A DNA stretch of 64,000 nt, from assembly GCA_030683005.1 (NCBI GenBank), contig JAUXMY010000015.1:1-64000 (forward strand), given 5' to 3'. The notes beneath the pieces were generated by a model. That model searched no databases. It was not told the origin of the DNA and worked only from the letters and a program-made list of their open reading frames with translations. Position numbers and translations under genes: made by a program. How positions within the stretch are numbered: position 1 is the first letter of the stretch; each line of letters starts with the position of its first letter. This stretch comes from Caulobacter sp. GTDB lineage: Bacteria > Pseudomonadota > Alphaproteobacteria > Caulobacterales > Caulobacteraceae. Positions 1 to 64,000 of this stretch are shown in pieces.

Positions 1-1
1 G

Positions 2-3000
2 GGCTCGGCCGGCGTCGCGGCGCTGTCCAACGGCGGCAACGTCTCCATCACCAACGGCGCGGCGATCAACGTCGACAACACCGCCCTTGCCGCGGCCGGC
101 CTCTACGCCGGCACGGCCGGCGCGGGCACGGTCACCGTCGCCAACACCGGCGCGATCACCAGCAGCGACGGCGGCATCTCCAGCGACGCCGAAACCGGCG
201 CCACCTCGATCACCAACAGCGGCAGCATCGTCGCCGGCGGTTCGGGCATCGACTCGGTCAGCACCACCGGCTCGATCACGATCGCCAACAACGTCGGCGG
301 CGTGATCAACGCGGTTGACGACGGCATCATCGCCACGTCGGTCTCGGGCAATGTCTCGGTGACCACCGCCGCGGCGATCACCTCGACCGGCGATGACGGC
401 ATCGACGCCTCGACCGGCGGCGCGGGCACGTCCACCGTCACGGTGGGGGCCAACATCACCGCCGCCGACGACGGCGTGACGGCCACCACCTCGGCCGGCC
501 AGAACACCGTCAACTTCAACGCCGGCGTCATCGACGCGGGCGCTGCCGGCAGCGGCATCGAGGCGTTTACCACCGGCGGCGGCGGCATCACCGTCACGGC
601 CCTGGCGGGAACCTCCATCGACGGGTCGGCGGACAACGGCATCATCGCCTGGGCCTCCGGGGTCACCGACGCCGACATCGTCATCACCTCCGCGGCGAAC
701 ATCGGCTCGGCCGGCGACCCCGTGGCGACCTATGGCCTCTTCGGCTGGAACCAGAGCGCCGCCGGCACGGGTGACGTGACCACGACCAACACCGGCGCGG
801 TCTTCGCCGACTGGGTTGGCGTCTACAGCCAAACCGAAGGGTCAGGCGGCGCGACGGTCGCCAACTCCGGCGCGGTCACCGGCAACAGCTGGGGCCTCTA
901 CAGCTGGTCCGGCGCCGGCACATCGACGGTGACCAACTCCGCTGCTGTGACCGTAGTGAACCAGGAGGCGATCTCCTCCTTCGTCGGAAGTGGCGCTGGC
1001 GCCTCGCTGGTGACCAACTCCGCCGCGCTGACCTCGACCAACGGTATCGGTATCCTCACGGGCACCGACAGCGGGACCAACACCGTCAACAACAACGCGG
1101 GGGGCGTGGTCAACGCCGGGCTCGACGGCATCAACGCCGCTTCGAACACGGGCAATGTGATCGTCACCAACGCGGCGGCGATCACCGCCGGCGATGAGGG
1201 CATCCAGACCTCGACCGGCGGCGCCGGGACGTCCTCGGTGACCAACTCCGGCGTCCTCTCCACCGGCGGATGGGGCATCACCGCGCTCACCACGACGGGC
1301 GCCAACACGATCACCAACACCGGGGCCATCACGGCCGGCGGCCAGGGAATCGAGGCAGACTCCAGCACCGGCGCCATCGTCATCGGTAACACCGCCGTCG
1401 TCCTGGCGACGCTGGACGGCATCAACGCGGAAGCCTCCGGGGCCGCCGCAGTGACCGTGACCACCAGCGGCACGGTGACCTCCACCACCCAGGACGGCAT
1501 CAGCGCCACTTCGGCCGGCGGTGCGATCAGCGTGACCGCCAACGCGGTTGTCACGGCCGACGACAACGCCATCGTCACGGCCAACTCCGGCACGGGCACG
1601 ACCACCGTTAACGTCAACGCCAATGTCAGCGGTTCGGCCTCGGCCGGCTTCGCGGCCATCAACACCGCGACGACCGGAACCGGCGCCACCACGATCAGCG
1701 TCGCCAACGGCGTTTCGGTCGCGGGCAACAACGGCAGCGCCGTCCGCACCACCACCAACGGCGGCGCGGTGACCATCAACCTCGGCGCCGGTCCGACCAA
1801 CGCGGCGCCCGCCACGCTGGTCACCAGCGCCGGCGCCGGCGCCAGCAGCTGGGTGGTCGACATGGCCAACACCGGCGCCAGCACCACGACGCTGAACATC
1901 GCGGCCAACACCACCGTCCGTTCCACGGACGCCACGGTCGGCGGCTACGATGACCTGGCGATCCGCGGGACGGGCGGCGCCTTCGTCGTCAACAACGCCG
2001 GTCGGGTGAACGGCCGTGTGAACTTCACCGGCGCCACCGCCGTGACGTTCAACAACACCTCGTTCCACAGCTGGCACACCACCGGCGCCAGCGTGTTCAG
2101 CGCCGGGGCCGACATCCTCAACAACACCGGGTCGATCTTCACCAACGCCGGTGGGGTCGCCACGTCCTGGGACTTCGGGGCCGGCGCCGATGTGTTCAAC
2201 AACTCCGGCCTGCTGGTCGTGGGTGAGCCGGCCCAGGCCGCCTCGACCCTGACCATCACCAGCCTCAACACCTGGAACAACTCGGGCCGCGTCGTCTTCG
2301 GCAGCTCTGGCACGACGATGACCGCCGCGTCCGACGGCTTCATCAACGACCGCATCCTGTCGGCGGGCACGGCCTTCGTCGGGTCGGGCTCCAGCCGCCT
2401 GGTGATGGACGCCAACCTGGCCGAGATCGTCCAGGGCGGCTGCGGCGTGCTGACGGCGGCCGACTGCTTCGGCCTGACCGGCGGCTCCACCGCCGGCAGC
2501 ACCCAGATCCTGGTCAACGACACCAGCCTGAACGTCTTCGGCGCCCTCAACCCGGACGGCATTGTCCTGGTCGATGTCTCCGGCGGCTCCACGGCGGCGG
2601 CCCACTTCAGTCTCGACCCGAACTCCGACTACTGGCGCGCGGACCTGAACTCCGCCGACGGCGTGCTCGACAAGGGGCTGTTCTTCTACGACCTGACCGT
2701 CAACGCGAACAATCAGCAGCTGCTGGTCGGCCTGCCCGACGGCGAAGCGTTCGAGTTCACGACCATGGGTCAGGCCGCCCAGGCCGCCTGGTACACCACC
2801 ACCGGCTCCTGGCTCGACCGTCAGGCTGATCTGCGCGATCAGCTTGGCGACGCCGAGCCCGGCGCGGGCGTCTGGATGAAGATCACCGGCAGCGCCGCCG
2901 AGCGTGACCTGATCAACTCCTACGAACTGTTCGGCGTGACCTACAACTTCGACACCAGCTACGACCAGCAGACCATCTCTCTGATCGGCGGCCTGGACTT

Positions 3001-3703
3001 CGTCGGCGCCAGCACGGCGAACTCACAGTGGGTGGTCGGCGGCATGATCGGCTACGTCGACAGCGACGTGAACTTCAACGCCTCCCCGACCATGGCGTCG
3101 ATGGAGGGCGCAGTGTTCGGCCTCTACGGCTCCTACGTGACCGGCAGCTGGTTCGTTGATGGCGTGTTCGCGGTCAACCAGATGGACCTGGACTACCAGG
3201 CGCCGTCGCTGGCTCCGGCGGGCAGCAACATCTTCGCCAGTGAAGTGAACAGCACCGGCTTCCAGATTGAAGGCGGCTACAGGCTGGCCCTTGGCGAGAG
3301 CACCTCGTTCGAGCCGCTGGCCAGCGTGGCCTATGTCAAGACCGACATCGACGCGATCGACGTTCCGGGCGCGACGATCAACTGGGATGAGCAGACCAGC
3401 CTCCGGGGCAGCCTGGGCGCCCGCCTGAGCACCCTGGTGTCGTCGGACCGCTTCGACACCCGCCTCGGCCTCACGGCCCGGATCTGGAACGAGTTCGAAG
3501 GGGAGAACACCCTGACGATCGACAACCTCGGTCCGGACCTGACGCTGGTTGATGACTTCTCCGGCTCGTTCGGCGAGATCCAGGGCACCATCAACCTGTT
3601 CAGCAACGAGGCCGCCTTCTCGGCCTTCCTGAACGCGGGCGTGAAGTTCAAGGATGACTACCAGTCCACGGACGCCACGCTCGGCTTCCGCTGGCGCTGG
3701 TAG
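2..3703 (+). CDS. Autotransporter, outer-membrane beta-barrel protein (5' truncated by window edge)
   Basis: The frame is open from base 2, so the N-terminus and signal peptide lie outside the window; 1233 codons plus stop are visible. Residues 1 to about 700 are a low-complexity passenger rich in Gly, Ala, Thr, Asn and Ser, built of degenerate repeats such as TNTGAIT and STGGAGTS, the pattern of a secreted beta-solenoid. The last roughly 280 residues (from about GAGVWMKITG) have alternating hydrophobic strands and end in FRWRW, with the terminal aromatic expected of a type V autotransporter barrel recognised by BamA. The product should be displayed on or released from the outer membrane. No adhesin or enzyme motif was recognised in the passenger. 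A terminator-like hairpin follows the stop. Confidence 0.9.
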   Translation, partial: GSAGVAALSNGGNVSITNGAAINVDNTALAAAGLYAGTAGAGTVTVANTGAITSSDGGISSDAETGATSITNSGSIVAGGSGIDSVSTTGSITIANNVGGVINAVDDGIIATSVSGNVSVTTAAAITSTGDDGIDASTGGAGTSTVTVGANITAADDGVTATTSAGQNTVNFNAGVIDAGAAGSGIEAFTTGGGGITVTALAGTSIDGSADNGIIAWASGVTDADIVITSAANIGSAGDPVATYGLFGWNQSAAGTGDVTTTNTGAVFADWVGVYSQTEGSGGATVANSGAVTGNSWGLYSWSGAGTSTVTNSAAVTVVNQEAISSFVGSGAGASLVTNSAALTSTNGIGILTGTDSGTNTVNNNAGGVVNAGLDGINAASNTGNVIVTNAAAITAGDEGIQTSTGGAGTSSVTNSGVLSTGGWGITALTTTGANTITNTGAITAGGQGIEADSSTGAIVIGNTAVVLATLDGINAEASGAAAVTVTTSGTVTSTTQDGISATSAGGAISVTANAVVTADDNAIVTANSGTGTTTVNVNANVSGSASAGFAAINTATTGTGATTISVANGVSVAGNNGSAVRTTTNGGAVTINLGAGPTNAAPATLVTSAGAGASSWVVDMANTGASTTTLNIAANTTVRSTDATVGGYDDLAIRGTGGAFVVNNAGRVNGRVNFTGATAVTFNNTSFHSWHTTGASVFSAGADILNNTGSIFTNAGGVATSWDFGAGADVFNNSGLLVVGEPAQAASTLTITSLNTWNNSGRVVFGSSGTTMTAASDGFINDRILSAGTAFVGSGSSRLVMDANLAEIVQGGCGVLTAADCFGLTGGSTAGSTQILVNDTSLNVFGALNPDGIVLVDVSGGSTAAAHFSLDPNSDYWRADLNSADGVLDKGLFFYDLTVNANNQQLLVGLPDGEAFEFTTMGQAAQAAWYTTTGSWLDRQADLRDQLGDAEPGAGVWMKITGSAAERDLINSYELFGVTYNFDTSYDQQTISLIGGLDFVGASTANSQWVVGGMIGYVDSDVNFNASPTMASMEGAVFGLYGSYVTGSWFVDGVFAVNQMDLDYQAPSLAPAGSNIFASEVNSTGFQIEGGYRLALGESTSFEPLASVAYVKTDIDAIDVPGATINWDEQTSLRGSLGARLSTLVSSDRFDTRLGLTARIWNEFEGENTLTIDNLGPDLTLVDDFSGSFGEIQGTINLFSNEAAFSAFLNAGVKFKDDYQSTDATLGFRWRW

Positions 3704-3722
3704 TCCGCCAGGACATGTGGAG

Positions 3723-3755
3723 CGGGCCGGTCGCAAGACCGGCCCGTTTCCGTTT
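3723..3755 (+). terminator. Rho-independent terminator of the autotransporter gene
   Basis: A perfect 10-bp stem (3723-3732 with 3737-3746) closes a GCAA tetraloop and is followed by TTTCCGTTT, 20 bases after the autotransporter stop codon. Confidence 0.85.
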
Positions 3756-3825
3756 CCGCCTGACCCCGGTCGCACCGTCGCGGCCTGAAAGCCACCCTCT
3801 TTCCAACGCCTGAAGAGACCGCATC

Positions 3826-4140
3826 ATGGCCAAGGCCCCCGCTCCGACGTCCGATCTGCCGATGGCCCTGCGCTACGAGGACCGTCTCGACCTCGTCGAG
3901 ACCTTCGCCGACAACGTCCAGCGCATGAGCTTTGACGGTCGCACCATGCGCATCGAGTTCTGCGTGCGCCGCGCCGACGAACCCGATCCCAAGGCCAGGC
4001 GCAAGACCGGCCGCGCCGTGCCGGTGGTCCGTCTCGTCCTCGACCTCGAGGGCGCCGTCGACCTGTTCAACAAGATCAACAGTCTGCAGGCCGCCATGCA
4101 GAACCTCGGCGTGATCAAGACCGAGCCCCGCAAGGGCTGA
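3826..4140 (+). CDS. Small conserved hypothetical protein
   Basis: 104 residues, no signal peptide or membrane segment, so probably cytosolic. The middle (about 40-85) alternates strand-like stretches (MRIEFCVRR, VVRLVLDLEG) with a charged linker and ends in a helix (VDLFNKINSLQAAMQ). This layout is reminiscent of DUF3467-type proteins, but the match is not strong enough to assign a family. The ATG at 3826 has a weak GAAGAG upstream. It is followed after 23 bases by another small gene on the same strand, so the two may be co-transcribed. Function unknown. Confidence 0.7.
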   Translation: MAKAPAPTSDLPMALRYEDRLDLVETFADNVQRMSFDGRTMRIEFCVRRADEPDPKARRKTGRAVPVVRLVLDLEGAVDLFNKINSLQAAMQNLGVIKTEPRKG

Positions 4141-4163
4141 CGTCCCTCGAAACGGAGCCTCGC

Positions 4164-4709
4164 ATGCGCACCCTGATCCTCGCGGCCGCCATCGCCACCA
4201 TGGGCGCGACCGCGCCGGCCGCCCAGACCCCGACCGTCCGTCCCGCCGCCGCGCCCGCCGCGCCGTCAGAACCCCTCGGCCCGCCCCGGGCCTTCGTCGG
4301 CTACACGCAGCCCGACATCGGCGCCGGCGCCTGCCGGACGATCAGCGCGGTCCAGACGTCCTGCGTCATTCCGGCGATGACGGCCGGCCGCTACCTCATT
4401 GAAGCCTCGGGCGTCTCGACTGCAAACGCGGCCGGGGCGGTCCAGAGACTGGGCATTGTGGTCGGCGCCACCAGCTGCGGCACGGCCGATCGACGGCCCA
4501 ACGCGGACCATCCCTGGCCGCCCGGGACAGCCAAGACCATCCGGCTGCAGTGCGAGGTCGAGATCCTGACCGACCGACCGCTAACGGTCCTCGCCGTCTA
4601 CGCCGATGACAAGGCGACCAAGGCCGTGACGGGCCCGACCCTGGTCATCCGGCGCCTGCCGTGGGACGGGGTCGTCTCGGCCCGCGCCAGTTCGCCCAGG
4701 CAGGATTGA
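4164..4709 (+). CDS. Secreted hypothetical protein with conserved cysteines
   Basis: 181 residues. It starts with a cleavable-looking signal peptide (MRTLILAAAIATMGATAPAAQ), followed by an Ala/Pro linker and a globular part with four cysteines (GACRTI, TSCVIP, TSCGTA, LQCEVE) that could form two disulfides in the periplasm. ACGGAG lies 8 bases before the ATG. No known domain was recognised. It follows the gene at 3826-4140 by 23 bases and precedes the sugar dehydrogenase by 121 bases, in which I see no further gene. Confidence 0.75.
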   Translation: MRTLILAAAIATMGATAPAAQTPTVRPAAAPAAPSEPLGPPRAFVGYTQPDIGAGACRTISAVQTSCVIPAMTAGRYLIEASGVSTANAAGAVQRLGIVVGATSCGTADRRPNADHPWPPGTAKTIRLQCEVEILTDRPLTVLAVYADDKATKAVTGPTLVIRRLPWDGVVSARASSPRQD

Positions 4710-4830
4710 CCGGTCGGGCGCAACTGGCGACTGCCGCGTCCGGTTTCGTCCGCCCGCTCTTGCCAGCCCGCGCGGGATCGGTGATTGCCTTCCGGCGGGC
4801 GCCGTCCGTCCGCCTGTATGGAAGCCGTTT

Positions 4831-6108
4831 ATGATCTCGCTGGAAGACGCCCGCATCTGCGTTCTGGGACTCGGGTACGTCGGGCTGCCGCTGGCCGCGG
4901 CCTTCGGCACGCGCTTCGACACGGTCGGCTACGACCTCGACGCCGGCCGTATCGAGGAGTTGCGCCGCGGACATGACCGTACGCTCGAAGTCGACGCCGA
5001 CGACCTGGCGGCGTCGCCGAAGCTGCGCTTCAGCGCTGATCCGGCCGATCTCGACGGCCGCAACATCTTCGTGGTCACCGTGCCGACGCCCATCGACCAG
5101 GCGCGCCGCCCCGACCTTGGCGCCATCTCCGCCGCCAGTCGCGCCATCGCCGCCCACCTGACGCCCGGCGCGGTGGTGATCTACGAGAGCACCGTCTATC
5201 CCGGCTGTACCGAGGAGGTCTGCGTACCGATCCTGGAGCGGGTCTCGGGCCTGACCTACAACCGCGACTTCTTCTGCGGCTACAGCCCCGAGCGCGCCAA
5301 CCCCGGCGACCGCGAGCACCGGCTGACGACGATCACCAAGGTCACCGCCGGTTCGACGCCGGAGGCCGCCCGGCTGGTCGACGCCCTCTATTCGGCCATT
5401 GTGCCCGCCGGCACCCACCTGGCCAGCTCCATCGCCGTGGCCGAGGCGGCCAAGGTCATCGAGAACACCCAGCGGGATCTGAACATCGCGCTGATCAACG
5501 AGTTCGCGATGATCTTCAACCGGCTGGGCATCGACACGATGGAGGTGCTGCAGGCGGCCGGCACAAAATGGAACTTCCTGCCTTTCCGGCCCGGCCTGGT
5601 CGGCGGTCACTGTATCGGCGTCGACCCCTACTACCTGACCCACAAGGCGCAGGAGCTGGGCTACCATCCGGAGGTCATCCTCGCCGGCCGGCGGATCAAC
5701 GACGGCATGGGCGCCTATGTCGCCGACCGGGTCCTGCGGCTGATGGTGCGCAAGAAGATCAATCCGGTCGGTGCCCGCGCGCTGGTGCTGGGCCTGGCCT
5801 TCAAGGAAAACTGCCCGGACCTTCGCAACACCAAGGTCGTGGATATCGTCACAGAGCTGGCCGAGCACTCGATGACGGTCGACATCCATGACCCCTGGGT
5901 CGACGCCGCCGAGGCCCGCCATGAGTACGGGGTCGAACTGACCGCCGCGCCGAAGGCCGGCGACTACGATGTCGTCATCCTCGCCGTCGCCCACCACCAG
6001 TTCACCGACCTGGGCGCAGCCGGCGTCCGCGCCTTCGGCAAGGACCCGTCCGTGCTATACGACGTCAAGTCGGCCCTGCCGCGCGAGGCGGTCGACGGCC
6101 GCCTCTGA
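4831..6108 (+). CDS. Nucleotide-sugar dehydrogenase (TviB/WbpA type)
   Basis: UDP-glucose/GDP-mannose dehydrogenase family, 425 residues, oxidising C6 of a UDP-hexose or UDP-N-acetylhexosamine to the uronic acid with two NAD+. The N-terminal Rossmann motif GLGYVGLPLA is at about 11-20, the central helix domain is at 190-290, and the catalytic cysteine sits in GGHCIGVDPYYL near residue 262. The overall pattern is closer to the TviB/WbpA (UDP-HexNAc 6-dehydrogenase) branch than to UDP-glucose dehydrogenases, but the substrate is inferred. GGAAG precedes the ATG by 8 bases. It lies 21 bases before a sugar epimerase on the same strand, so the pair should form an operon supplying precursors for capsule, O-antigen or holdfast-like polysaccharide. 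Confidence 0.92.
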   Translation: MISLEDARICVLGLGYVGLPLAAAFGTRFDTVGYDLDAGRIEELRRGHDRTLEVDADDLAASPKLRFSADPADLDGRNIFVVTVPTPIDQARRPDLGAISAASRAIAAHLTPGAVVIYESTVYPGCTEEVCVPILERVSGLTYNRDFFCGYSPERANPGDREHRLTTITKVTAGSTPEAARLVDALYSAIVPAGTHLASSIAVAEAAKVIENTQRDLNIALINEFAMIFNRLGIDTMEVLQAAGTKWNFLPFRPGLVGGHCIGVDPYYLTHKAQELGYHPEVILAGRRINDGMGAYVADRVLRLMVRKKINPVGARALVLGLAFKENCPDLRNTKVVDIVTELAEHSMTVDIHDPWVDAAEARHEYGVELTAAPKAGDYDVVILAVAHHQFTDLGAAGVRAFGKDPSVLYDVKSALPREAVDGRL

Positions 6109-6129
6109 CCCAGACAGAAGAGTAGTTCC

Positions 6130-7143
6130 ATGAAGGTAATGGTCACCGGGTCCGCCGGTTTCATCGGCTCGGCGACGACGCTGCGCCTGCTCGAGCGCGG
6201 CGACACCGTGATCGGCGTCGACTGCCTGAACGACTACTACGATCCGGCGCTGAAGCGCGCCCGGCTGGCGCGGCACATCGATCATCCGGGCTACGTTCAG
6301 CTGACCATCGACCTGGCCGACCGCGCGGCGATCGAAGCGGCCTTCGCCGAGCACCGGCCCAACCGGGTGATCAACCTGGCCGCCCAGGCCGGCGTGCGCT
6401 ACGCCGCCGAGAACCCGCACATCTATGTGCAGAGCAACGTCACCGGCTTTCTGCACATCCTTGAGGGCTGCCGGCACAACGGGGTCGAGCACCTGGTGTT
6501 CGCCTCGACCAGCTCGGTCTACGGCGCCAACACGGCGATGCCCTTCTCCGAGCACCAGAGCACCGAGCATCCGCTGACGCTCTACGCGGCGACCAAGAAG
6601 GCCAACGAGCAGATGGCCCACAGCTACGCCAATCTGTTCGACATTCCCTGCACGGGCCTGCGCTTCTTCACCGTCTACGGCCCCTGGGGCCGGCCGGACA
6701 TGGCGCTGTTCCTGTTCACCAAGGCGATCCTGGCCGGCGAACCGATCAAGGTCTTCAACCACGGCAAGCACAGCCGCAGCTTCACCTATGTCGACGACAT
6801 CGTCGAAGGCGTGATCCGGGCGCTGGACAACCCGCCGGGGCCTAACCCCGACTGGGACGGCCAGAAGCCGGACCCGGCGACCAGCGGCGCCGGCCCCTAC
6901 CGGATCTTCAACATCGGCGCCGAGGAGCAGGTCGAGCTGCTGCGCTACATCGAGGTGCTGGAAGAGTGCCTGGGCAAGAAGGCGATCATGCAGATGCTGC
7001 CGCTTCAGCCCGGCGACGTGCCCGACACCGTCGCCGACGTCAGCGAGCTGCAGAACATCGTCGGCTACAAGCCGCGCGTCACCGTCGAGGAAGGCGTGAA
7101 GAAGTTCGTCGACTGGTATCGCGGGTACAACGGGGTGAAGTAG
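6130..7143 (+). CDS. NAD-dependent UDP-sugar epimerase (UDP-glucuronate 4-epimerase type)
   Basis: Extended short-chain dehydrogenase/reductase of 337 residues. It has the NAD-binding motif GSAGFIGS at about 7-14, the active-site YAATK (Tyr/Lys) near 154-158, and the substrate-region signature [15 protein letters not shown] typical of UDP-glucuronate 4-epimerases (bacterial LpsL/Cap1J group). It interconverts UDP-glucuronate and UDP-galacturonate, or the N-acetyl analogues made by the upstream dehydrogenase. GAAGAG lies about 8 bases before the start. The gene ends directly against a paired palindrome and converges on cysNC. Confidence 0.9.
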
Positions 7144-7242
7144 GGGACTGACACCACAGGTGTCTGTCCCTTCCGGCCGAAGCTCTCGTCCGTGACACGC
7201 TGAAGCCTAAACTAGGGACAGACACCTTCGGCGTCAGTTCCT
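7144..7242. repeat. Paired palindrome, GGGACAGACACC family (REPIN-like)
   Basis: Two imperfect palindromes lie in the 97-bp gap between convergent genes. The first pairs 7144-7155 with 7159-7170 (one mismatch), and the second pairs 7214-7226 with 7230-7242 (three mismatches). Each outer end begins GGGAC and the core is CAGACACC or its complement. The second reaches into the cysNC stop codon. A third, perfect copy of the same half-element is at 43001-43026. The architecture matches REP doublets mobilised by TnpA-REP transposases; no such transposase is in the window. Confidence 0.75.
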
Positions 7243-9136
7243 ACCCGCGCTCCAGCCACGCCACGATCGTTTCCGCCGCCTCGACGGGCGAGAGGGTCGT
7301 AGTGTCCACGGTCAGTTCCGCGTTCTCCGGCTCTTCATAGGGGCTGTCGATGCCGGTGAAGTTCTTCAGGTCGCCGGCCCGGGCCTTCTTGTAGAGGCCC
7401 TTCACGTCGCGCTCTTCGGCCACGGCCAGGGGGGTCTCGACGTAAACCTCGACGAACTCGCCGTCCTCCAGCATCTCGCGGGCCATGCGGCGCTCCGCCC
7501 GGAACGGGCTGATGAAGGCGGTCAGCACGATCAGGCCGGCGTCGACCATCAGCTTGCTGACCTCGGCCACCCGGCGGATGTTCTCGACCCGGTCCTCCTC
7601 GGTGAAGCCCAGGTCCTTGTTGAGGCCATGGCGAACGTTGTCGCCGTCGAGCAGATAGGTGTGACGACCCAGGGCGTGCAGGCGCTTCTCGACCAGGTTG
7701 GCGATGGTCGACTTTCCGGCGCCCGACAGGCCGGTGAACCAGACCACGCGGCCCTTCTGGCCCTTCTGGGCGGCGCGGGCTTCCTTGTGAACGTCGGTGG
7801 CCTGCCAGTGGATGTTGTCGGCCCGGCGCAGCGCGAAGTGCAGCATCCCGGCGCCGACGGTGCGGTTGCTCAGCCGGTCGATCAGGATGAAGCCGCCGAG
7901 GTCGCGGTTGGTCGCATAGGCCTCGAACGGGATCGCCCGGTCGAGCGAGATATTGCAGACGCCGATCTCGTTGAGCTCCAGCCGCTTGGCGGCGATGTGC
8001 TCGAGCGTGTTCACCTGCACCCGGTACTTGGGCTCGGTGATGGTGGCGGCGACGGTCTGGGCCCCTATCTTCATCAGATAGGGCCGGCCGGGCAGCATCG
8101 GCTCGTCGTCCATCCAGACGATGGTGGTCTCGAACTGGTTGGCGACGGGAGAGGGATCGTCGGCGGCGACCAGCACGTCGCCGCGCGAGACGTCGACCTC
8201 GTCGGTCAGGGTGAGGGTCACCGACTGGCCGGCCTGGGCGTTGCCCAGGTCGCCCGGCAGCACGACGATCCGCGCCACACGGCTTTCGCGGCCCGACGGC
8301 AGCACCTTGACGCGGTCGCCGGGCTTCACCGTGCCTGCGGCGATCTGGCCGCTGAAGCCGCGGAAGTCGAGGTTGGGGCGGTTGACCCACTGCACCGGCA
8401 TGCGGAACGGCTGCGAGGGCAGGGCGTCCTCGACCTCGATCGACTCCAGCCAGCGCATCAGCGGCGGGCCGTCGTACCAGGGCGCGGCGGCGCTTTGCTC
8501 GGTGATGTTCTGGCCGTCCAGCGCGCTCATCGGGATGGCGGTGAAGTCGGTCAGGCCGATCAGGTTGGCGAAATCGCGATACTCGGCGACGATGCCGTCG
8601 AAGATCGACTGGTCCCAGTCGACCAGATCCATCTTGTTGACTGCCAGCACCACCTTGCGGATGCCCAGCAGGTTGACGAGGTAGCTATGGCGCCGGGTCT
8701 GGGTCAGCACGCCGCGTCGGGCGTCGATCAGCACCACGGCCGCGTCGGCGGTCGAGGCGCCGGTGACCATGTTGCGGGTGTACTGCTCGTGGCCGGGGGT
8801 GTCGGCGACGATGAACTTGCGGTGGTCGGTGGCGAAGAAGCGGTAGGCGACATCGATGGTGATGCCCTGCTCGCGCTCGGCGGCCAGGCCGTCGACCAGC
8901 AGCGCGAAGTCGATGGCCCCGCCCTGGGTGCCGACCTTCTTGCTGTCGGCTTCCAGCGCCGCCAGCTGATCCTCGAAGATCATCTTGCTGTCGTAGAGCA
9001 GCCGCCCGATCAGGGTCGACTTGCCGTCGTCGACGCTGCCGCAGGTGATGAAGCGCAGCAGCGTCTTGTGCTGGTGCTGGTGCAGGTAGGCGTCGATGTC
9101 CGTCTCGATGAGATCGGCGGGCTTGTAGGCGCTCAT
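7241..9136 (-). CDS. cysNC: Bifunctional sulfate adenylyltransferase large subunit / APS kinase
   Basis: 631 residues with two enzymes in one chain. Residues 1 to about 440 are the CysN GTPase (EF-Tu-like), with P-loop GSVDDGKST near 33-41, DTPGHEQ and NKMD; it couples GTP hydrolysis to APS synthesis by CysD. Residues about 450-631 are APS kinase (CysC) with P-loop GLSGAGKST near 470, which phosphorylates APS to PAPS. The fusion is common in Alphaproteobacteria. The start overlaps the cysD stop by one base (TGATG), so translation should be coupled. The cytosolic product feeds sulfate assimilation and possibly sulfation. The 3' end touches a paired palindrome. Confidence 0.97.
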
Positions 9137-10113
9137 CAGAAGTAGCCCTCCTGCTTCTTCTTCTCCATCGAAGCGGCCTGGTCGTGGTCGATGACCCGCC
9201 CCTGGCGCTCGCTGGTGGTGGTGAGCAGCATCTCCTGGATGATCTGCGGCAGGGTGGCTGCGGTGCTCTCCACGGCGCCGGTCAGCGGGTAGCAGCCGAG
9301 GGTGCGGAACCGCACCGACCGCATCTGCGGGACCTCGCCCTCGTGGAGGCGGAACCGGTCGTCGTCGACCATGATCAGCGTTCCGTCGCGCTCGACCACC
9401 GGCCGGACGCCGGCGAAATAGAGCGGCACGATGGGGATGTTCTCCAGGTGGATGTATTGCCAGATGTCCAGCTCGGTCCAGTTGGAGATCGGGAACACCC
9501 GGATGCTTTCACCCTTGGCCTTGCGGGCGTTGTAGAGCCTCCACAGCTCGGGGCGCTGGTTCTTGGGGTCCCAGCGCTGCTCGGCAGAGCGGAACGAGAA
9601 GATCCGCTCCTTGGCCCGGCTCTTCTCCTCGTCGCGGCGGGCGCCGCCGAAGGCGGCGTCAAAGCCGTGCTTGTCGAGCGCCTGTTTGAGGCCCTCGGTC
9701 TTCCACAGGTCGGTGTGGGCCGGGCCGTGGTCGAAGGGGTTGATGCCGGCCGCCTCGGCCTGCGGGTTCTTGTGCACCAGCAGGTCGAATCCCAGTTCGC
9801 GGGCCATGCGTTCGCGCATCTCGTACATGGCCCGGAACTTCCAGGTGGTGTCGACATGCAGCAGCGGGAAGGGCGGCCGGCTCGGATAGAAGGCCTTCGC
9901 CGCCAGATGCAGCATGACCGCGCTGTCCTTGCCGATCGAGTAGAGCATGACCGGTCGCTCGGCCTCGGCCACCACCTCGCGCATGATGTGGATGCTCTCG
10001 GCTTCCAGACGCTGCAGGTGGGTCAGACGGGCAGGTGAAAGGGTCGCGCTCATGGTCTCATCGGATTGCGGGCCGCGCGCGGACGCTGGGGCGGTGAACG
10101 TCTCGGAAGCCAT
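9136..10113 (-). CDS. cysD: Sulfate adenylyltransferase small subunit
   Basis: 325 residues, PAPS-reductase-like/ATP-pyrophosphatase family. It forms APS from ATP and sulfate in complex with CysN. The nucleotide-binding signature [18 protein letters not shown] (SxGKDS type) is near 57-75, and the C-terminus [21 protein letters not shown] is the usual CysD end. The ATG at 10113 is supported by AGGAG 6-10 bases upstream, giving about 20 extra N-terminal residues compared with a start at 10053 (MSATLSP). cysD leads the operon; the 122 bases before it hold no gene and no riboswitch that I could recognise. Confidence 0.97.
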
Positions 10114-10235
10114 ACAGAACTCCTGAAGTCGCCGCGCCAGCGGCGAGACTTCCTTCCCTCTGGCAAGTACGGAAGCGGCATGACGGACGCAAGGCCGCGA
10201 ACCCTTCCGGCGGAGTCAGAATAACTGAAAGGCCA

Positions 10236-11318
10236 TCATCCGCCGCCGCCGCAGGCGCGGTCGAGAGCCGCCGCCGCCGAGACGATATGGTAGAGCGAAC
10301 TGGCCGGCGCGGCCTCCTCGACGAAGAATCCGTCCGGCAGCATCCTGTCGCGCCATGCGCCGGGAACGGGAACGTCCAGGTACCGGCGAAGCCCCTCGAC
10401 AGCAGGAGGGATGTCGCCCCAGCGGCCGGCGGCGGCGTGGGCGTGCAGCCGTTCGGTCTGGGCCCAGAGGCGGGCGGACCGGTCGCGCGGCGTCAGAGCG
10501 CGGTCCAGGCTGAAGATCGCGACGCCGCGTTCGACGCCGCGGGTTTCGCCGATCTCGATCAGGCGGCAGGCTGCATCCGCGCCCGCGCCGTGGGCCAGCA
10601 ACAGCCAGCCCCATTCCAGCTGATGTCCCGGTTCGACGTCGGCGTCCGGCCGGGGCGTCCAGTCCGGGGCGTACTGCTCGCACAGCGCGCCGGTTGCGGC
10701 GTCGATCATCCGGGTCAGGGCTGTCCGGGCGATCACGTCGGCCAGGGCGGCCCAGGCGGGGTCGCCGCTGATCCGGGTCCAGGCCTGCACGGCCTCGAAC
10801 AGGTGCATCATCGGGTTGGCCTGCAGGGAGTCCTGTTCGAGGACGCCGCCGTCGGCCCGCACGATGCCGGCGGCCAGTATGGTCTGGCGCAGGCTCGCCG
10901 CGCGCGCCTCGAAGTCGCCGCCGAACGCCTCCTGTGCGGCGGACAGGGCCAGCATTGCGAAGGCCTGCTCGTAGGGAGAGGGCGTATCGTCGACGAGGCG
11001 GCCGTCGGCGTCGGCCAGAACGCCGTAGAGGCCGTCGGGCCGGGCATAGGTTTCCAGCGCCCGGACGCCATGCGCCACCGCCTCGCGCCACGGGCCTGTC
11101 CAGCCGAGCCTTCCGGCCGCCGCGAACACCCAGGTCTGCCGCGCCGCCACCCGCACCCGGCGCGGGCCCTCGACGGCCCTGCCGGACAGATCGATTCGCT
11201 CGAAGAAGCCGCCGCGCGCGTGGTCGGCGCCCACCTCCCACCACAGCGGCAGGGCATGGTCGAACAGCCAGGCCTTCAGCTCGGCGTTCAGCGCGGGAAT
11301 GGGGGCCGGAGCGGACAC
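10236..11318 (-). CDS. AGE-family sugar epimerase/isomerase
   Basis: 360 residues of the N-acylglucosamine 2-epimerase / mannose isomerase family, an (alpha/alpha)6 barrel. Recognisable stretches are WWEVGADHARGGFFE near 25, RQTWVFAAA near 63, a run of buried helices, and EPGHQLEWGWLLL near 235, which carries the conserved active-site His and Glu. Substrate is probably mannose, mannose-6-P or N-acetylglucosamine; the family does not decide this. I chose the GTG at 11318 (VSAPAPIP): the frame continues further upstream but only antisense to the divergent HAD gene. The divergent HAD start is 39 bases away, implying a shared promoter region and possibly linked sugar-phosphate roles. Confidence 0.85.
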   Translation of the reverse strand: MSAPAPIPALNAELKAWLFDHALPLWWEVGADHARGGFFERIDLSGRAVEGPRRVRVAARQTWVFAAAGRLGWTGPWREAVAHGVRALETYARPDGLYGVLADADGRLVDDTPSPYEQAFAMLALSAAQEAFGGDFEARAASLRQTILAAGIVRADGGVLEQDSLQANPMMHLFEAVQAWTRISGDPAWAALADVIARTALTRMIDAATGALCEQYAPDWTPRPDADVEPGHQLEWGWLLLAHGAGADAACRLIEIGETRGVERGVAIFSLDRALTPRDRSARLWAQTERLHAHAAAGRWGDIPPAVEGLRRYLDVPVPGAWRDRMLPDGFFVEEAAPASSLYHIVSAAAALDRACGGGG

Positions 11319-11357
11319 AGGCCTTTCTCTCCGATGCGCGGATGATATGGAAGAACC

Positions 11358-11897
11358 ATGTCCCAGCCGCCCCGCCGCTACGCCGTCATCTTCGACCGCG
11401 ACGGCGTGCTGAACGTCGACACCGGCTACGCCTTCGACCCCGAGACACTGGCGTGGATGCCGGGCGCACGGGCCGCCGTTGCGCGGGTCAACGCCGCCGG
11501 CGCCGTGGCGGTGATCACCACCAACCAGTCGGGCATCGGCCGCGGCTACTACAGCGAAGACCAGATGCACGCCTTTCACGCGGAGATGCTGCGGCAGCTG
11601 GCCGCCGAGGGCGCGCGCATCGACCGCATCTACTTCGCGCCCCACCATGAGGACGCGCCGGAGCCGCGCTACCGCGTCGCCGATCACCCGGATCGCAAGC
11701 CGAACCCCGGCATGCTGCTCAAGGCCCTGGCGGACTTCAACGTCGCGCCGTCGGACGCCATCATGATCGGCGACAAGGAGTCTGACATGGAAGCGGCGCG
11801 CCGCGCCGGGGTGGGCGGTCATCTCTACCGGGGCGGCGACCTGGATGCCTTTGTCGCCGAGCGACTGACGGCCCTGATGAGCAAGGACGTGTCCTGA
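11358..11897 (+). CDS. HAD phosphatase, GmhB/HisB-N like, without the zinc cysteines
   Basis: 179 residues of the HAD-superfamily subclass III group that includes D-glycero-manno-heptose-1,7-bisphosphate 7-phosphatase and the histidinol-phosphatase domain. The nucleophile motif DRDGVLN is near 14-20, TTNQSGIGRG near 54-63, and the acid motif GDKESDMEAA near 140. The loop that in most GmhB proteins binds zinc with a Cys-x-His and Cys-x-Cys set reads FAPHHE and ADHPDRKP here, so all three cysteines are gone. Role in ADP-heptose (LPS core) synthesis is possible but not proven. Divergent from the AGE-family isomerase. Confidence 0.85.
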   Translation: MSQPPRRYAVIFDRDGVLNVDTGYAFDPETLAWMPGARAAVARVNAAGAVAVITTNQSGIGRGYYSEDQMHAFHAEMLRQLAAEGARIDRIYFAPHHEDAPEPRYRVADHPDRKPNPGMLLKALADFNVAPSDAIMIGDKESDMEAARRAGVGGHLYRGGDLDAFVAERLTALMSKDVS

Positions 11898-11980
11898 AAC
11901 ACGGTTTCCAGGCTTCCTTCGTGCCCTTTGGCGCGTTACGCAGAGGACAATCCTTTCCTTAGCGGAACCCCACGCCTCCG

Positions 11981-13369
11981 ATGACCGACCGCTCGCTCCC
12001 GCGCGCCGCGCGCTCGTCTCTCGACCTGATCGGCAACACGCCGATGGTCGAGGTGACCCGTATCGACACCGGCCCCTGCCGGCTCTTTCTCAAGCTGGAG
12101 AACCAGAATCCCGGGGGCTCGATCAAGGACCGCATCGCCCTCTCCATGATCGAGGCGGCGGAGCGGGACGGCCGGCTGAAGCCCGGCGGTACGATCATTG
12201 AGGCCACTGCGGGGAACACCGGCCTGGGCCTGGCCCAGGTCGCCAGCGTGAAGGGTTTCAACCTGATCCTGGTCGTTCCCGACAAGATGGCGCGGGAGAA
12301 GATCCTGCACCTGCGGGCCATGGGCGTGGACGTGCGGATCACCCGCTCCGACGTCGGCAAGGGCCATCCGGAATACTACCAGGACATGGCCCAGACCATC
12401 GCCCAGCAGACCGGCGGCTTCTTCGTCAACCAGTTCGAGAACCCGGCCAACCCGCTGGCCCATGAACAGACCACCGGTCCGGAAATCCTCGAGCAGATGG
12501 ACGGCGATATCGACGCCGTGGTGGTCGGGGTCGGCTCCGGGGGCACGCTGACGGGCCTTGGCCGCTTCTTCCAGAGGACCTCGCCGAAGACGAAGATGAT
12601 CCTGGCCGACCCGAAGGGGTCGATCCTCTACGACTACGTCAACACCGGGACCTACGGCGAGGCCGGCAGCTGGATCGTCGAGGGCATCGGCGAGGACTTC
12701 ATCCCCGACAACGCCCAGATGGACCTGGTGGCCAAGGCCTACGAGATCACCGACCGCGAGAGCGTCGAAACCGCCCGCGAGCTGCTGGAGAAGGAGGGGA
12801 TCCTGGCCGGCTCCTCGTCCGGCACCCTGCTGGCGGCGGCGCTGAAATACTGCCGCGAACAGACCGAGCCCCAGCGGGTCGTCAGCCTGGTCTGCGACAC
12901 CGGCGGCAAGTACCTGACCAAGATGTTCAACGACATGTGGGTGGCCGCCCACGGCTTTGAGGACCGGCCGAAGTATGGCGACCTGCGCGACCTGATCGCC
13001 CGTGACTTCTCCGAGGGCGGCGTGATCAGCGCCGGTCCCGACGACAGCCTGCTGACCGCCTACAATCGCATGCGGGCGGCCGACATCAGTCAGCTGCCGG
13101 TCATCGACCACGGCAGGCTGGTCGGCATCCTCGACGAGAGCGACATCCTGAGCGCCGTCGGCCCGCGCGAAGGCCGCGCCGACCGCTTCGGCCAGACCGT
13201 CTCGGCCGCCATGACCCGCGACGTGCACACCCTGCAGGTTGGCGAGTCGCTGGAGAACCTCAACCCGGTGTTCGAGCGCGACCAGGTGGCCGTGGTCATG
13301 GACGGCGACAAGCTGGTCGGCCTGATCACCAAGGTCGACCTCATCAATCACCTCAGGCGCACGGCCTAG
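11981..13369 (+). CDS. Cystathionine beta-synthase
   Basis: 462 residues, fold-type II PLP enzyme condensing serine and homocysteine to cystathionine. The PLP lysine is in GGSIKDRIA near residue 48, and the phosphate-binding loop ATAGNTGLGLA is near 75. The catalytic domain ends about 330 and is followed by two CBS motifs (about 345-400 and 405-460), an adenosyl-ligand-binding Bateman module; the N-terminal haem region of animal CBS is absent. It is followed after 23 bases by a gamma-lyase-type enzyme on the same strand, which together make the reverse transsulfuration route from homocysteine to cysteine. No SAM riboswitch was recognised in the 83 bases upstream. Confidence 0.93.
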   Translation: MTDRSLPRAARSSLDLIGNTPMVEVTRIDTGPCRLFLKLENQNPGGSIKDRIALSMIEAAERDGRLKPGGTIIEATAGNTGLGLAQVASVKGFNLILVVPDKMAREKILHLRAMGVDVRITRSDVGKGHPEYYQDMAQTIAQQTGGFFVNQFENPANPLAHEQTTGPEILEQMDGDIDAVVVGVGSGGTLTGLGRFFQRTSPKTKMILADPKGSILYDYVNTGTYGEAGSWIVEGIGEDFIPDNAQMDLVAKAYEITDRESVETARELLEKEGILAGSSSGTLLAAALKYCREQTEPQRVVSLVCDTGGKYLTKMFNDMWVAAHGFEDRPKYGDLRDLIARDFSEGGVISAGPDDSLLTAYNRMRAADISQLPVIDHGRLVGILDESDILSAVGPREGRADRFGQTVSAAMTRDVHTLQVGESLENLNPVFERDQVAVVMDGDKLVGLITKVDLINHLRRTA

Positions 13370-13392
13370 GCAGCGCTGGAACGGATCTGGAC

Positions 13393-14562
13393 ATGACAAC
13401 CGACGGCAAGAACCGGCTGGCCTTCGCCACCCGCACCATCCACGGCGGCCAGAGCCATGACCCGACCACCGGGGCGGTGATGGTCCCGATCTACGCCACC
13501 TCGACCTACGCCCAGGAGAGCCCGGGCGTGCACAAGGGCTTCGAGTACGCGCGCAGTCACAACCCGACCCGCTTCGCCTTCGAGCGCTGCGTCGCCGACC
13601 TGGAGAGCGGGACGAAGGCCTTCGCCTTCGCCTCCGGTCTGGCGGCGGCCTCCACGGTGCTGGAGATGCTCGACAGCGGCGCGCACGTCATCGCCAGCGA
13701 CGACCTCTACGGCGGCACCTACCGCCTGTTCGAGCGGGTCAGGAAGCGGTCGGCGGGCCTGTCGTTCAGCTTTGTCGACATGACCGACGTGGCCAACATC
13801 GAGGCGGCCATCCGCCCCGGGACGAAGATGATCTGGGTCGAGACGCCGACCAATCCGACCCTGCGGCTGGTCGACCTGGAAGCCGTCGCGGCTCTGGCGG
13901 GCGAACGCGGCCTGATCACCGTCGCCGACAACACCTTCGCCAGCCCGTATGTGCAACGGCCGCTGGAGCGGGGTTTCGACCTGGTCCTGCACTCGACCAC
14001 CAAGTACCTGAACGGCCACTCGGACATGGTCGGCGGGGTGGTGGCCGTGGGCGAGAACGCCGAGGTCAGCGAGCAACTGACCTTCCTGCAGAACGCCGTC
14101 GGCGCCATCTCCGGCCCGTTCGACAGCTTCCTGGCCCTGCGCGGCCTCAAGACCCTGGCCCTGCGCATGGAGCGCCACTGCGCCAGCGCCCTGCGCATCG
14201 CGCAGTGGCTGGAGGCGCGGAGCGACGTGAAGCGGGTCATCTACCCCGGCCTGACCAGCCACCCGCAGCACGACCTGGCGAAGCGTCAGATGAACGGCTT
14301 TGGCGGCATCATCTCGGTGGAGATCGACGGTGACCTCGCCCGCGCCCGGCGGGTGCTGGAGCGCACGCAGCTGTTCACCCTCGCCGAGTCGCTGGGCGGG
14401 GTGGAAAGCCTGATCGAGCATCCGGCCATCATGACCCACGCCTCTATCCCCCCCGCGCAGAGGGCGGCGATCGGGATCAGCGACACCCTGCTCAGGCTGT
14501 CGGTGGGGATCGAGGACTGCGACGACCTGATCGCGGACCTGGCGCAGGCGCTGTCGGGCTGA
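13393..14562 (+). CDS. Transsulfuration PLP enzyme, probably cystathionine gamma-lyase
   Basis: 389 residues of the Cys/Met-metabolism PLP family (fold type I). The cofactor lysine lies in HSTTKYLNGHSDMVGG near 203, with SGLAAASTVLEML near 83 and the C-terminal SLGGVESLIEHPA signature. Family members split or form cystathionine; sequence alone separates gamma-synthase, beta-lyase and gamma-lyase poorly. Placement 23 bases after cystathionine beta-synthase makes cystathionine gamma-lyase (cysteine, 2-oxobutyrate and ammonia as products) the most likely activity. Its 3' end overlaps the convergent mechanosensitive-channel gene by 71 bases. Confidence 0.92.
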   Translation: MTTDGKNRLAFATRTIHGGQSHDPTTGAVMVPIYATSTYAQESPGVHKGFEYARSHNPTRFAFERCVADLESGTKAFAFASGLAAASTVLEMLDSGAHVIASDDLYGGTYRLFERVRKRSAGLSFSFVDMTDVANIEAAIRPGTKMIWVETPTNPTLRLVDLEAVAALAGERGLITVADNTFASPYVQRPLERGFDLVLHSTTKYLNGHSDMVGGVVAVGENAEVSEQLTFLQNAVGAISGPFDSFLALRGLKTLALRMERHCASALRIAQWLEARSDVKRVIYPGLTSHPQHDLAKRQMNGFGGIISVEIDGDLARARRVLERTQLFTLAESLGGVESLIEHPAIMTHASIPPAQRAAIGISDTLLRLSVGIEDCDDLIADLAQALSG

Positions 14563-15442
14563 CCGGGGCAGGCGCTGCCGCCTTCTCGACATGGACCTGA
14601 TGCGGATAGGGGATTGAAAGCCCGCCCGCCGCGAAGCCGGCCTTCAGCGTCGTCAGCATGTGGTGGTAGGTGTCCCAGAACACCGGCGTCGCCGCCCAGG
14701 CCCGCAGCGTGACGTTGACCGCCGAATCCCCGAAGGACGTGACCTTGGCCCAGGGTTCAGGTTCAGCGAGGATGCGCTCGTCAGCCCGGGCGGTGTCCAG
14801 CATGATGGCGAGGGCCGTCTCGATATTATCGTCGTAGTCGATGCCGATGGTGATTTCCATGCGCCGGACCTTCGGCGAGGAGTGGTTGATGATCATCTCC
14901 CCGAACACCTTGCTGTTGGGCATGATCACCTTGAGCCCGGCCGGACTGGCCAGTTCGGTGGTGAACAGATCCAGCGCCCTCACCGTGCCCATCTGGCCGT
15001 TGACCTCGACGAAGTCGCCGACGCGATACGGACGCAGCATCAGCAGCATCACCCCGGCTGCGACGTTGGACAGCGTGCCCTGCATGGCCAGGCCGATGGC
15101 CAGGGAGGCGGCGCCCAGCACCGCCAGGATCGAGGTCGCCTGCACCCCCAGCTGCTGGAGAACAGCGACCAGGCCGATGATGACCACGCCGTAGCGGACA
15201 ACCGATCCGATGAAGCTCTGCAGGGTTGTGTCGGCCCCGCGACGGCCCGGCACCCGGCCCAGGGCGCGGCGCACCAGGCTCGACAGCCAGCCCGCGGTCC
15301 AGAGCGTGACGGCCAGAATAACGGCCGCCACCACCAGATTCACCGCCAGATCGCCGGCCGCGTCCGTGAACTTGCGCACCAGGTCGTCGTCGCCGGTCAG
15401 CGTCTGACGCAGGCGCTGATCCATCTGTTCCGTAAACTGCAT
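14492..15442 (-). CDS. Small-conductance mechanosensitive channel (MscS family)
   Basis: 316 residues. An N-terminal transmembrane helix (about 27-50) and two further helices lead into the pore helix with the MscS signature (LGAASLAIGLAMQG, then NVAAGVMLLMLRPYRVGDFV), followed by the beta domain and the alpha/beta cytoplasmic cage (to about 285) and a Pro/Ala-rich tail. It would gate on membrane tension during hypo-osmotic shock in the inner membrane. I prefer the ATG at 15442 because GTGGAG sits just before it; an upstream TTG at 15466 would add eight residues. The last 71 bases overlap the convergent PLP-enzyme gene. Confidence 0.93.
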   Translation of the reverse strand: MQFTEQMDQRLRQTLTGDDDLVRKFTDAAGDLAVNLVVAAVILAVTLWTAGWLSSLVRRALGRVPGRRGADTTLQSFIGSVVRYGVVIIGLVAVLQQLGVQATSILAVLGAASLAIGLAMQGTLSNVAAGVMLLMLRPYRVGDFVEVNGQMGTVRALDLFTTELASPAGLKVIMPNSKVFGEMIINHSSPKVRRMEITIGIDYDDNIETALAIMLDTARADERILAEPEPWAKVTSFGDSAVNVTLRAWAATPVFWDTYHHMLTTLKAGFAAGGLSIPYPHQVHVEKAAAPAPVSPTAPAPGPRSGRRSPRSPPTA

Positions 15443-15548
15443 CGAAGCTCCACTTCCCGACCGCAAGCCGGCGCAAGCTTATCAGGCGAAACATCCGGTT
15501 ACAGGGTTTGTGTCGCCCGCTACTCTGTGACCGCCTAGGAGCGCGCCC

Positions 15549-16709
15549 ATGAGCATCGCCTTCATTGACCTCGCCGCGCAGCAGCGCCGGATCCGCGACC
15601 GTCTCGACGCCGCCATCGGCCGGGTGCTCGACCACGGCGGCTATGTCATGGGGCCGGAGGTGCGCGAGTTCGAGGCGAAGCTGGCCGCGTTCGGCCAGGC
15701 TCCGCTGGCGCTCAGCTGCGCCAACGGCACCGACGCCATCGCCCTGCCGCTGATGGCCTGGGGGGTCGGCGCGGGCGACGCGGTCTTCTGCCCTTCCTTT
15801 ACCTTCACGGCGACGCCGGAAGTCGTGCCGTGGGTCGGCGCCACGCCTGTGTTCGTCGACGTGCTGCCCGACACCTGCAATCTGGATCCGGCGAAGCTGG
15901 AAGCCGCCATCGTCGCGGTGCAGGCGCAGGGCGCCCTCAAGCCCGCCGTGGTCATCGCCGTCGACCTGTTCGGCCAGCCGGCGGATTATCCGGCCCTGCG
16001 CGCCATCTGCGACCGCCACGGCCTCAAGCTGATCAGCGATTCGGCCCAGGGCTTCGGCTGCACCCTGGACGGCAAGCATCCGATCCACTGGGCGGACGTG
16101 GCCACCACGAGTTTCTTCCCGGCCAAACCGCTGGGCTGCTACGGCGACGGCGGCGCGGTGATCTGCAAGGACCAGGCGCTCTGGGACCTGATGGACAGCT
16201 ACCGCGTGCACGGCAAGGCCGTCGCCGCCGACCTGAACGGCCGGGTGTTCGAGCACGAGTCCAAGTACCTCAACGCCCGCATCGGCATGAACTCCCGACT
16301 GGACAGCATCCAGGCCGCCATCCTGATCGAGAAGCTGGCCATCTTCGCCGAGGAGATCGTCATGCGGCAGGCGGTCGCCGATCGTTACGCGCAGGGCCTG
16401 AAGGGCTCGGTGTTGGCCACCCCGACGGTGATTGAGGGCGGCCAGTCAGTCTGGGCCCAGTATGTCATCGAGCACGAGAACCGCGACGGCCTCGCCGCCC
16501 ATCTGAAGACCCAGGGCGTGCCCACCGCCGTCTACTACCCGGTGCCGATGCACGTGCAGGAGCCCTACGCCCACTTCCCGCAAGGGGTCGGCGGGCTGCC
16601 GGTGACCGAGGCCCTTGCGGGCAAGGTCCTGGCCCTGCCGATGCACCCCTACATGGACGCCGCGACCCAGGACCGGATCATCACGGCGGTGCAGGGCTTC
16701 AACGGCTGA
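15549..16709 (+). CDS. DegT/DnrJ/EryC1/StrS sugar aminotransferase
   Basis: 386 residues, PLP-dependent aminotransferase acting on nucleotide-activated keto-sugars. The first residues (IAFIDLAAQQ), SCANGTDAI near 57, and FFPAKPLGCYGDGGA with the PLP lysine near 192 define the family. The pattern resembles the WbpE branch (aminotransferase for 3-oxo UDP-GlcNAcA), which would fit the TviB/WbpA-type dehydrogenase at 4831-6108, though the two are 10 kb apart. AGGAG lies 8 bases before the ATG. It runs in the opposite direction to the MscS gene and its 3' end overlaps the convergent DUF4838 gene by 11 bases. Confidence 0.92.
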   Translation: MSIAFIDLAAQQRRIRDRLDAAIGRVLDHGGYVMGPEVREFEAKLAAFGQAPLALSCANGTDAIALPLMAWGVGAGDAVFCPSFTFTATPEVVPWVGATPVFVDVLPDTCNLDPAKLEAAIVAVQAQGALKPAVVIAVDLFGQPADYPALRAICDRHGLKLISDSAQGFGCTLDGKHPIHWADVATTSFFPAKPLGCYGDGGAVICKDQALWDLMDSYRVHGKAVAADLNGRVFEHESKYLNARIGMNSRLDSIQAAILIEKLAIFAEEIVMRQAVADRYAQGLKGSVLATPTVIEGGQSVWAQYVIEHENRDGLAAHLKTQGVPTAVYYPVPMHVQEPYAHFPQGVGGLPVTEALAGKVLALPMHPYMDAATQDRIITAVQGFNG

Positions 16710-18945
16710 ACAGGAAACTCGGGCGGATCAGCCCGCCGATGCCGATCTCGTTGATCGGATGGTCGCGTACGATCCTGATGGCCAGCAGGTTCTCGCCCGC
16801 CGTGGCGCCGGCGAGGTCGAAGGTCGCCGGAACCGAGAACCGCCGGCCGCTGTCACCGATCTGTCTGCCGTTCAGCCACACCGTGGCCCGGTCATCGAAG
16901 CCGCCCAGGAAGAGATGGAGCGGACCTTCCGCCTCCGCCGCCGTCAGGGTGAAGCGATGGCGATACCAGACCGTCTGGCCGGCCAGACGCTGGGCGTCCC
17001 AGGTCGAGGCAAAGGTCGAGGTCAGGGGCCAGGCCGAATCGTCGAAGGCCGGGTCCTGAAAGGCGCCGGCGCCGAAGGTGGTCTTCATCTTCTCGGGTAG
17101 CGGCTGCAGGACTAGGTGGCGGGCCGCCTCGCGCACGAAGGGGCCGATGAACCGTTCCAGGTAGGCCGGCGCTTCCCTGGCCACGATGTCGGGATTGCGC
17201 GCGTAGTAGGCTCGCCAGGTTGCGTGCAGGGCGTCGTAGCGCTCCAGCGCCGTCTTGAAGTCGAAGCGGGTCGTGGCCTCGTGGTAGGCGAGATAGAAGT
17301 CCAGCAGGTCGACGCCCGAACGGAAGTAGCCGATCCGCTCCTTCTCGGCGGGGAGCTTCGCCAGCCGCTCGGCCTCACTGATGTCCGCCTGCGCCGCTTC
17401 CACGAAGGCCTGGTCGAAGATCAGCGGAATGGCGTGGTAGGAGCCCGCCTCCTGGCCGGCCGCGCGCTGGGTCTCGGTGAGACGAAGCAGGTAGCGACGC
17501 ATGGGCTCGGTGCCGTCCCCGAAAGCCTTGACGCAGTAGTCTTCGAGCAGGACCCGCCAGTCCTGCGAGGCGTCCCAGGCCAGCTGCATGAACAGCCAGT
17601 CGCTGGGTCCGTTGACGCCCCAGGCCTTGGTCGCCTCGATGTTTAGGCCTTCCACCCCGGCGTCCCGATAGTAGGCCAGCTCCTCGCCCCAGATCTGCAG
17701 CTTGGAATAGGGCAGCATGTTCTCGGCCAGGTTCCAGTTGTAGCCCCGGTAGAGCATGGGGTTGCCCTGGCGGCGGGCCAGCGCCGCCCACTGGTCGAAC
17801 ACCGACCGGTAGAGGGGCTGGCTGCGCGACGCCCCGTCGGTCAGGGCGTGGTAGCGCGAGAAATTGATCGGCGCGAAGATCACCGCCACCCGCGGATCAG
17901 GCGTGTAGCGGCCCGGATATCCCCCATGCGCGGCGTAGGAATAGAAGCCGAGGTGGACGTTCGGGTAAGCAGCGCCCAGCACCGCCAGCACGTCGTTGGC
18001 CAGCTTGACCAGCAGGTCGGTCTGGTCGGGCTCGCCGGTGATCGGGTCGAGCGCGCCCGAGCCCGCCGCCGCGGACTCCGGCGACAGCGAATAGCCCGCA
18101 GTGTCGGCCGGGCCGATCGGAAAGCCGACGGCCTTGTCCCGGGGCCAGCTTTTCGTCTCGAACGTGTCCCGTATGTCCTGCGCCATCATGGCGACGATGC
18201 GCGGGTCGGTGGTCTCGATCTGGGGCCCCCGCCGCACCAGTCGCCCCTGTGAGTCCCGGCGCAGGGCGTAGAGGGTCGGGTCGGCGTCGAAGGCCGCCTT
18301 GTGGCGCTTGATGAAGGTCGGCCAGTAGTGCCCCGCCGTCTGGGCGGAAAGGGGCTGGAAGGCCCCCGCCCGTTGCCGGCGCAGCCAGACCGCCATACGC
18401 GCCTTGTCTTCCCGGGTTACGGTGTCGGCGCCGCCCCGGTACCACAGCCGCCGCATGGAAAAGTCGGGCCTCTGGTTCTCGTCCAGCGTCGGCAGGGTCA
18501 CCGTCGCGCGGCGGGGAATCACCTCGCCGATCTCGCCGGGCATTACCCAGTCGACGCCCAGCTTCTCGAGCACCGCGTAGACGCCAAACAGGGTCGCGTC
18601 GTCGCTCTCCCCGCCGATCAGCAGGGCCTGGCCCCTGGTCAGCAGCCGGAACCCTTCGCGCGAGGGCGTGGCCCCCTTCGGCGCCGCGCCCATCTTCACG
18701 GCCAGGGCGCCCAGCACAACGGCCGGACCCTTCACCGCCCCGGGGTCGGCGGTGCGGACCACCTCCAACGTCGCGCCGGACATCTTGCCCAGGTGGTAGT
18801 TCAGCTCCTCGGCGGCGGTGTCCAGCCGGTCCGACGGCTCAAGATAGATCCGGGCCACGGGGCGGCCGTCCCGCACCAGGGTCTGGGCGAAGGCGATGGT
18901 CGGCGCGAAGGCCAGCAGCAGCGCCAACAGGGTTGCGAGCTTCAT
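16699..18945 (-). CDS. Secreted DUF4838 (glycoside-hydrolase-like) protein
   Basis: 748 residues with a signal peptide (MKLATLLALLLAFAPTIAFAQ). Residues about 25-160 look like the alpha-glucuronidase/chitobiase-type N-terminal domain (YHLGKMSGATLEVV), 160-440 match the DUF4838 core (VIFAPINFSRYHAL, then MLYRGYNWN near 400), and about 620-748 are a galactose-binding-like jelly roll (HLFLGGFDDRATVWLNGRQIG). By analogy it is a periplasmic or surface polysaccharide-degrading enzyme; substrate unknown. Its ATG overlaps the stop of the DNA ligase gene by four bases (ATGA), an odd functional pairing. Confidence 0.85.
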   Translation of the reverse strand: MKLATLLALLLAFAPTIAFAQTLVRDGRPVARIYLEPSDRLDTAAEELNYHLGKMSGATLEVVRTADPGAVKGPAVVLGALAVKMGAAPKGATPSREGFRLLTRGQALLIGGESDDATLFGVYAVLEKLGVDWVMPGEIGEVIPRRATVTLPTLDENQRPDFSMRRLWYRGGADTVTREDKARMAVWLRRQRAGAFQPLSAQTAGHYWPTFIKRHKAAFDADPTLYALRRDSQGRLVRRGPQIETTDPRIVAMMAQDIRDTFETKSWPRDKAVGFPIGPADTAGYSLSPESAAAGSGALDPITGEPDQTDLLVKLANDVLAVLGAAYPNVHLGFYSYAAHGGYPGRYTPDPRVAVIFAPINFSRYHALTDGASRSQPLYRSVFDQWAALARRQGNPMLYRGYNWNLAENMLPYSKLQIWGEELAYYRDAGVEGLNIEATKAWGVNGPSDWLFMQLAWDASQDWRVLLEDYCVKAFGDGTEPMRRYLLRLTETQRAAGQEAGSYHAIPLIFDQAFVEAAQADISEAERLAKLPAEKERIGYFRSGVDLLDFYLAYHEATTRFDFKTALERYDALHATWRAYYARNPDIVAREAPAYLERFIGPFVREAARHLVLQPLPEKMKTTFGAGAFQDPAFDDSAWPLTSTFASTWDAQRLAGQTVWYRHRFTLTAAEAEGPLHLFLGGFDDRATVWLNGRQIGDSGRRFSVPATFDLAGATAGENLLAIRIVRDHPINEIGIGGLIRPSFLFSR

Positions 18946-20552
18946 GGCGTCTCCAGCATCCGCTCCAGCGTGGCCAGTTCGTCGGCCTCCCGGGAGGGCT
19001 TGTCCCAGCGGATGCGGCTGATCCGGGGAAAGCGCATGGCCACGCCGCTTTTGTGGCGGGTCGAGCGCTGCAGGCCTTCGAAGGCGACCTCAAGCACCAG
19101 GCCAAAGTCCAGGCCTGCCTTCACCGACCGCACCGGCCCGAACCGCTCGAGCGTGTTGTCGCGCACGAACTTGTCGAGCTGTTTCAGCTCCTCATCGGTG
19201 AAGCCGAAGTAGGCCTTGCCGACCGGGGTCAGCGAGCGGTCGCCGGCCGAGTCCTCGCGCCAGACGCCGAAGGTGAAGTCGCTGTAGAAGCTCGACCGCC
19301 TGCCGTGACCGCGCTGGGCGTACATCAGCACAGCGTCGATCAGATGCGGGTCGCGCTTCCACTTGAACCAGGGTCCTTTCGGCCGGCCGGCCTCGTACAG
19401 GCTGTCCCGGCGCTTGAGCATCAGCCCCTCGGCGATGCGCGGATCACCCTCGGGCGGATCGGCGCGCAGGGTTGAAAGCTGTTCCCAGGTCTCGAATGGC
19501 TGCAGCGGCGAGAGGTCGATCCGGGGGCTTTTCACCGCTGAAACGAAGCGTTCCAGTCGTTTTCGCCTTTCCGCGAACGGAAGGCCGCGCAGATCCTCCT
19601 CGCCGTCCAGCAGCAGGTCGTAGGCCCGGATTCCGGCCGGAAACGCCTTGAGCATCTTCGCATCGACGCTCTTGCGGTTCAGCCGCTGCTGCAGGTCGCC
19701 GAAGGCCCCGACGACGCCGTCGCGCATGACCAGCAGCTCGCCGTCCAGCGCGCCGTCGAAGGCCATGGCCTCCAGCACATCGGGGAAGACGTGGCTGATG
19801 TCGTCGCCGGTGCGGGTGTAGAGGCGCTTCTCGCCCCGTTCGCTGACCGCCTGGACGCGGATGCCGTCCCACTTCCATTCGGCGGCGTAGTCGGCGGGGT
19901 CGAGCCTGGCGAAGTCGACGGCCTCGTCGATGGCCTGGGCCAGCATCACCGACCGGAAGCGGCAGGGATGGTCGGCGCTCGGCCGCTCCGATCGACCCTC
20001 GAGCCAGGCAAACAGGTCATCGTAGGGCGGGACCAGCGCATGCCAGACCTCCTCGACCTCCGGAACCGCCACGCCGCCGAAGTCGGCGCAGGCCTGTTTG
20101 GCCAGGCGGCTGGACACGCCGACCCGCAGTCCGCCGGTCAGCAGCTTGAGCAGCGCCCACCGACCGTCCGCGTCCAGCGCGTCCAGCCAGCCCTCGATCA
20201 TCGGCTGGACCTGCCCCCGCGTGGCGGTGCGCAGGGCCTCGACCACCTCCGACAGGTCCGGCTCGCGGTTGGGGCCCGGCCGGGCGGGCCAGACCAGCGC
20301 CACCGTCTCGGCCAGGTCGCCGACATAGTCGTAGGACCAGCCAAACAGCACCGGGTCCATCCGCGCCTCGACCGCCTTGCGGATGGCGGCCGGCTTGGCG
20401 GCGGAGAAAGTCAGCGACCCGGTCAGCGCCGCCAGCGCCCAGCCCCGGTCAGGATCAGGCTGCCCGGCCAGAAAGTCGCGCACCAGCCGCAGCTTCGCGT
20501 TCCGCGAAGCGGTGAAGGACAGATCGTCGAGAAGGCGGGCGAAGGCGCGCAT
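18942..20552 (-). CDS. ATP-dependent DNA ligase, damage-response type (LigC/LigB-like)
   Basis: 536 residues. The adenylated lysine is in AEWKWDGIRVQ (motif I, KxDGxR) near 228, with an N-terminal helical DNA-binding domain (1-200) and a C-terminal OB-fold with FKWKRDPHLIDAVLMYAQ near 395. This is the family annotated as cisplatin damage response ligase, which normally sits beside a metallo-beta-lactamase exonuclease and a DEXH helicase. Here the exonuclease is 2 kb upstream on the same strand, separated by an SDR on the opposite strand and a DUF4349 gene, and no helicase is present. It shares an ATGA overlap with the downstream DUF4838 gene. Confidence 0.93.
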   Translation of the reverse strand: MRAFARLLDDLSFTASRNAKLRLVRDFLAGQPDPDRGWALAALTGSLTFSAAKPAAIRKAVEARMDPVLFGWSYDYVGDLAETVALVWPARPGPNREPDLSEVVEALRTATRGQVQPMIEGWLDALDADGRWALLKLLTGGLRVGVSSRLAKQACADFGGVAVPEVEEVWHALVPPYDDLFAWLEGRSERPSADHPCRFRSVMLAQAIDEAVDFARLDPADYAAEWKWDGIRVQAVSERGEKRLYTRTGDDISHVFPDVLEAMAFDGALDGELLVMRDGVVGAFGDLQQRLNRKSVDAKMLKAFPAGIRAYDLLLDGEEDLRGLPFAERRKRLERFVSAVKSPRIDLSPLQPFETWEQLSTLRADPPEGDPRIAEGLMLKRRDSLYEAGRPKGPWFKWKRDPHLIDAVLMYAQRGHGRRSSFYSDFTFGVWREDSAGDRSLTPVGKAYFGFTDEELKQLDKFVRDNTLERFGPVRSVKAGLDFGLVLEVAFEGLQRSTRHKSGVAMRFPRISRIRWDKPSREADELATLERMLETP

Positions 20553-20582
20553 TGAGGGGGAATGTAGTGCATCGCGCGCGGT

Positions 20583-20690
20583 TGCGTCTTCGACACGCCC
20601 GCTTTCGCGGACTGCCCAGGATGACTAAGTCAGAGACGCCACAAAGCCAGTCATGGTGAGCAGCGCCGAAGGCGCGTGTCGAACCACGCA
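20583..20690. repeat. Snap-back intergenic repeat, family with CAGGATGAC arms (copy 1)
   Basis: The left arm starts TGCGTCTTCGACACG and contains CAGGATGAC. The right arm contains GTCATGGTGAGCAGCG and ends CGTGTCGAACCACGCA, an imperfect reverse complement of the left. The element fills the gap between the divergent ligase and SDR genes. Related copies are at 28985-29092 and 46975-47088. Confidence 0.85.
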
Positions 20691-20710
20691 AAGCAGCAGG
20701 AGCCCGCCCC

Positions 20711-21547
20711 ATGTCCGATGATCCCATCTTCTCGACCGGCCGGGTGGCCGTGATAACCGGGGCGGCCAGCGGCATCGGGCTGGCCGCGGCGAAGCATTGC
20801 GCGGCGGCGGGCATGACGGTGGTGATGGCCGACATCTCCGACGCGCTCGACGCCGCCGCCGCCGAGGTCGCGGCGATCGGCGGGGTGGCCGAGCACCACG
20901 CCCTCGATGTCTCCGACTTTGCTGCCGTGCAGGCGCTGGCCCAGGACGTCTTCGCCCGCCACGGGGAGGTCGCGCTGCTGATGAACAATGCCGGGACCAG
21001 TTTCCGCAGCCAGCCTTTCGACGGCCTCGACGCATGGCGCCAGACTCTGGAGGTGAACCTCTGGGGCATCGTGCACGGGGTGCAGGCCTTCACCCAGCCG
21101 ATGCTCGACCAGGGCAGGCCGGGCCGGATCGTCAACACCGGCTCCAAACAGGGCATCACCAACCCGCCCGGAGACCTCGCCTACAACGTCTCGAAGTCGG
21201 CGGTAAAAACCCTGACCGAGGGTCTGCAGCACGCGCTGCGCAACATCGAGGGCGGGCAGGTGACGGCCCACCTGCTGATCCCGGGCTTCACCTACACCGG
21301 CCTGATCCGCCGCTTCGCCGCCGAGAAGCCGGCCGGCGCCTGGACCCCGGAGCAGGTGGTCGAGGCGATGGTCGAGGCCTTGGCGGCGGGCGACTTCTTC
21401 ATCCTCTGCCCCGACAACGAGACGACGCCCGAAATGGACGCCAAACGTGTCCGCTGGGGCGCCGAAGACCTGGCGGGCAACCGTCCGCCCCTGTCGCGCT
21501 GGCACCCGGACTTCGCCGAGGCCTTCGCCGACTGGATGAGAGGTTAG
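20711..21547 (+). CDS. Short-chain dehydrogenase/reductase
   Basis: 278 residues. Classical SDR with the cofactor motif GAASGIGLA near 15-23, NNAG near 95, and the catalytic YNVSK near 158-162; a Ser is at TGS about 14 residues earlier. The aspartate after the second strand (VVMADISD) favours NAD over NADP. The C-terminal third is variable and the substrate cannot be told. It is alone on this strand, between the ligase and the DUF4349 gene, and starts 20 bases after a snap-back repeat. Confidence 0.9.
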   Translation: MSDDPIFSTGRVAVITGAASGIGLAAAKHCAAAGMTVVMADISDALDAAAAEVAAIGGVAEHHALDVSDFAAVQALAQDVFARHGEVALLMNNAGTSFRSQPFDGLDAWRQTLEVNLWGIVHGVQAFTQPMLDQGRPGRIVNTGSKQGITNPPGDLAYNVSKSAVKTLTEGLQHALRNIEGGQVTAHLLIPGFTYTGLIRRFAAEKPAGAWTPEQVVEAMVEALAAGDFFILCPDNETTPEMDAKRVRWGAEDLAGNRPPLSRWHPDFAEAFADWMRG

Positions 21548-21594
21548 CTCCGGTCTCGTCGGCGCTCAGGGTGCGATAGTCCGGGCCAGGCGCC

Positions 21595-22527
21595 TCATGC
21601 GCCGTCCGCCGGTTTCGCGCGACCCCAAGGCAGGCGAAGGCGTTTGGGCAACCGCTTGCGGAACAGCCAGATCAAGCCGCCGCCGACCAGAACCCAGGGC
21701 AGCAGCCAGGCGACCAGCCGCACCATGGCGGCCAGGGTGAAGGCGACGATGCCGATGAAGTCGGTGAAGGCCCCCACCAGCGGCGACCAGACACCGCTCG
21801 GGGCCAGCATGTCCCTGGACCGGTAGTTGAGGGTCACCTCCGACATCGCCACCCGGCCGCGCATGACGGCCAGCTGCGACGTCGTGCTGTCGATGTCGCC
21901 CTGAACCCGGGCCAGTTCGCGCTCGATCTCGACCAGGTCCGAGAGCTTGCCCGGGCGGTCGGCGAGCAGGGCCTGGAGGCGATCGCGCAGGGTGGTCATG
22001 GCGCGCAGGCGGGCCTCGGTGTCGACGATCTGGCGGGACAGGTCCTCGGACGACACATTGCTGCTCGTCACCCGCCCGCCGGCGGCTTTTGCATCGCCGG
22101 CCAGGTCGTTCCGGAAGCGCTTGAGCCAGGCCGGCGCGGCGCGCAGCTCCAGCCTGGCCATGAGGCTGTCCTCGCCGGTTTCATCGACGGACGAGCTGGT
22201 GACCTGGCAAAGCGCCGGTCCGGCGGCCGCGCACGCCGCTTCGTGCCGGGCCGCCAGTTCGCGGACCTTTCCGGCGGGGGTCTCGATCCCGTAGCGATAG
22301 CTGTAGGCCAGCATCGGTGCGCCGACAGGGACGGTCGCCGCGGGCGAGGCGCCCGGCGCCGAGGCGGGGCTGGCCGCCGCGGCGTCGGTCGCAGAGGCGG
22401 CGGCGTCCGCCGAGACCTCGTAGGAGGGGTCCTTGAACGCCCTTGAGGATCCACCGGCGGCGTTGTCGGCGGGGCCGCCGCAGCCGGCGACAAACACCAG
22501 CGCCAGGCCGATCATGAACAGTCGCAT
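21595..22527 (-). CDS. DUF4349 lipoprotein
   Basis: 310 residues. The N-terminus MRLFMIGLALVFVAGCGG is a lipoprotein signal with a lipobox cysteine near 17. After an Ala/Ser/Pro-rich linker, DUF4349 covers about 80-280, with a coiled-coil stretch (DTEARLRAMTTLRDRLQALL, about 170-225) and a hydrophobic segment near 255-285, ending in a Lys/Arg-rich tail. It is probably an envelope protein of unknown role, with a possible membrane anchor at both ends. I chose the ATG at 22527, six bases after GGGGGAG; the ATG at 22533 abuts that sequence. It lies between the repair exonuclease and ligase genes. Confidence 0.85.
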   Translation of the reverse strand: MRLFMIGLALVFVAGCGGPADNAAGGSSRAFKDPSYEVSADAAASATDAAAASPASAPGASPAATVPVGAPMLAYSYRYGIETPAGKVRELAARHEAACAAAGPALCQVTSSSVDETGEDSLMARLELRAAPAWLKRFRNDLAGDAKAAGGRVTSSNVSSEDLSRQIVDTEARLRAMTTLRDRLQALLADRPGKLSDLVEIERELARVQGDIDSTTSQLAVMRGRVAMSEVTLNYRSRDMLAPSGVWSPLVGAFTDFIGIVAFTLAAMVRLVAWLLPWVLVGGGLIWLFRKRLPKRLRLPWGRAKPADGA

Positions 22528-22601
22528 GAGCATCTCCCCCAGGACGTTTGGCCGATGGAGCCCGCGTTCAGCAGGCCTGTCCAGCTTCCTTGCGAATGAC
22601 G

Positions 22602-23606
22602 TCAGTCATCGTCGTCCTCGTAGCCGACCAGCGCCAGGGCCCGCGCCGGCTGGCCGCGCAGCTCGCACCAGCGCAGCAGCGCCTCCTCGCGGCCGTGGGT
22701 GATCCAGACCTCGCCCGGCGAGAGTTCGGCGATGGTGTCGGTCAGCTCGTCCCAGTCGGCATGGTCGGAGATGACCAGCGGCAGCTCGACGCCCCGCTGC
22801 CGGGCCCGGGCGCGGACCCGCATCCAGCCCGAGCAGAAGGCGCTGACCGGATCGGCGAAGCGGCGGCTCCAGCGGTCGGCCAGGGCCGAGGGCGGGCAGA
22901 CCACGATCTCGCCCGGCAGCCTGCCGCTCGCCTCCCCGGCATGGGCGAGCGGGCCCAGGTCGACGCCATGACGGCTGTAGAGGGCGTTCAGGCCAGTGAG
23001 GGCGCCGTGGACATGGATCGTGCGGTCCCACCCCGCTTCCCGCAGCAGGGCGATGACCCGCTGGGCCTTGCCCAGCGCATAGGCCCCGACCAGATGCGTT
23101 CGCTCCGGGAACCGGGCCACGGACTTGAGCAGACGGTCCACCTCGTCGGCGGCGTCCGGATGGCGGAAGACCGGCAGGCCGAAGGTCGCCTCGGTGACGA
23201 ACAGGTCGCAGGGGACCGGCTCGAACCGCGCGCAGGTCGGGTCGCGGCGGCGCTTGTAGTCGCCCGAGACCACGGCGGTGAACCCCTTCCAGCGGATGAC
23301 CGCCTGGGCGGAGCCCAGCACATGTCCGGCCGGGGCGAGGCTGATCTCGACGCCGTCCCGCGTCAGGGTCTCGCCCCACGCCAGGCCCACCCGCCCCGTC
23401 GCGAAGTCGTCGCCATAGCGGCAGGCCATGATGTCCAGCGTCTGCGGCGTGGCGGCGACATGGCCATGACCGGCCCGCGCATGGTCGGCATGGCCATGGG
23501 TGATGACCGCCCGCGGCACGGGGCGCACGGGGTCAATGTAGAAGTCTCCCGGCGGGCAGTAGAGGCCGGCCGGGGTCGGACAAAGCAGGCTCTCGGGTTT
23601 CACCAT
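22602..23606 (-). CDS. Ligase-associated DNA damage response exonuclease (metallo-beta-lactamase/beta-CASP)
   Basis: 334 residues. The zinc-binding motif THGHADH (HxHxDH) is near 34-40, with AGHVLGSAQ near 90, VVSGDYK near 110 and late motifs ISDHADW and ITHGRE. This is the beta-CASP nuclease family that accompanies the ATP-dependent ligase found at 18942-20552, with roles in repair of crosslinks or end processing. The ATG at 23606 (MVKPESLL) is preferred over longer in-frame starts, which would run antisense through the divergent thioesterase gene. The divergent thioesterase starts 36 bases away. Confidence 0.92.
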   Translation of the reverse strand: MVKPESLLCPTPAGLYCPPGDFYIDPVRPVPRAVITHGHADHARAGHGHVAATPQTLDIMACRYGDDFATGRVGLAWGETLTRDGVEISLAPAGHVLGSAQAVIRWKGFTAVVSGDYKRRRDPTCARFEPVPCDLFVTEATFGLPVFRHPDAADEVDRLLKSVARFPERTHLVGAYALGKAQRVIALLREAGWDRTIHVHGALTGLNALYSRHGVDLGPLAHAGEASGRLPGEIVVCPPSALADRWSRRFADPVSAFCSGWMRVRARARQRGVELPLVISDHADWDELTDTIAELSPGEVWITHGREEALLRWCELRGQPARALALVGYEDDDD

Positions 23607-23642
23607 CTGGATATGGCAACGCCTCGCGTCTAAACCGGGTGC

Positions 23643-24122
23643 ATGAGTGATCATCTCGACGCCATGCGCAACTTCGTCCAGGCCATGAACCAGGGCAGCC
23701 CCCACGCCATCGCCCTGAAGATGGAGACCGTGGCGCTCGACCGTGAGGGCGCGACGCTGCGGGTCCCCTACGACGAGAAGCTGATTGGCGATCCGGAGAC
23801 GGGCGTCATCGCCGGGGGGGTGGTGACAACCCTGCTCGACCACGCCTGCGGGCAGGCGGTGCATACAGGTTTGACCGAGTTCAAGACCATCGCCACCCTC
23901 GACCTGCGCATCGACTACATGCGCCCGGCCGAGCCCGGGAAGGACCTCTTCGCCAGGGCGCACTGCTACAAGGTGACCCGCTCGGTCGCCTTCGTGCGGG
24001 CCGTGGCCTACGACGATAGCCCCGACGATCCGGTGGCGGCGGCCCAGGCGGCCTTCATGCTCGACTCCAGCGCCGGGCGCGGCTTCGGCGCCAACCTCAA
24101 GGACAGGAAGCCGCGCAAATGA
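23643..24122 (+). CDS. PaaI-family acyl-CoA thioesterase (first of pair)
   Basis: 159 residues, single hot-dog fold. The long helix segment with GVVTTLLDHACGQAV (about 59-75) and the strand pattern TIATLDLRIDYMRPAEPGKDL (about 83-103) are typical of PaaI/YdiI-type thioesterases, which hydrolyse short or aromatic acyl-CoAs. Catalytic Asp would be in LLDHA. The stop overlaps the next thioesterase start (ATGA), so the two are translated together and may form a heteromer. Confidence 0.9.
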   Translation: MSDHLDAMRNFVQAMNQGSPHAIALKMETVALDREGATLRVPYDEKLIGDPETGVIAGGVVTTLLDHACGQAVHTGLTEFKTIATLDLRIDYMRPAEPGKDLFARAHCYKVTRSVAFVRAVAYDDSPDDPVAAAQAAFMLDSSAGRGFGANLKDRKPRK

Positions 24123-24538
24123 GCGATCCGTCCGAACCGGTCGGCGCGCTGCTGGCCCGCATCCCCTACGCCCAGTTCCTGGGCGTGAAGATCGAGCTGG
24201 CCGGCGACGAGATGACCGCCGTCCTGCCGTTCGGCATGCATCTGGTCGGCAACCCGACCCTGCCCGCCATCCACGGCGGGGTGCTGGGCGCCTTCATGGA
24301 GATGACGGCGCTGGCCCAGTTGCTGCTGACAGAGGGCCAGGCCCGCCAGCCGCGGGTGATCGACGTGTCGATCGAATACCTGCGCTCCGGCCGTCCGTTG
24401 ACGACCTACGCGCGGGCCGAGATCAAGAAGGTCGGCCGCCGGATCGCCAACGTCCATGTCGAGGCCTGGCAGGATCGCCGCGCCGCCCCGATCGCCGCCC
24501 TGCGCGGACACTTCCTGGTGACGCCGACCGAGGGGTGA
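24119..24538 (+). CDS. PaaI-family acyl-CoA thioesterase (second of pair)
   Basis: 139 residues, a paralogue of the preceding gene with a hot-dog fold. It contains IHGGVLGAFMEMTALAQL (about 56-73) and VSIEYLRSGRP (about 82-92). The acidic residue in the helix is Glu (FMEMT) rather than Asp, a common variant. Four-base overlap with the first thioesterase indicates co-translation. The stop lies three bases before a paired-palindrome element. Confidence 0.9.
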   Translation: MSDPSEPVGALLARIPYAQFLGVKIELAGDEMTAVLPFGMHLVGNPTLPAIHGGVLGAFMEMTALAQLLLTEGQARQPRVIDVSIEYLRSGRPLTTYARAEIKKVGRRIANVHVEAWQDRRAAPIAALRGHFLVTPTEG

Positions 24539-24541
24539 GGC

Positions 24542-24627
24542 GGGGACATGCACTTCAGTGCGTGTCCCCCACAGCTTCAGGCGCTTCCAGCTGCTGGGGA
24601 CACGTACCGAAGACGGTACATGTCCCC
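24542..24627. repeat. Paired palindrome (REPIN-like), GGGGACA family, copy 1
   Basis: Two palindromes separated by a spacer: 24542-24554 pairs with 24557-24569 and 24596-24608 pairs with 24615-24627, each with GGGGACA outer ends and G-U or single mismatches. The reverse complement of the whole element matches the element at 40238-40314 hairpin by hairpin. Confidence 0.85.
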
Positions 24628-24787
24628 GTCGGCGCGTCCCCAACATTACAGCCAAGTAATCGTCGACGGTGTTTCCTTAAACATAGGTCATGACGCAGAC
24701 TTAACGGGTATTCATCGCGGCCTTCTCCTATATCGACATCACCGGACGCGCTTCTCCGCGCCCAACTCGATCCAAGGGGACTAACCG

Positions 24788-24901
24788 ATGACCGTTTCCA
24801 AGTTCAGCAACCTCGCCAGCCTCGCCCTCGCCGCCCTGCCGGTGTTCGTCATTCTCGCCGCGATCAACGCGAGCCATGTCGTTGGCGCCGCCGGCCTGTG
24901 A
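24788..24901 (+). CDS. Small hydrophobic peptide (37 residues)
   Basis: Begins MTVSKFSNLASLALAALP and continues with VFVILAAINASH, giving one transmembrane segment at about 8-28. AAGGGGA lies 8-14 bases before the ATG, a good ribosome site. It stands alone after a 160-bp AT-richer non-coding stretch and is followed by a long perfect inverted repeat and then a U-tract terminator, the context of an independently expressed short transcript. No homologue is recognised; a membrane-regulatory peptide is conceivable. Confidence 0.7.
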   Translation: MTVSKFSNLASLALAALPVFVILAAINASHVVGAAGL

Positions 24902-24915
24902 CCGGCGACGCAACG

Positions 24916-24967
24916 CTCCGCCGGACCTGACCCCTCCTCCCCCCAGAACGAGTCAGGTCCGGCGGAG
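24916..24967. terminator. Long perfect inverted repeat after the small peptide gene
   Basis: A perfect 16-bp stem (24916-24931 with 24952-24967) with a 20-base C-rich loop, lacking a T-run. It could be a transcript-stabilising hairpin, a processing site or an operator rather than an intrinsic terminator. Confidence 0.6.
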
Positions 24968-25005
24968 TCCTCACGCGATACGCCGCGTAACCAGAAGTGA
25001 CACTG

Positions 25006-25037
25006 AAAAGGCCTCCCCAGCGGGAGGCCCTTTTGTT
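25006..25037 (+). terminator. Rho-independent terminator
   Basis: The 8-bp stem GGCCTCCC/GGGAGGCC (25010-25017 with 25022-25029) closes a 4-base loop, is flanked by AAAA before and CTTTTGTT after, and sits just upstream of the HAD phosphatase gene. It should end the small-peptide transcript. Confidence 0.85.
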
Positions 25038-25047
25038 ATCGGCGGGC

Positions 25048-25722
25048 ATGCAAAACCCCGCCGCTGTGATCTTCGACTGTGACGGCGTCCTGGTGGACTC
25101 CGAGACCCTCGCCATCGAGGTCGAGATCGCGCTGCTGGCAGAGTACGGTCTGACCTACGCGCCCGCCGACTACCACCACCGCTTCCTCGGCCTGAACGAC
25201 GCCGCCTACCAGGCCGCGCTCGATCTCGATGCGCGGGAGCGGACCGGCCGGCCGCTGGCGGCGGATTTTCTGCATCGGGCCCATACCCAGCGTTGGGATG
25301 CCTGCCAGACACGGCTGGTCGAGGTGCCGGGCTGCGCCGCCGCCGTCTCGGCCCTGCGCCTCCCCAAGGCGGTGGCCAGTTCGTCGGGCGCCGATTTCCT
25401 GCGCGAGAAGCTGCGGCTGACCGGCCTGCTGGGCGCCTTCGACCCGCACGTCTATTCCGCCGACCTCGTCGAGCGGGCCAAGCCGCATCCGGACATCTTC
25501 CTGCATGCGGCGGAGCGGTTGGCCGTGGATCCGGCCGGATGCCTGGCCATCGAGGACAGCGTCAACGGCGTCCGCGCCGCGTTGGCTGCCGGCATGACCG
25601 TCTGGGGCTTCGCCGGCGGCGGTCACGTGAACGCCCAAGGCGCCGCGCGTCTGGCCGAAGCCGGAGCTCATGAGGTGCTGGAGACCTGGACCGAGGCGGC
25701 ACAGCGGTTCGCGGGGTTCTGA
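25048..25722 (+). CDS. HAD-IA phosphatase (phosphoglycolate phosphatase / beta-phosphoglucomutase-like)
   Basis: 224 residues. The nucleophile motif FDCDGVLVDSE is near 8-18, the helical cap spans about 20-85, the Ser motif AVASSSGA is near 108, Lys is in RAKPHPDIF near 147, and the acid motif AIEDSVNG is near 168. The cap type and SVNGVRAA are typical of the GPH/PGMB subgroup; substrate unknown. Start at 25048 was chosen because a start at 24997 would place coding sequence across the terminator. Confidence 0.9.
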   Translation: MQNPAAVIFDCDGVLVDSETLAIEVEIALLAEYGLTYAPADYHHRFLGLNDAAYQAALDLDARERTGRPLAADFLHRAHTQRWDACQTRLVEVPGCAAAVSALRLPKAVASSSGADFLREKLRLTGLLGAFDPHVYSADLVERAKPHPDIFLHAAERLAVDPAGCLAIEDSVNGVRAALAAGMTVWGFAGGGHVNAQGAARLAEAGAHEVLETWTEAAQRFAGF

Positions 25723-25739
25723 CGCGCGCTCCCTTGCTT

Positions 25740-25863
25740 CGTCATCCTCGCGCTCGTCGCGAGGACCCATGCGTGGCGCCTTTCAGGGGGAGCCTTGAGG
25801 GTTCCGCGCGCTCATCGGCTGCGACTGTATTCATGGGTCCTCGGAACAAGTCCGAGGATGACG
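25740..25863. repeat. Snap-back intergenic repeat, GTCATCC/GGACCCATG family (copy 1)
   Basis: The left arm runs CGTCATCCTCG to GAGGACCCATGCG and the right arm CATGGGTCCTCGG to GAGGATGACG. Related elements are at 39626-39781 and 44641-44736. It lies between convergent HAD and GNAT genes and could act as a bidirectional transcript end. Confidence 0.8.
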
Positions 25864-25872
25864 GGGAAGGGT

Positions 25873-26532
25873 TCAAAACCCCGAGAGCGGCCGCCGCTGC
25901 GTCCCGTCGGCATCGAAGTTCTCCTCCGCCAGCCAGGCGTCCAGCCGGTCGGCGATGGCCGGCCACTCGTGGTCGAGGATGGCGTGGACCTCGGTGTCCC
26001 AGTTGCCGCCCTTCAGCCAGTAGGTCTGGCGCAGCGTGCCTTCGAGGGTGAAGCCAAGCCGGGCCGCGGCCCGGCTTGAGGCGACATTCTCCGGGCTGCA
26101 GCGCCACTCGAGCCTTCGATAGCCGCGCGAGAAGACGCAGCCGGCCAGCAGGCGGAAGGCCTCGGTGCCGCCGACGCGGCGCGTAACCGCCTCGCCCAGC
26201 GTCAGGCCGACCTCGGTGACGCCCATGTCGGGATTGACGTTCAGCACCATGTACAGCGCCGCCGGGGTCGGCCCGCGCGGGTCGGTTTTGTCGATCACCG
26301 CATAGAGGGTCTGGGTCGGCTTCTGGTTCCGCTCCGTCAGCCAGGCGGCGAAGGCCGCCTCGTCGGGGAACGGGCCGGACGGGATCCAGGTCCACAGATC
26401 GTCCTTTGATCCGATCGCCGTCCAAAGGCCGGGCCCGTGCCGGGCGACGTCCAGCCGCTCCAGATCAACCGTCCGGCCGACAATGATGCCGGCGTCCAGC
26501 GGCGGGCAGGGCAGGAGGGGCGCGTCGGTCAT
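25873..26532 (-). CDS. GNAT N-acetyltransferase (RimJ/RimL type)
   Basis: 219 residues. The GNAT core includes GVTEVGLTLGEAVTRRVGGT (about 117-136, acetyl-CoA site region) and WRCSPENVASSRAAARLGF (about 155-175), characteristic of RimJ/RimL-type acetyltransferases that modify protein N-termini or small amines. The N-terminal part (DLERLDVARHG) is also standard for the group. Divergent from the symporter gene with 109 bases between starts. Confidence 0.9.
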   Translation of the reverse strand: MTDAPLLPCPPLDAGIIVGRTVDLERLDVARHGPGLWTAIGSKDDLWTWIPSGPFPDEAAFAAWLTERNQKPTQTLYAVIDKTDPRGPTPAALYMVLNVNPDMGVTEVGLTLGEAVTRRVGGTEAFRLLAGCVFSRGYRRLEWRCSPENVASSRAAARLGFTLEGTLRQTYWLKGGNWDTEVHAILDHEWPAIADRLDAWLAEENFDADGTQRRPLSGF

Positions 26533-26641
26533 GCGGACTCTCGGGAATCGGAGGCGACGAGCCTATCGCGCCGTGCGCGTCGAGGCGATTGCCGTCCCCG
26601 CCGGAGCGCCCCAGGATCACCTCCGCAAACAGGGGCCCCGC

Positions 26642-27919
26642 ATGTTTCGATCACTCAGCGTCCGCGTGCTCGTCGCGCTCGCCCTTGGCCTTGGCGGAGG
26701 CGCGGCTCTGGCGGCCTGGGGCGACCCCGGCCTGGCGGCGGTGATCGAGCCGGTCGAGGCGGTCGGCGGGCTCTGGCTCAACGCGCTCCGGATGACGGTC
26801 GTGCCGCTGGTCTTCTCGTTGCTGGTGATCGGCATCGCCTCGATGGCCGACGCGGCGGCGACCGGACGGCTGGCCGCCCGCGCCATCGGTCTGTTCTGCG
26901 GGTTGCTGGTCATCGCCGCCGTCTATTCGACGCTGGCGACCCAGGGCCTGCTGGCCGTCTGGCCGGTCAGCGCCGAGGGCGCGGCCGCCCTGCGCGCCGG
27001 CGCCGGGGCAGGCCAGGCCGTCGCCGCCGAGTCCGCCGGCTTCGCCGCCTGGCTCACCAGTCTCGCGCCCTCAAACCCGATCAAGGCCGCCGCCGAGGAC
27101 GCCATTCTGCCGCTGGTGGTGTTTGGCGTCTTTGTCGGCTTCGCCGCCACGCGCCTGCCCGTGACCTTGAGAACGCCGCTGGTCACCCTGTTCCAGGCGG
27201 TGGCCGAGACGATGATCATTATCGTGCGCTGGGTGCTGTGGGCCGCGCCGGTCGGGGTCTTCGCGCTGTCACTGGGCGTGGGCCTTCGCGCCGGGCTCGG
27301 CGCGGCCGGGGTGCTGCTGCAGTATGTGGTCGTGGTCTCGATCGTCACCGCCGGCATCGCGCTGCTGCCCTATGCGCTGATCGCGTTGCGCAGGGGCGGG
27401 GTTAGTCTGCCGGCCTTCGCCCGCGCCGTGGCCCCGGTCCAGGTGCTGGCCTTCTCGACCCAGTCCTCGCTCGCCTGTCTGCCCGCGATGATCGAGCGCG
27501 CCAACGATGACCTGAAGATCCCGCCGCGGATCACCGGGCTGGTCCTGCCGCTGGCGGTGGCGGTGTTCCGGCTGACCAGTCCGGTGGCCAACCTGGCCGT
27601 CGCCTATTTCGTGGCCCACATCTTTGGCATCCAGCCGGGCGTTCCCCAGATGATCGCCGCCGGGTTCGTGGCCTTCGCGATCAGCGTCGGATCGGTCGGA
27701 CTGCCGGGCCAGATCTCGTTCTTCGTCAGCATGGCGCCGATCTGTCTGGCGCTGGGCGTGCCGCTGGAGCTGTTGCCGATCCTGCTCGCGGTCGAGGTGA
27801 TCCCCGACATCTTCCGCACCATCGGCAATGTCACCGGCGACCTTGGCGTCACCGCCCTGCTCAAGAGGCCGGGCGACCCGGAAGAAGTGATCGTCGATCC
27901 GGAGTCGGCGCCGATCTGA
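26642..27919 (+). CDS. Dicarboxylate/amino acid:cation symporter (DAACS family)
   Basis: 425 residues, inner-membrane secondary transporter of the GltP/DctA family. It has about eight membrane helices, the inter-helix signature LRMTVVPLVFSLLVIGI (about 42-58), a serine-rich re-entrant loop (FSTQSSLACLPAMIE near 270-285) and the second re-entrant stretch SVGSVGLPGQISFFVSM (about 350-366). Substrate could be C4-dicarboxylates or acidic amino acids, driven by Na+ or H+. Start at 26642 (MFRSLSVRV) is chosen because translation from further upstream adds a non-hydrophobic, Arg-rich leader; AGGGG lies about 8 bases before it. Confidence 0.92.
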   Translation: MFRSLSVRVLVALALGLGGGAALAAWGDPGLAAVIEPVEAVGGLWLNALRMTVVPLVFSLLVIGIASMADAAATGRLAARAIGLFCGLLVIAAVYSTLATQGLLAVWPVSAEGAAALRAGAGAGQAVAAESAGFAAWLTSLAPSNPIKAAAEDAILPLVVFGVFVGFAATRLPVTLRTPLVTLFQAVAETMIIIVRWVLWAAPVGVFALSLGVGLRAGLGAAGVLLQYVVVVSIVTAGIALLPYALIALRRGGVSLPAFARAVAPVQVLAFSTQSSLACLPAMIERANDDLKIPPRITGLVLPLAVAVFRLTSPVANLAVAYFVAHIFGIQPGVPQMIAAGFVAFAISVGSVGLPGQISFFVSMAPICLALGVPLELLPILLAVEVIPDIFRTIGNVTGDLGVTALLKRPGDPEEVIVDPESAPI

Positions 27920-27933
27920 GCCGGACGGGAGCG

Positions 27934-28320
27934 TTAGAAGAACGCGTGCCAGACCAGGGCGCCGCCGCCGACCAGCAGCACGCCGAAGGTCAGGACCATG
28001 CCAAGCGCCCGCGCGATCAGGACCGGGCCGAGCATGCCGATCAGGTGCAAAAGCCGGCCCGCGCTGAAGGCGGCGGCCAGGCCGCAGACGAAGATCTGCG
28101 CAAAGCCGTTCATCTCGATCAGGCCGATGACGATGATGGCCAGCGGCGTGTACTCGGCGAAGTTGGCCTGGGCCCGGATCAGCCGGTTGAACTTCTCGTC
28201 GCCGCCGTCCCCGGCGCTCAGCTGGGTGGCGCGGCGTCGGTTGGCGATCGGAAAGCTGATCAGGACGAGATAGATGGCGGCGGCGCCCGCCAGAACCAGG
28301 GTGACCGGTAGCGTATCCAT
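27934..28320 (-). CDS. MAPEG-family membrane protein
   Basis: 128 residues with four membrane helices (about 5-25, 55-75, 78-100, 105-125). The stretch FNRLIRAQANFAEYTPLAI near 45-63 is the MAPEG signature of glutathione-dependent microsomal-type enzymes, and bacterial members often carry the same RAQANF pattern. The activity of this one is unknown. Its stop is 14 bases from the end of the convergent symporter gene. Confidence 0.9.
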   Translation of the reverse strand: MDTLPVTLVLAGAAAIYLVLISFPIANRRRATQLSAGDGGDEKFNRLIRAQANFAEYTPLAIIVIGLIEMNGFAQIFVCGLAAAFSAGRLLHLIGMLGPVLIARALGMVLTFGVLLVGGGALVWHAFF

Positions 28321-28385
28321 TGTTGTTTCCCCCTCCCCGAGGATCGCCCTTGAGGGCGAGGGAAGCTTGGACCAAACAGCGTTCG

Positions 28386-28910
28386 ATGCAAGTCCGCCGC
28401 TACCTTGACAGGGTCCGCCGGTCGCTGACCGCCTGGCCGACCGCGCGCGGCTGGCGGCTGGCCGTGATGGTCGGCGCCGTAGCCCTGGCGGTGGAGCTGG
28501 CTATCGGGCTTTGGGGCGGCTTCCTGCGGCCGACCCCGGGCGACTGGTCGGTGCTGCCTATGTCGCTGGCGCTGGCCGTGCTGGTCCCGTCGCTGGGCGA
28601 GGAGGTAGTGTTCCGGGGCCTGCTCACGCCCGGCCGGGACGAGGGCGTCGGCCCGTGGCGCGCCATCCTGCCGTCGACGGCGCTGTTCGTGCTCTGGCAC
28701 CTGTTCGAGGCGCTGACCTTTATGCCGCAGGCCGCCCCGGTCTTCCTGCGGCCGGACTTCCTGGCCACGACGGCGGTGCTGGGCCTGGCCTGCGGCTGGC
28801 TGCGCTGGCGGACGGGGTCGCTGTGGCCGGCGGTCCTGCTGCACTGGCTGGAGGTCGCCGGCTGGCAGGTCTGGTTCGGCGGCGGGATGCTGGTGAAGGC
28901 GTTGGGCTGA
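28386..28910 (+). CDS. CPBP-family intramembrane metalloprotease (CAAX/Abi type)
   Basis: 174 residues, about five membrane helices. The catalytic motifs are in order: GEEVVFRGLL (EExxxR, about 76-85), FVLWHLFEAL (His, about 100-110) and LLHWLEVAGW (His, about 157). Bacterial CPBP proteins cleave peptides or confer immunity to bacteriocins. I start at the ATG 28386; a start at 28320 would overlap the divergent MAPEG start and place charged residues before the first helix. Confidence 0.88.
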   Translation: MQVRRYLDRVRRSLTAWPTARGWRLAVMVGAVALAVELAIGLWGGFLRPTPGDWSVLPMSLALAVLVPSLGEEVVFRGLLTPGRDEGVGPWRAILPSTALFVLWHLFEALTFMPQAAPVFLRPDFLATTAVLGLACGWLRWRTGSLWPAVLLHWLEVAGWQVWFGGGMLVKALG

Positions 28911-28984
28911 GGGTCTCACGCGCCCCCGTCCCATCTCCGTCATGGCCCCACTCGTTCGGGGCGCCCATGAACTGGGTTTTCGCA

Positions 28985-29092
28985 GTGCGTCCTTCGACAC
29001 GCCGCTTCGCGGCTGCTCAGGATGACGTCGTTTGAAGGCTACCCAGCCACGTCATGCTGAGCAGCGCCGCAGGCGCGTGTCGAAGCACGCAC
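28985..29092. repeat. Snap-back intergenic repeat, CAGGATGAC family (copy 2)
   Basis: Two arms of about 44 bases (28985-29028 and 29049-29092) are near-perfect reverse complements around a 20-base centre. Same length (108 bp) and motif order as the copy at 20583-20690. Confidence 0.88.
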
Positions 29093-29327
29093 GGCCGTGG
29101 TTCTCTATGCATCAGCGGCCCGGACAGGCCGGGCCATGGCGGGCTGTGTGGGACGCCAAATGCGAGACTCTCGAGACATATACTCTCAAGACAAAGCGAG
29201 ACATTCGGCCCCTTCCTGGGACATCCGGCGGCGTTGGACGAGAGCGTCGGCCGCGATCTCATCCACTCCCGGCGGAGCCGGCGTAAAATGTCGGGATGGA
29301 CGCGCTCGGAGAGGATCACAGCATCCC
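29093..29327. other. Non-coding stretch between two repeats
   Basis: I see no credible gene here. It contains a short perfect hairpin (stem GGCCCGG, 29117-29123 with 29129-29135) and an AT-richer part with several GAGAC words (29160-29205), which could hold the promoter of lysK downstream, but no clear -35/-10 pair. Confidence 0.5.
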
Positions 29328-29482
29328 TTCTCCCCTTGCGGGAGAAGGTGGCGGCCGAAGGCCGATGGATGAGGGGTCGAAGGCGGCGTCCGCTTCCACC
29401 CTGCCTGTCCGCGACCCCGACACGTCCGGGAGCCCCCTCATTCGACCTGCTTCGCAGGCCACCTTCTCCCGCAAGGGGAGAA
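29328..29482. repeat. Intergenic element with 25-bp perfect terminal inverted repeats
   Basis: Bases 29328-29352 are the exact reverse complement of 29458-29482. Each arm also contains its own small hairpin (CTCCC and GGGAG around CTTGC). The 105-base interior has no open frame of note. The element ends 68 bases before the lysK start and should be transcribed in its leader if the promoter lies upstream. Confidence 0.9.
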
Positions 29483-29550
29483 CGAATGGAGAGCGGAGAC
29501 TCTCTGCCCTTTCCTTGACCCCCGCGCCTCAGTCCCTATACCGCCAGCCC

Positions 29551-31236
29551 ATGTTCGAAGGTCTTTCCCACACCGCCCGCGACGCCAAGGCTTGGCCGTT
29601 CGAGCAGGCCCGCAACCTGCTCGCCCGCGTCCTGCGCGTTCGCCTGACAGACGGCGAGCGCGACCTCGCCTCGACCCTGATCCACGCCGGCAAGGCCGAT
29701 GAAGCGTTCAGGACCTTCGAGGCCCTGCAGAACCCGGTGGTGCTGGAGACCGGCTACGGCCCCTCGGGCCTGCCGCACATGGGCACCTTCGGCGAGGTGG
29801 CGCGCACGACCATGGTGCGCAATGCCTTCCGCGCCCTGACCGATGACGCCCTGCCGACTCGGCTGATCAGCTTCAGCGACGACATGGACGGCCTGCGCAA
29901 GATCCCGCCCAATGTGCCCAACGGCGAGGTGATGCTCCCGGACCTCGACAAGCCGCTGACCGTGGTCCGCGACCCCTACGGCGAGTACGAGAGCTTCGGC
30001 CACCACAACAACGCCCGCCTGCGCGCCTTCCTCGACGGGTTCGGCTTCGACTACGAGTTCGTGTCCTCGACCGACTGCTATCGCGGCGGCCGCTTCGACG
30101 CGACGTTGCTGACGGCGCTGGCCCGGTTCGACGCCATCCAGAAGATCATGCTGCCGTCGCTGGGCGAGGAACGCCGGGCCACCTATTCGCCGTTCCTGCC
30201 GATCAGCCCGAAGACCGGCAAGGTGCTGCAGGTCCCGACGCTGGAGCGCAACGTCGAGGCCGGCACGATCGTCTTCCGCGACGAGGACGGCGAACTGACC
30301 GAGGTTCCCGTGACCGGCGGCGGCGTCAAGATGCAGTGGCGGCCCGACTGGGCGATGCGCTGGACGGCGCTGGGCGTCGACTACGAGATGAGCGGCAAGG
30401 ACCTGATCGACAGCGTCCGGCTTTCAAACCAGGTCTGCAAGGTGCTCGGCGGCGTGCCGCCGGAGGGCTTCCACTACGAACTCTTCATGGACGAGAACAA
30501 CCTGAAGATCTCCAAGACCAAGGGCAACGGCCTGACCATGGACGAGTGGCTGCGCTATGGCGCGCCGGAGAGCCTGGCCTACTACATGTTCCAGTCGCCG
30601 AAGTCGGCCAAGAAGCTCTATTTCGACGTCATCCCCAAGGCGACGGACGAGTACCTGCAGCAGCTCGACGCCTTCAACCGCAAGCGGGAAGAGGGCGGCA
30701 ACGCCGTCGATCTGAACAACCCGGCCTGGCACGTCCACATGGGCCGGCCGCCGGAATCCGGCTCGCCGGTGTCCTTCTCGCTGATGCTGAACCTGGTCTC
30801 GGCCGGCAACGCGTCCAGCAAGGATGTCCTCTGGGGCTTCCTGACCCGCTACATCCCGGGCGCGACCCCGCAGACCCAGCCGCTGCTCGATCGCCTCGCC
30901 GACTATGCGATGAACTACTACGAGGACTTCGTCGCGCCGACGAAGTCGTTCCGCGCGGCCACCGACCAGGAGCGGGCGGCGATGGAGGATCTGCTGGCGC
31001 GCTTCCGGGCCCTGCCGGCCGGCTGCCAGGACGCCGAGCTGATCCAGAACGAGGTCTATGAGGCGGGCAAGGCCGGCGGGTTCGACCCCCTGCGAAGCTG
31101 GTTTCAGGCCCTCTACGAGGTGCTGCTGGGCCAGAGCCAGGGACCGCGTTTCGGGTCCTTCGCTGCCATCTTCGGCCTGGATCGCACCATCCAGCTGATC
31201 GAGGACGGCCTCGCCGCAAAGCTGCTGCAAGCCTGA
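29551..31236 (+). CDS. lysK: Lysyl-tRNA synthetase, class I
   Basis: 561 residues. A class I aminoacyl-tRNA synthetase with the HIGH-like motif GLPHMGTFGE near 73-82 and the KMSKS-like motif LKISKTKGNG near 319-328, and a C-terminal helical anticodon-binding region. It charges tRNA-Lys in the cytosol; alphaproteobacteria commonly use this archaeal-type enzyme in place of class II LysS. Start at 29551 (MFEGLSHTARDAKAWPFEQA) matches the family N-terminus; earlier in-frame codons fall within the intergenic repeat. Confidence 0.96.
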   Translation: MFEGLSHTARDAKAWPFEQARNLLARVLRVRLTDGERDLASTLIHAGKADEAFRTFEALQNPVVLETGYGPSGLPHMGTFGEVARTTMVRNAFRALTDDALPTRLISFSDDMDGLRKIPPNVPNGEVMLPDLDKPLTVVRDPYGEYESFGHHNNARLRAFLDGFGFDYEFVSSTDCYRGGRFDATLLTALARFDAIQKIMLPSLGEERRATYSPFLPISPKTGKVLQVPTLERNVEAGTIVFRDEDGELTEVPVTGGGVKMQWRPDWAMRWTALGVDYEMSGKDLIDSVRLSNQVCKVLGGVPPEGFHYELFMDENNLKISKTKGNGLTMDEWLRYGAPESLAYYMFQSPKSAKKLYFDVIPKATDEYLQQLDAFNRKREEGGNAVDLNNPAWHVHMGRPPESGSPVSFSLMLNLVSAGNASSKDVLWGFLTRYIPGATPQTQPLLDRLADYAMNYYEDFVAPTKSFRAATDQERAAMEDLLARFRALPAGCQDAELIQNEVYEAGKAGGFDPLRSWFQALYEVLLGQSQGPRFGSFAAIFGLDRTIQLIEDGLAAKLLQA

Positions 31237-31341
31237 ACCGGACATAACGGGGCGTTCCTGATCGTGTTCAGGCTCGCCCCGCTAGGGTTCTCCTCAACGA
31301 CGGGCCTTCGCCTGTCGGACCCATTCGTGAGGAGAACAACC

Positions 31342-31935
31342 ATGACCCAAGTCACGAGCAAGATCGCCAAGGTCGGTCTGGCCCTCTCCGTGGCCGCCGC
31401 CATGACCGCCACCGCCGTCCCGATGACGGCCAGCGCCCAGAATGCGGGCATCCTGCGCTGCGACGCCACGGGCTCCAAGCAGGAGAAGGGCGCGGCCATC
31501 GGCGCCGTCCTGGGCGCCTTGATCGGTAACCAGGTCGCCAGGAACGAGCGCACCGCCGGTACGGTGGTGGGCGCGGGTCTGGGCGCCGCGGCCGGCTCCT
31601 ACATCGGCTGCAAGTCGCAGACGAGCGACGCCTACGCCCAGGGCGTCTACAGCCGCGGCGGCCAGCGCCTGGCCTCCTACGTCCAGCCGGCCCGTTATGA
31701 GCGGACCAACATGCGGATGACGGCCGTGACCAACGTCAGCCTGCGGGCCGGCCCCTCGGCCTCGACCTCGAAGGTGGGCGTCCTGCAGCGCGGCCAGACC
31801 TTCCAGGCCGCGGCCTACGCCAACGGCGGCCAGTGGGTGCTCGTCAGCCGCGACGGCGTCGGCATCGGCTACGTTCACGCCGGCTACGTCCGCCCGATCA
31901 CCGGCGGATATCAGCGGACGGGCTACGGCTACTAG
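31342..31935 (+). CDS. Secreted glycine-zipper and SH3 domain protein
   Basis: 197 residues. The signal peptide is about 1-33 (ends MTASAQ). Residues 45-85 hold a glycine-zipper 2TM segment (AAIGAVLGALIGNQVA, then VVGAGLGAAAGSYIG), as in Rickettsia 17-kDa antigen-like proteins. Residues 130-185 are a bacterial SH3 domain (VSLRAGPSAS, VLQRGQTFQAA, WVLVSRDG, GYVHAGYV) that may bind peptidoglycan. GAGGAG precedes the ATG by 7 bases. Likely envelope-associated. Confidence 0.9.
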   Translation: MTQVTSKIAKVGLALSVAAAMTATAVPMTASAQNAGILRCDATGSKQEKGAAIGAVLGALIGNQVARNERTAGTVVGAGLGAAAGSYIGCKSQTSDAYAQGVYSRGGQRLASYVQPARYERTNMRMTAVTNVSLRAGPSASTSKVGVLQRGQTFQAAAYANGGQWVLVSRDGVGIGYVHAGYVRPITGGYQRTGYGY

Positions 31936-31958
31936 GTCGTCACGCCTGAAGGCCAGCG

Positions 31959-31990
31959 AGGGCCGGTTTCGAAGGGAGCCGGCCCTTTCG
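31959..31990. terminator. Bidirectional terminator hairpin
   Basis: A perfect 8-bp stem AGGGCCGG/CCGGCCCT (31959-31966 with 31979-31986) is followed by TTTC. It lies between the convergent SH3-protein and S24-regulator genes. Confidence 0.75.
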
Positions 31991-32000
31991 CCTGTCCGGG

Positions 32001-32645
32001 TTACTGGCTGGCCCAGAGGATGCGGGCGATCCAGGCGACGTCCTTCCGCTCCAGGGTGCGGCCCGGGTAATCCGGGTTCAGGGACTTGAGCTCGACCGCC
32101 TTGCCGGTGATGCGGGCCACTTCCTTGGCCAGCACTTCGCCGGCCGTGGTCCTGACCACCACCCGGTCGCCCCGGCGGGGCTCGGCGCCGGTGGGGTCGA
32201 CCACGATGCGGTCGCCCTCGCGATAGACCGGGGCCATAGAGTCGCCACTGATCTCCAGCGCATAGACACCCTCCCGGGCCAAACCCGGAAAGTCGATCTC
32301 GTCCCAGCCCTGCCCCACGGGGAAGCCGGCGTCATCGAAATAGCCGTCGTCGCCGGCCTGGGCGAAGCCGATCAGCGGCACCCCTTTGGCGCCCGCCGTC
32401 CGCCCGCCCTCGGCCATGGCCGCGAACTCGCCGAAGCTTACGCCGGTGGCGGCCAGCACCTTCGACAGGCTCTCGGTGGAGGGCCAGCGCGGCCGGGCGT
32501 CGGCGTCGCTGGAAAAGCGTTTGGATCGGTTGAAGCTGGTCGGATCGAGCCCGGCGACCTTGGCCAGGGCCGAGGTGGTCATGTCGAACCGCGCCGCCAG
32601 CTGGTCGATGGCGGTCCAGATCTGCGAATGCGACGGGCGCGACAT
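32001..32645 (-). CDS. S24-family (LexA/phage-repressor-like) transcriptional regulator
   Basis: 214 residues. The N-terminal helix-turn-helix region is about 10-75 (TTSALAKVAGLDPTSFNRSK). The C-terminal S24 peptidase fold has the catalytic serine in EISGDSMAPV near 134 and the lysine in EVLAKEVAR near 174. A candidate Ala-Gly self-cleavage site is in GFAQAGDDG near 103-111. Such proteins repress genes until RecA-stimulated or spontaneous autocleavage. No phage genes surround it, so it may be a chromosomal stress regulator. Confidence 0.9.
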   Translation of the reverse strand: MSRPSHSQIWTAIDQLAARFDMTTSALAKVAGLDPTSFNRSKRFSSDADARPRWPSTESLSKVLAATGVSFGEFAAMAEGGRTAGAKGVPLIGFAQAGDDGYFDDAGFPVGQGWDEIDFPGLAREGVYALEISGDSMAPVYREGDRIVVDPTGAEPRRGDRVVVRTTAGEVLAKEVARITGKAVELKSLNPDYPGRTLERKDVAWIARILWASQ

Positions 32646-32688
32646 GGCGAGGTCCGCTCAGGTGGAGATAGGAAAATAGTCCACCAGG

Positions 32689-33162
32689 CTAGGAATGTAT
32701 ACCTCGATCTGCGACGACCTTCGGGCGGATCCAGGCACCTATGGTCAGCATCAGCGTGGCGCAAAAGCCCATCAGGGCCAGGAAGTTCTGGCGGAAGGCG
32801 AGGCTCAGGTCCTCGTCCACCCAGCCGGCGACATGGATGGCCAGGGTCATGATCTGGAAACCGCAGGCGTAGACCGGCCAGGGCCTGGGCGACTTCCAGC
32901 TCAGCGCGATGAGCCCGATCAGGACGGCCAGATCGAGACCGAACAGCGCCAGTGACTCGGTGAGGTCGAAGCTCACCACCTGGGCGACCAAGGTGGCGGT
33001 CCAGCCCGCGAAGAACAGCGCAGCCCCGCGCCGCTCGATCGGGCCGCCGCGCATCACCGCGCCCGTTATGGTCACGAGCATCAGCAGGATGAAGGCGATC
33101 TGGACGGGGGATAGCAGCAGGGTGGGCGTCCTTCGGAGGCGAGCCCTCGGCAGTTCCCGCAT
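32689..33162 (-). CDS. Five-helix membrane protein of unknown function
   Basis: 157 residues with membrane segments at about 18-38, 50-70, 75-95, 102-122 and 130-150 (FILLMLVTITGAVM, LFFAGWTATLVAQVVSF, LALFGLDLAVLIGLIAL). No family was recognised. Start uncertain: ATG 33162 has GCGGGA before it, while ATG 33201 would add 13 residues but reach the operator. It reads away from the MerR regulator, so the two genes flank one regulatory region. Confidence 0.7.
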   Translation of the reverse strand: MRELPRARLRRTPTLLLSPVQIAFILLMLVTITGAVMRGGPIERRGAALFFAGWTATLVAQVVSFDLTESLALFGLDLAVLIGLIALSWKSPRPWPVYACGFQIMTLAIHVAGWVDEDLSLAFRQNFLALMGFCATLMLTIGAWIRPKVVADRGIHS

Positions 33163-33207
33163 CCGTCCCGCCGCGTCAAGCGTGCTGGACAATCGCGGCA
33201 TCGCGAC

Positions 33208-33237
33208 GCTTGACGTTGACGTAAGGGGCATTATACC
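33208..33237. promoter_or_regulatory. MerR (LiuR-like) operator overlapping a promoter
   Basis: The pseudo-palindrome CTTGACGTTGACGTAAG (33209-33225) resembles the TTTACGT-N2-ACGTAAA sites of MerR-type LiuR regulators of branched-chain and fatty acyl-CoA catabolism. Two TTGACG words are in tandem (33210 and 33216). The first, with TATACC at 33232, makes a -35/-10 pair 16 bases apart. It precedes the MerR gene by about 45 bases, so autoregulation is likely. Confidence 0.65.
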
Positions 33238-33279
33238 TCGTGCCCAACGAGAAAAACGTAAGCCAAGGGAGGAAAGACA

Positions 33280-33762
33280 ATGCCGACCGAACTGCGTCGC
33301 CCCGAGCGGACCTTCACCATCCGCCAGCTCTGCACCGAATTCAAAGCCACGCCGCGCGCCCTGCGCTTCTACGAAGACAAGGGCCTGCTGACCCCCGCCC
33401 GTGACGGCATGAACCGCGTCTACTCCTACAAGGACCGCGCGCGGCTGATCCTGATCCTGCGGGGCAAGCGGGTCGGACTGTCGCTGCAGGAAATCCGCGA
33501 AATCTTCGAACTGTACGGCGAAGAAGACGAGGTCATGGCCCAGAACGCCCACTCCCTGAAGAAATTCAAGGAGAAGATCGTCGTCCTCGAGCAGCAGCGC
33601 GAAGACATCGACGGCGCCATCGCCGAGCTTCACGAAGCCTGCGCCCGCCTCGAGCGGCACCTGGCCGACAAGCGTCCCGACCTGCTGCCCAAGGCCGCCG
33701 ACTACGACCAGATGATGCGCGCGCGCGTCGACGGCCACAACGAGCCCGTCGCCGCCAAGTAA
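33280..33762 (+). CDS. MerR-family regulator of acyl-CoA metabolism (LiuR-like)
   Basis: 160 residues. The winged helix-turn-helix is FTIRQLCTEFKATPRALRFY (about 12-31), followed by YEDKGLLTPARDG, which is diagnostic of MerR proteins. A long helix for dimerisation (about 85-130, KKFKEKIVVLEQQREDIDGA) follows, and there is no metal-binding cysteine set. GGGAGG precedes the ATG. It lies 44 bases before an acyl-CoA dehydrogenase pair and next to a LiuR-like operator, so control of that operon and of itself is inferred. Confidence 0.9.
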   Translation: MPTELRRPERTFTIRQLCTEFKATPRALRFYEDKGLLTPARDGMNRVYSYKDRARLILILRGKRVGLSLQEIREIFELYGEEDEVMAQNAHSLKKFKEKIVVLEQQREDIDGAIAELHEACARLERHLADKRPDLLPKAADYDQMMRARVDGHNEPVAAK

Positions 33763-33806
33763 GGCCGCGACGACCCTAACCAGACCCCGATCTCAACGGA
33801 GCGCCC

Positions 33807-35597
<1,791 letters not shown>

Positions 35598-35599
35598 CG

Positions 35600-36763
35600 A
35601 TGAGTGCGCTTCAGGTTGAACGTCTTCCGGCCCTGGCCGAAGAGGACATCGTCATCTTCGAGGACGCGGTCGGAAAGTTCTTCGACGAACATGCGCCCGA
35701 AGCTCGCGTGGCCAAATGGCGCGAGGACGGCATCGTCGAGCGGGCGATGTGGACCGAGGCCGCCGAGGCCGGCCTGGCCTGCCTGTCGATCCCCGAGGAA
35801 TACGGCGGCATGGGCGGCGACTACCGCCACGAAGTCGTGCTCATGGAACAGCTGGGCGCCAAGGGCGTCGACGGCTTTGGCCTGTCGCTGCACAACTCGA
35901 TCGTCGCGCCCTACATCTTCCACTACGGGACCGAGGACCAGAAGCGCCGCTGGCTTCCGAAGCTGGCCACCTGCGAGTACGTGGCCGCTATCGCCATGAC
36001 CGAGCCGGGCGCGGGCAGCGACCTGCAGGGCATCAAGACCACGGCCCGGCTGGACGGCAACGAGTACGTGATCAACGGCTCCAAGACCTTCATCACCAAC
36101 GGCCAGACGGCGAACCTGATTCTGGTGGTCTGCAAGACCGACCCGACCCAGGGCGCGCGCGGCACTTCCCTGCTCGTGGTCGAAACCGACAACGCGCCGG
36201 GCTTCGAGCGGGGTCGCAACCTCGACAAGCTGGGCATGGAAGCGGCTGACACCTCCGAGCTGTTCTTCAACGACGTCCGCGTCCCGACCAGCAACCTGCT
36301 GGGCGAGGGCGAGGGGCACGGCTTCTTCCAGCTGATGAGCCAGCTGCCGCAGGAGCGGCTGAACATCGCCGTCCAGGGCATCGCCACCATCGAGCGGGCG
36401 CTGGCTCTGACCATCGACTACGTCAAGCAGCGCAAGGCTTTCGGCAAGTCGATCCTCGACTTCCAGAACACCCAGTTCGTGCTGGCCGAGTGCAAGACCG
36501 AGGCGACCGTGGCCCGGGTCTTCGTCAATCACTGCATCGAGCAGCACCTGAAGGGAAAGCTCGACGCGGCGACGGCCTCGATGGCCAAGTACTGGGTCAC
36601 CGACCTCGAGAACAGCATCATCGACCGCTGCCTGCAGTTCTTCGGCGGCTTCGGCTACATGGCCGAGTACCCCATCGCCCGGATGTACCGTGACAGTCGC
36701 GTCCAGCGGATCTACGGCGGCGCCAACGAGGTCATGAAGGTGCTGATCGCCAGGACGCTGTAG
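35600..36763 (+). CDS. Acyl-CoA dehydrogenase (long-chain/isovaleryl type)
   Basis: 387 residues. Motifs are AMTEPGAGSDLQG near 132 and a C-terminal RIYGGANEVMKVLIAR, where the usual catalytic Glu of IYEG is Gly; the base is then expected on the helix with QLPQERL near 250, as in long-chain and isovaleryl-CoA dehydrogenases. GCGGAGG lies upstream in the end of the preceding gene, and the two genes are separated by only two bases. A 13-bp perfect hairpin follows its stop. Confidence 0.93.
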   Translation: MSALQVERLPALAEEDIVIFEDAVGKFFDEHAPEARVAKWREDGIVERAMWTEAAEAGLACLSIPEEYGGMGGDYRHEVVLMEQLGAKGVDGFGLSLHNSIVAPYIFHYGTEDQKRRWLPKLATCEYVAAIAMTEPGAGSDLQGIKTTARLDGNEYVINGSKTFITNGQTANLILVVCKTDPTQGARGTSLLVVETDNAPGFERGRNLDKLGMEAADTSELFFNDVRVPTSNLLGEGEGHGFFQLMSQLPQERLNIAVQGIATIERALALTIDYVKQRKAFGKSILDFQNTQFVLAECKTEATVARVFVNHCIEQHLKGKLDAATASMAKYWVTDLENSIIDRCLQFFGGFGYMAEYPIARMYRDSRVQRIYGGANEVMKVLIARTL

Positions 36764-36766
36764 ACT

Positions 36767-36799
36767 GGATATTTCGCCGCAAAATCCGGCGAAATATCC
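36767..36799. terminator. Hairpin after the acyl-CoA dehydrogenase operon
   Basis: A perfect 13-bp stem (36767-36779 with 36787-36799) closes a 7-base loop, starting three bases after the stop codon. It is formed partly from a tandem repeat and lacks a T-run. Confidence 0.6.
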
Positions 36800-36874
36800 G
36801 GCGAAATTTGGCGAAAAGTCCGCCAGGTCTGACCAAATCCGGCGAGTCTGGCCAAATCGCGCAGAATCCGGCGA
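36784..36874. repeat. Degenerate tandem repeat of ATCCGGCGAAAT
   Basis: Two exact tandem copies of the 12-base word (36784-36795, 36796-36807) are followed by decayed copies (TTTGGCGAAAA, AAATCCGGCGAG, AATCCGGCGAAA) up to the VOC gene. No gene is in this 124-bp gap. Confidence 0.7.
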
Positions 36875-36887
36875 AAGTCGGGGCCTG

Positions 36888-37271
36888 ATGATCGATCATC
36901 TCTCCATCGCGGTCAGCGACCTGGCTCGCAGCGCCGCCTTCTACGAGGCCGTGCTGGCGCCGCTGGGCTACCGGCGGCTCGTCGAGCGGCCGGGGACAGT
37001 GGGCTTCGGCAAGCGCTATCCGGAGGTGTGGATCAACCACAGGCCGGGGATGACCCGCGCCGATCCCGACACCGGACATCACGCCTGCTTGCGAGCCGCC
37101 AGCCAGGAGGCCGTCGACGCCTTCCACGCCGCCGCCCTGGCCCACGGCGGCGCCGACGCCGGCGCGCCGGGCCCGCGCGATGCCGCCATGACCAGCTACT
37201 ACGGCGCCTTCATTCTCGACCCCGACGGGGCGAAGCTGGAGGCCGCCAGCTTTCCGAAGAGCGAGACCTGA
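36888..37271 (+). CDS. VOC-family (glyoxalase/bleomycin-resistance fold) protein
   Basis: 127 residues. It begins with MIDHLSIAVSDLARSAAFYE (metal-binding His near 4) and ends FILDPDGAKLEAASF with the usual metal Glu, both typical of vicinal-oxygen-chelate proteins. Substrate unknown; lactoylglutathione-lyase-like, dioxygenase or resistance functions are all possible. The stop overlaps the OsmC gene start by one base. Confidence 0.9.
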   Translation: MIDHLSIAVSDLARSAAFYEAVLAPLGYRRLVERPGTVGFGKRYPEVWINHRPGMTRADPDTGHHACLRAASQEAVDAFHAAALAHGGADAGAPGPRDAAMTSYYGAFILDPDGAKLEAASFPKSET

Positions 37272-37735
37272 TGTCCCACTACGTCGCCACCATCGACTGG
37301 TCGCTCACCGCCGGACCCGAGGATTTCCTCAAGGGCCGCTACAGCCGCGCGCACAGCATCGCCTTCGACGGCGGGGTGACCATCCCCGGCTCGCCCTCGC
37401 CCGGCGTGGTGCCGGTTCCGTGGTCGGACCCGGCGGCGGTCGACCCTGAGGAGATGCTTGTGGCGGCGCTTAGCAACTGCCACATGCTGACCTTCCTGCA
37501 TAAGGCGCGCGAGGCCGGGTTCGTCGTCGCCAGCTATCGCGACGAGGCGCGGGGCGTCATGCGCAAAACCCCTGAGGGCAGGATCGCCGTGACCCGCGTC
37601 ACGCTCCGCCCCCTGATCATGTTCGACGGCGACGCGCCTGACGCGGCGGCGCTGGACGCCCTCCACCAAGCTGCCCATGAGGATTGCTTCATCGCCAACT
37701 CGGTGAGAACCGAGGTGGTCGTTGAGGCGCCTTGA
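37271..37735 (+). CDS. OsmC-family peroxide-reducing protein
   Basis: 154 residues. The two redox cysteines of the OsmC/Ohr fold are visible in ALSNCHMLTFL near 63 and AHEDCFIANSV near 138, together with DPEEMLVAAL. The family reduces organic hydroperoxides or protects against osmotic stress in the cytosol. The start overlaps the VOC stop (TGATG), so translation is coupled and both may detoxify reactive electrophiles. Confidence 0.9.
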   Translation: MSHYVATIDWSLTAGPEDFLKGRYSRAHSIAFDGGVTIPGSPSPGVVPVPWSDPAAVDPEEMLVAALSNCHMLTFLHKAREAGFVVASYRDEARGVMRKTPEGRIAVTRVTLRPLIMFDGDAPDAAALDALHQAAHEDCFIANSVRTEVVVEAP

Positions 37736-37861
37736 CGCCGACCGACCTTCGCCGGGCGCGAGCGCCGTCGCCGGCCATGGCCCATTATGGGCCATACCGT
37801 TGTTCTTTCACTGAGTCTTAGGAACGCCTGCCGCATCTTTCCCGAAAGGACGGGAACAGTG

Positions 37862-39601
37862 ATGGCGATGAGCGAAGCGGAGGACAGGTTCGGACTGCGG
37901 GCGGCTGTGCGGGCGCGTCGTCGCCACCTGCCGGCGCGTATGATCACGTCCGTACTCATCGCCGCCGGACTCCATGCCGTCATGGGCTGGCCGGCGATGT
38001 GGCTGTGGGCCGCCGTCTACGTCCTGGTGCAGCTTGTCGAGACCTGGATCGGCCCGCGCTTGCTGGCCGGCCCGCTGGACAACGCCGCGGCCGCCGCCAA
38101 CGTCGCTATCGTCCTGTTCATGCCCAGCGCCCTGGTGTTCGGCGGCCTGGGCATGGCGCTGTGGAGCAACGCCGGCGTCTATGGTCCGGCCCTGGGCGTC
38201 TCGGTGATTGCCGGGGCCATGACCAACGTCATCGCGCTGAGCCGCGGCTCTCGGATCGCCTTCGCCGCCTCCGCCGTTCCCTACGGCATGTTCCTGCTGG
38301 CCATGCCGCTGATGGACGTGGGTCGGGTGTCGAGCCCGCTGTTGACCACGATGATGATCGCCACCGGCCTGATCATGCTCAACATCCTCGGCGCCTGGAT
38401 CGCCACCGAGGACGCCCGCCGCGCCGAGGACCGCGCCAAGGTCGAGGCCGAACGCCGCCGCGCCGAGGCCGAGGCCGCCGTCGAGGCGAAGAGCGCCTAT
38501 GTCGCCGCCATCAGCCACGAGCTGCGCACCCCGATCAGCGCCATCCTGGCCGGCGCCGCCGAGCTGGAGCGCAACGGCGGCGCGTCAGCCCGCGCCCCGG
38601 CCCGGCTGATCGGTCACGCCGGCCAGATGATGCGCGCCCTGCTCGACGATCTGCTGGACCTGTCCAAGATCGAGGTCGGCCGCATGGAGGTTGAGGCCAT
38701 CCCCTTCGACCTGCGCGGGACCGTCAGCAACGCCCTGAAGATGTGGCGTCCCCAGGCGCGCGAGAAGGGCCTGCGCATGCGGGTCGAGGGCGCCCACGCC
38801 CTGCCGGCCCGGGTGGTCGGTGATCCGACCCGTCTCAACCAGGTGCTCAACAACCTGCTGTCCAACGCCATCAAGTTCACGGCCAGCGGCTCGGTGACGG
38901 TGAAGATCGACTGCGCCCTGGCGGCGGACGGCTGGGTCGTGTCGCTGTGCGTGGCCGACACCGGCCCCGGTATGACGCCCGAGAAGGTCGACCGCCTGTT
39001 CATGCCCTTCGAGCAGCTCGAGGCCGGCGCGGCGCGCAAGCACGGCGGCTCGGGCCTCGGACTGGCCATCAGCCGTGAGCTGGCCCGCCTGATGGGCGGC
39101 GACCTGACCGCCGTCAGCGCGCCGGGCGAGGGCGCGGCCTTCACCCTGAACCTCACCCTGCCGGCCGCGCAGGCCGCCGTACCGGTAGCCCCGCCCGAGC
39201 CGGTCGAGGCCCGGGTGCTGGTCGTCGACGACCACGCCGTCAACCGCCAGGCCCTGACCCTGGTGCTGGCTCCGCTCGGCATCACCCCGGTGACCGCCGC
39301 CTCGGCGGAAGAGGGATTGGAGCTGCTGGCCCGCGAGCCCTTCGACGTGGTGCTGATGGACGTCTACATGCCCGACATGGACGGTCGCGACGCCACCCGC
39401 CTGCTGCGCAGCCGGCCCGGCCCCAACCAGACCGTCCCGGTCATCGCCATCACCGCCTCGGCCACCGAGCGCGACTGGGAAGCCTGCCGCGCCGCCGGCA
39501 TGACCGGCCACGTCGCCAAGCCCATCGAGCCGGCCCAGCTCTACGCGGCGCTGGAGGAAGCGCTGTCGGGGGCGCCGGCGCGGGAAGTGGTGGCGGCCTG
39601 A
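37862..39601 (+). CDS. Hybrid sensor histidine kinase with receiver domain
   Basis: 579 residues. Six or so membrane helices occupy about 25-175, followed by a coiled linker (AEDRAKVEAERRRAEAEAAV), the HisKA domain with phospho-His in AISHELRTP near 219, and HATPase_c with NNLLSNAIKF, DTGPGM and GGSGLGLA. A C-terminal receiver holds the phospho-Asp in VVLMDVYMPDMDG near 499 and the Lys in KPIEP. It autophosphorylates and passes phosphate to its own receiver, probably onward to a phosphotransferase. No partner regulator is adjacent. Start is uncertain (37787 or 37862); ATG 37862 gives the shorter cytoplasmic leader. Confidence 0.93.
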   Translation: MAMSEAEDRFGLRAAVRARRRHLPARMITSVLIAAGLHAVMGWPAMWLWAAVYVLVQLVETWIGPRLLAGPLDNAAAAANVAIVLFMPSALVFGGLGMALWSNAGVYGPALGVSVIAGAMTNVIALSRGSRIAFAASAVPYGMFLLAMPLMDVGRVSSPLLTTMMIATGLIMLNILGAWIATEDARRAEDRAKVEAERRRAEAEAAVEAKSAYVAAISHELRTPISAILAGAAELERNGGASARAPARLIGHAGQMMRALLDDLLDLSKIEVGRMEVEAIPFDLRGTVSNALKMWRPQAREKGLRMRVEGAHALPARVVGDPTRLNQVLNNLLSNAIKFTASGSVTVKIDCALAADGWVVSLCVADTGPGMTPEKVDRLFMPFEQLEAGAARKHGGSGLGLAISRELARLMGGDLTAVSAPGEGAAFTLNLTLPAAQAAVPVAPPEPVEARVLVVDDHAVNRQALTLVLAPLGITPVTAASAEEGLELLAREPFDVVLMDVYMPDMDGRDATRLLRSRPGPNQTVPVIAITASATERDWEACRAAGMTGHVAKPIEPAQLYAALEEALSGAPAREVVAA

Positions 39602-39625
39602 GTCCCGCATTCCTCTTGCCGTCAA

Positions 39626-39781
39626 CGTCGGACTTGTTCCTTAGCCTGCCCTCGGGTCGGCCTTTGGCCGAGCCCGGGGGACCCATGCGTGGTGAGCACG
39701 ACCAGTAGGGCTCGCCGCTTCCGACGCCTTCTCAGCCGTCGTCCTTGTTCATGGGTCGTCGGAACAAGTCCGACGATGACG
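39626..39781. repeat. Snap-back intergenic repeat, GTCATCC/GGACCCATG family (copy 2)
   Basis: The left arm CGTCGGACTTGTTCC to GGACCCATGCG is interrupted by a nested hairpin (CTCGGGTCGGCC with GGCCGAGCCCG). The right arm is CATGGGTCGTCGG to GACGATGACG. It shares GGAACAAGTCCGA and GGACCCATGCGTGG with the element at 25740-25863. Confidence 0.8.
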
Positions 39782-39814
39782 AGTGAAGAGTGTCAGGCCG
39801 CGAGGATCACCCGA

Positions 39815-40222
39815 TCACGCGAGAAGCCGCGCCAGCCGCTCCCCCAACCCCGCCTCGTCCTTCAACTCACATTCCCAGACCACCGCGACCCGCCAGCCGG
39901 CCGCCTCGAGCGCCGCCTGTGACGCTTCATCCCGCGCACGGTTTCGCCCCACCTTCCCCAGCCAGTAGTCGCGGTTCTGCTGCGGCACGCGCGCGCCCCG
40001 TGCGCAGTCATGGCCGTGCCAGAAGCAGCCGTGGACGAACAGCGCCAGCCGCCGGCCCGGCATGACGATGTCCGGCTTGCCCGGCAGGTCCTTGCGGTGC
40101 AGGCGGTAGCGGGCGCCGAGCGCCGTCAGCAGCCGGCGGACGGTCTTCTCCGGCCCGGTGTCGCGCCCCTTGACCCGCCGCATGACGGCGGAGCGCTTCT
40201 CGGGGGTGAAGACGTCGGTCAC
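39815..40222 (-). CDS. vsr: Very short patch repair endonuclease (Vsr)
   Basis: 135 residues. It has the Vsr core: RRVKGRDTGPE near 14, LHRKDLPGKPDIVMPGRR (catalytic Asp near 51), FVHGCFWHGHDC near 60-71 with the active-site histidines, and a tryptophan-rich C-terminal part. It nicks T:G mismatches made by deamination of methylated cytosine. I choose the GTG at 40222; the in-frame ATG at 40252 falls inside a palindromic repeat. The DNA cytosine methyltransferase it serves lies 1.1 kb upstream on the same strand, separated by cysK. Confidence 0.92.
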   Translation of the reverse strand: MTDVFTPEKRSAVMRRVKGRDTGPEKTVRRLLTALGARYRLHRKDLPGKPDIVMPGRRLALFVHGCFWHGHDCARGARVPQQNRDYWLGKVGRNRARDEASQAALEAAGWRVAVVWECELKDEAGLGERLARLLA

Positions 40223-40237
40223 GGGGTTACCCCGATC

Positions 40238-40314
40238 GGGGACATGCACCATCTTCGGTACGTGTCCCCATCAGCTTGAAGCGGCGGGGGACACGCACTG
40301 AAGTGCATGTCCCC
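40238..40314. repeat. Paired palindrome (REPIN-like), GGGGACA family, copy 2
   Basis: 40238-40250 pairs with 40257-40269 and 40287-40299 pairs with 40302-40314. The second hairpin equals the reverse complement of the first hairpin at 24542-24569, and the first hairpin closely matches the reverse complement of 24596-24627. The spacer is 17 bases here and 26 there, sharing CAGCTxGAAGCG. It sits between cysK and vsr. Confidence 0.88.
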
Positions 40315-40318
40315 GGTC

Positions 40319-41293
<975 letters not shown>

Positions 41294-41361
41294 GGGTGGT
41301 CTCCGGGGGGAGCGTGTTCTGTGGGCTAGACCCTAGAACCGCCCACGAGCGATGTCAGCGC

Positions 41362-42477
41362 TCATTCGGCTGCGAGCGGGTTCACGGAATCTCTCAGCAA
41401 CGGCTCGAGGAGGTGGGCCGAAAGCCAGCGCACCACGGGCACGGCCACGCCGTCGCCGATGACGTGGAAGGCCGCCGTCGATCCGGTCGGCAGGACATAG
41501 CCGTCGGGCAGGCCCATCAGCCGGGCGCCCTCGCGCGGGGTGAGCAGGCGGGAGCGGACGACGCCGCCTTCCGCCACCACGATGGTCTGGCGCGAGGAGC
41601 CGCCCCGTGCGGTGCGCAGGCAGCCGGCGAGGCCGTCGGTGCGCACCTCGGCCTGGGGCGTCCCGGCCCGGGTGCGGCGGTAGACCGCCCCGACCGTGCG
41701 GCCGGGCTGCTCCAGGCGCGCGCGGTGCAGTGGCGTCATCTGGGCCAGCAGCCGGACGGTGTCGGCTTGCGGCTTCCAGACCACGGCGCCGTCGTCCTCC
41801 AGCAGGGCGGCCAGGTCGATGTTGCGGGCGGGCGGCGCGGGCAGGTCCCACCAGACCCACGACGCCCTGAGCGCGGCCGGCAGGCGGTCATGGGCCTGGA
41901 CCACCGCCTTGCTGTGGAAGCCGCAGCGCCCGGTCCGCGCCCCGGCGGCCTCCCGGGTGGCGATGACGAAGACCCGGGGCCGACTCTGCGGCGTGAAGGC
42001 GGCCGCGTCGATCTCCAGCGCCCCGAAGCGGTAGCCCTCGCCCGCCAGCGCCGCGCACAGGGCTTCGAAGTCCTTGCCGCCGTGCGAGGTCAGCAGGCCG
42101 ACCACGTTCTCGATGACGATGGCGCGGGGCGCGCGGCCCTGGGCGTTCAGCGCCTCGACCAGCCGCCAGAAGCCGAAGAAGGCCGATGACCGCCCGCCGG
42201 TCAGCCCCGCCCGCGCGCCGGCCAGGCTGAAGTCCTGACAGGGGCTGGAGGCCCAGGCCAGGTCGGCGCGGCCGGGCAGGTCACCGGGTTGTACGGTCCA
42301 GACGTCGCCCTGCCGGAAGTGTTCGTCGGCGCCGGCGTGGTTGGCGCGGTAGGTCGCCGCCTTCACCGCGTCGAAGTCATTGGCGTAGAGACATTGCCAG
42401 CCCTCGCCGAGCCCGAGCCGGGCCATGCCCCCTCCGGCGAAGAATTCCAGGAAACCGAGGGGAGGATTCCGACTCAT
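41362..42477 (-). CDS. DNA (cytosine-5-)-methyltransferase
   Basis: 371 residues. C5-methyltransferase motifs in order: motif I FFAGGGMARLGLG near 8-20, motif IV with catalytic Cys in SSPCQDFSLAG near 72-82, motif VI VIENVVGLL near 117, motif VIII QSRPRVFVIA near 153, and motif X GDGVAVPV near 345. No restriction endonuclease is adjacent, and a Vsr nuclease is 1.1 kb downstream, so this is a Dcm-like solitary methylase or a remnant of a restriction system. An ATG at 42477 follows a TTG at 42483; neither has a strong ribosome site. Confidence 0.92.
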   Translation of the reverse strand: MSRNPPLGFLEFFAGGGMARLGLGEGWQCLYANDFDAVKAATYRANHAGADEHFRQGDVWTVQPGDLPGRADLAWASSPCQDFSLAGARAGLTGGRSSAFFGFWRLVEALNAQGRAPRAIVIENVVGLLTSHGGKDFEALCAALAGEGYRFGALEIDAAAFTPQSRPRVFVIATREAAGARTGRCGFHSKAVVQAHDRLPAALRASWVWWDLPAPPARNIDLAALLEDDGAVVWKPQADTVRLLAQMTPLHRARLEQPGRTVGAVYRRTRAGTPQAEVRTDGLAGCLRTARGGSSRQTIVVAEGGVVRSRLLTPREGARLMGLPDGYVLPTGSTAAFHVIGDGVAVPVVRWLSAHLLEPLLRDSVNPLAAE

Positions 42478-42526
42478 CGCCAAATGAGTCTAACCTGCCT
42501 GTGACCTTTCGAGGAGAAGCGCCCCA

Positions 42527-42979
42527 ATGTCCCGCATGCGCCGCACCACCGTCCTGTTCGCGTCCGCCCTGTCCGCCCTGTTGCTGGCCGCCTGCGCCCA
42601 GGAGGCGCCGGGCGGCGCCGATGCGCCGCCGCCGGCCGATGCGCCGGCCGCGGCGGCGAGCGAGTACGCCGTCGACTTCGCGGCGCGGGGAACCGAGCCG
42701 TTCTGGCGAGTCGACGTCAAGGGGACGACGATCAGCATCACGCGGCCCGAGCCGCCCGAGGTCGTCGCAACCAACGCCGCCCTGGCCACGGCCGGGACCA
42801 CGGGGACCTGGACTGCCCAGGCCGGGACCACGCCAGTAGTGCTGGTGGTGACGAAGGGCGCCTGCAGCGACGGCATGAGCGACCTGAAGTACGACTACAC
42901 GGCCGAGCTCCGCGAAGGCGACGCCGTCTTCAAGGGCTGCGCCTTCCCGCTGAGCGCCGAGCCGCGCGAAGGGGATTAG
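42527..42979 (+). CDS. Lipoprotein, COG3650-like
   Basis: 150 residues. Lipoprotein signal with lipobox LLLAACAQ near 19-24, an Ala/Pro linker, and the signature GTEPFWRVDVKG near 57-68 with CSDGMSDLKYDY near 114-125, both characteristic of the COG3650 group (some linked to META/HslJ-like proteins). The other cysteine (FKGCAFPL near 136) may pair with the first. Envelope role unknown. Divergent from the methyltransferase with about 50 bases between starts. Confidence 0.85.
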   Translation: MSRMRRTTVLFASALSALLLAACAQEAPGGADAPPPADAPAAAASEYAVDFAARGTEPFWRVDVKGTTISITRPEPPEVVATNAALATAGTTGTWTAQAGTTPVVLVVTKGACSDGMSDLKYDYTAELREGDAVFKGCAFPLSAEPREGD

Positions 42980-43000
42980 CTGTCATCGCGGCCGCTGCTC

Positions 43001-43026
43001 GGGACAGACACCGGGGTGTCTGTCCC
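43001..43026. repeat. Perfect palindrome of the GGGACAGACACC family
   Basis: 43001-43012 is the exact reverse complement of 43015-43026 with GG between. It is a single half of the paired element at 7144-7242. Confidence 0.85.
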
Positions 43027-43033
43027 TGAAGAC

Positions 43034-43165
43034 CTACCCGTGACCGACCGCGATGGTCTCGATGCTCGAGGTTCTCGCCTGCGTCTGGCCGCCCGGCAGG
43101 GGCAGCAGCAGCGCGATGGCGACGGCTGCGGCGGCGGCGATGGCGAAGACGGCCTTGACCGCCAT
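43034..43165 (-). CDS. Small single-pass membrane or secreted peptide (43 residues)
   Basis: Begins MAVKAVFAIAAAAAVAIALL, then LPLPGGQTQARTSSIETIAVGHG. One hydrophobic segment covers 3-22. GGAG lies about 8 bases before the ATG. It ends eight bases from a palindromic repeat and is convergent with the COG3650-like lipoprotein gene. No family recognised; coding status rests on frame, start signal and the signal-anchor-like N-terminus. Confidence 0.6.
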   Translation of the reverse strand: MAVKAVFAIAAAAAVAIALLLPLPGGQTQARTSSIETIAVGHG

Positions 43166-43250
43166 GGAGGACGCTCCCCTGGATGCGATGCGCGAAGGTT
43201 GCGCTCCAGCGGTTAACGAACCGCCAAGCTCCGGGGTTCACGCAAAGCAA

Positions 43251-43340
43251 AGGCAGGACGAACCGGTCGGTTCCTCCTGCCTCGCCAAGGTCAGTGCAGG
43301 GATTGATCCGGCCCGAGCGGGTTAACGCGAGGACCGGATC
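43251..43340 (-). terminator. Two hairpins downstream of the thiolase gene
   Basis: A 14-base arm (43251-43264 with 43269-43282, one mismatch, 4-base loop) and a 7-bp inverted repeat GATCCGG/CCGGATC (43305-43311 with 43334-43340). They follow the thiolase stop on the minus strand; no strong T-run. Confidence 0.55.
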
Positions 43341-43352
43341 ATCTGCCTTGTT

Positions 43353-44525
43353 CTAGTAGATCTCGAACAGGCCGGCGCCGCCTTGCCCGCCGCCGATGCA
43401 CATGGTCACCACGCCCCACTTGGCGCCGCGACGACGGCCTTCCTGCAGCAGGTGGCCGGTGCAGCGCGCGCCGGTCATGCCGAAGGGGTGGCCGATCGAG
43501 ATCGAGCCGCCGTTGACGTTGTACTTGGCCGGGTCGATGCCCAGCTTGTCGCGGCTGTAGAGGCACTGCGACGCGAAGGCCTCGTTCAGTTCCCACAGGT
43601 CGATGTCGTCGACCTTCAGGCCCTGGCGGGCGAGCAGGCGGGGCACGGCGAACACCGGGCCGATGCCCATTTCGTCAGGCTCGCAGCCGGCGGCGGCCCA
43701 GGACACGAAACGGCCCAGCGGCTCGAGACCGCGGCGTTCGGCTTCCTTGGCTTCCATCACCACCACGGCGGCGGCGCCGTCCGACAGCTGGCTGGCGTTG
43801 CCGGCGGTGACGAAGTTGCCATCGCCCTTGACCGGCGCGAGCTTGGCGAGGCCTTCCAGGGTGGTTTCCGGACGGTTGCACTCGTCCTTGTCGACCACGT
43901 AGTCGACCAGGGTCTCTTCCTTGGTCTCCTTGTTGACCAGCTTCATCTTGGTGGCCATCGGGACGATCTCGTCGTCGAACTTGCCGGACTGCTGGGCCGC
44001 GGCGGTGCGGCGCTGGGATTCGAGGCTGTATTCGTCCTGGTATTCGCGGCTGACGCCGTAGCGCTTGGCGACGATGTCGGCGGTGTCGATCATGGCCATG
44101 AAGATGGCCGGGGCGATCTCCATCAGCCTGGGATCAACCGTGCCCGAACCGCCCATGCCGCCGCCCGGGATGGAGATGCTCTCCACGCCGCCGGCCACGA
44201 CGCAGTCGGCGCCGTCGCCACGGATGTGGTTGGCGGCCATGGCGATGGCCTGCAGACCCGAGGAGCAGAAGCGGTTGATGGTCACGCCGCCGGTGGTCAC
44301 CGGCATGCCGGCCAGCAGGGCGGCGAGGCGACCGATGTTGGCCGCGCCGTGGGCGTTGTTGCCCAGGTAGCAGTCCTCGATGTCGGCCGGGTCGACGCCC
44401 GACTTGGCCACCGCATGCTTGATGGCGTGGGCGGCCATGCTCATGGGCGGGGTGACGTTGAATCCGCCGCGGCCCGCCTTGGCGAGGCCGGTGCGGGCGT
44501 AGGACACGATGACGGCTTCGCGCAT
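43353..44525 (-). CDS. Acetyl-CoA C-acyltransferase (thiolase)
   Basis: 390 residues, degradative thiolase of beta-oxidation. The nucleophilic cysteine is in INRFCSSGLQAIAM near 88, catalytic His in GHPFGMTGARCTGH near 345, and the second cysteine in [11 protein letters not shown] near 376. It cleaves 3-ketoacyl-CoA with CoA to acetyl-CoA and a shorter acyl-CoA. It is monocistronic here; a palindromic operator candidate lies 27 bases upstream. Confidence 0.95.
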   Translation of the reverse strand: MREAVIVSYARTGLAKAGRGGFNVTPPMSMAAHAIKHAVAKSGVDPADIEDCYLGNNAHGAANIGRLAALLAGMPVTTGGVTINRFCSSGLQAIAMAANHIRGDGADCVVAGGVESISIPGGGMGGSGTVDPRLMEIAPAIFMAMIDTADIVAKRYGVSREYQDEYSLESQRRTAAAQQSGKFDDEIVPMATKMKLVNKETKEETLVDYVVDKDECNRPETTLEGLAKLAPVKGDGNFVTAGNASQLSDGAAAVVVMEAKEAERRGLEPLGRFVSWAAAGCEPDEMGIGPVFAVPRLLARQGLKVDDIDLWELNEAFASQCLYSRDKLGIDPAKYNVNGGSISIGHPFGMTGARCTGHLLQEGRRRGAKWGVVTMCIGGGQGGAGLFEIY

Positions 44526-44551
44526 CTGGCGTTTTCCCTTGTTCTCTCAAA

Positions 44552-44565
44552 CATTCGTTCGAATG
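44552..44565. promoter_or_regulatory. Palindromic operator candidate upstream of thiolase
   Basis: CATTCG-TT-CGAATG, a perfect 6-bp dyad with a two-base centre in the 5' region of the thiolase gene. Its size and symmetry suit a TetR-type fatty-acid regulator; no such regulator gene is in the window. Confidence 0.45.
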
Positions 44566-44640
44566 GTGCGCCGCACCCTAGGCGAACGCCACGGAAAGAA
44601 AAAGATCACGCGCGCGTCAACCTGGGGGAGGGGCCCATCC

Positions 44641-44736
44641 TGTCATCCCGGACGCCGGAGGCGCTCCGGGACCCATCCGATGCCGTGCGCTGGCCTCTGA
44701 GTCCCGGCTCGTCGCTTCGCTACGGCCGGGATGACA
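44641..44736. repeat. Snap-back intergenic repeat, GTCATCCCGG family
   Basis: The left arm TGTCATCCCGGACG continues to GGGACCCAT, and the right arm GAGTCCCGGCTC ends GGCCGGGATGACA, forming an imperfect 35-base stem. It is related in outline to the elements at 25740 and 39626. Confidence 0.8.
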
Positions 44737-44800
44737 GTGAGGTTGCGTTTGGATCGCGGGGCTGGCTTCCTTTGACCTCGAACCCGAGAGACCTCCTTCC

Positions 44801-45148
44801 ATGCGCACCCTGCTCCTCTCCCTTGCCGCCGCTTCGGCTCTTTCCGCGCCTGCCCTCGCCCAGGAGGCGCCGGAGGGCGGGGCGTGGACGGACTGTCCGG
44901 TAACGGCCGTGACGGTGATGCGCGATCGCATGGTGGTGAAATGCGGCGGGCTGGCCGGGGCGGACAACCCGCGGATGTTCGCCATCGAGACCAGCGACCG
45001 CCTGCTCGACCCGGTGCTGCGGGTGGCGCTCGACGCCAAGGCGCGGGGCAAGCCGATCGGCGTATTGTACGTCAAGGCGACGCTGGCCAGCCCGGCCGGC
45101 TGCCTGCCCGCCGACTGCCGGCGGCTGGTGGCGGTGGAGTCGAAATAA
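44801..45148 (+). CDS. Small secreted hypothetical protein
   Basis: 115 residues with a clear signal peptide (MRTLLLSLAAASALSAPALAQ). The mature part has four cysteines (WTDCPVT, VVKCGGL, PAGCLPADCRRL) suggesting disulfides in the periplasm. No family recognised. It lies 80 bases before the D-aminoacylase gene on the same strand, with a hairpin between them. Confidence 0.75.
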   Translation: MRTLLLSLAAASALSAPALAQEAPEGGAWTDCPVTAVTVMRDRMVVKCGGLAGADNPRMFAIETSDRLLDPVLRVALDAKARGKPIGVLYVKATLASPAGCLPADCRRLVAVESK

Positions 45149-45189
45149 GTCCCTCACGCCTTGACCTGCGCGTCACCCGGCGGGACGAT

Positions 45190-45218
45190 CCTGATCAACG
45201 ATAAGAAACACGATCAGG
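45190..45218 (+). promoter_or_regulatory. Hairpin overlapping the D-aminoacylase ribosome site
   Basis: CCTGATC (45190-45196) pairs with GATCAGG (45212-45218). The right arm contains the purine-rich start of the Shine-Dalgarno (CAGGGA), 10 bases before the ATG, so the stem would hide it. It could equally be a dyad operator. Confidence 0.45.
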
Positions 45219-45228
45219 GAGTGATGGC

Positions 45229-46971
45229 ATGGCCGAGCGGGCGTTCGATCTGGTGATCCGGGGCGGAACCGTCATCGACGGCTCGGGCGGCGCGCCCTAC
45301 GCGGCCGATGTCGGGGTCCGGGACGGCCTGATCGCCGCCGTCGGCCCGAACCTGCCGGCCGGGGCCGAGGAGATCGACGCCGCGGGCCGCATCGTCACCC
45401 CCGGCTTCGTCGACATACACACCCACTATGACGGCCAGGCGACCTGGGACGAGCGGATGCAGCCCTCGTCCTGGCACGGGGTCACCACGGCGGTGATGGG
45501 CAACTGCGGCGTCGGCTTCGCCCCCTGCAAGCCGCAGGACCACGACCGGCTGATCCGGCTGATGGAGGGCGTCGAGGACATTCCCTTCCCCGTCCTGACC
45601 CAGGGCCTGCCGTGGAACTGGGAGAGTTTCCCCGAATACCTCGACAGCCTGTCGGGCCGGTCGTTCGACATCGACATCGCCGCCCAGCTGCCGCACGCCG
45701 CCCTGCGGGTCTTTGTGATGGGCGAGCGGGGGGCCAACCGCGAGCCGGCGACGCGGGAGGACATCGCGCGCATGGCTGTGATCGCCAAGGGCGCGGTCGA
45801 GGCCGGCGCGCTGGGCTTTTCCACCTCGCGCACCCTCAACCACCGCACCAGCGACGGCCAGCCGACGCCGACCCTGACCGCGGGCGAGGACGAGCTTGAA
45901 GGCATCGCGCTGGGCCTCAAGGCGGCCGGCAAGGGCGTGCTGCAGTTCGTGTCCGACTTCCAGCAGCCGGCCGAGGAGTTCGCCATGTTCCGGCGGCTGG
46001 TCGAGAAGAGCGGTCGCCCGCTGAGCTTCTCCCTGGCCCAGAGCCCCAAGGGGCCGGACAGCTGGAAGATCCTGCTGGCCGCCCTGGAACAGGCCAATGA
46101 CGACGGCCTGCCGATGAAGGCCCAGGTCGCCGGCCGCCCGGTGGGGGTGCTGTTCGGGCTGGAACTGACCCTCAATCCGTTCAGCCAGCACGAGACCTAC
46201 AAGGCCATCGCCCACCTGCCGCTGGCCGAGCGGGTGGCGCAGCTGAGGGACCCGACCGTCCGTGCACGGCTGCTGTCCGAGGAGCTTGATCCCAAGGGTC
46301 CGTTCGCCGGCAGCGCGCTGCGGGCCTGGGACAACATGTTCCTGATGCGCGAGCAGCCGGATTACGAGCCGACGGCGGCCGACACCATCAAGGAACTGGC
46401 CGCCGCGCGCGGTCTGTGGCCCGACGAGGTGGCGCTGGACCACATGCTCACCAACGGCGGGCGCGGCATGCTCTACCACCCGTTCCTGAACTACGCGAAC
46501 GGCTCGCTGGACCCCAGCTTCGCCATGCTCAGCCACCGCGACACGGTGCCGGGTCTCAGCGACGGCGGGGCCCATGTCGGCATGATCTGCGACGGCAGCT
46601 TCCCGACCAGCAACATCACCCACTGGACCCGCGACCGCACGCGCGGACCGAAGCTGGCGCTGGAACAGATGATCCGCATGCAGACGCGCGACACCGCCGA
46701 GGCGGTCGGGCTGCTGGATCGCGGGCTGATCGAGCCCGGCCTGCGCGCCGACCTTAACGTCATCGACTACGACGGCCTGACCCTGCACGCGCCGGGCGTC
46801 GCCTACGACCTGCCGGCCGGCGGGCGCAGGCTGGTGCAGCGGGCGGACGGCTATGTGGCGACGGTCGTGGCCGGCCAGATCACCTATCGCGACGGCGAGC
46901 CGACCGGCGCGCTGCCTGGAAGGCTTGTGCGCGGGGCGCAGGCCGCGCCGATGCGGCTGGCGGCGGAGTAG
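45229..46971 (+). CDS. N-acyl-D-amino-acid deacylase / D-aminoacylase (amidohydrolase)
   Basis: 580 residues, amidohydrolase superfamily. The N-terminal beta-sandwich is LVIRGGTVIDGSG near 7-19, the zinc-binding HxH is in VDIHTHYDGQATWD near 62-75, MGNCGVGFAPC is near 88, the metal-site Glu/His residues lie between 180 and 250, and SDGGAHVGMICDG is near 444. The C-terminal sandwich closes the fold (LRADLNVIDYDG). It would release D-amino acids from N-acyl derivatives or act on related substrates; D-hydantoinase-like alternatives cannot be excluded. Confidence 0.9.
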   Translation: MAERAFDLVIRGGTVIDGSGGAPYAADVGVRDGLIAAVGPNLPAGAEEIDAAGRIVTPGFVDIHTHYDGQATWDERMQPSSWHGVTTAVMGNCGVGFAPCKPQDHDRLIRLMEGVEDIPFPVLTQGLPWNWESFPEYLDSLSGRSFDIDIAAQLPHAALRVFVMGERGANREPATREDIARMAVIAKGAVEAGALGFSTSRTLNHRTSDGQPTPTLTAGEDELEGIALGLKAAGKGVLQFVSDFQQPAEEFAMFRRLVEKSGRPLSFSLAQSPKGPDSWKILLAALEQANDDGLPMKAQVAGRPVGVLFGLELTLNPFSQHETYKAIAHLPLAERVAQLRDPTVRARLLSEELDPKGPFAGSALRAWDNMFLMREQPDYEPTAADTIKELAAARGLWPDEVALDHMLTNGGRGMLYHPFLNYANGSLDPSFAMLSHRDTVPGLSDGGAHVGMICDGSFPTSNITHWTRDRTRGPKLALEQMIRMQTRDTAEAVGLLDRGLIEPGLRADLNVIDYDGLTLHAPGVAYDLPAGGRRLVQRADGYVATVVAGQITYRDGEPTGALPGRLVRGAQAAPMRLAAE

Positions 46972-46974
46972 GGT

Positions 46975-47088
46975 TGCGTCCTTCGCGACGCTCGCAAGCT
47001 CGCTCCTCAGGATGACGAAGGGGAGTGGCCGCAACAAAGCTCGTCATGGTGAGGAGCGAGCTCTTGGGCGAGCGTCGCGAACCACGCA
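46975..47088. repeat. Snap-back intergenic repeat, CAGGATGAC family (copy 3)
   Basis: The left arm starts TGCGTCCTTCGCGACG and includes CTCAGGATGACG. The right arm includes CGTCATGGTGAGGAGCG and ends GTCGCGAACCACGCA. 114 bp between convergent genes. Confidence 0.85.
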
Positions 47089-47096
47089 CGGCCCTT

Positions 47097-47534
47097 CTAC
47101 TCCCCGAACCCTTCGCCGAGCTCCTCCACCGGATCCATCCGGATCAGCCGGCTGTCCTCCACAGCCGCCTGACGGTGTTTCACATGCTCGCGGTAGCCGG
47201 GGTCGGTGACCATCTCCAGGAAGGCTCCGGCGTTGGGATAGTAGGCGATGAAGGCGATGTCCCAGCGCTCGTCGGTCGGGCCGGTCAGGACCAGGTCCGG
47301 CCGCCCGGCCCAGATCTGCCGGCCGCCGACCCGCTGGAAGACTTCGGCGCTGTCGCGGCCATAGGCGCGATAGGCCTCAAGCCCGGTCAGGCCCTTGCCG
47401 TGGTTGGGGTGCCCCTCCGGATAGTCGGCGAGGTCCCGCACACGGACGAGGTTGAGCATATGGATGGGCTGGTCGCGGGGCAGCGCCTTGAAGGCGTCGA
47501 ACTGCGGGCGGGTCGGGTCGATGGAGCCGGTCAT
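47097..47534 (-). CDS. DUF1330 domain protein
   Basis: 145 residues. It contains the DUF1330 pattern: MLNLVRVRDLADYP near 26, GLTGLEAYRAYGRDSAEVFQ near 49, WDIAFIAYYPNAGAFLEMV near 90, and YREHVKHRQAAVEDSRLI near 113. This is a dimeric ferredoxin-like fold of unknown reaction. The ATG at 47534 (MTGSID) is used; reading further upstream would run through a repeat. Confidence 0.88.
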   Translation of the reverse strand: MTGSIDPTRPQFDAFKALPRDQPIHMLNLVRVRDLADYPEGHPNHGKGLTGLEAYRAYGRDSAEVFQRVGGRQIWAGRPDLVLTGPTDERWDIAFIAYYPNAGAFLEMVTDPGYREHVKHRQAAVEDSRLIRMDPVEELGEGFGE

Positions 47535-47588
47535 GGGAGGACTGTGACTCAGTCGCCAATCCCTGTCATCCCGGACGGCGGCCTCCCT

Positions 47589-47731
47589 TCCTCCTCGATG
47601 GAGGAAGGGCCGGGGATGGTGGTGTGGCCAGGGCGGTGCGGGGAGCGCGCCGTTTGGCGATGGCGCCTCGCGGAGCCACGCCTTCAGCTCCGCGGCCACA
47701 CCACCACCCAACCCTCCTCCATCGAGGAGGA
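47589..47731. repeat. Snap-back intergenic repeat with 17-bp perfect ends
   Basis: 47589-47605 is the exact reverse complement of 47715-47731, and GGTGGTGTGGCC inside the left arm is mirrored by GGCCACACCACC in the right. It separates the methyltransferase-like gene from the DUF1330 gene. Confidence 0.85.
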
Positions 47732-47749
47732 GGGCTTTCAGTGGGCTGC

Positions 47750-48427
47750 TCAGCTCTCCGGCGTCGCCGCCATCCAGACGATGTGGCGGGCGCCGCGGCC
47801 GCGGTGGGCGCGGACCATGGTTTCCTTCACCGTAAAGCCGGAGCGCTGCAGGCGGCCGGTGAAGGCGTGGTCCTGCGTCGAGGACCAGACGCCCAGCACG
47901 CCGCCGGGACGCAGCGACTTCTTGGCCACGCCCAGGCCGCGTCCGTTGTAGAGGCCGTTGTTGCCGGCGCGGCTCAGGCCCTTGGGGCCGTTGTCGACGT
48001 CCAGCAGGATGGCGTCCCAGCTGCCCGGCGGGCTGTCGATCAGGTCGGCGACGTCGGTGATTTTGACCGTGGTGCGGGGGTCGGTCAGGCTGTCGCCGTA
48101 GAGCGGGGCCAGCGGCCCTTTCGCCCAGGCCAGCACCGCCGGGACCAGTTCGGCGACGACGATCTCTGCCTGCGGACCGAACGCCTCCAGCGCCGCGCGC
48201 AGGGTGAAGCCCATGCCCAGCCCGCCGATCAGCACGCGGGGTTTGGGCCGGTCGCCGATCCGCTCGCGGGCCAGCCTGGCCAGCGCCTGTTCGGAATCGC
48301 TCAGCCGGCTGTTCATCAGCTCGATGCCGCCGGCCATGATCGAGAACTCGTCGCCGCGCTGCATCAGCTTCAGCTCGCCGCCCCCGCCGGGAACGGTGGC
48401 GGTATCGAGATGGATCCAGGGGATCAT
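47750..48427 (-). CDS. Spermidine-synthase-like methyltransferase fold protein
   Basis: 225 residues. The SAM-binding type motif VLIGGLGMGFTLRAAL near 65-80, then IVVAELVPAVLAWA near 88 and WDAILLDVDNGP near 138 define the spermidine synthase/methyltransferase fold. It lacks enough of the putrescine-site pattern to be called SpeE. The start overlaps the upstream TPM gene stop by four bases (ATGA), so it is the last gene of the lemA-TPM operon. Function unknown. Confidence 0.82.
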   Translation of the reverse strand: MIPWIHLDTATVPGGGGELKLMQRGDEFSIMAGGIELMNSRLSDSEQALARLARERIGDRPKPRVLIGGLGMGFTLRAALEAFGPQAEIVVAELVPAVLAWAKGPLAPLYGDSLTDPRTTVKITDVADLIDSPPGSWDAILLDVDNGPKGLSRAGNNGLYNGRGLGVAKKSLRPGGVLGVWSSTQDHAFTGRLQRSGFTVKETMVRAHRGRGARHIVWMAATPES

Positions 48428-49125
48428 TCGCGGCCCGGAGCCGGCAGGATGACCAGGCGGTCGTCAAGTTCGTTGGGATTGTTGGCGCGGTGCGGCACGT
48501 GTTCGGCGAGGATCTCGCCGCAGCGCTTCACCGCCGCCTCGAAGCCGGCTGGAATGTCGCGGCGCTTGAGGCCGGCGATCAGCAGGCTGACGACCTCGTC
48601 CCACACCGCGCCTGGCGCGACGCTGTAGATGCCCTCGTCGGCGATCACTTCGGCCCGGTGCTCGGCCAGGGAGGCGAACAGCAGGATGCCCGTCCGCTCG
48701 CGGGTGGCGTGCAGGCCGTGGCCGAGGAACTGCTGCATGGCCGCGCGGTGGACCCGCTCGGCCTTCAGTGAGGCCGGCGTCAGGGCCCGGCGGACGGGCG
48801 GGATCGAGACGACCAGGGCCGCGATCACGAACACTGCCGCCTGCAGCGCCACATAGATGGCCAGGGCCGTGAAGATGGTCTGGCCGGTGGGGGCGTGTCC
48901 CGTGGTCCAGCCGCCGAACATCCCGACCAGCATCTGCGGCTCGAAGCCGAGCAGCAGGGCCAGCGCGGGAAGCACCAGCGCAGCGCCGGCGGCCCAGGCG
49001 AGCGGCGTCTCGCGATAGTCCGAGACCGCCGGGGCCAGGACGCAGTAGATCTCGCCGGCCGTCGTCGCCTCGGCGGCCGCGACCGCGTCGGCGATCCGCT
49101 GCTGGTCGGCCTCGTTCATTCGCAT
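48424..49125 (-). CDS. TPM-domain membrane protein (second)
   Basis: 233 residues. The N-terminal part (MRMNEADQQRIADAVAAAEA, EIYCVLAP) belongs to the TPM (TLP18.3/Psb32/MOLO-1) fold, with two membrane helices near 45-62 and 83-105 and a soluble C-terminal half (GILLFASLAEHRAEVIADEG near 150). It follows the first TPM gene by eight bases; AGGA five bases before ATG 49125 favours that start over 49131. Part of the lemA operon; probably membrane-anchored and of unknown catalytic role. Confidence 0.82.
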   Translation of the reverse strand: MRMNEADQQRIADAVAAAEATTAGEIYCVLAPAVSDYRETPLAWAAGAALVLPALALLLGFEPQMLVGMFGGWTTGHAPTGQTIFTALAIYVALQAAVFVIAALVVSIPPVRRALTPASLKAERVHRAAMQQFLGHGLHATRERTGILLFASLAEHRAEVIADEGIYSVAPGAVWDEVVSLLIAGLKRRDIPAGFEAAVKRCGEILAEHVPHRANNPNELDDRLVILPAPGRE

Positions 49126-49132
49126 GGGCATC

Positions 49133-49951
49133 CTACCAGCCTCCCGAGGCGCCGCCGCCGCCGAACGATCCGCCGCCGCCGGAGAACCCTCCGCCGCCGG
49201 ACCAGCCGCCACCGCCGCCACCGCCGCCCCCGAGCATATGGCCCAGGATGCCGCCTATGATCAGCGGGGCGAGGTTGTCGTCGTCATCGTCGCGCCGGCG
49301 GCGGCGACCGTCGCGGCCGCGCATCGCCCGCCGACCGCCGCGTCCGGCCCGCATCATACTGATCAGCATGAAGACGAAGCCGAAGACCAGCAGCACCAGA
49401 ATCCACCTCGGCGGACCCTCGGCCCGGGGCTTCTCCGCGGCCTGTGCGACCTGGGCCTTCGCCGCCTCGTCCGGCAGGCTGAGCTGCTGGATCAGGGCGT
49501 CGGTCCCGGCCACGACGCCGCCCTCCATGTCGCCGGCCTTGAACCTCGGCAGGATGGTCGCCTGGATGATGACGCTGGACAGGGCGTCGGTCAGCACCGG
49601 CTCCAGGCCGTAGCCGACCTCGATCCGCACCTTGCGCTCGTTGGGCGCGACGATCAGCACCACGCCGTCGTCGGTTTTCTCGTCGCCCAGCTTCCAGGAC
49701 CGGCCGAGCTGATAGCCGTACTCCTCGATCTCCAGGCCCTGCAGCGAGGGCAGGGTGGCCACGACCAGCTGGCGGCCGGTCGCGGTCTCGAGCGCCTCAA
49801 GCTTCTGCGTCAGCGCCGCTTCCGTCGCCGGCGACAGCAGGTTGGCCTCGTCCACAACCCGGCCCGACAGCTTGGGGAAGGTCGGCGCGGCGAGCGCCGG
49901 CAGGGCGAAGAGGGCGATGGCGATGGCGAGAAGCGCGGCGATCCTCCCCAT
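49133..49951 (-). CDS. TPM-domain protein with Gly-rich tail
   Basis: 272 residues. Signal peptide (MGRIAALLAIAIALFALPALA), TPM domain about 25-155 (GRVVDEANLLSPATEAALTQ, LEIEEYGYQLGRSW, VLIVAPNERKVRIEVGYG), one membrane helix near 185-203, an Arg/Asp-rich stretch, and a glycine/serine tail to the end. It is periplasmic with a membrane anchor. The start has no purine-rich ribosome site: the 13 bases before it adjoin a repeat that places CCCCCTCCCC on the transcript. LemA lies just upstream, the usual partner. Confidence 0.88.
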   Translation of the reverse strand: MGRIAALLAIAIALFALPALAAPTFPKLSGRVVDEANLLSPATEAALTQKLEALETATGRQLVVATLPSLQGLEIEEYGYQLGRSWKLGDEKTDDGVVLIVAPNERKVRIEVGYGLEPVLTDALSSVIIQATILPRFKAGDMEGGVVAGTDALIQQLSLPDEAAKAQVAQAAEKPRAEGPPRWILVLLVFGFVFMLISMMRAGRGGRRAMRGRDGRRRRRDDDDDNLAPLIIGGILGHMLGGGGGGGGGWSGGGGFSGGGGSFGGGGASGGW

Positions 49952-49963
49952 GGCGAAGCTGAT

Positions 49964-50061
49964 GGGGAGGGGGACCGCCGGAACGGCGGTGGAGGGGTGT
50001 CGGCGCACGGACTCCCCTCCACCACGCTTCGCGTGGTTCCCCTCCCCGCGAGCGGGGAGGA
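49964..50061. repeat. Snap-back repeat between lemA and TPM genes
   Basis: GGGGAGGGGGACC near 49964 is mirrored by GGTTCCCCTCCCC ending at 50047, and each arm has an inner hairpin (ACCGCCG/CGGCGGT and CCACGC/GCGTGG). A further small hairpin (CCCCGCGAGCGGGG) follows. It is inside a transcribed operon. Confidence 0.78.
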
Positions 50062-50081
50062 TTGCGCGCGAGATACTCAAC

Positions 50082-50747
50082 CTACTGCTTCGCCGCCGGA
50101 GCCGGAGCCGGAGCCGGTGTCGGCGCCGGGACGGCCGGGGCCGGCGGGGCGTCGAAGCTGACCGTCGGCGCGGTCTGGGCGCTGGCGGCGGCCTGGAACA
50201 GCTGGGCCGGCTTCTGGCTGCTGTACAGGGTGTTGGCCCAGATCACCTGCGGGAAGGTGCGCAGGGTGGTGTTGTAGACCTGGGCCGCCTGGTTGTAGTC
50301 GCGGCGGGCGATGGCGATGCGGTTCTCGGTGCCCTCCAGCTGGCTCTGCAGGGCCAGGAAGTTCTGGTTGGACTTCAGGTCCGGGTAGTTCTCCTGGATC
50401 ATCATGAGCCGGCCGAGCACGCCGCTGAGCTTATCCTGCGACTGCTGGAACTGGGCGAACTGCGCGGGGTCGGTGATGGTCGAGGCGTCGACGCGCACCT
50501 GGGTCGCGGACGCCCGCGCCTCGGTGACGGCGGTCAGAACCTCCTTTTCCTGGGCGGCGTAGCCTTTCACCGTGTTGACCAGGTTGGGGATCAGGTCGGC
50601 GCGGCGCTGGTACTGGTTCTGCACCTCGGCCCACTGGGTCTTCACGGCCTCATCCTGGGTCGGGATGGTGTTGACGCCGCAGCCGGCGAGAACGGCGGCG
50701 ACGGCGAACGCCGGCGCCAGTCGGAGGAAGCGGGAGATCGCGTTCAT
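50082..50747 (-). CDS. lemA: LemA-family lipoprotein
   Basis: 221 residues. Lipobox VLAGCG near 20-24, then the helical LemA core (about 35-180): RRADLIPNLVNTVKGYA near 49, AQFQQSQDKLSGVLGRLMM near 98, YPDLKSNQNFLALQSQLEGTENRI near 124, and a Pro/Ala tail. LemA proteins are conserved, membrane-anchored helical proteins of unclear function that co-occur with TPM proteins. AAGGGG precedes the ATG. First gene of the operon lemA-TPM-TPM-methyltransferase. Confidence 0.92.
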   Translation of the reverse strand: MNAISRFLRLAPAFAVAAVLAGCGVNTIPTQDEAVKTQWAEVQNQYQRRADLIPNLVNTVKGYAAQEKEVLTAVTEARASATQVRVDASTITDPAQFAQFQQSQDKLSGVLGRLMMIQENYPDLKSNQNFLALQSQLEGTENRIAIARRDYNQAAQVYNTTLRTFPQVIWANTLYSSQKPAQLFQAAASAQTAPTVSFDAPPAPAVPAPTPAPAPAPAAKQ

Positions 50748-50871
50748 GGAGGGCCCCTTGAGGCGACCCTCGGGTGGGCCGCGACCGCTGATATGGCCCC
50801 GCCGCGCGCCCGTGAGAAGAACGGGCGCGTCGATTTTTCGAACGATGGTTTGGGACGGCGCCTCCGCCGGC

Positions 50872-51025
50872 CTCCCTCCCCCTCGTGGGCAGGGTGGCCC
50901 GGCGAGCGCAGCGAGACGAAACGGGTGAGGCAAGCGGCGATCCTCACCCTGCGCTGAAGGCCACATCTGCTTGCCCCACCCTGACCTGCTGCGCAGGTCT
51001 GTCACTCCCCACAAGGGGGAGGGAA
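50872..51025. repeat. Snap-back intergenic repeat with CTCCCTCCCCC ends
   Basis: The left end TCCCTCCCCCTCGTGGG matches the reverse complement of the right end CCCACAAGGGGGAGGGA with one mismatch, and the interior has smaller hairpins (GACCTGCTGCGCAGGTC near 50984). It fills most of the 284-bp gap between lemA and the acyl-CoA dehydrogenase gene; both genes read on the minus strand. Confidence 0.8.
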
Positions 51026-51031
51026 GACGTT

Positions 51032-52372
51032 CTACATCCCCAGCAGGCGGTCGTTCTTGCCGGCGGCGCGGCCTTCGGCCCATTCGGTTTCCAGGGCCTG
51101 GAACTCCTTGCGGCGCGGGCCGAGGTAGCCGAACAGGAAGGCCGCGACCTTGCGCTGCTGGATCTCTTCCGACCCTTCGGTGATGCGGTAGCGGCGGTGG
51201 TGGCGATAGATGTGCTCGAAGGCCTTGTGCCGGGAATAGCCCATGCCGCCGTGCACCTGCATGGCCCGGTCGGCGGCCTCGCAGCAGAGACGATTGCCCC
51301 AGTAGTTGCAGATCGAGACCTTGTCGGAAATCTCCCGCTCGATGGTCTTGTGATCCATCGTGTCCATCTGCCAGGCGGTCTGACGGATCAGCAGGCGCAG
51401 CATCTCGGCCTGGGCGTGCAGCTCGACGAGCGGGAACTGGATGGCCTGGTTGTCGCTCAGCGCCTTGCCGAACGGCTTGCGCATGCGGGCGTACTTCACA
51501 CTCTCTTCTATGCAGTAGACCGCAGCTCCCAGCGACGAGGCCGCTTGGCGGATGCGATTCTGGTGCACGAAGGACTGGCCAAGGCCCAGGCCCCGGTCAA
51601 CCTGGCCCCAGTAGCTGTCCTCGGGGATCCAGCAGTCGAACGAGATGCGCGGGTGGTCGGTGGGCATGTTGAAGGTCCACATCCACTCCTCGATCTTGAT
51701 CTCCTCGCGGGGGACCAGGAAGCAGGTGATGCCCAGGGCGTCGCCGTCCTTGCCGCTGGTGCGGGCGAAGACCATGACGTGGGTGACCACGTGCATGCCG
51801 GTCGTCCACATCTTCTCGCCCTTGATGCGCCAGCCGGGCTTGCCGTCCTTCACCTCGGGAACCCCCGTGGTCTCCATGAAGGTGGCGTCGGAGCCGTGGT
51901 TGGGCTCGGTCAGGCCGAAGGCCGCCCGCATGGTCCCGTGCAGAAGCTTGTCGCCGTCGCGGGCCACCTGCTCGGGGGTGGCGAATTCCTTGAACATCAG
52001 CACGAAGGGATTGTTGCCGACGATCGAGTGCTCGTTCTGCAGGTCGTTGAACAGGCCCAGACCCTTGGCGGCCAGATGCTCGCGGATCACCGCCATCCAG
52101 AGCTGGCTGCCGTCCTTGCCGCCCATTTCCCTGGGCCAGGCGAAGCGGTAGTGGCCGGCGTCGTCGGCCAGCTTGCGGGCCTTGGCCAGCAGCTCCTCCC
52201 ATTCGGGGCGCGGCAGGCCGTCGTTGTCCCAGTCGGTGCGGGCGTGTTCGCGGCGGTGGTCGAAGAACCGGTCGTTATCATCCTGCCGCTGAAGGGGCAT
52301 GATTTTGTCTTCGATGAACTGATCGAGCTCGGCGAGATAATCGACGAGCTCCCTGGGCAGGGCGAAATCCAT
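51032..52372 (-). CDS. Acyl-CoA dehydrogenase, ACAD10/11-like
   Basis: 446 residues. The FAD-dependent dehydrogenase has GLTEPNHGSDATF near 150, a mid-domain with FLVPREEIKIEEWMW near 220, and RITEGSEEIQQRKVAAFL near 415. The RITEGSEEIQ signature is that of the ACAD10/11-like branch, acting on long or 4-hydroxy acyl-CoAs in known members. AGGAGG lies 6-8 bases before the ATG. A widely spaced inverted repeat upstream resembles the MerR site at 33208. Confidence 0.93.
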   Translation of the reverse strand: MDFALPRELVDYLAELDQFIEDKIMPLQRQDDNDRFFDHRREHARTDWDNDGLPRPEWEELLAKARKLADDAGHYRFAWPREMGGKDGSQLWMAVIREHLAAKGLGLFNDLQNEHSIVGNNPFVLMFKEFATPEQVARDGDKLLHGTMRAAFGLTEPNHGSDATFMETTGVPEVKDGKPGWRIKGEKMWTTGMHVVTHVMVFARTSGKDGDALGITCFLVPREEIKIEEWMWTFNMPTDHPRISFDCWIPEDSYWGQVDRGLGLGQSFVHQNRIRQAASSLGAAVYCIEESVKYARMRKPFGKALSDNQAIQFPLVELHAQAEMLRLLIRQTAWQMDTMDHKTIEREISDKVSICNYWGNRLCCEAADRAMQVHGGMGYSRHKAFEHIYRHHRRYRITEGSEEIQQRKVAAFLFGYLGPRRKEFQALETEWAEGRAAGKNDRLLGM

Positions 52373-52419
52373 GGCGCGCCTCCTTTATGTTTCTTGTGGT
52401 TGGCCGCCAGTATGCCCCT

Positions 52420-52454
52420 GCTTACGTGCGCGGCAACCGTGACCCGACGTAAGC
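52420..52454. promoter_or_regulatory. Inverted repeat GCTTACGT/ACGTAAGC upstream of acyl-CoA dehydrogenase
   Basis: Two 8-base half-sites in perfect inversion (52420-52427, 52447-52454) separated by 19 bases. The half-site ACGTAAG is the same as the right half of the LiuR-like operator at 33208. Spacing differs from a usual MerR site, so binding is inferred. Confidence 0.4.
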
Positions 52455-52506
52455 GCCTCCGGATGGGTCAACCTCCTCTTCACCGCGAAGGGCGTATGAG
52501 TTCTCC

Positions 52507-52923
52507 ATGATCCTGATCGTCGCCGCCGCCGTCCTGGGAGCCTTCGCGGGGCTGTACGTACAGCCGCGGCTGTTTGCTCTGGCGATCGGACTGTCGGTTT
52601 CCGGTGCGGCACACCTTGTTCTGACGTTCGTCGGCCGGTTGTCGGAGGGCAGGGCCAACGAGGCGGACGTGCGGGCGGTCCTCGACTTCATCACCTTCGC
52701 GGGCGTGCACGGGATCTGGCCGGTCATGGCCGCCGCCGGGACCGGCACGCTGCTCGCCGCGGTGGCCTGGTCGGTGCTGCGCAAGGATTCCACCGACGCC
52801 TTCTGGCTGCCGTCCGACGACACCGGTGGGCGGCGCAACGGCCTTCGCTCCATGGACATGGTGACGGACCGCGAGGTGCATTCCGCCGCCCGCGAGCGGC
52901 TGGACGAGATCCTCAAGCGCTGA
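52507..52923 (+). CDS. Small membrane protein of unknown function
   Basis: 138 residues with three membrane helices at about 1-17, 20-42 and 68-88 (MILIVAAAVLGAFAGLYV, LALSVSGAAHLVLTF-like stretch, GIWPVMAAAGTGTLLAAV) and a soluble C-terminus. No family recognised. Start has only a weak AAGGG upstream. Its neighbours are the divergent acyl-CoA dehydrogenase and a secreted protein gene 200 bases downstream; that gap shows no gene. Confidence 0.72.
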   Translation: MILIVAAAVLGAFAGLYVQPRLFALAIGLSVSGAAHLVLTFVGRLSEGRANEADVRAVLDFITFAGVHGIWPVMAAAGTGTLLAAVAWSVLRKDSTDAFWLPSDDTGGRRNGLRSMDMVTDREVHSAARERLDEILKR

Positions 52924-53123
52924 GAGCGAGTCGCGGAAAATCTGAACACTGTGAAGATAGCGCTTGCGTCGCCTGGGTTACCGCTGATATCTAAGCATTG
53001 CTAAGTTCGTCGTGCGGTGCCGGTGGGGATACCGGCGGCCGGAATTACGGGGCGAGCGCGGCGCGTTGAGTACCCGATCCAAGACCAGAAAACTCCACCC
53101 CGAACTTCGCCGGAGAGCGCACA

Positions 53124-53438
53124 ATGAAACTCCGTATGCTGGCGGCTGCCGCCATTCTGTCCCTGTCCTTCGCGGGCGTGGCCCAGGCCGATTCCAAGGC
53201 CGTCGCCACCGCCACCCTGAAGGCCCCCGTCGCCGCCAAGACCAAGGTCGTGGTCGCGGGCGCGGTCTACAACTGCGAAGGCTCCACCTGCATCTCGCTG
53301 GCCGCCCCGGCCCGTGCCGTCACCCTGGCGGGCTGCAAGGCCCTGGTGAAGGAAGTCGGCGAACTGACCGCCTTCTCCAACGCCAAGCGCGCCATCGAAG
53401 GCGACGATCTGGCCACCTGCAACGCGGCCGCCTCTTAA
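53124..53438 (+). CDS. Small secreted protein with four cysteines
   Basis: 104 residues. Signal peptide MKLRMLAAAAILSLSFAGVAQA; the mature part has four cysteines (VYNCEGSTCISL, LAGCKALV, ATCNAAAS at the C-terminus), which could form two disulfides in the periplasm. CGGAGAG precedes the ATG. A strong intrinsic terminator lies about 70 bases after the stop, so it is probably monocistronic and well expressed. Conserved small-protein pattern; function unknown. Confidence 0.82.
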   Translation: MKLRMLAAAAILSLSFAGVAQADSKAVATATLKAPVAAKTKVVVAGAVYNCEGSTCISLAAPARAVTLAGCKALVKEVGELTAFSNAKRAIEGDDLATCNAAAS

Positions 53439-53510
53439 GAGAGACGACCTTTCAGTATCCCGGGCGCGTACCTGCCCGGTGTTTCCTCGAGCAACTCGCC
53501 AATTGTGCAA

Positions 53511-53545
53511 GGGCGGCGGTCAACGAACCGCCGCCCTTTTCTTTT
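53511..53545 (+). terminator. Strong rho-independent terminator
   Basis: A perfect 10-bp stem GGGCGGCGGT/ACCGCCGCCC (53511-53520 with 53527-53536), a 6-base loop, then TTTTCTTTT. Confidence 0.95.
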
Positions 53546-53573
53546 CCGGGCGGATGGTTTTAAGGAGCCCGCC

Positions 53574-53828
53574 ATGACCGACACTCCTTCCCTGGCCGGC
53601 GCCCTCGAAAAGGCGCTGGCCGACGCGGCCGGCGGCGATGGCCGCAAGGTCGCGCCCGTATCCTTCACCCTCGACTACGGCGCGGCGGGTGATTCTTCCG
53701 GCGCGGCCGTTTCCGCCCGGATCGATCGCGCGACGCGGAGCCTTGTCTTCGTGCACGGCGAGGCGGTGATGGCCGACGGCCGACGCGCCGCGAGCGCTTC
53801 GGGCGTGTTTCGGGTGCGGGAGACGTAG
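53574..53828 (+). CDS. Short hot-dog-like protein (PaaI C-terminal half)
   Basis: 84 residues. The second half (AVSARIDRATRSLVFVHGEA, then RRAASASGVFRV) has the pattern of the last three strands of a PaaI-type hot-dog thioesterase, but the N-terminal half and central helix are missing. AAGGAG precedes the ATG by 7 bases, so it looks like an independently translated gene rather than debris. It could be a remnant or a half-domain that assembles with a partner. Confidence 0.65.
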   Translation: MTDTPSLAGALEKALADAAGGDGRKVAPVSFTLDYGAAGDSSGAAVSARIDRATRSLVFVHGEAVMADGRRAASASGVFRVRET

Positions 53829-53859
53829 GGGAAGGCCGCTTTCTGGTAGCCTGCCGCCG

Positions 53860-53888
53860 TTGCGATGCAACAGAACGCATGCTATCAG
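53860..53888 (+). promoter_or_regulatory. Candidate promoter of the atp operon
   Basis: TTGCGA (53860-53865), 17-base spacer, TATCAG (53883-53888), four of six consensus bases in each box. It would give a leader of about 130 nucleotides before atpH. Confidence 0.35.
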
Positions 53889-53933
53889 GCGCGCGGCTTA
53901 GGGCCGGTGGACTTATACGGCCCGCTGGCACAT

Positions 53934-53998
53934 GTGCTTTTCCAAGCACTTTCAAGACTTTAGCGCCGCGCCGGGAATACTCTTCCGGGACGCGGCGC
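53934..53998 (+). promoter_or_regulatory. Structured leader upstream of atpH
   Basis: Two hairpins: GTGCTT/AAGCAC (53934-53949) and a longer one pairing GCGCCGCG (53963-53970) with CGCGGCGC (53991-53998), with inner pairs CCGGGA and TTCCGG. It ends 26 bases before the GTG start. It could control mRNA stability or translation. Confidence 0.5.
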
Positions 53999-54024
53999 GC
54001 GACGCACCGGACGGTTGGATTCAA

Positions 54025-56120
<2,096 letters not shown>

Positions 56121-56150
56121 CACCGGCCGAGCGGGAGAGAGTAGCCCTCG

Positions 56151-58640
<2,490 letters not shown>

Positions 58641-58641
<1 letters not shown>

Positions 58642-58907
58642 TGGCCGACAAGCTCCACTTTTCGCTGGTCGCGCCGGAGCGTGAGGTCTTCTCGGGGGAG
58701 GTCGACCGTGTCGACGCCCCCGGCGCCGAGGGCGACTTCGGCGTGCTGGCCGGCCATGCGCCGTTCATGACCGCGCTTCGCGAGGGCGTGGTGACGGTCG
58801 TGAACGGTGCGCAGACCCGCGCCTTCGAGATCCACGGCGGCTTCGCCGACGTGAATGCCCAGGGCCTGACCATTCTGGCCGAACACGCGGTCGAAGCCTC
58901 GACCTGA
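58641..58907 (+). CDS. atpC: ATP synthase F1 subunit epsilon, short form
   Basis: 88 residues, only the N-terminal beta-barrel (LHFSLVAPEREVFSGEVDRV near 4-23; GAEGDFGVLAGHAPFMTAL near 29-47; AFEIHGGFADV near 64). The C-terminal two-helix domain that inhibits ATP hydrolysis in E. coli-type enzymes is absent, so regulation by epsilon is not expected; alphaproteobacteria have the zeta inhibitor protein, not seen here. Translation is coupled to atpD (TGATG). Confidence 0.95.
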
Positions 58908-58919
58908 CCTCATCCCGCC

Positions 58920-58934
58920 GTAAAGCCGCGTTAA
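58920..58934 (+). promoter_or_regulatory. CtrA-like box
   Basis: GTAA-N7-TTAA (58920-58934), seven of eight bases of the TTAA-N7-TTAA motif bound by CtrA in Caulobacterales, about 60 bases upstream of the next start. Such near-matches occur by chance. Confidence 0.3.
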
Positions 58935-58995
58935 GAACGACTTGCGAGGGAACACCGGGCGGTCTTTAGTGCCGGCCGATAGCTATAGGGATGTG

Positions 58996-59649
58996 ATGAA
59001 CATGCGTAGCCCCGCGCTTCTGGGTCTGACCGCCGCGGCGGTTGTCGCCACGACCGCTTTCGCCCAGGATACACAGACTCCTCCGGCTGGATGGGTTCCG
59101 GCCCCCGCGACCGAGGCCGCTCCAGCTGCGCCGCCGGCCGTGGAAGCGCCTCCGGTCGTCGAAGCCCCTCCCGCCCCGCCGCCGGTTCCCACCGACGTCA
59201 CCTCTCTGGCCGTGCTCGACGTTCTGACGCGCGTCTGCGCGCAGAGCGTTCGCGGCGGCGACATGAAGGCCCTGGCCACCGCGGCCGGCTTCAAGCTGCG
59301 CCGCGACCAGTGGGTCAAGCAATACGCCAAGGGCTACCAGATCTCGATCTCCCCTCCGGGAACCAACCCGCAGGTCTGCAGCGTGACGCTCGACCATCCG
59401 ATCGACGGCATCACCCCGGTGATCGTCGACGTTCACAACTGGGCGATGGGCAAGGGCTGGGACCTGTACCGCAACGACCAGATCCTCACCGACATGGATC
59501 GCACGACCCGTTCGTGGGAAATGCGCGGCGAGACCGAGCTTGAAGCGGTCGTCCTGGTGACGGTCCGCAAGCCCAATGGCGCGCCGTTCTCCAGGAACGC
59601 CGACCGGGCCGAGCTGCTCTACAGCCTCTACCCAGTCCCGGCCCTTTAG
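58996..59649 (+). CDS. Secreted hypothetical protein with Ala/Pro linker
   Basis: 217 residues. Signal peptide ([20 protein letters not shown], cleavage after AFAQ), a Pro/Ala/Val-rich linker to about 65, then a globular domain with two cysteines ([20 protein letters not shown] near 80 and [12 protein letters not shown] near 128) and [14 protein letters not shown] near 150. No family recognised; it resembles uncharacterised periplasmic proteins of Caulobacterales. It follows the atp operon by 88 bases. The stop is 10 bases before the riboswitch hairpin. Confidence 0.75.
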
Positions 59650-59658
59650 GGCCGGTCA

Positions 59659-59723
59659 CGCCGGCCGGGACGACCCGGCCGGCGCTCCTTTCCGACGGGG
59701 ACGACCCTGTCATAGCCACAGGG
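59659..59723 (+). promoter_or_regulatory. Guanidine-II (mini-ykkC) riboswitch
   Basis: Two hairpins each closed by an ACGA loop, the defining feature of this class. P1 is an 11-bp perfect stem (59659-59669 with 59674-59684, loop 59670-59673). P2 is a 7-bp stem with one G-U (59694-59700 with 59705-59711, loop 59701-59704). CCCTGT (59705-59710), part of P2, can instead pair perfectly with ACAGGG (59718-59723), which contains the AGGG Shine-Dalgarno 9 bases before the exporter ATG. Ligand-bound P2 would free the ribosome site. Confidence 0.88.
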
Positions 59724-59732
59724 CGTGTGGTC

Positions 59733-60065
59733 ATGGCCTGGATCATCCTCTTCGTCGCCGGCCTGTTCGAAGTCGGCTGGGCGGTGGGTCTCAAATACAC
59801 TGAAGGGTTCACGCGCCTGTGGCCAACGGTCGGCACGGGCGTCAGCCTGGTGTTGTCGATGGGGTTGCTCGGCTGGGCGCTGAAGAGCTTGCCGCTGGGC
59901 ACGGCCTACGCGGTCTGGACCGGCATCGGCGCCGTGGGTACGGCGCTGTTCGGCATACTGGTGCTCAAGGAGCCCGCGACGGCGGCGCGGCTGGTCTGCC
60001 TGTGTCTGATCGTGGCGGGCATCCTGGGACTGAAACTGTTCTCGCCGCCGGGTGTGTCCAGCTAG
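59733..60065 (+). CDS. gdx: Guanidinium exporter, SMR family (Gdx/SugE)
   Basis: 110 residues with four membrane helices. It begins [20 protein letters not shown] with the transport glutamate near 13, and continues [14 protein letters not shown] near 56-69 and [13 protein letters not shown] near 91, the pattern of the SugE/Gdx branch rather than EmrE-type multidrug pumps. Dual-topology inner-membrane dimers exchange guanidinium for protons. ATG 59733 is preferred over GTG 59727 since AGGG lies nine bases upstream. Preceded by a guanidine-II riboswitch. Its stop overlaps a convergent gene by four bases. Confidence 0.93.
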
Positions 60066-60316
60066 CGGATCGGCACCGGGGCGTCGGGGTCTGCGCGGGG
60101 AGGGCCGTCCGGAGCCAAGGCGTCGAGCACCTGCAGTCCGGCCGGGGTTATCACCCAGCCCTCGCGGTTGCGCAGCGCCAGCCCAAGCTCGGTCAGCGAC
60201 AGCGCGTCGGAAATCCGGATCCAGTCGACGTCCGCGCCGGCGTGTTTGCGTTCGAGATTGCGCAGCGCCTCAAGCTGGCCGGGCGAGAGCTTCAAGGCAG
60301 CCTCGTCAGGGGTCAT
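60062..60316 (-). CDS. Small hypothetical, winged-helix-like protein
   Basis: 84 residues ([20 protein letters not shown]). The central part ([32 protein letters not shown], described by position about 33-64) has the helix-helix-wing rhythm of small winged-helix domains. Tail is Pro/Asp-rich. The stop overlaps that of the guanidinium exporter by four bases (convergent). Alternative ATG at 60346 would add ten residues. Function unknown. Confidence 0.65.
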
Positions 60317-60415
60317 GGGCTCGGGGCCTCCACGCGCCGTGGCCACGCCGCCACCTTCCCGTTGCTGTAACAGAGGCTGGCAAACCCGTCCGATAAACTT
60401 GTCGGAACAGTGTGC

Positions 60416-61165
60416 CTAGGCAGCCGCCTGGTCGCGTCCGGCCAACCAGTCCAGGCAGAGGGCGGCCGTGCCGTCCCAGCCCGGCTCACCCGGGATCCAG
60501 TGGCTCATGGCCGGCAGGGTCTCGAACCGGGCGCCCAGCCGCTGGGCGGTCTGGCGGGCCGTGGCGGGCGGATGGATGACGTCCTTGCCCCCGGCCACGA
60601 CCAGCGCCGGCGCGGCGACGCGGCCGACCGAGGTGGTCATGAACGGGTCCAGCCACCAGTTCAGCGTCTGCCACAGCGCCAGGCCGCTCTCCGGCACCAT
60701 GCGGTCGAACACGCCACGCCGCTCCTCGCGGGTCATGCGGTCGAGGCTGAAGCGCTTGGCCAGCGCGTAGTCGGGATCAATGGCCTGCAGCCAGAAGGGG
60801 CCCAGGGCGTAGAGGCTCATCGCGCTGACCGCCTCCTCCATGCTGCTGCCGCTGACGCCCCAGGGCGGCGACGGCGCCAGCAGGATCAGCGAGTGCAGCG
60901 GCGCGCCGGCGGCGGCCAGCTGGGCGACCAGTCCGCCCATGGAATGGCCGATCAGGATCGGCGGTTCGGGCAGGGCCTTGCACAGGGCGGCGATGTCGCC
61001 GGCGTAGTCGCGCATGCCGACACCGGCCGTCGAACCGCCGGCCCCGTGGCCGCGCAGGTCAGGCGTCAGGACGACGTGACCGGCCGCTTCGAAAGGCTCA
61101 CGAAAGCGTTCGAAGACCCAGCCGCCACAGAAGGCGCCGTGCACCATAACGACGGGTGCTGGCAT
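60416..61165 (-). CDS. Alpha/beta hydrolase
   Basis: 249 residues. The oxyanion segment is VVMVHGAFCGGWVFER near 5-20, nucleophile elbow GHSMGGL near 73-79, acid after ALVVAGGKDVIHPPA near 191 and His in AMSHWIPGE near 219. General esterase/lipase/haloperoxidase family; substrate unknown. It is followed upstream by a second, longer alpha/beta hydrolase on the same strand, suggesting tandem paralogues. Confidence 0.9.
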   Translation of the reverse strand: MPAPVVMVHGAFCGGWVFERFREPFEAAGHVVLTPDLRGHGAGGSTAGVGMRDYAGDIAALCKALPEPPILIGHSMGGLVAQLAAAGAPLHSLILLAPSPPWGVSGSSMEEAVSAMSLYALGPFWLQAIDPDYALAKRFSLDRMTREERRGVFDRMVPESGLALWQTLNWWLDPFMTTSVGRVAAPALVVAGGKDVIHPPATARQTAQRLGARFETLPAMSHWIPGEPGWDGTAALCLDWLAGRDQAAA

Positions 61166-61229
61166 GATTCCCCTTACTCGATACGGCGGCGGCGCTGCCT
61201 GGCGCCGCCTTGTCCGTTCGTCGGAAAGC

Positions 61230-62366
61230 TTACTTCGATTTGGGTTTCGAAACAGATGTTTTAGCCGCCGGCGCCGCTTTGGCTGCGGTCCCGGGCTTTG
61301 CGGCTGCCTTGGGCGCGGCTGCCTTCGCGGGTGCGGCCCTGGATTTTGCCGGAGCCTTTGCTGGCGACGCCGGCCTGGCGGCCGCGACTGCCTTCACCGG
61401 TTTGGGTGTCGGTTTCGCCGCCTTCGGCGGCGGACTTTTGGCAGCGACAGACCTGGCGGGGGCAGGCTTTGTCTTGGCCGATGCCGGTTTGACCGCGCCC
61501 TTGGCCACGGACGCCTTGACGGTGACGGCCTTCACTGCTGTCGCCGGGGCGGGCTTCGTCCCCGTCTTCGCCGTCTTCGCCGCCGTGACGCCCCTGGCGG
61601 TCAGCCACGCGGCGACGTCGGTGATCACCTGGTCGGTGCCAGGTTCATCGACGATCCAGTGGGCGTTGTCGGCGTACTCGCGATAGTCGCCGCCGATGCG
61701 GGCGTACTTCTCGCCGACCTTCCGGACGCCCGCGATCGGGGTCGCCCGGTCCTTGCCGCCGCCGATGGTCAGGATCGGGATGGTGATCTTCGTCTCATCG
61801 ATGAAGGCGATGCGGTGAGGGTCGCGGTCAGGGTAGGCCAGATCGGCATAGACGCCGCCGCTGTCGTAGACGGTGCCGGCGAAGATGCCCTCGTGCTTGG
61901 CGGCCGGCACCCGGTTGAGCACGCCCCAGCAGAAGCCGGTCTTCCAGATCTTGTGGCCCCTGGCCTCCACCTTGCCGCTGAACAGGACGTTGGCGAAGGT
62001 GAAAGCCTGGGCCAGCGAGGTTCCGCTCCGCGCGTCGGCCGGAGAGGCCGGCGTCAGCAGCACTGCCGCACGCCCGGCGCCGCGCTCGGCCACCTTCTGG
62101 ACGATCAGGCCCCCCATCGAGTGGCCGAACAGCACAGGCTCGATCCCGTCGGCGGCGGCGACCTTGCGGGCCAGGGCCTCGATGTCGTCGACGTAGTCCT
62201 TGAGCCGCAGCCGGTGCAGGTCGGCCGGCGGGTTCTGCGAGGTGCGCCTGTCGGGGCGCAGGGTGGGAGTTTCGACCTTCCAGCCCAGATCGTGGAAGGC
62301 CGGCGCCAGCCGGGAGTAAGCATCGGCCGTGCCGCCTACGCCATGCACCATGATGATCGTGGTCAT
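61230..62366 (-). CDS. Alpha/beta hydrolase fused to a histone H1-like Ala/Lys/Pro tail
   Basis: 378 residues. Residues 1-255 are an alpha/beta hydrolase: IIMVHGVGGTAD near 4-15, nucleophile elbow GHSMGGL near 89-95, catalytic acid in LTIGGGKDRATPIAG near 199-213, His in YADNAHWIVDEPG near 235. Residues about 260-378 are a low-complexity basic tail rich in Ala, Lys and Pro ([35 protein letters not shown]). Such tails occur in histone H1-like and phasin (PhaF-like) proteins that bind DNA or PHA granules. Enzyme substrate unknown; the tail may localise it to polymer granules or nucleoid. Confidence 0.88.
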   Translation of the reverse strand: MTTIIMVHGVGGTADAYSRLAPAFHDLGWKVETPTLRPDRRTSQNPPADLHRLRLKDYVDDIEALARKVAAADGIEPVLFGHSMGGLIVQKVAERGAGRAAVLLTPASPADARSGTSLAQAFTFANVLFSGKVEARGHKIWKTGFCWGVLNRVPAAKHEGIFAGTVYDSGGVYADLAYPDRDPHRIAFIDETKITIPILTIGGGKDRATPIAGVRKVGEKYARIGGDYREYADNAHWIVDEPGTDQVITDVAAWLTARGVTAAKTAKTGTKPAPATAVKAVTVKASVAKGAVKPASAKTKPAPARSVAAKSPPPKAAKPTPKPVKAVAAARPASPAKAPAKSRAAPAKAAAPKAAAKPGTAAKAAPAAKTSVSKPKSK

Positions 62367-62417
62367 CGTCGTCTCCGTGAGAGCCGGGCCGGGTCGAGGG
62401 CGCGGATCCCCCGCGCC

Positions 62418-62891
62418 TCAGGACCCGGCGAACCGCCTGAAGGCCGTGGCGACCTGTTCATAGGCCGCCCGTTTGAAGGGTACGATCAGTTCGGGGGCTT
62501 CGTCGAGCCGCGCCCAGCGCCAGGCCTCGAATTCCACCTGATGATGGGCGTCCAGCCGGATTTCCGAGTCCTCGCCGGTGAACCTCAGCGCAAACCAGAC
62601 CTGCTTCTGCCCGCGCCAGCGACCGCCGCGGGCGGCCACCTCGGGCGGGAAGTCATAGACGATCCAGTCCTCGGTCCTCCCCAGGTATCCGGCTGACCGG
62701 ATGCCGGTCTCTTCTTCCAGCTCGCGAAGGGCGGCGTCGAACAGGTCCTCGCCGTGGTCGACCCCGCCCTGCGGGAACTGCCAGTTCCACGGTTCGGGCG
62801 TGCGGGCCCGCCGGCCCAGCCACACCAGGCCTTCGGCGTTGAACAGAACGACCCCGACGTTCGGCCTATGATCCGGGTACGGTTCGATCAC
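62418..62891 (-). CDS. rppH: RNA pyrophosphohydrolase
   Basis: 157 residues. A Nudix hydrolase with the full Nudix box GGVDHGEDLFDAALRELEEE near 43-62, followed by TGIRSAGYL, and the RppH signatures YRPNVGVVLF-type start and WNWQFPQGG. It removes pyrophosphate from 5'-triphosphate mRNA, starting decay, or from dinucleoside polyphosphates. Its start overlaps the stop of the upstream deacetylase gene by four bases. Confidence 0.93.
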   Translation of the reverse strand: MIEPYPDHRPNVGVVLFNAEGLVWLGRRARTPEPWNWQFPQGGVDHGEDLFDAALRELEEETGIRSAGYLGRTEDWIVYDFPPEVAARGGRWRGQKQVWFALRFTGEDSEIRLDAHHQVEFEAWRWARLDEAPELIVPFKRAAYEQVATAFRRFAGS

Positions 62892-64000
62892 TGCTTGACG
62901 AGCGCCGAGGCCGGCGCAAGCTGGAAGCCGCGGTCCGACAGGCCTTGCGCCCAGCGAGCGGCCTCGTCGACGGTCACCGGATAGGCGAAGCCCGACCCCA
63001 GCGCCTGGCCCTTCGACCGGGCGGCGGCCTCGAGCAGGGTCAGCTGGCGATTGATCGCCTCGGCCGAGAGGTCGTCGTCGATCACACGGTCGGCCGAGGT
63101 GCGAAGCGGGCCGCCGGCCCGCCCGGCGCTGCCGTCGTCAACAAAGGCCAGGCCTCGCTGCCGCAGGGATGCTGTGAAGCCGTTCATCGCCGCGGGCGTG
63201 GCCATGAACCGCGAGCCAAGGTAGTTGGTGACGCCGAAATAGCCGGTGGCGCGCGACAGCAGCCACTCCAGCTTGCGCGTCGTCTCGGCCGGCTGGCTTG
63301 CGGCCAGCAAGGTCATTGGTCCCGGGTCGTTCATCGGATAGTCGGTCGGCTCCATCGGCGCCTCGAGCAGCACTTCGTGGCCGTTGGCCCGGGCCATGTC
63401 GATCCAGCCCTGAAGGCCTTCTGCATACGGAGCAAATGACAGCGTGACTTCTGGCGGCAGCGTTTCGATGGCCCGGCGGGTCAGGGCGGCGTTGAGTCCG
63501 AGCCCGCCGACCACCAGCGCCACGCGCGGTTTGCCGTTGGGGGTGAAGGGGCGGGCGTAGGCCTCGGCCGGCTTCTGGCCATTCGGTCCGATGATCGGCA
63601 GCGGCGCGCCGCCGGGACCGGGCGCGGTCAGCCCGGCGAACGGGGCGATGGGCAGGGCGCTCCCGGTCCCGCCCCCTTCGGCGATCCCGCCGCCGGGCAG
63701 GGTGATGACCGCCGAGCCCTCGATCGGCCCGGTCGCGGCGAAAGACATCGGATCTTCCGACAGGGAGTAGTAGCCGGTGCTGACCGTGGCCTCGCCGTCG
63801 GTCTCCGGAGCCAGGGCCTCGCGCCAGCCAGGCACCTCGACCCCGCTGGCGGCGGCCTGGGCCAGGGAGATCCGCACCACCGGCGCCCCCGCCCTCGGAT
63901 CACCGGTGATCATGATCAGCACGGCCAGGGTGGTCAGAAACAGCAGCCCGGCGCCGCCGGCCGAGATGTACGGGTTCTGCGCCGCCGTCAGGGCAAGGGC
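62888..64000 (-). CDS. Divergent polysaccharide deacetylase family protein (5' truncated by window edge)
   Basis: The frame is open to base 64000; 370 residues are visible. The visible start region has a membrane helix (GGAGLLFLTTLAVLIMI), then a variable linker with Gly/Pro-rich parts. The deacetylase domain is from about 165: VALVVGGLGLNAALTRRAIE, LPPEVTLSFAPYAEGLQ, EVLLEAPMEPTDYPMNDPGP, and VDDGSAG. It is the group related to YibQ, often beside peptidoglycan enzymes. Periplasmic, anchored by the N-terminal helix. Four-base overlap with rppH. Confidence 0.9.
   Translation of the reverse strand, partial: ALALTAAQNPYISAGGAGLLFLTTLAVLIMITGDPRAGAPVVRISLAQAAASGVEVPGWREALAPETDGEATVSTGYYSLSEDPMSFAATGPIEGSAVITLPGGGIAEGGGTGSALPIAPFAGLTAPGPGGAPLPIIGPNGQKPAEAYARPFTPNGKPRVALVVGGLGLNAALTRRAIETLPPEVTLSFAPYAEGLQGWIDMARANGHEVLLEAPMEPTDYPMNDPGPMTLLAASQPAETTRKLEWLLSRATGYFGVTNYLGSRFMATPAAMNGFTASLRQRGLAFVDDGSAGRAGGPLRTSADRVIDDDLSAEAINRQLTLLEAAARSKGQALGSGFAYPVTVDEAARWAQGLSDRGFQLAPASALVKQ

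Follow-up and report, generated by a model that had tools for sequence, protein, structure and literature searches.

A Guanidine-II riboswitch predicted to control a Gdx-type exporter gene in Caulobacter sp., with two candidate structures for its OFF state

The gene for a Gdx-type exporter in Caulobacter sp. is directly preceded by a Guanidine-II aptamer, and folding calculations together with published relatives make it very probable that this aptamer belongs to a functional riboswitch, which would turn on gdx translation when guanidinium accumulates. This places gdx of Caulobacter sp. under likely guanidine control. In the absence of guanidinium, the 3' half of the second aptamer hairpin (P2) would be recruited into base pairing that prevents initiation. 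Two bound guanidinium ions, together with a contact between the loops of P1 and P2, would then keep P2 closed and leave the start region accessible. As blocking structure we rank a hairpin around the start codon first, as a tentative preference, a helix between P2 and the Shine-Dalgarno (SD) region second, as a lesser but serious candidate, and a helix with the linker or 5' flank, or another structure, last. The 3' half of P2 is common to both leading candidates. The window analysed here is the whole stretch of 64,000 nucleotides (contig JAUXMY010000015.1, positions 1 to 64,000), and the features of the locus, including predicted structures, are as follows.

58990-59649, plus strand: preceding gene, 219 aa, 0 Pfam/NCBIfam matches, signal-peptide-like start by eye
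59659-59684, plus strand: P1 hairpin of the Guanidine-II aptamer, 11 bp, loop ACGA at 59670-59673
59685-59693, plus strand: P1-P2 linker, CTCCTTTCC, weakly complementary to the SD zone (-3.1 kcal/mol, p 0.26 against shuffles)
59694-59711, plus strand: P2 hairpin, 7 bp including one G-U, loop ACGA at 59701-59704
59701-59726, plus strand: candidate extended P2/SD OFF helix, 59705-59710 with 59718-59723 and 59701-59703 with 59724-59726, A59704 bulged, 9 bp
59709-59737, plus strand: candidate start-codon hairpin (P3), 59715-59719 with 59727-59731 and 59709-59713 with 59733-59737
59720-59723, plus strand: Shine-Dalgarno-like AGGG, 9 nt upstream of the ATG at 59733
59733-60065, plus strand: gdx, sugE-type SMR exporter, 110 aa, matching the SugE model and PF00893

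The match to RF01068 (Guanidine-II) extends from 59662 to 59709 on the plus strand, covers the full-length model and reaches 47.2 bits against a cut-off of 32 (E 3e-6 in the window). It is the sole Rfam match in the window at gathering threshold (cmscan). A sequence-only reading of this DNA had described two ACGA-loop hairpins after the preceding gene and assigned them to the guanidine-II class; the hairpins are exactly where it placed them, and the assignment held in the covariance-model search that it had suggested as a check. Both loops are intact, which gives the pair of ACGR hairpins characteristic of Guanidine-II, and P2 ends 21 nt before the ATG of gdx, a position directly before a guanidine-related gene that is likewise typical of the class. 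The stop codon of the preceding gene (TAG, 59647-59649) lies 9 bases upstream of P1. Folding of 59650-59750 was equalled or bettered by one of 200 shuffled sequences (z -3.2), and a sigma-70 scan of 58600-60500 returned no promoter. In the assembly (3.45 Mb, 43 contigs), no second Guanidine-II match was reported among the 150 of 1396 first-look candidates that were scored, Guanidine-I gave no match, and neither did Guanidine-III among 150 of 1111 candidates scored. By its sequence, the Guanidine-II RNA before gdx is an ordinary case of a known class with its usual gene.

The gdx product scored 143.6 bits against the SugE model NF008512 (cut-off 126) and 98.3 bits against PF00893 (SMR, cut-off 23.7). 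The best solved chain in a phmmer comparison was 6wk5_B with 112.9 bits, and EmrE chains reached at most 50.9 bits; we take 6wk5 to be Gdx-Clo, the database listing giving just the SMR family. The protein carries E13, W16, S42, Y59 and W62, the residues of the Gdx guanidinium site, whose roles in Gdx-Clo are described in the available part of PMC9574504. These results bear out the earlier assignment of the next gene as a SugE/Gdx-type exporter, and its product is predicted to be a guanidinium/H+ antiporter. A multidrug (Qac/EmrE) identity was considered and rejected, as the bit scores favour SugE/Gdx; that NCBIfam calls the model 'quaternary ammonium compound efflux SMR transporter SugE' is a matter of labelling and no evidence of drug export. 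An in-frame GTG at 59727, 3 nt past the SD, is an unlikely upstream start. The assembly holds one strong SMR gene, the second match reaching just 23.5 bits over a partial model. A single-sequence structure prediction of Gdx came out poor (mean pLDDT 58) and was left unused. A urea-carboxylase model gave 13 matches in the genome, none over the cut-off, and an amidohydrolase search of the genome was too general to bear on guanidine degradation.

The 219-aa gene, in which a proline/alanine-rich stretch was seen by eye, sits between atpC and gdx, and further upstream ATP synthase genes could be read from the translations. Two sister genomes, G111 and G187, have the identical order of atpD, atpC, 219-aa-like ORF, aptamer and gdx (names from translations; the G187 contig starts within atpD). 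On the minus strand, a small ORF without family match occupies 60062-60319 (85 aa from 60319, or 94 aa from a GTG at 60346) and shares four bases with the 3' end of gdx. It has counterparts at L166, again with a four-base overlap, and at L167, without overlap.

Within the genus, the aptamer was found in 40 of 75 genomes, and an SMR gene follows it at 39 of these 40 loci; loci were selected here for having an SMR start, so the figure stands for 39 loci that have one and for L131, where the aptamer precedes ChaA, as the exception. A sample of 149 genomes from the family yielded 24 with the aptamer, 22 of them over the cut-off. Both searches used filters, by which weak matches are lost. Close Gdx proteins (E below 1e-35) are encoded in 46 of the 75 genus genomes, 39 of which have the aptamer. 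Among the others, G172 keeps both ACGA hairpins around a long linker and scores 29.2 bits, G121 has kept the stems and lost both ACGR loops, G179 and G022 show a hairpin without an ACGR loop, G185 and G199 show no ACGR hairpin pair by eye, and the leader of G176 is unreadable. The nearest Gdx loci in named genomes are from Caulobacter sp. (95% and 86% identical), and 38 of the 80 nearest such loci have an aptamer over the cut-off (11, 6, 9 and 12 per 20). In the genus, the aptamer is steady where present, while the candidate translation-blocking part varies by group.

Some leaders deviate from this picture in form. Upstream of gdx in L028 and L137, which share the same leader and are perhaps one genome, both stems are kept and the loops read GCGA and CAGG; these letters give the impression of an aptamer in decay next to a gdx that is still intact. 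Upstream of gdx in L164 and L165 there is just one GC-rich hairpin, which lacks an ACGR loop. A short T run follows it, and the gene before it seems by eye to be the same preceding gene as in our locus; this hairpin is possibly an aptamer remnant or a state predating the aptamer. In many Caulobacter leaders, L002-L009 and similar ones, a TATCTA motif stands right before P1, and P1 together with the U-rich linker after it resembles an intrinsic terminator.

A locus entered the comparison of leaders if it had two ACGR hairpins, each with 4 bp or more, close to the start codon of an SMR gene. This was applied to 88 loci, of which 10 gave no leader and were dropped (L028, L036, L049, L050, L061, L065, L070, L073, L104 and L131). 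L027 was dropped as the same genome as L127, leaving 77 leaders: 39 from Caulobacter, our own included, 9 from other members of the family and 29 from other taxa.

When our leader was folded freely, short contexts favoured P2 and longer ones, from 59750 onward, the start-codon hairpin. P2 was favoured in contexts up to 59745, was overtaken by the start-codon hairpin at 59750 (0.35 vs 0.61) and lost beyond, in a folding model that contains no ligand, Mg2+ or loop-loop contact. When P1 and P2 were enforced, opening the whole stretch from SD to AUG cost less, by over 0.5 kcal/mol, in 26 of the 39 Caulobacter leaders and 24 of 38 other leaders, where 11.8 and 11.9 are expected with shuffled downstream sequence; it cost more, again by over 0.5 kcal/mol, in 4 of 39 and 3 of 38. 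Our own leader gained 4.0 kcal/mol, above 95% of its 20 shuffles, and, broken down by context, it gained 0.7-3.9 kcal/mol in the six longer ones and nothing in the two shortest. The unpaired probability of the SD was 0.32 with P1 and P2 enforced vs 0.76 in free folding for our leader, and 0.36 vs 0.80 and 0.78 vs 0.83 for the sisters. Whole extended stems were enforced for SD accessibility, and the inner four pairs when the enforcement was repeated for the opening calculation. For the Guanidine-II RNA of P. aeruginosa, the available text of PMC9561414 reports guanidine-dependent ribosome loading. The predicted ON direction is supported by the whole-site opening calculation and by such published relatives, and not by SD accessibility.

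The leading, if tentative, candidate for the OFF state is the start-codon hairpin at 59709-59737, which holds the SD in its loop and the AUG in its stem (the pair 59720-59726 is optional), and from which guanidine would free the AUG rather than the SD. Bases 59709-59711 are used both in this hairpin and in the closure of P2. For this reason the full P2 and the full start-codon hairpin are mutually exclusive, and guanidine could release the start codon. The hairpin is the predicted ligand-free fold of our leader and of both sister leaders. It costs 0.1-0.3 kcal/mol in six of the seven contexts that include it, but 2.1 kcal/mol when the context ends at 59745. Compared with the two sisters, differences occur in 7 of 14 comparisons of loop positions and in 2 of 28 outside the loop (Fisher p 0.003, in a test that counts related sites as independent), and the two changes outside the loop break no pair, one affecting an unpaired base and the other turning G-U into A-U. 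This pattern is suggestive but no proof: three related genomes with one compatible one-sided change do not amount to covariation, and the 3' arm is partly coding or start-adjacent, which could itself account for its conservation. The SD also remains in the loop of the start-codon hairpin and, once P2 has formed, a hairpin at 59719-59740 can still pair both SD and AUG, as it does in the contexts ending at 59740 and 59745. On account of this second hairpin we lowered our confidence that the start-codon hairpin is the OFF form. It also lowered somewhat the probability, which we put well below even, that the modelled arrangement, with the AUG in the stem, the SD in the loop, a base shared with P2 and an AUG freed by guanidine, represents a new expression platform of this subclade. 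By title and abstract, no start-codon hairpin is described in the Guanidine-II class, a scope that leaves out a 2017 validation paper and a 2023 tuning paper.

The second candidate OFF state, to which we assign a lower probability, would lay the 3' strand of P2 and part of its ACGA loop on the SD (59701-59710 with 59718-59726). The sequence-only reading had pointed to this pairing, and 59705-59710 (CCCUGU) is indeed perfectly complementary to 59718-59723 (ACAGGG), six pairs that extend to 9 bp with one bulge. It had also held that the on and off forms could be read directly from the pairing, which is doubtful: the pairing itself is real and reaches the ligand loop, but it is unconserved in the two sisters, is not the preferred ligand-free fold and has a competitor in the start-codon hairpin. 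By itself, the 6-bp complementarity is weakly significant, as 4% of 400 SD-zone shuffles reach six Watson-Crick pairs with the P2 3' strand. With just these forms compared and nothing else allowed, P1 plus the 9-bp P2/SD helix is level with P1 plus P2 (-39.1 vs -38.8 kcal/mol), and in the context 59659-59760 the helix is cheaper than enforcing P1 and P2 (3.6 vs 4.7 kcal/mol). Over eight folding contexts, however, it costs 2.7-5.0 kcal/mol relative to the free ensemble, and its probability, scored for the 6-bp form, is at most 0.013. The duplex between P2 loop plus 3' strand and the SD reaches -13.4 kcal/mol in our leader (shuffle p 0.025), but in the sisters it does not stand out from shuffles (p 0.37 and 0.455). 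At least six uninterrupted Watson-Crick pairs between P2 and SD occur in 2 of the 77 leaders (L001 and L035), and the sister genomes have three each.

Complementarity of the P2 3' strand to the SD is a collective signal over the 77 leaders that is lost in the two sister genomes. P2 loop plus 3' strand paired with the SD/start zone more strongly than shuffled sequences did, at a mean z of -0.94 in the 39 Caulobacter, -0.61 in the 9 family and -1.49 in the 29 other leaders. The effect was weaker for the linker (-0.45, -0.36 and -0.29) and for the 5' flank (-0.30, +0.04 and -0.15), and a P2 5'-strand control gave -0.10, +0.12 and -0.52. These z-scores are means over related sequences and not independent tests, and single leaders reach p <=0.05 for P2 loop plus 3' strand in 6 of 39, 1 of 9 and 11 of 29 cases. 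In the available parts of the literature, an overlapping P2/RBS stem loop is proposed for Gloeobacter (PMC5486947), and a 20-bp deletion in E. coli, placed by the authors over the P2 loop, makes gdx constitutive (PMC13064478), which fits a P2 that holds the blocking strand. Our modelling leaves the P2/SD mechanism as one of two plausible forms, and in this subclade conservation and computed energy do not make it the better supported one.

It is improbable that the anti-SD lies in the linker or the 5' flank, as a P0-like helix of the kind modelled for P. aeruginosa and E. coli. According to the available text, mutations in the P0 helix break switch ON in P. aeruginosa (PMC9561414), and a linker model has been put forward for E. 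coli (PMC9300104). In our leader, though, the linker/SD duplex amounts to just -3.1 kcal/mol (p 0.26), and p <=0.05 is reached for the linker in 2 of 39, 0 of 9 and 2 of 29 leaders and for the 5' flank in 4 of 39, 0 of 9 and 2 of 29. Finally, it is very improbable that the hairpins serve merely to end transcription of the preceding gene, with gdx expressed on its own. The length and GC pairing of P1, and the U-rich sequence downstream of P1 in many relatives within Caulobacter, would fit such a role, but it leaves the intact ACGA loops of both hairpins and the 47-bit match to the aptamer model unexplained. A terminator scan found none at P1 here, and the terminator reading of P1 was rejected.

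A Guanidine-II aptamer was also seen before an antiporter gene. In Caulobacter G153, a match of 38.0 bits, over the cut-off, lies at L168:4004-4051 on the minus strand, between the gene for ATP synthase subunit A and an antiporter gene, whose product scores 179 and 178 bits against the CaCA2 and ChaA models, below the curated cut-offs. An Aminobacter plasmid protein that is 70% identical to this antiporter is annotated as calcium:proton antiporter. Two of three Aminobacter plasmid records were fetched, and both have two ACGA hairpins before the antiporter gene (L210 and L211:2395-2440, plus strand), scoring 29.6 bits, below the cut-off (E 0.019). Two less similar plasmid antiporter loci gave no Guanidine-II match, and the same held at E 1 for 17 more distant chromosomal ChaA loci in Infernal. 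A bulge-free scan near ChaA genes found 0 of 30 (control 23 of 24) and 0 of 17, but it also misses the two Aminobacter loci found by Infernal, so these zeros carry little weight; the Infernal recheck covered 17 of the 47 loci scanned in this way. In the literature, as far as the available text reaches, a guanidine riboswitch and ChaA come together just in PMC13064478, where ChaA is a gene absent from the assay strain. From these sequences, the ChaA/CaCA-type protein is a possible new type of guanidine-controlled exporter.

Among known systems, the gdx product is closest to the Gdx-Clo/SugE exporters, with a gap-free alignment to 6wk5_B over residues 1-103, the same site residues and no notable difference. 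No paper on a guanidine riboswitch in Caulobacter was found by title or start of abstract. The aptamer resembles RF01068 in its two ACGA hairpins, short linker, full-length match and place directly before gdx; the consensus stems have 8 and 5 bp, and P1 and P2 have 11 and 7 bp here. A further difference to that family possibly lies in the start-codon hairpin as expression platform. With the P. aeruginosa P0 and E. coli gdx leaders, as far as the available texts describe them, our leader shares the translational ON switch before an SMR gene, which is predicted here. In those species the anti-SD has been placed in the linker (E. coli, PMC9300104) or in 5' flank and linker (P. aeruginosa, PMC9561414), whereas the linker here has little complementarity. 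The Guanidine-II RNA of Gloeobacter violaceus, in the available part of PMC5486947, has a P2 that overlaps a possible RBS stem loop, the same idea as the P2/SD helix, although that helix is unconserved between the sister genomes here. The location of the blocking strand is the point on which the published models of three species disagree, and the comparison of 77 leaders turns it into a testable statement, namely that the blocking strand tends to lie in the loop and 3' strand of P2.
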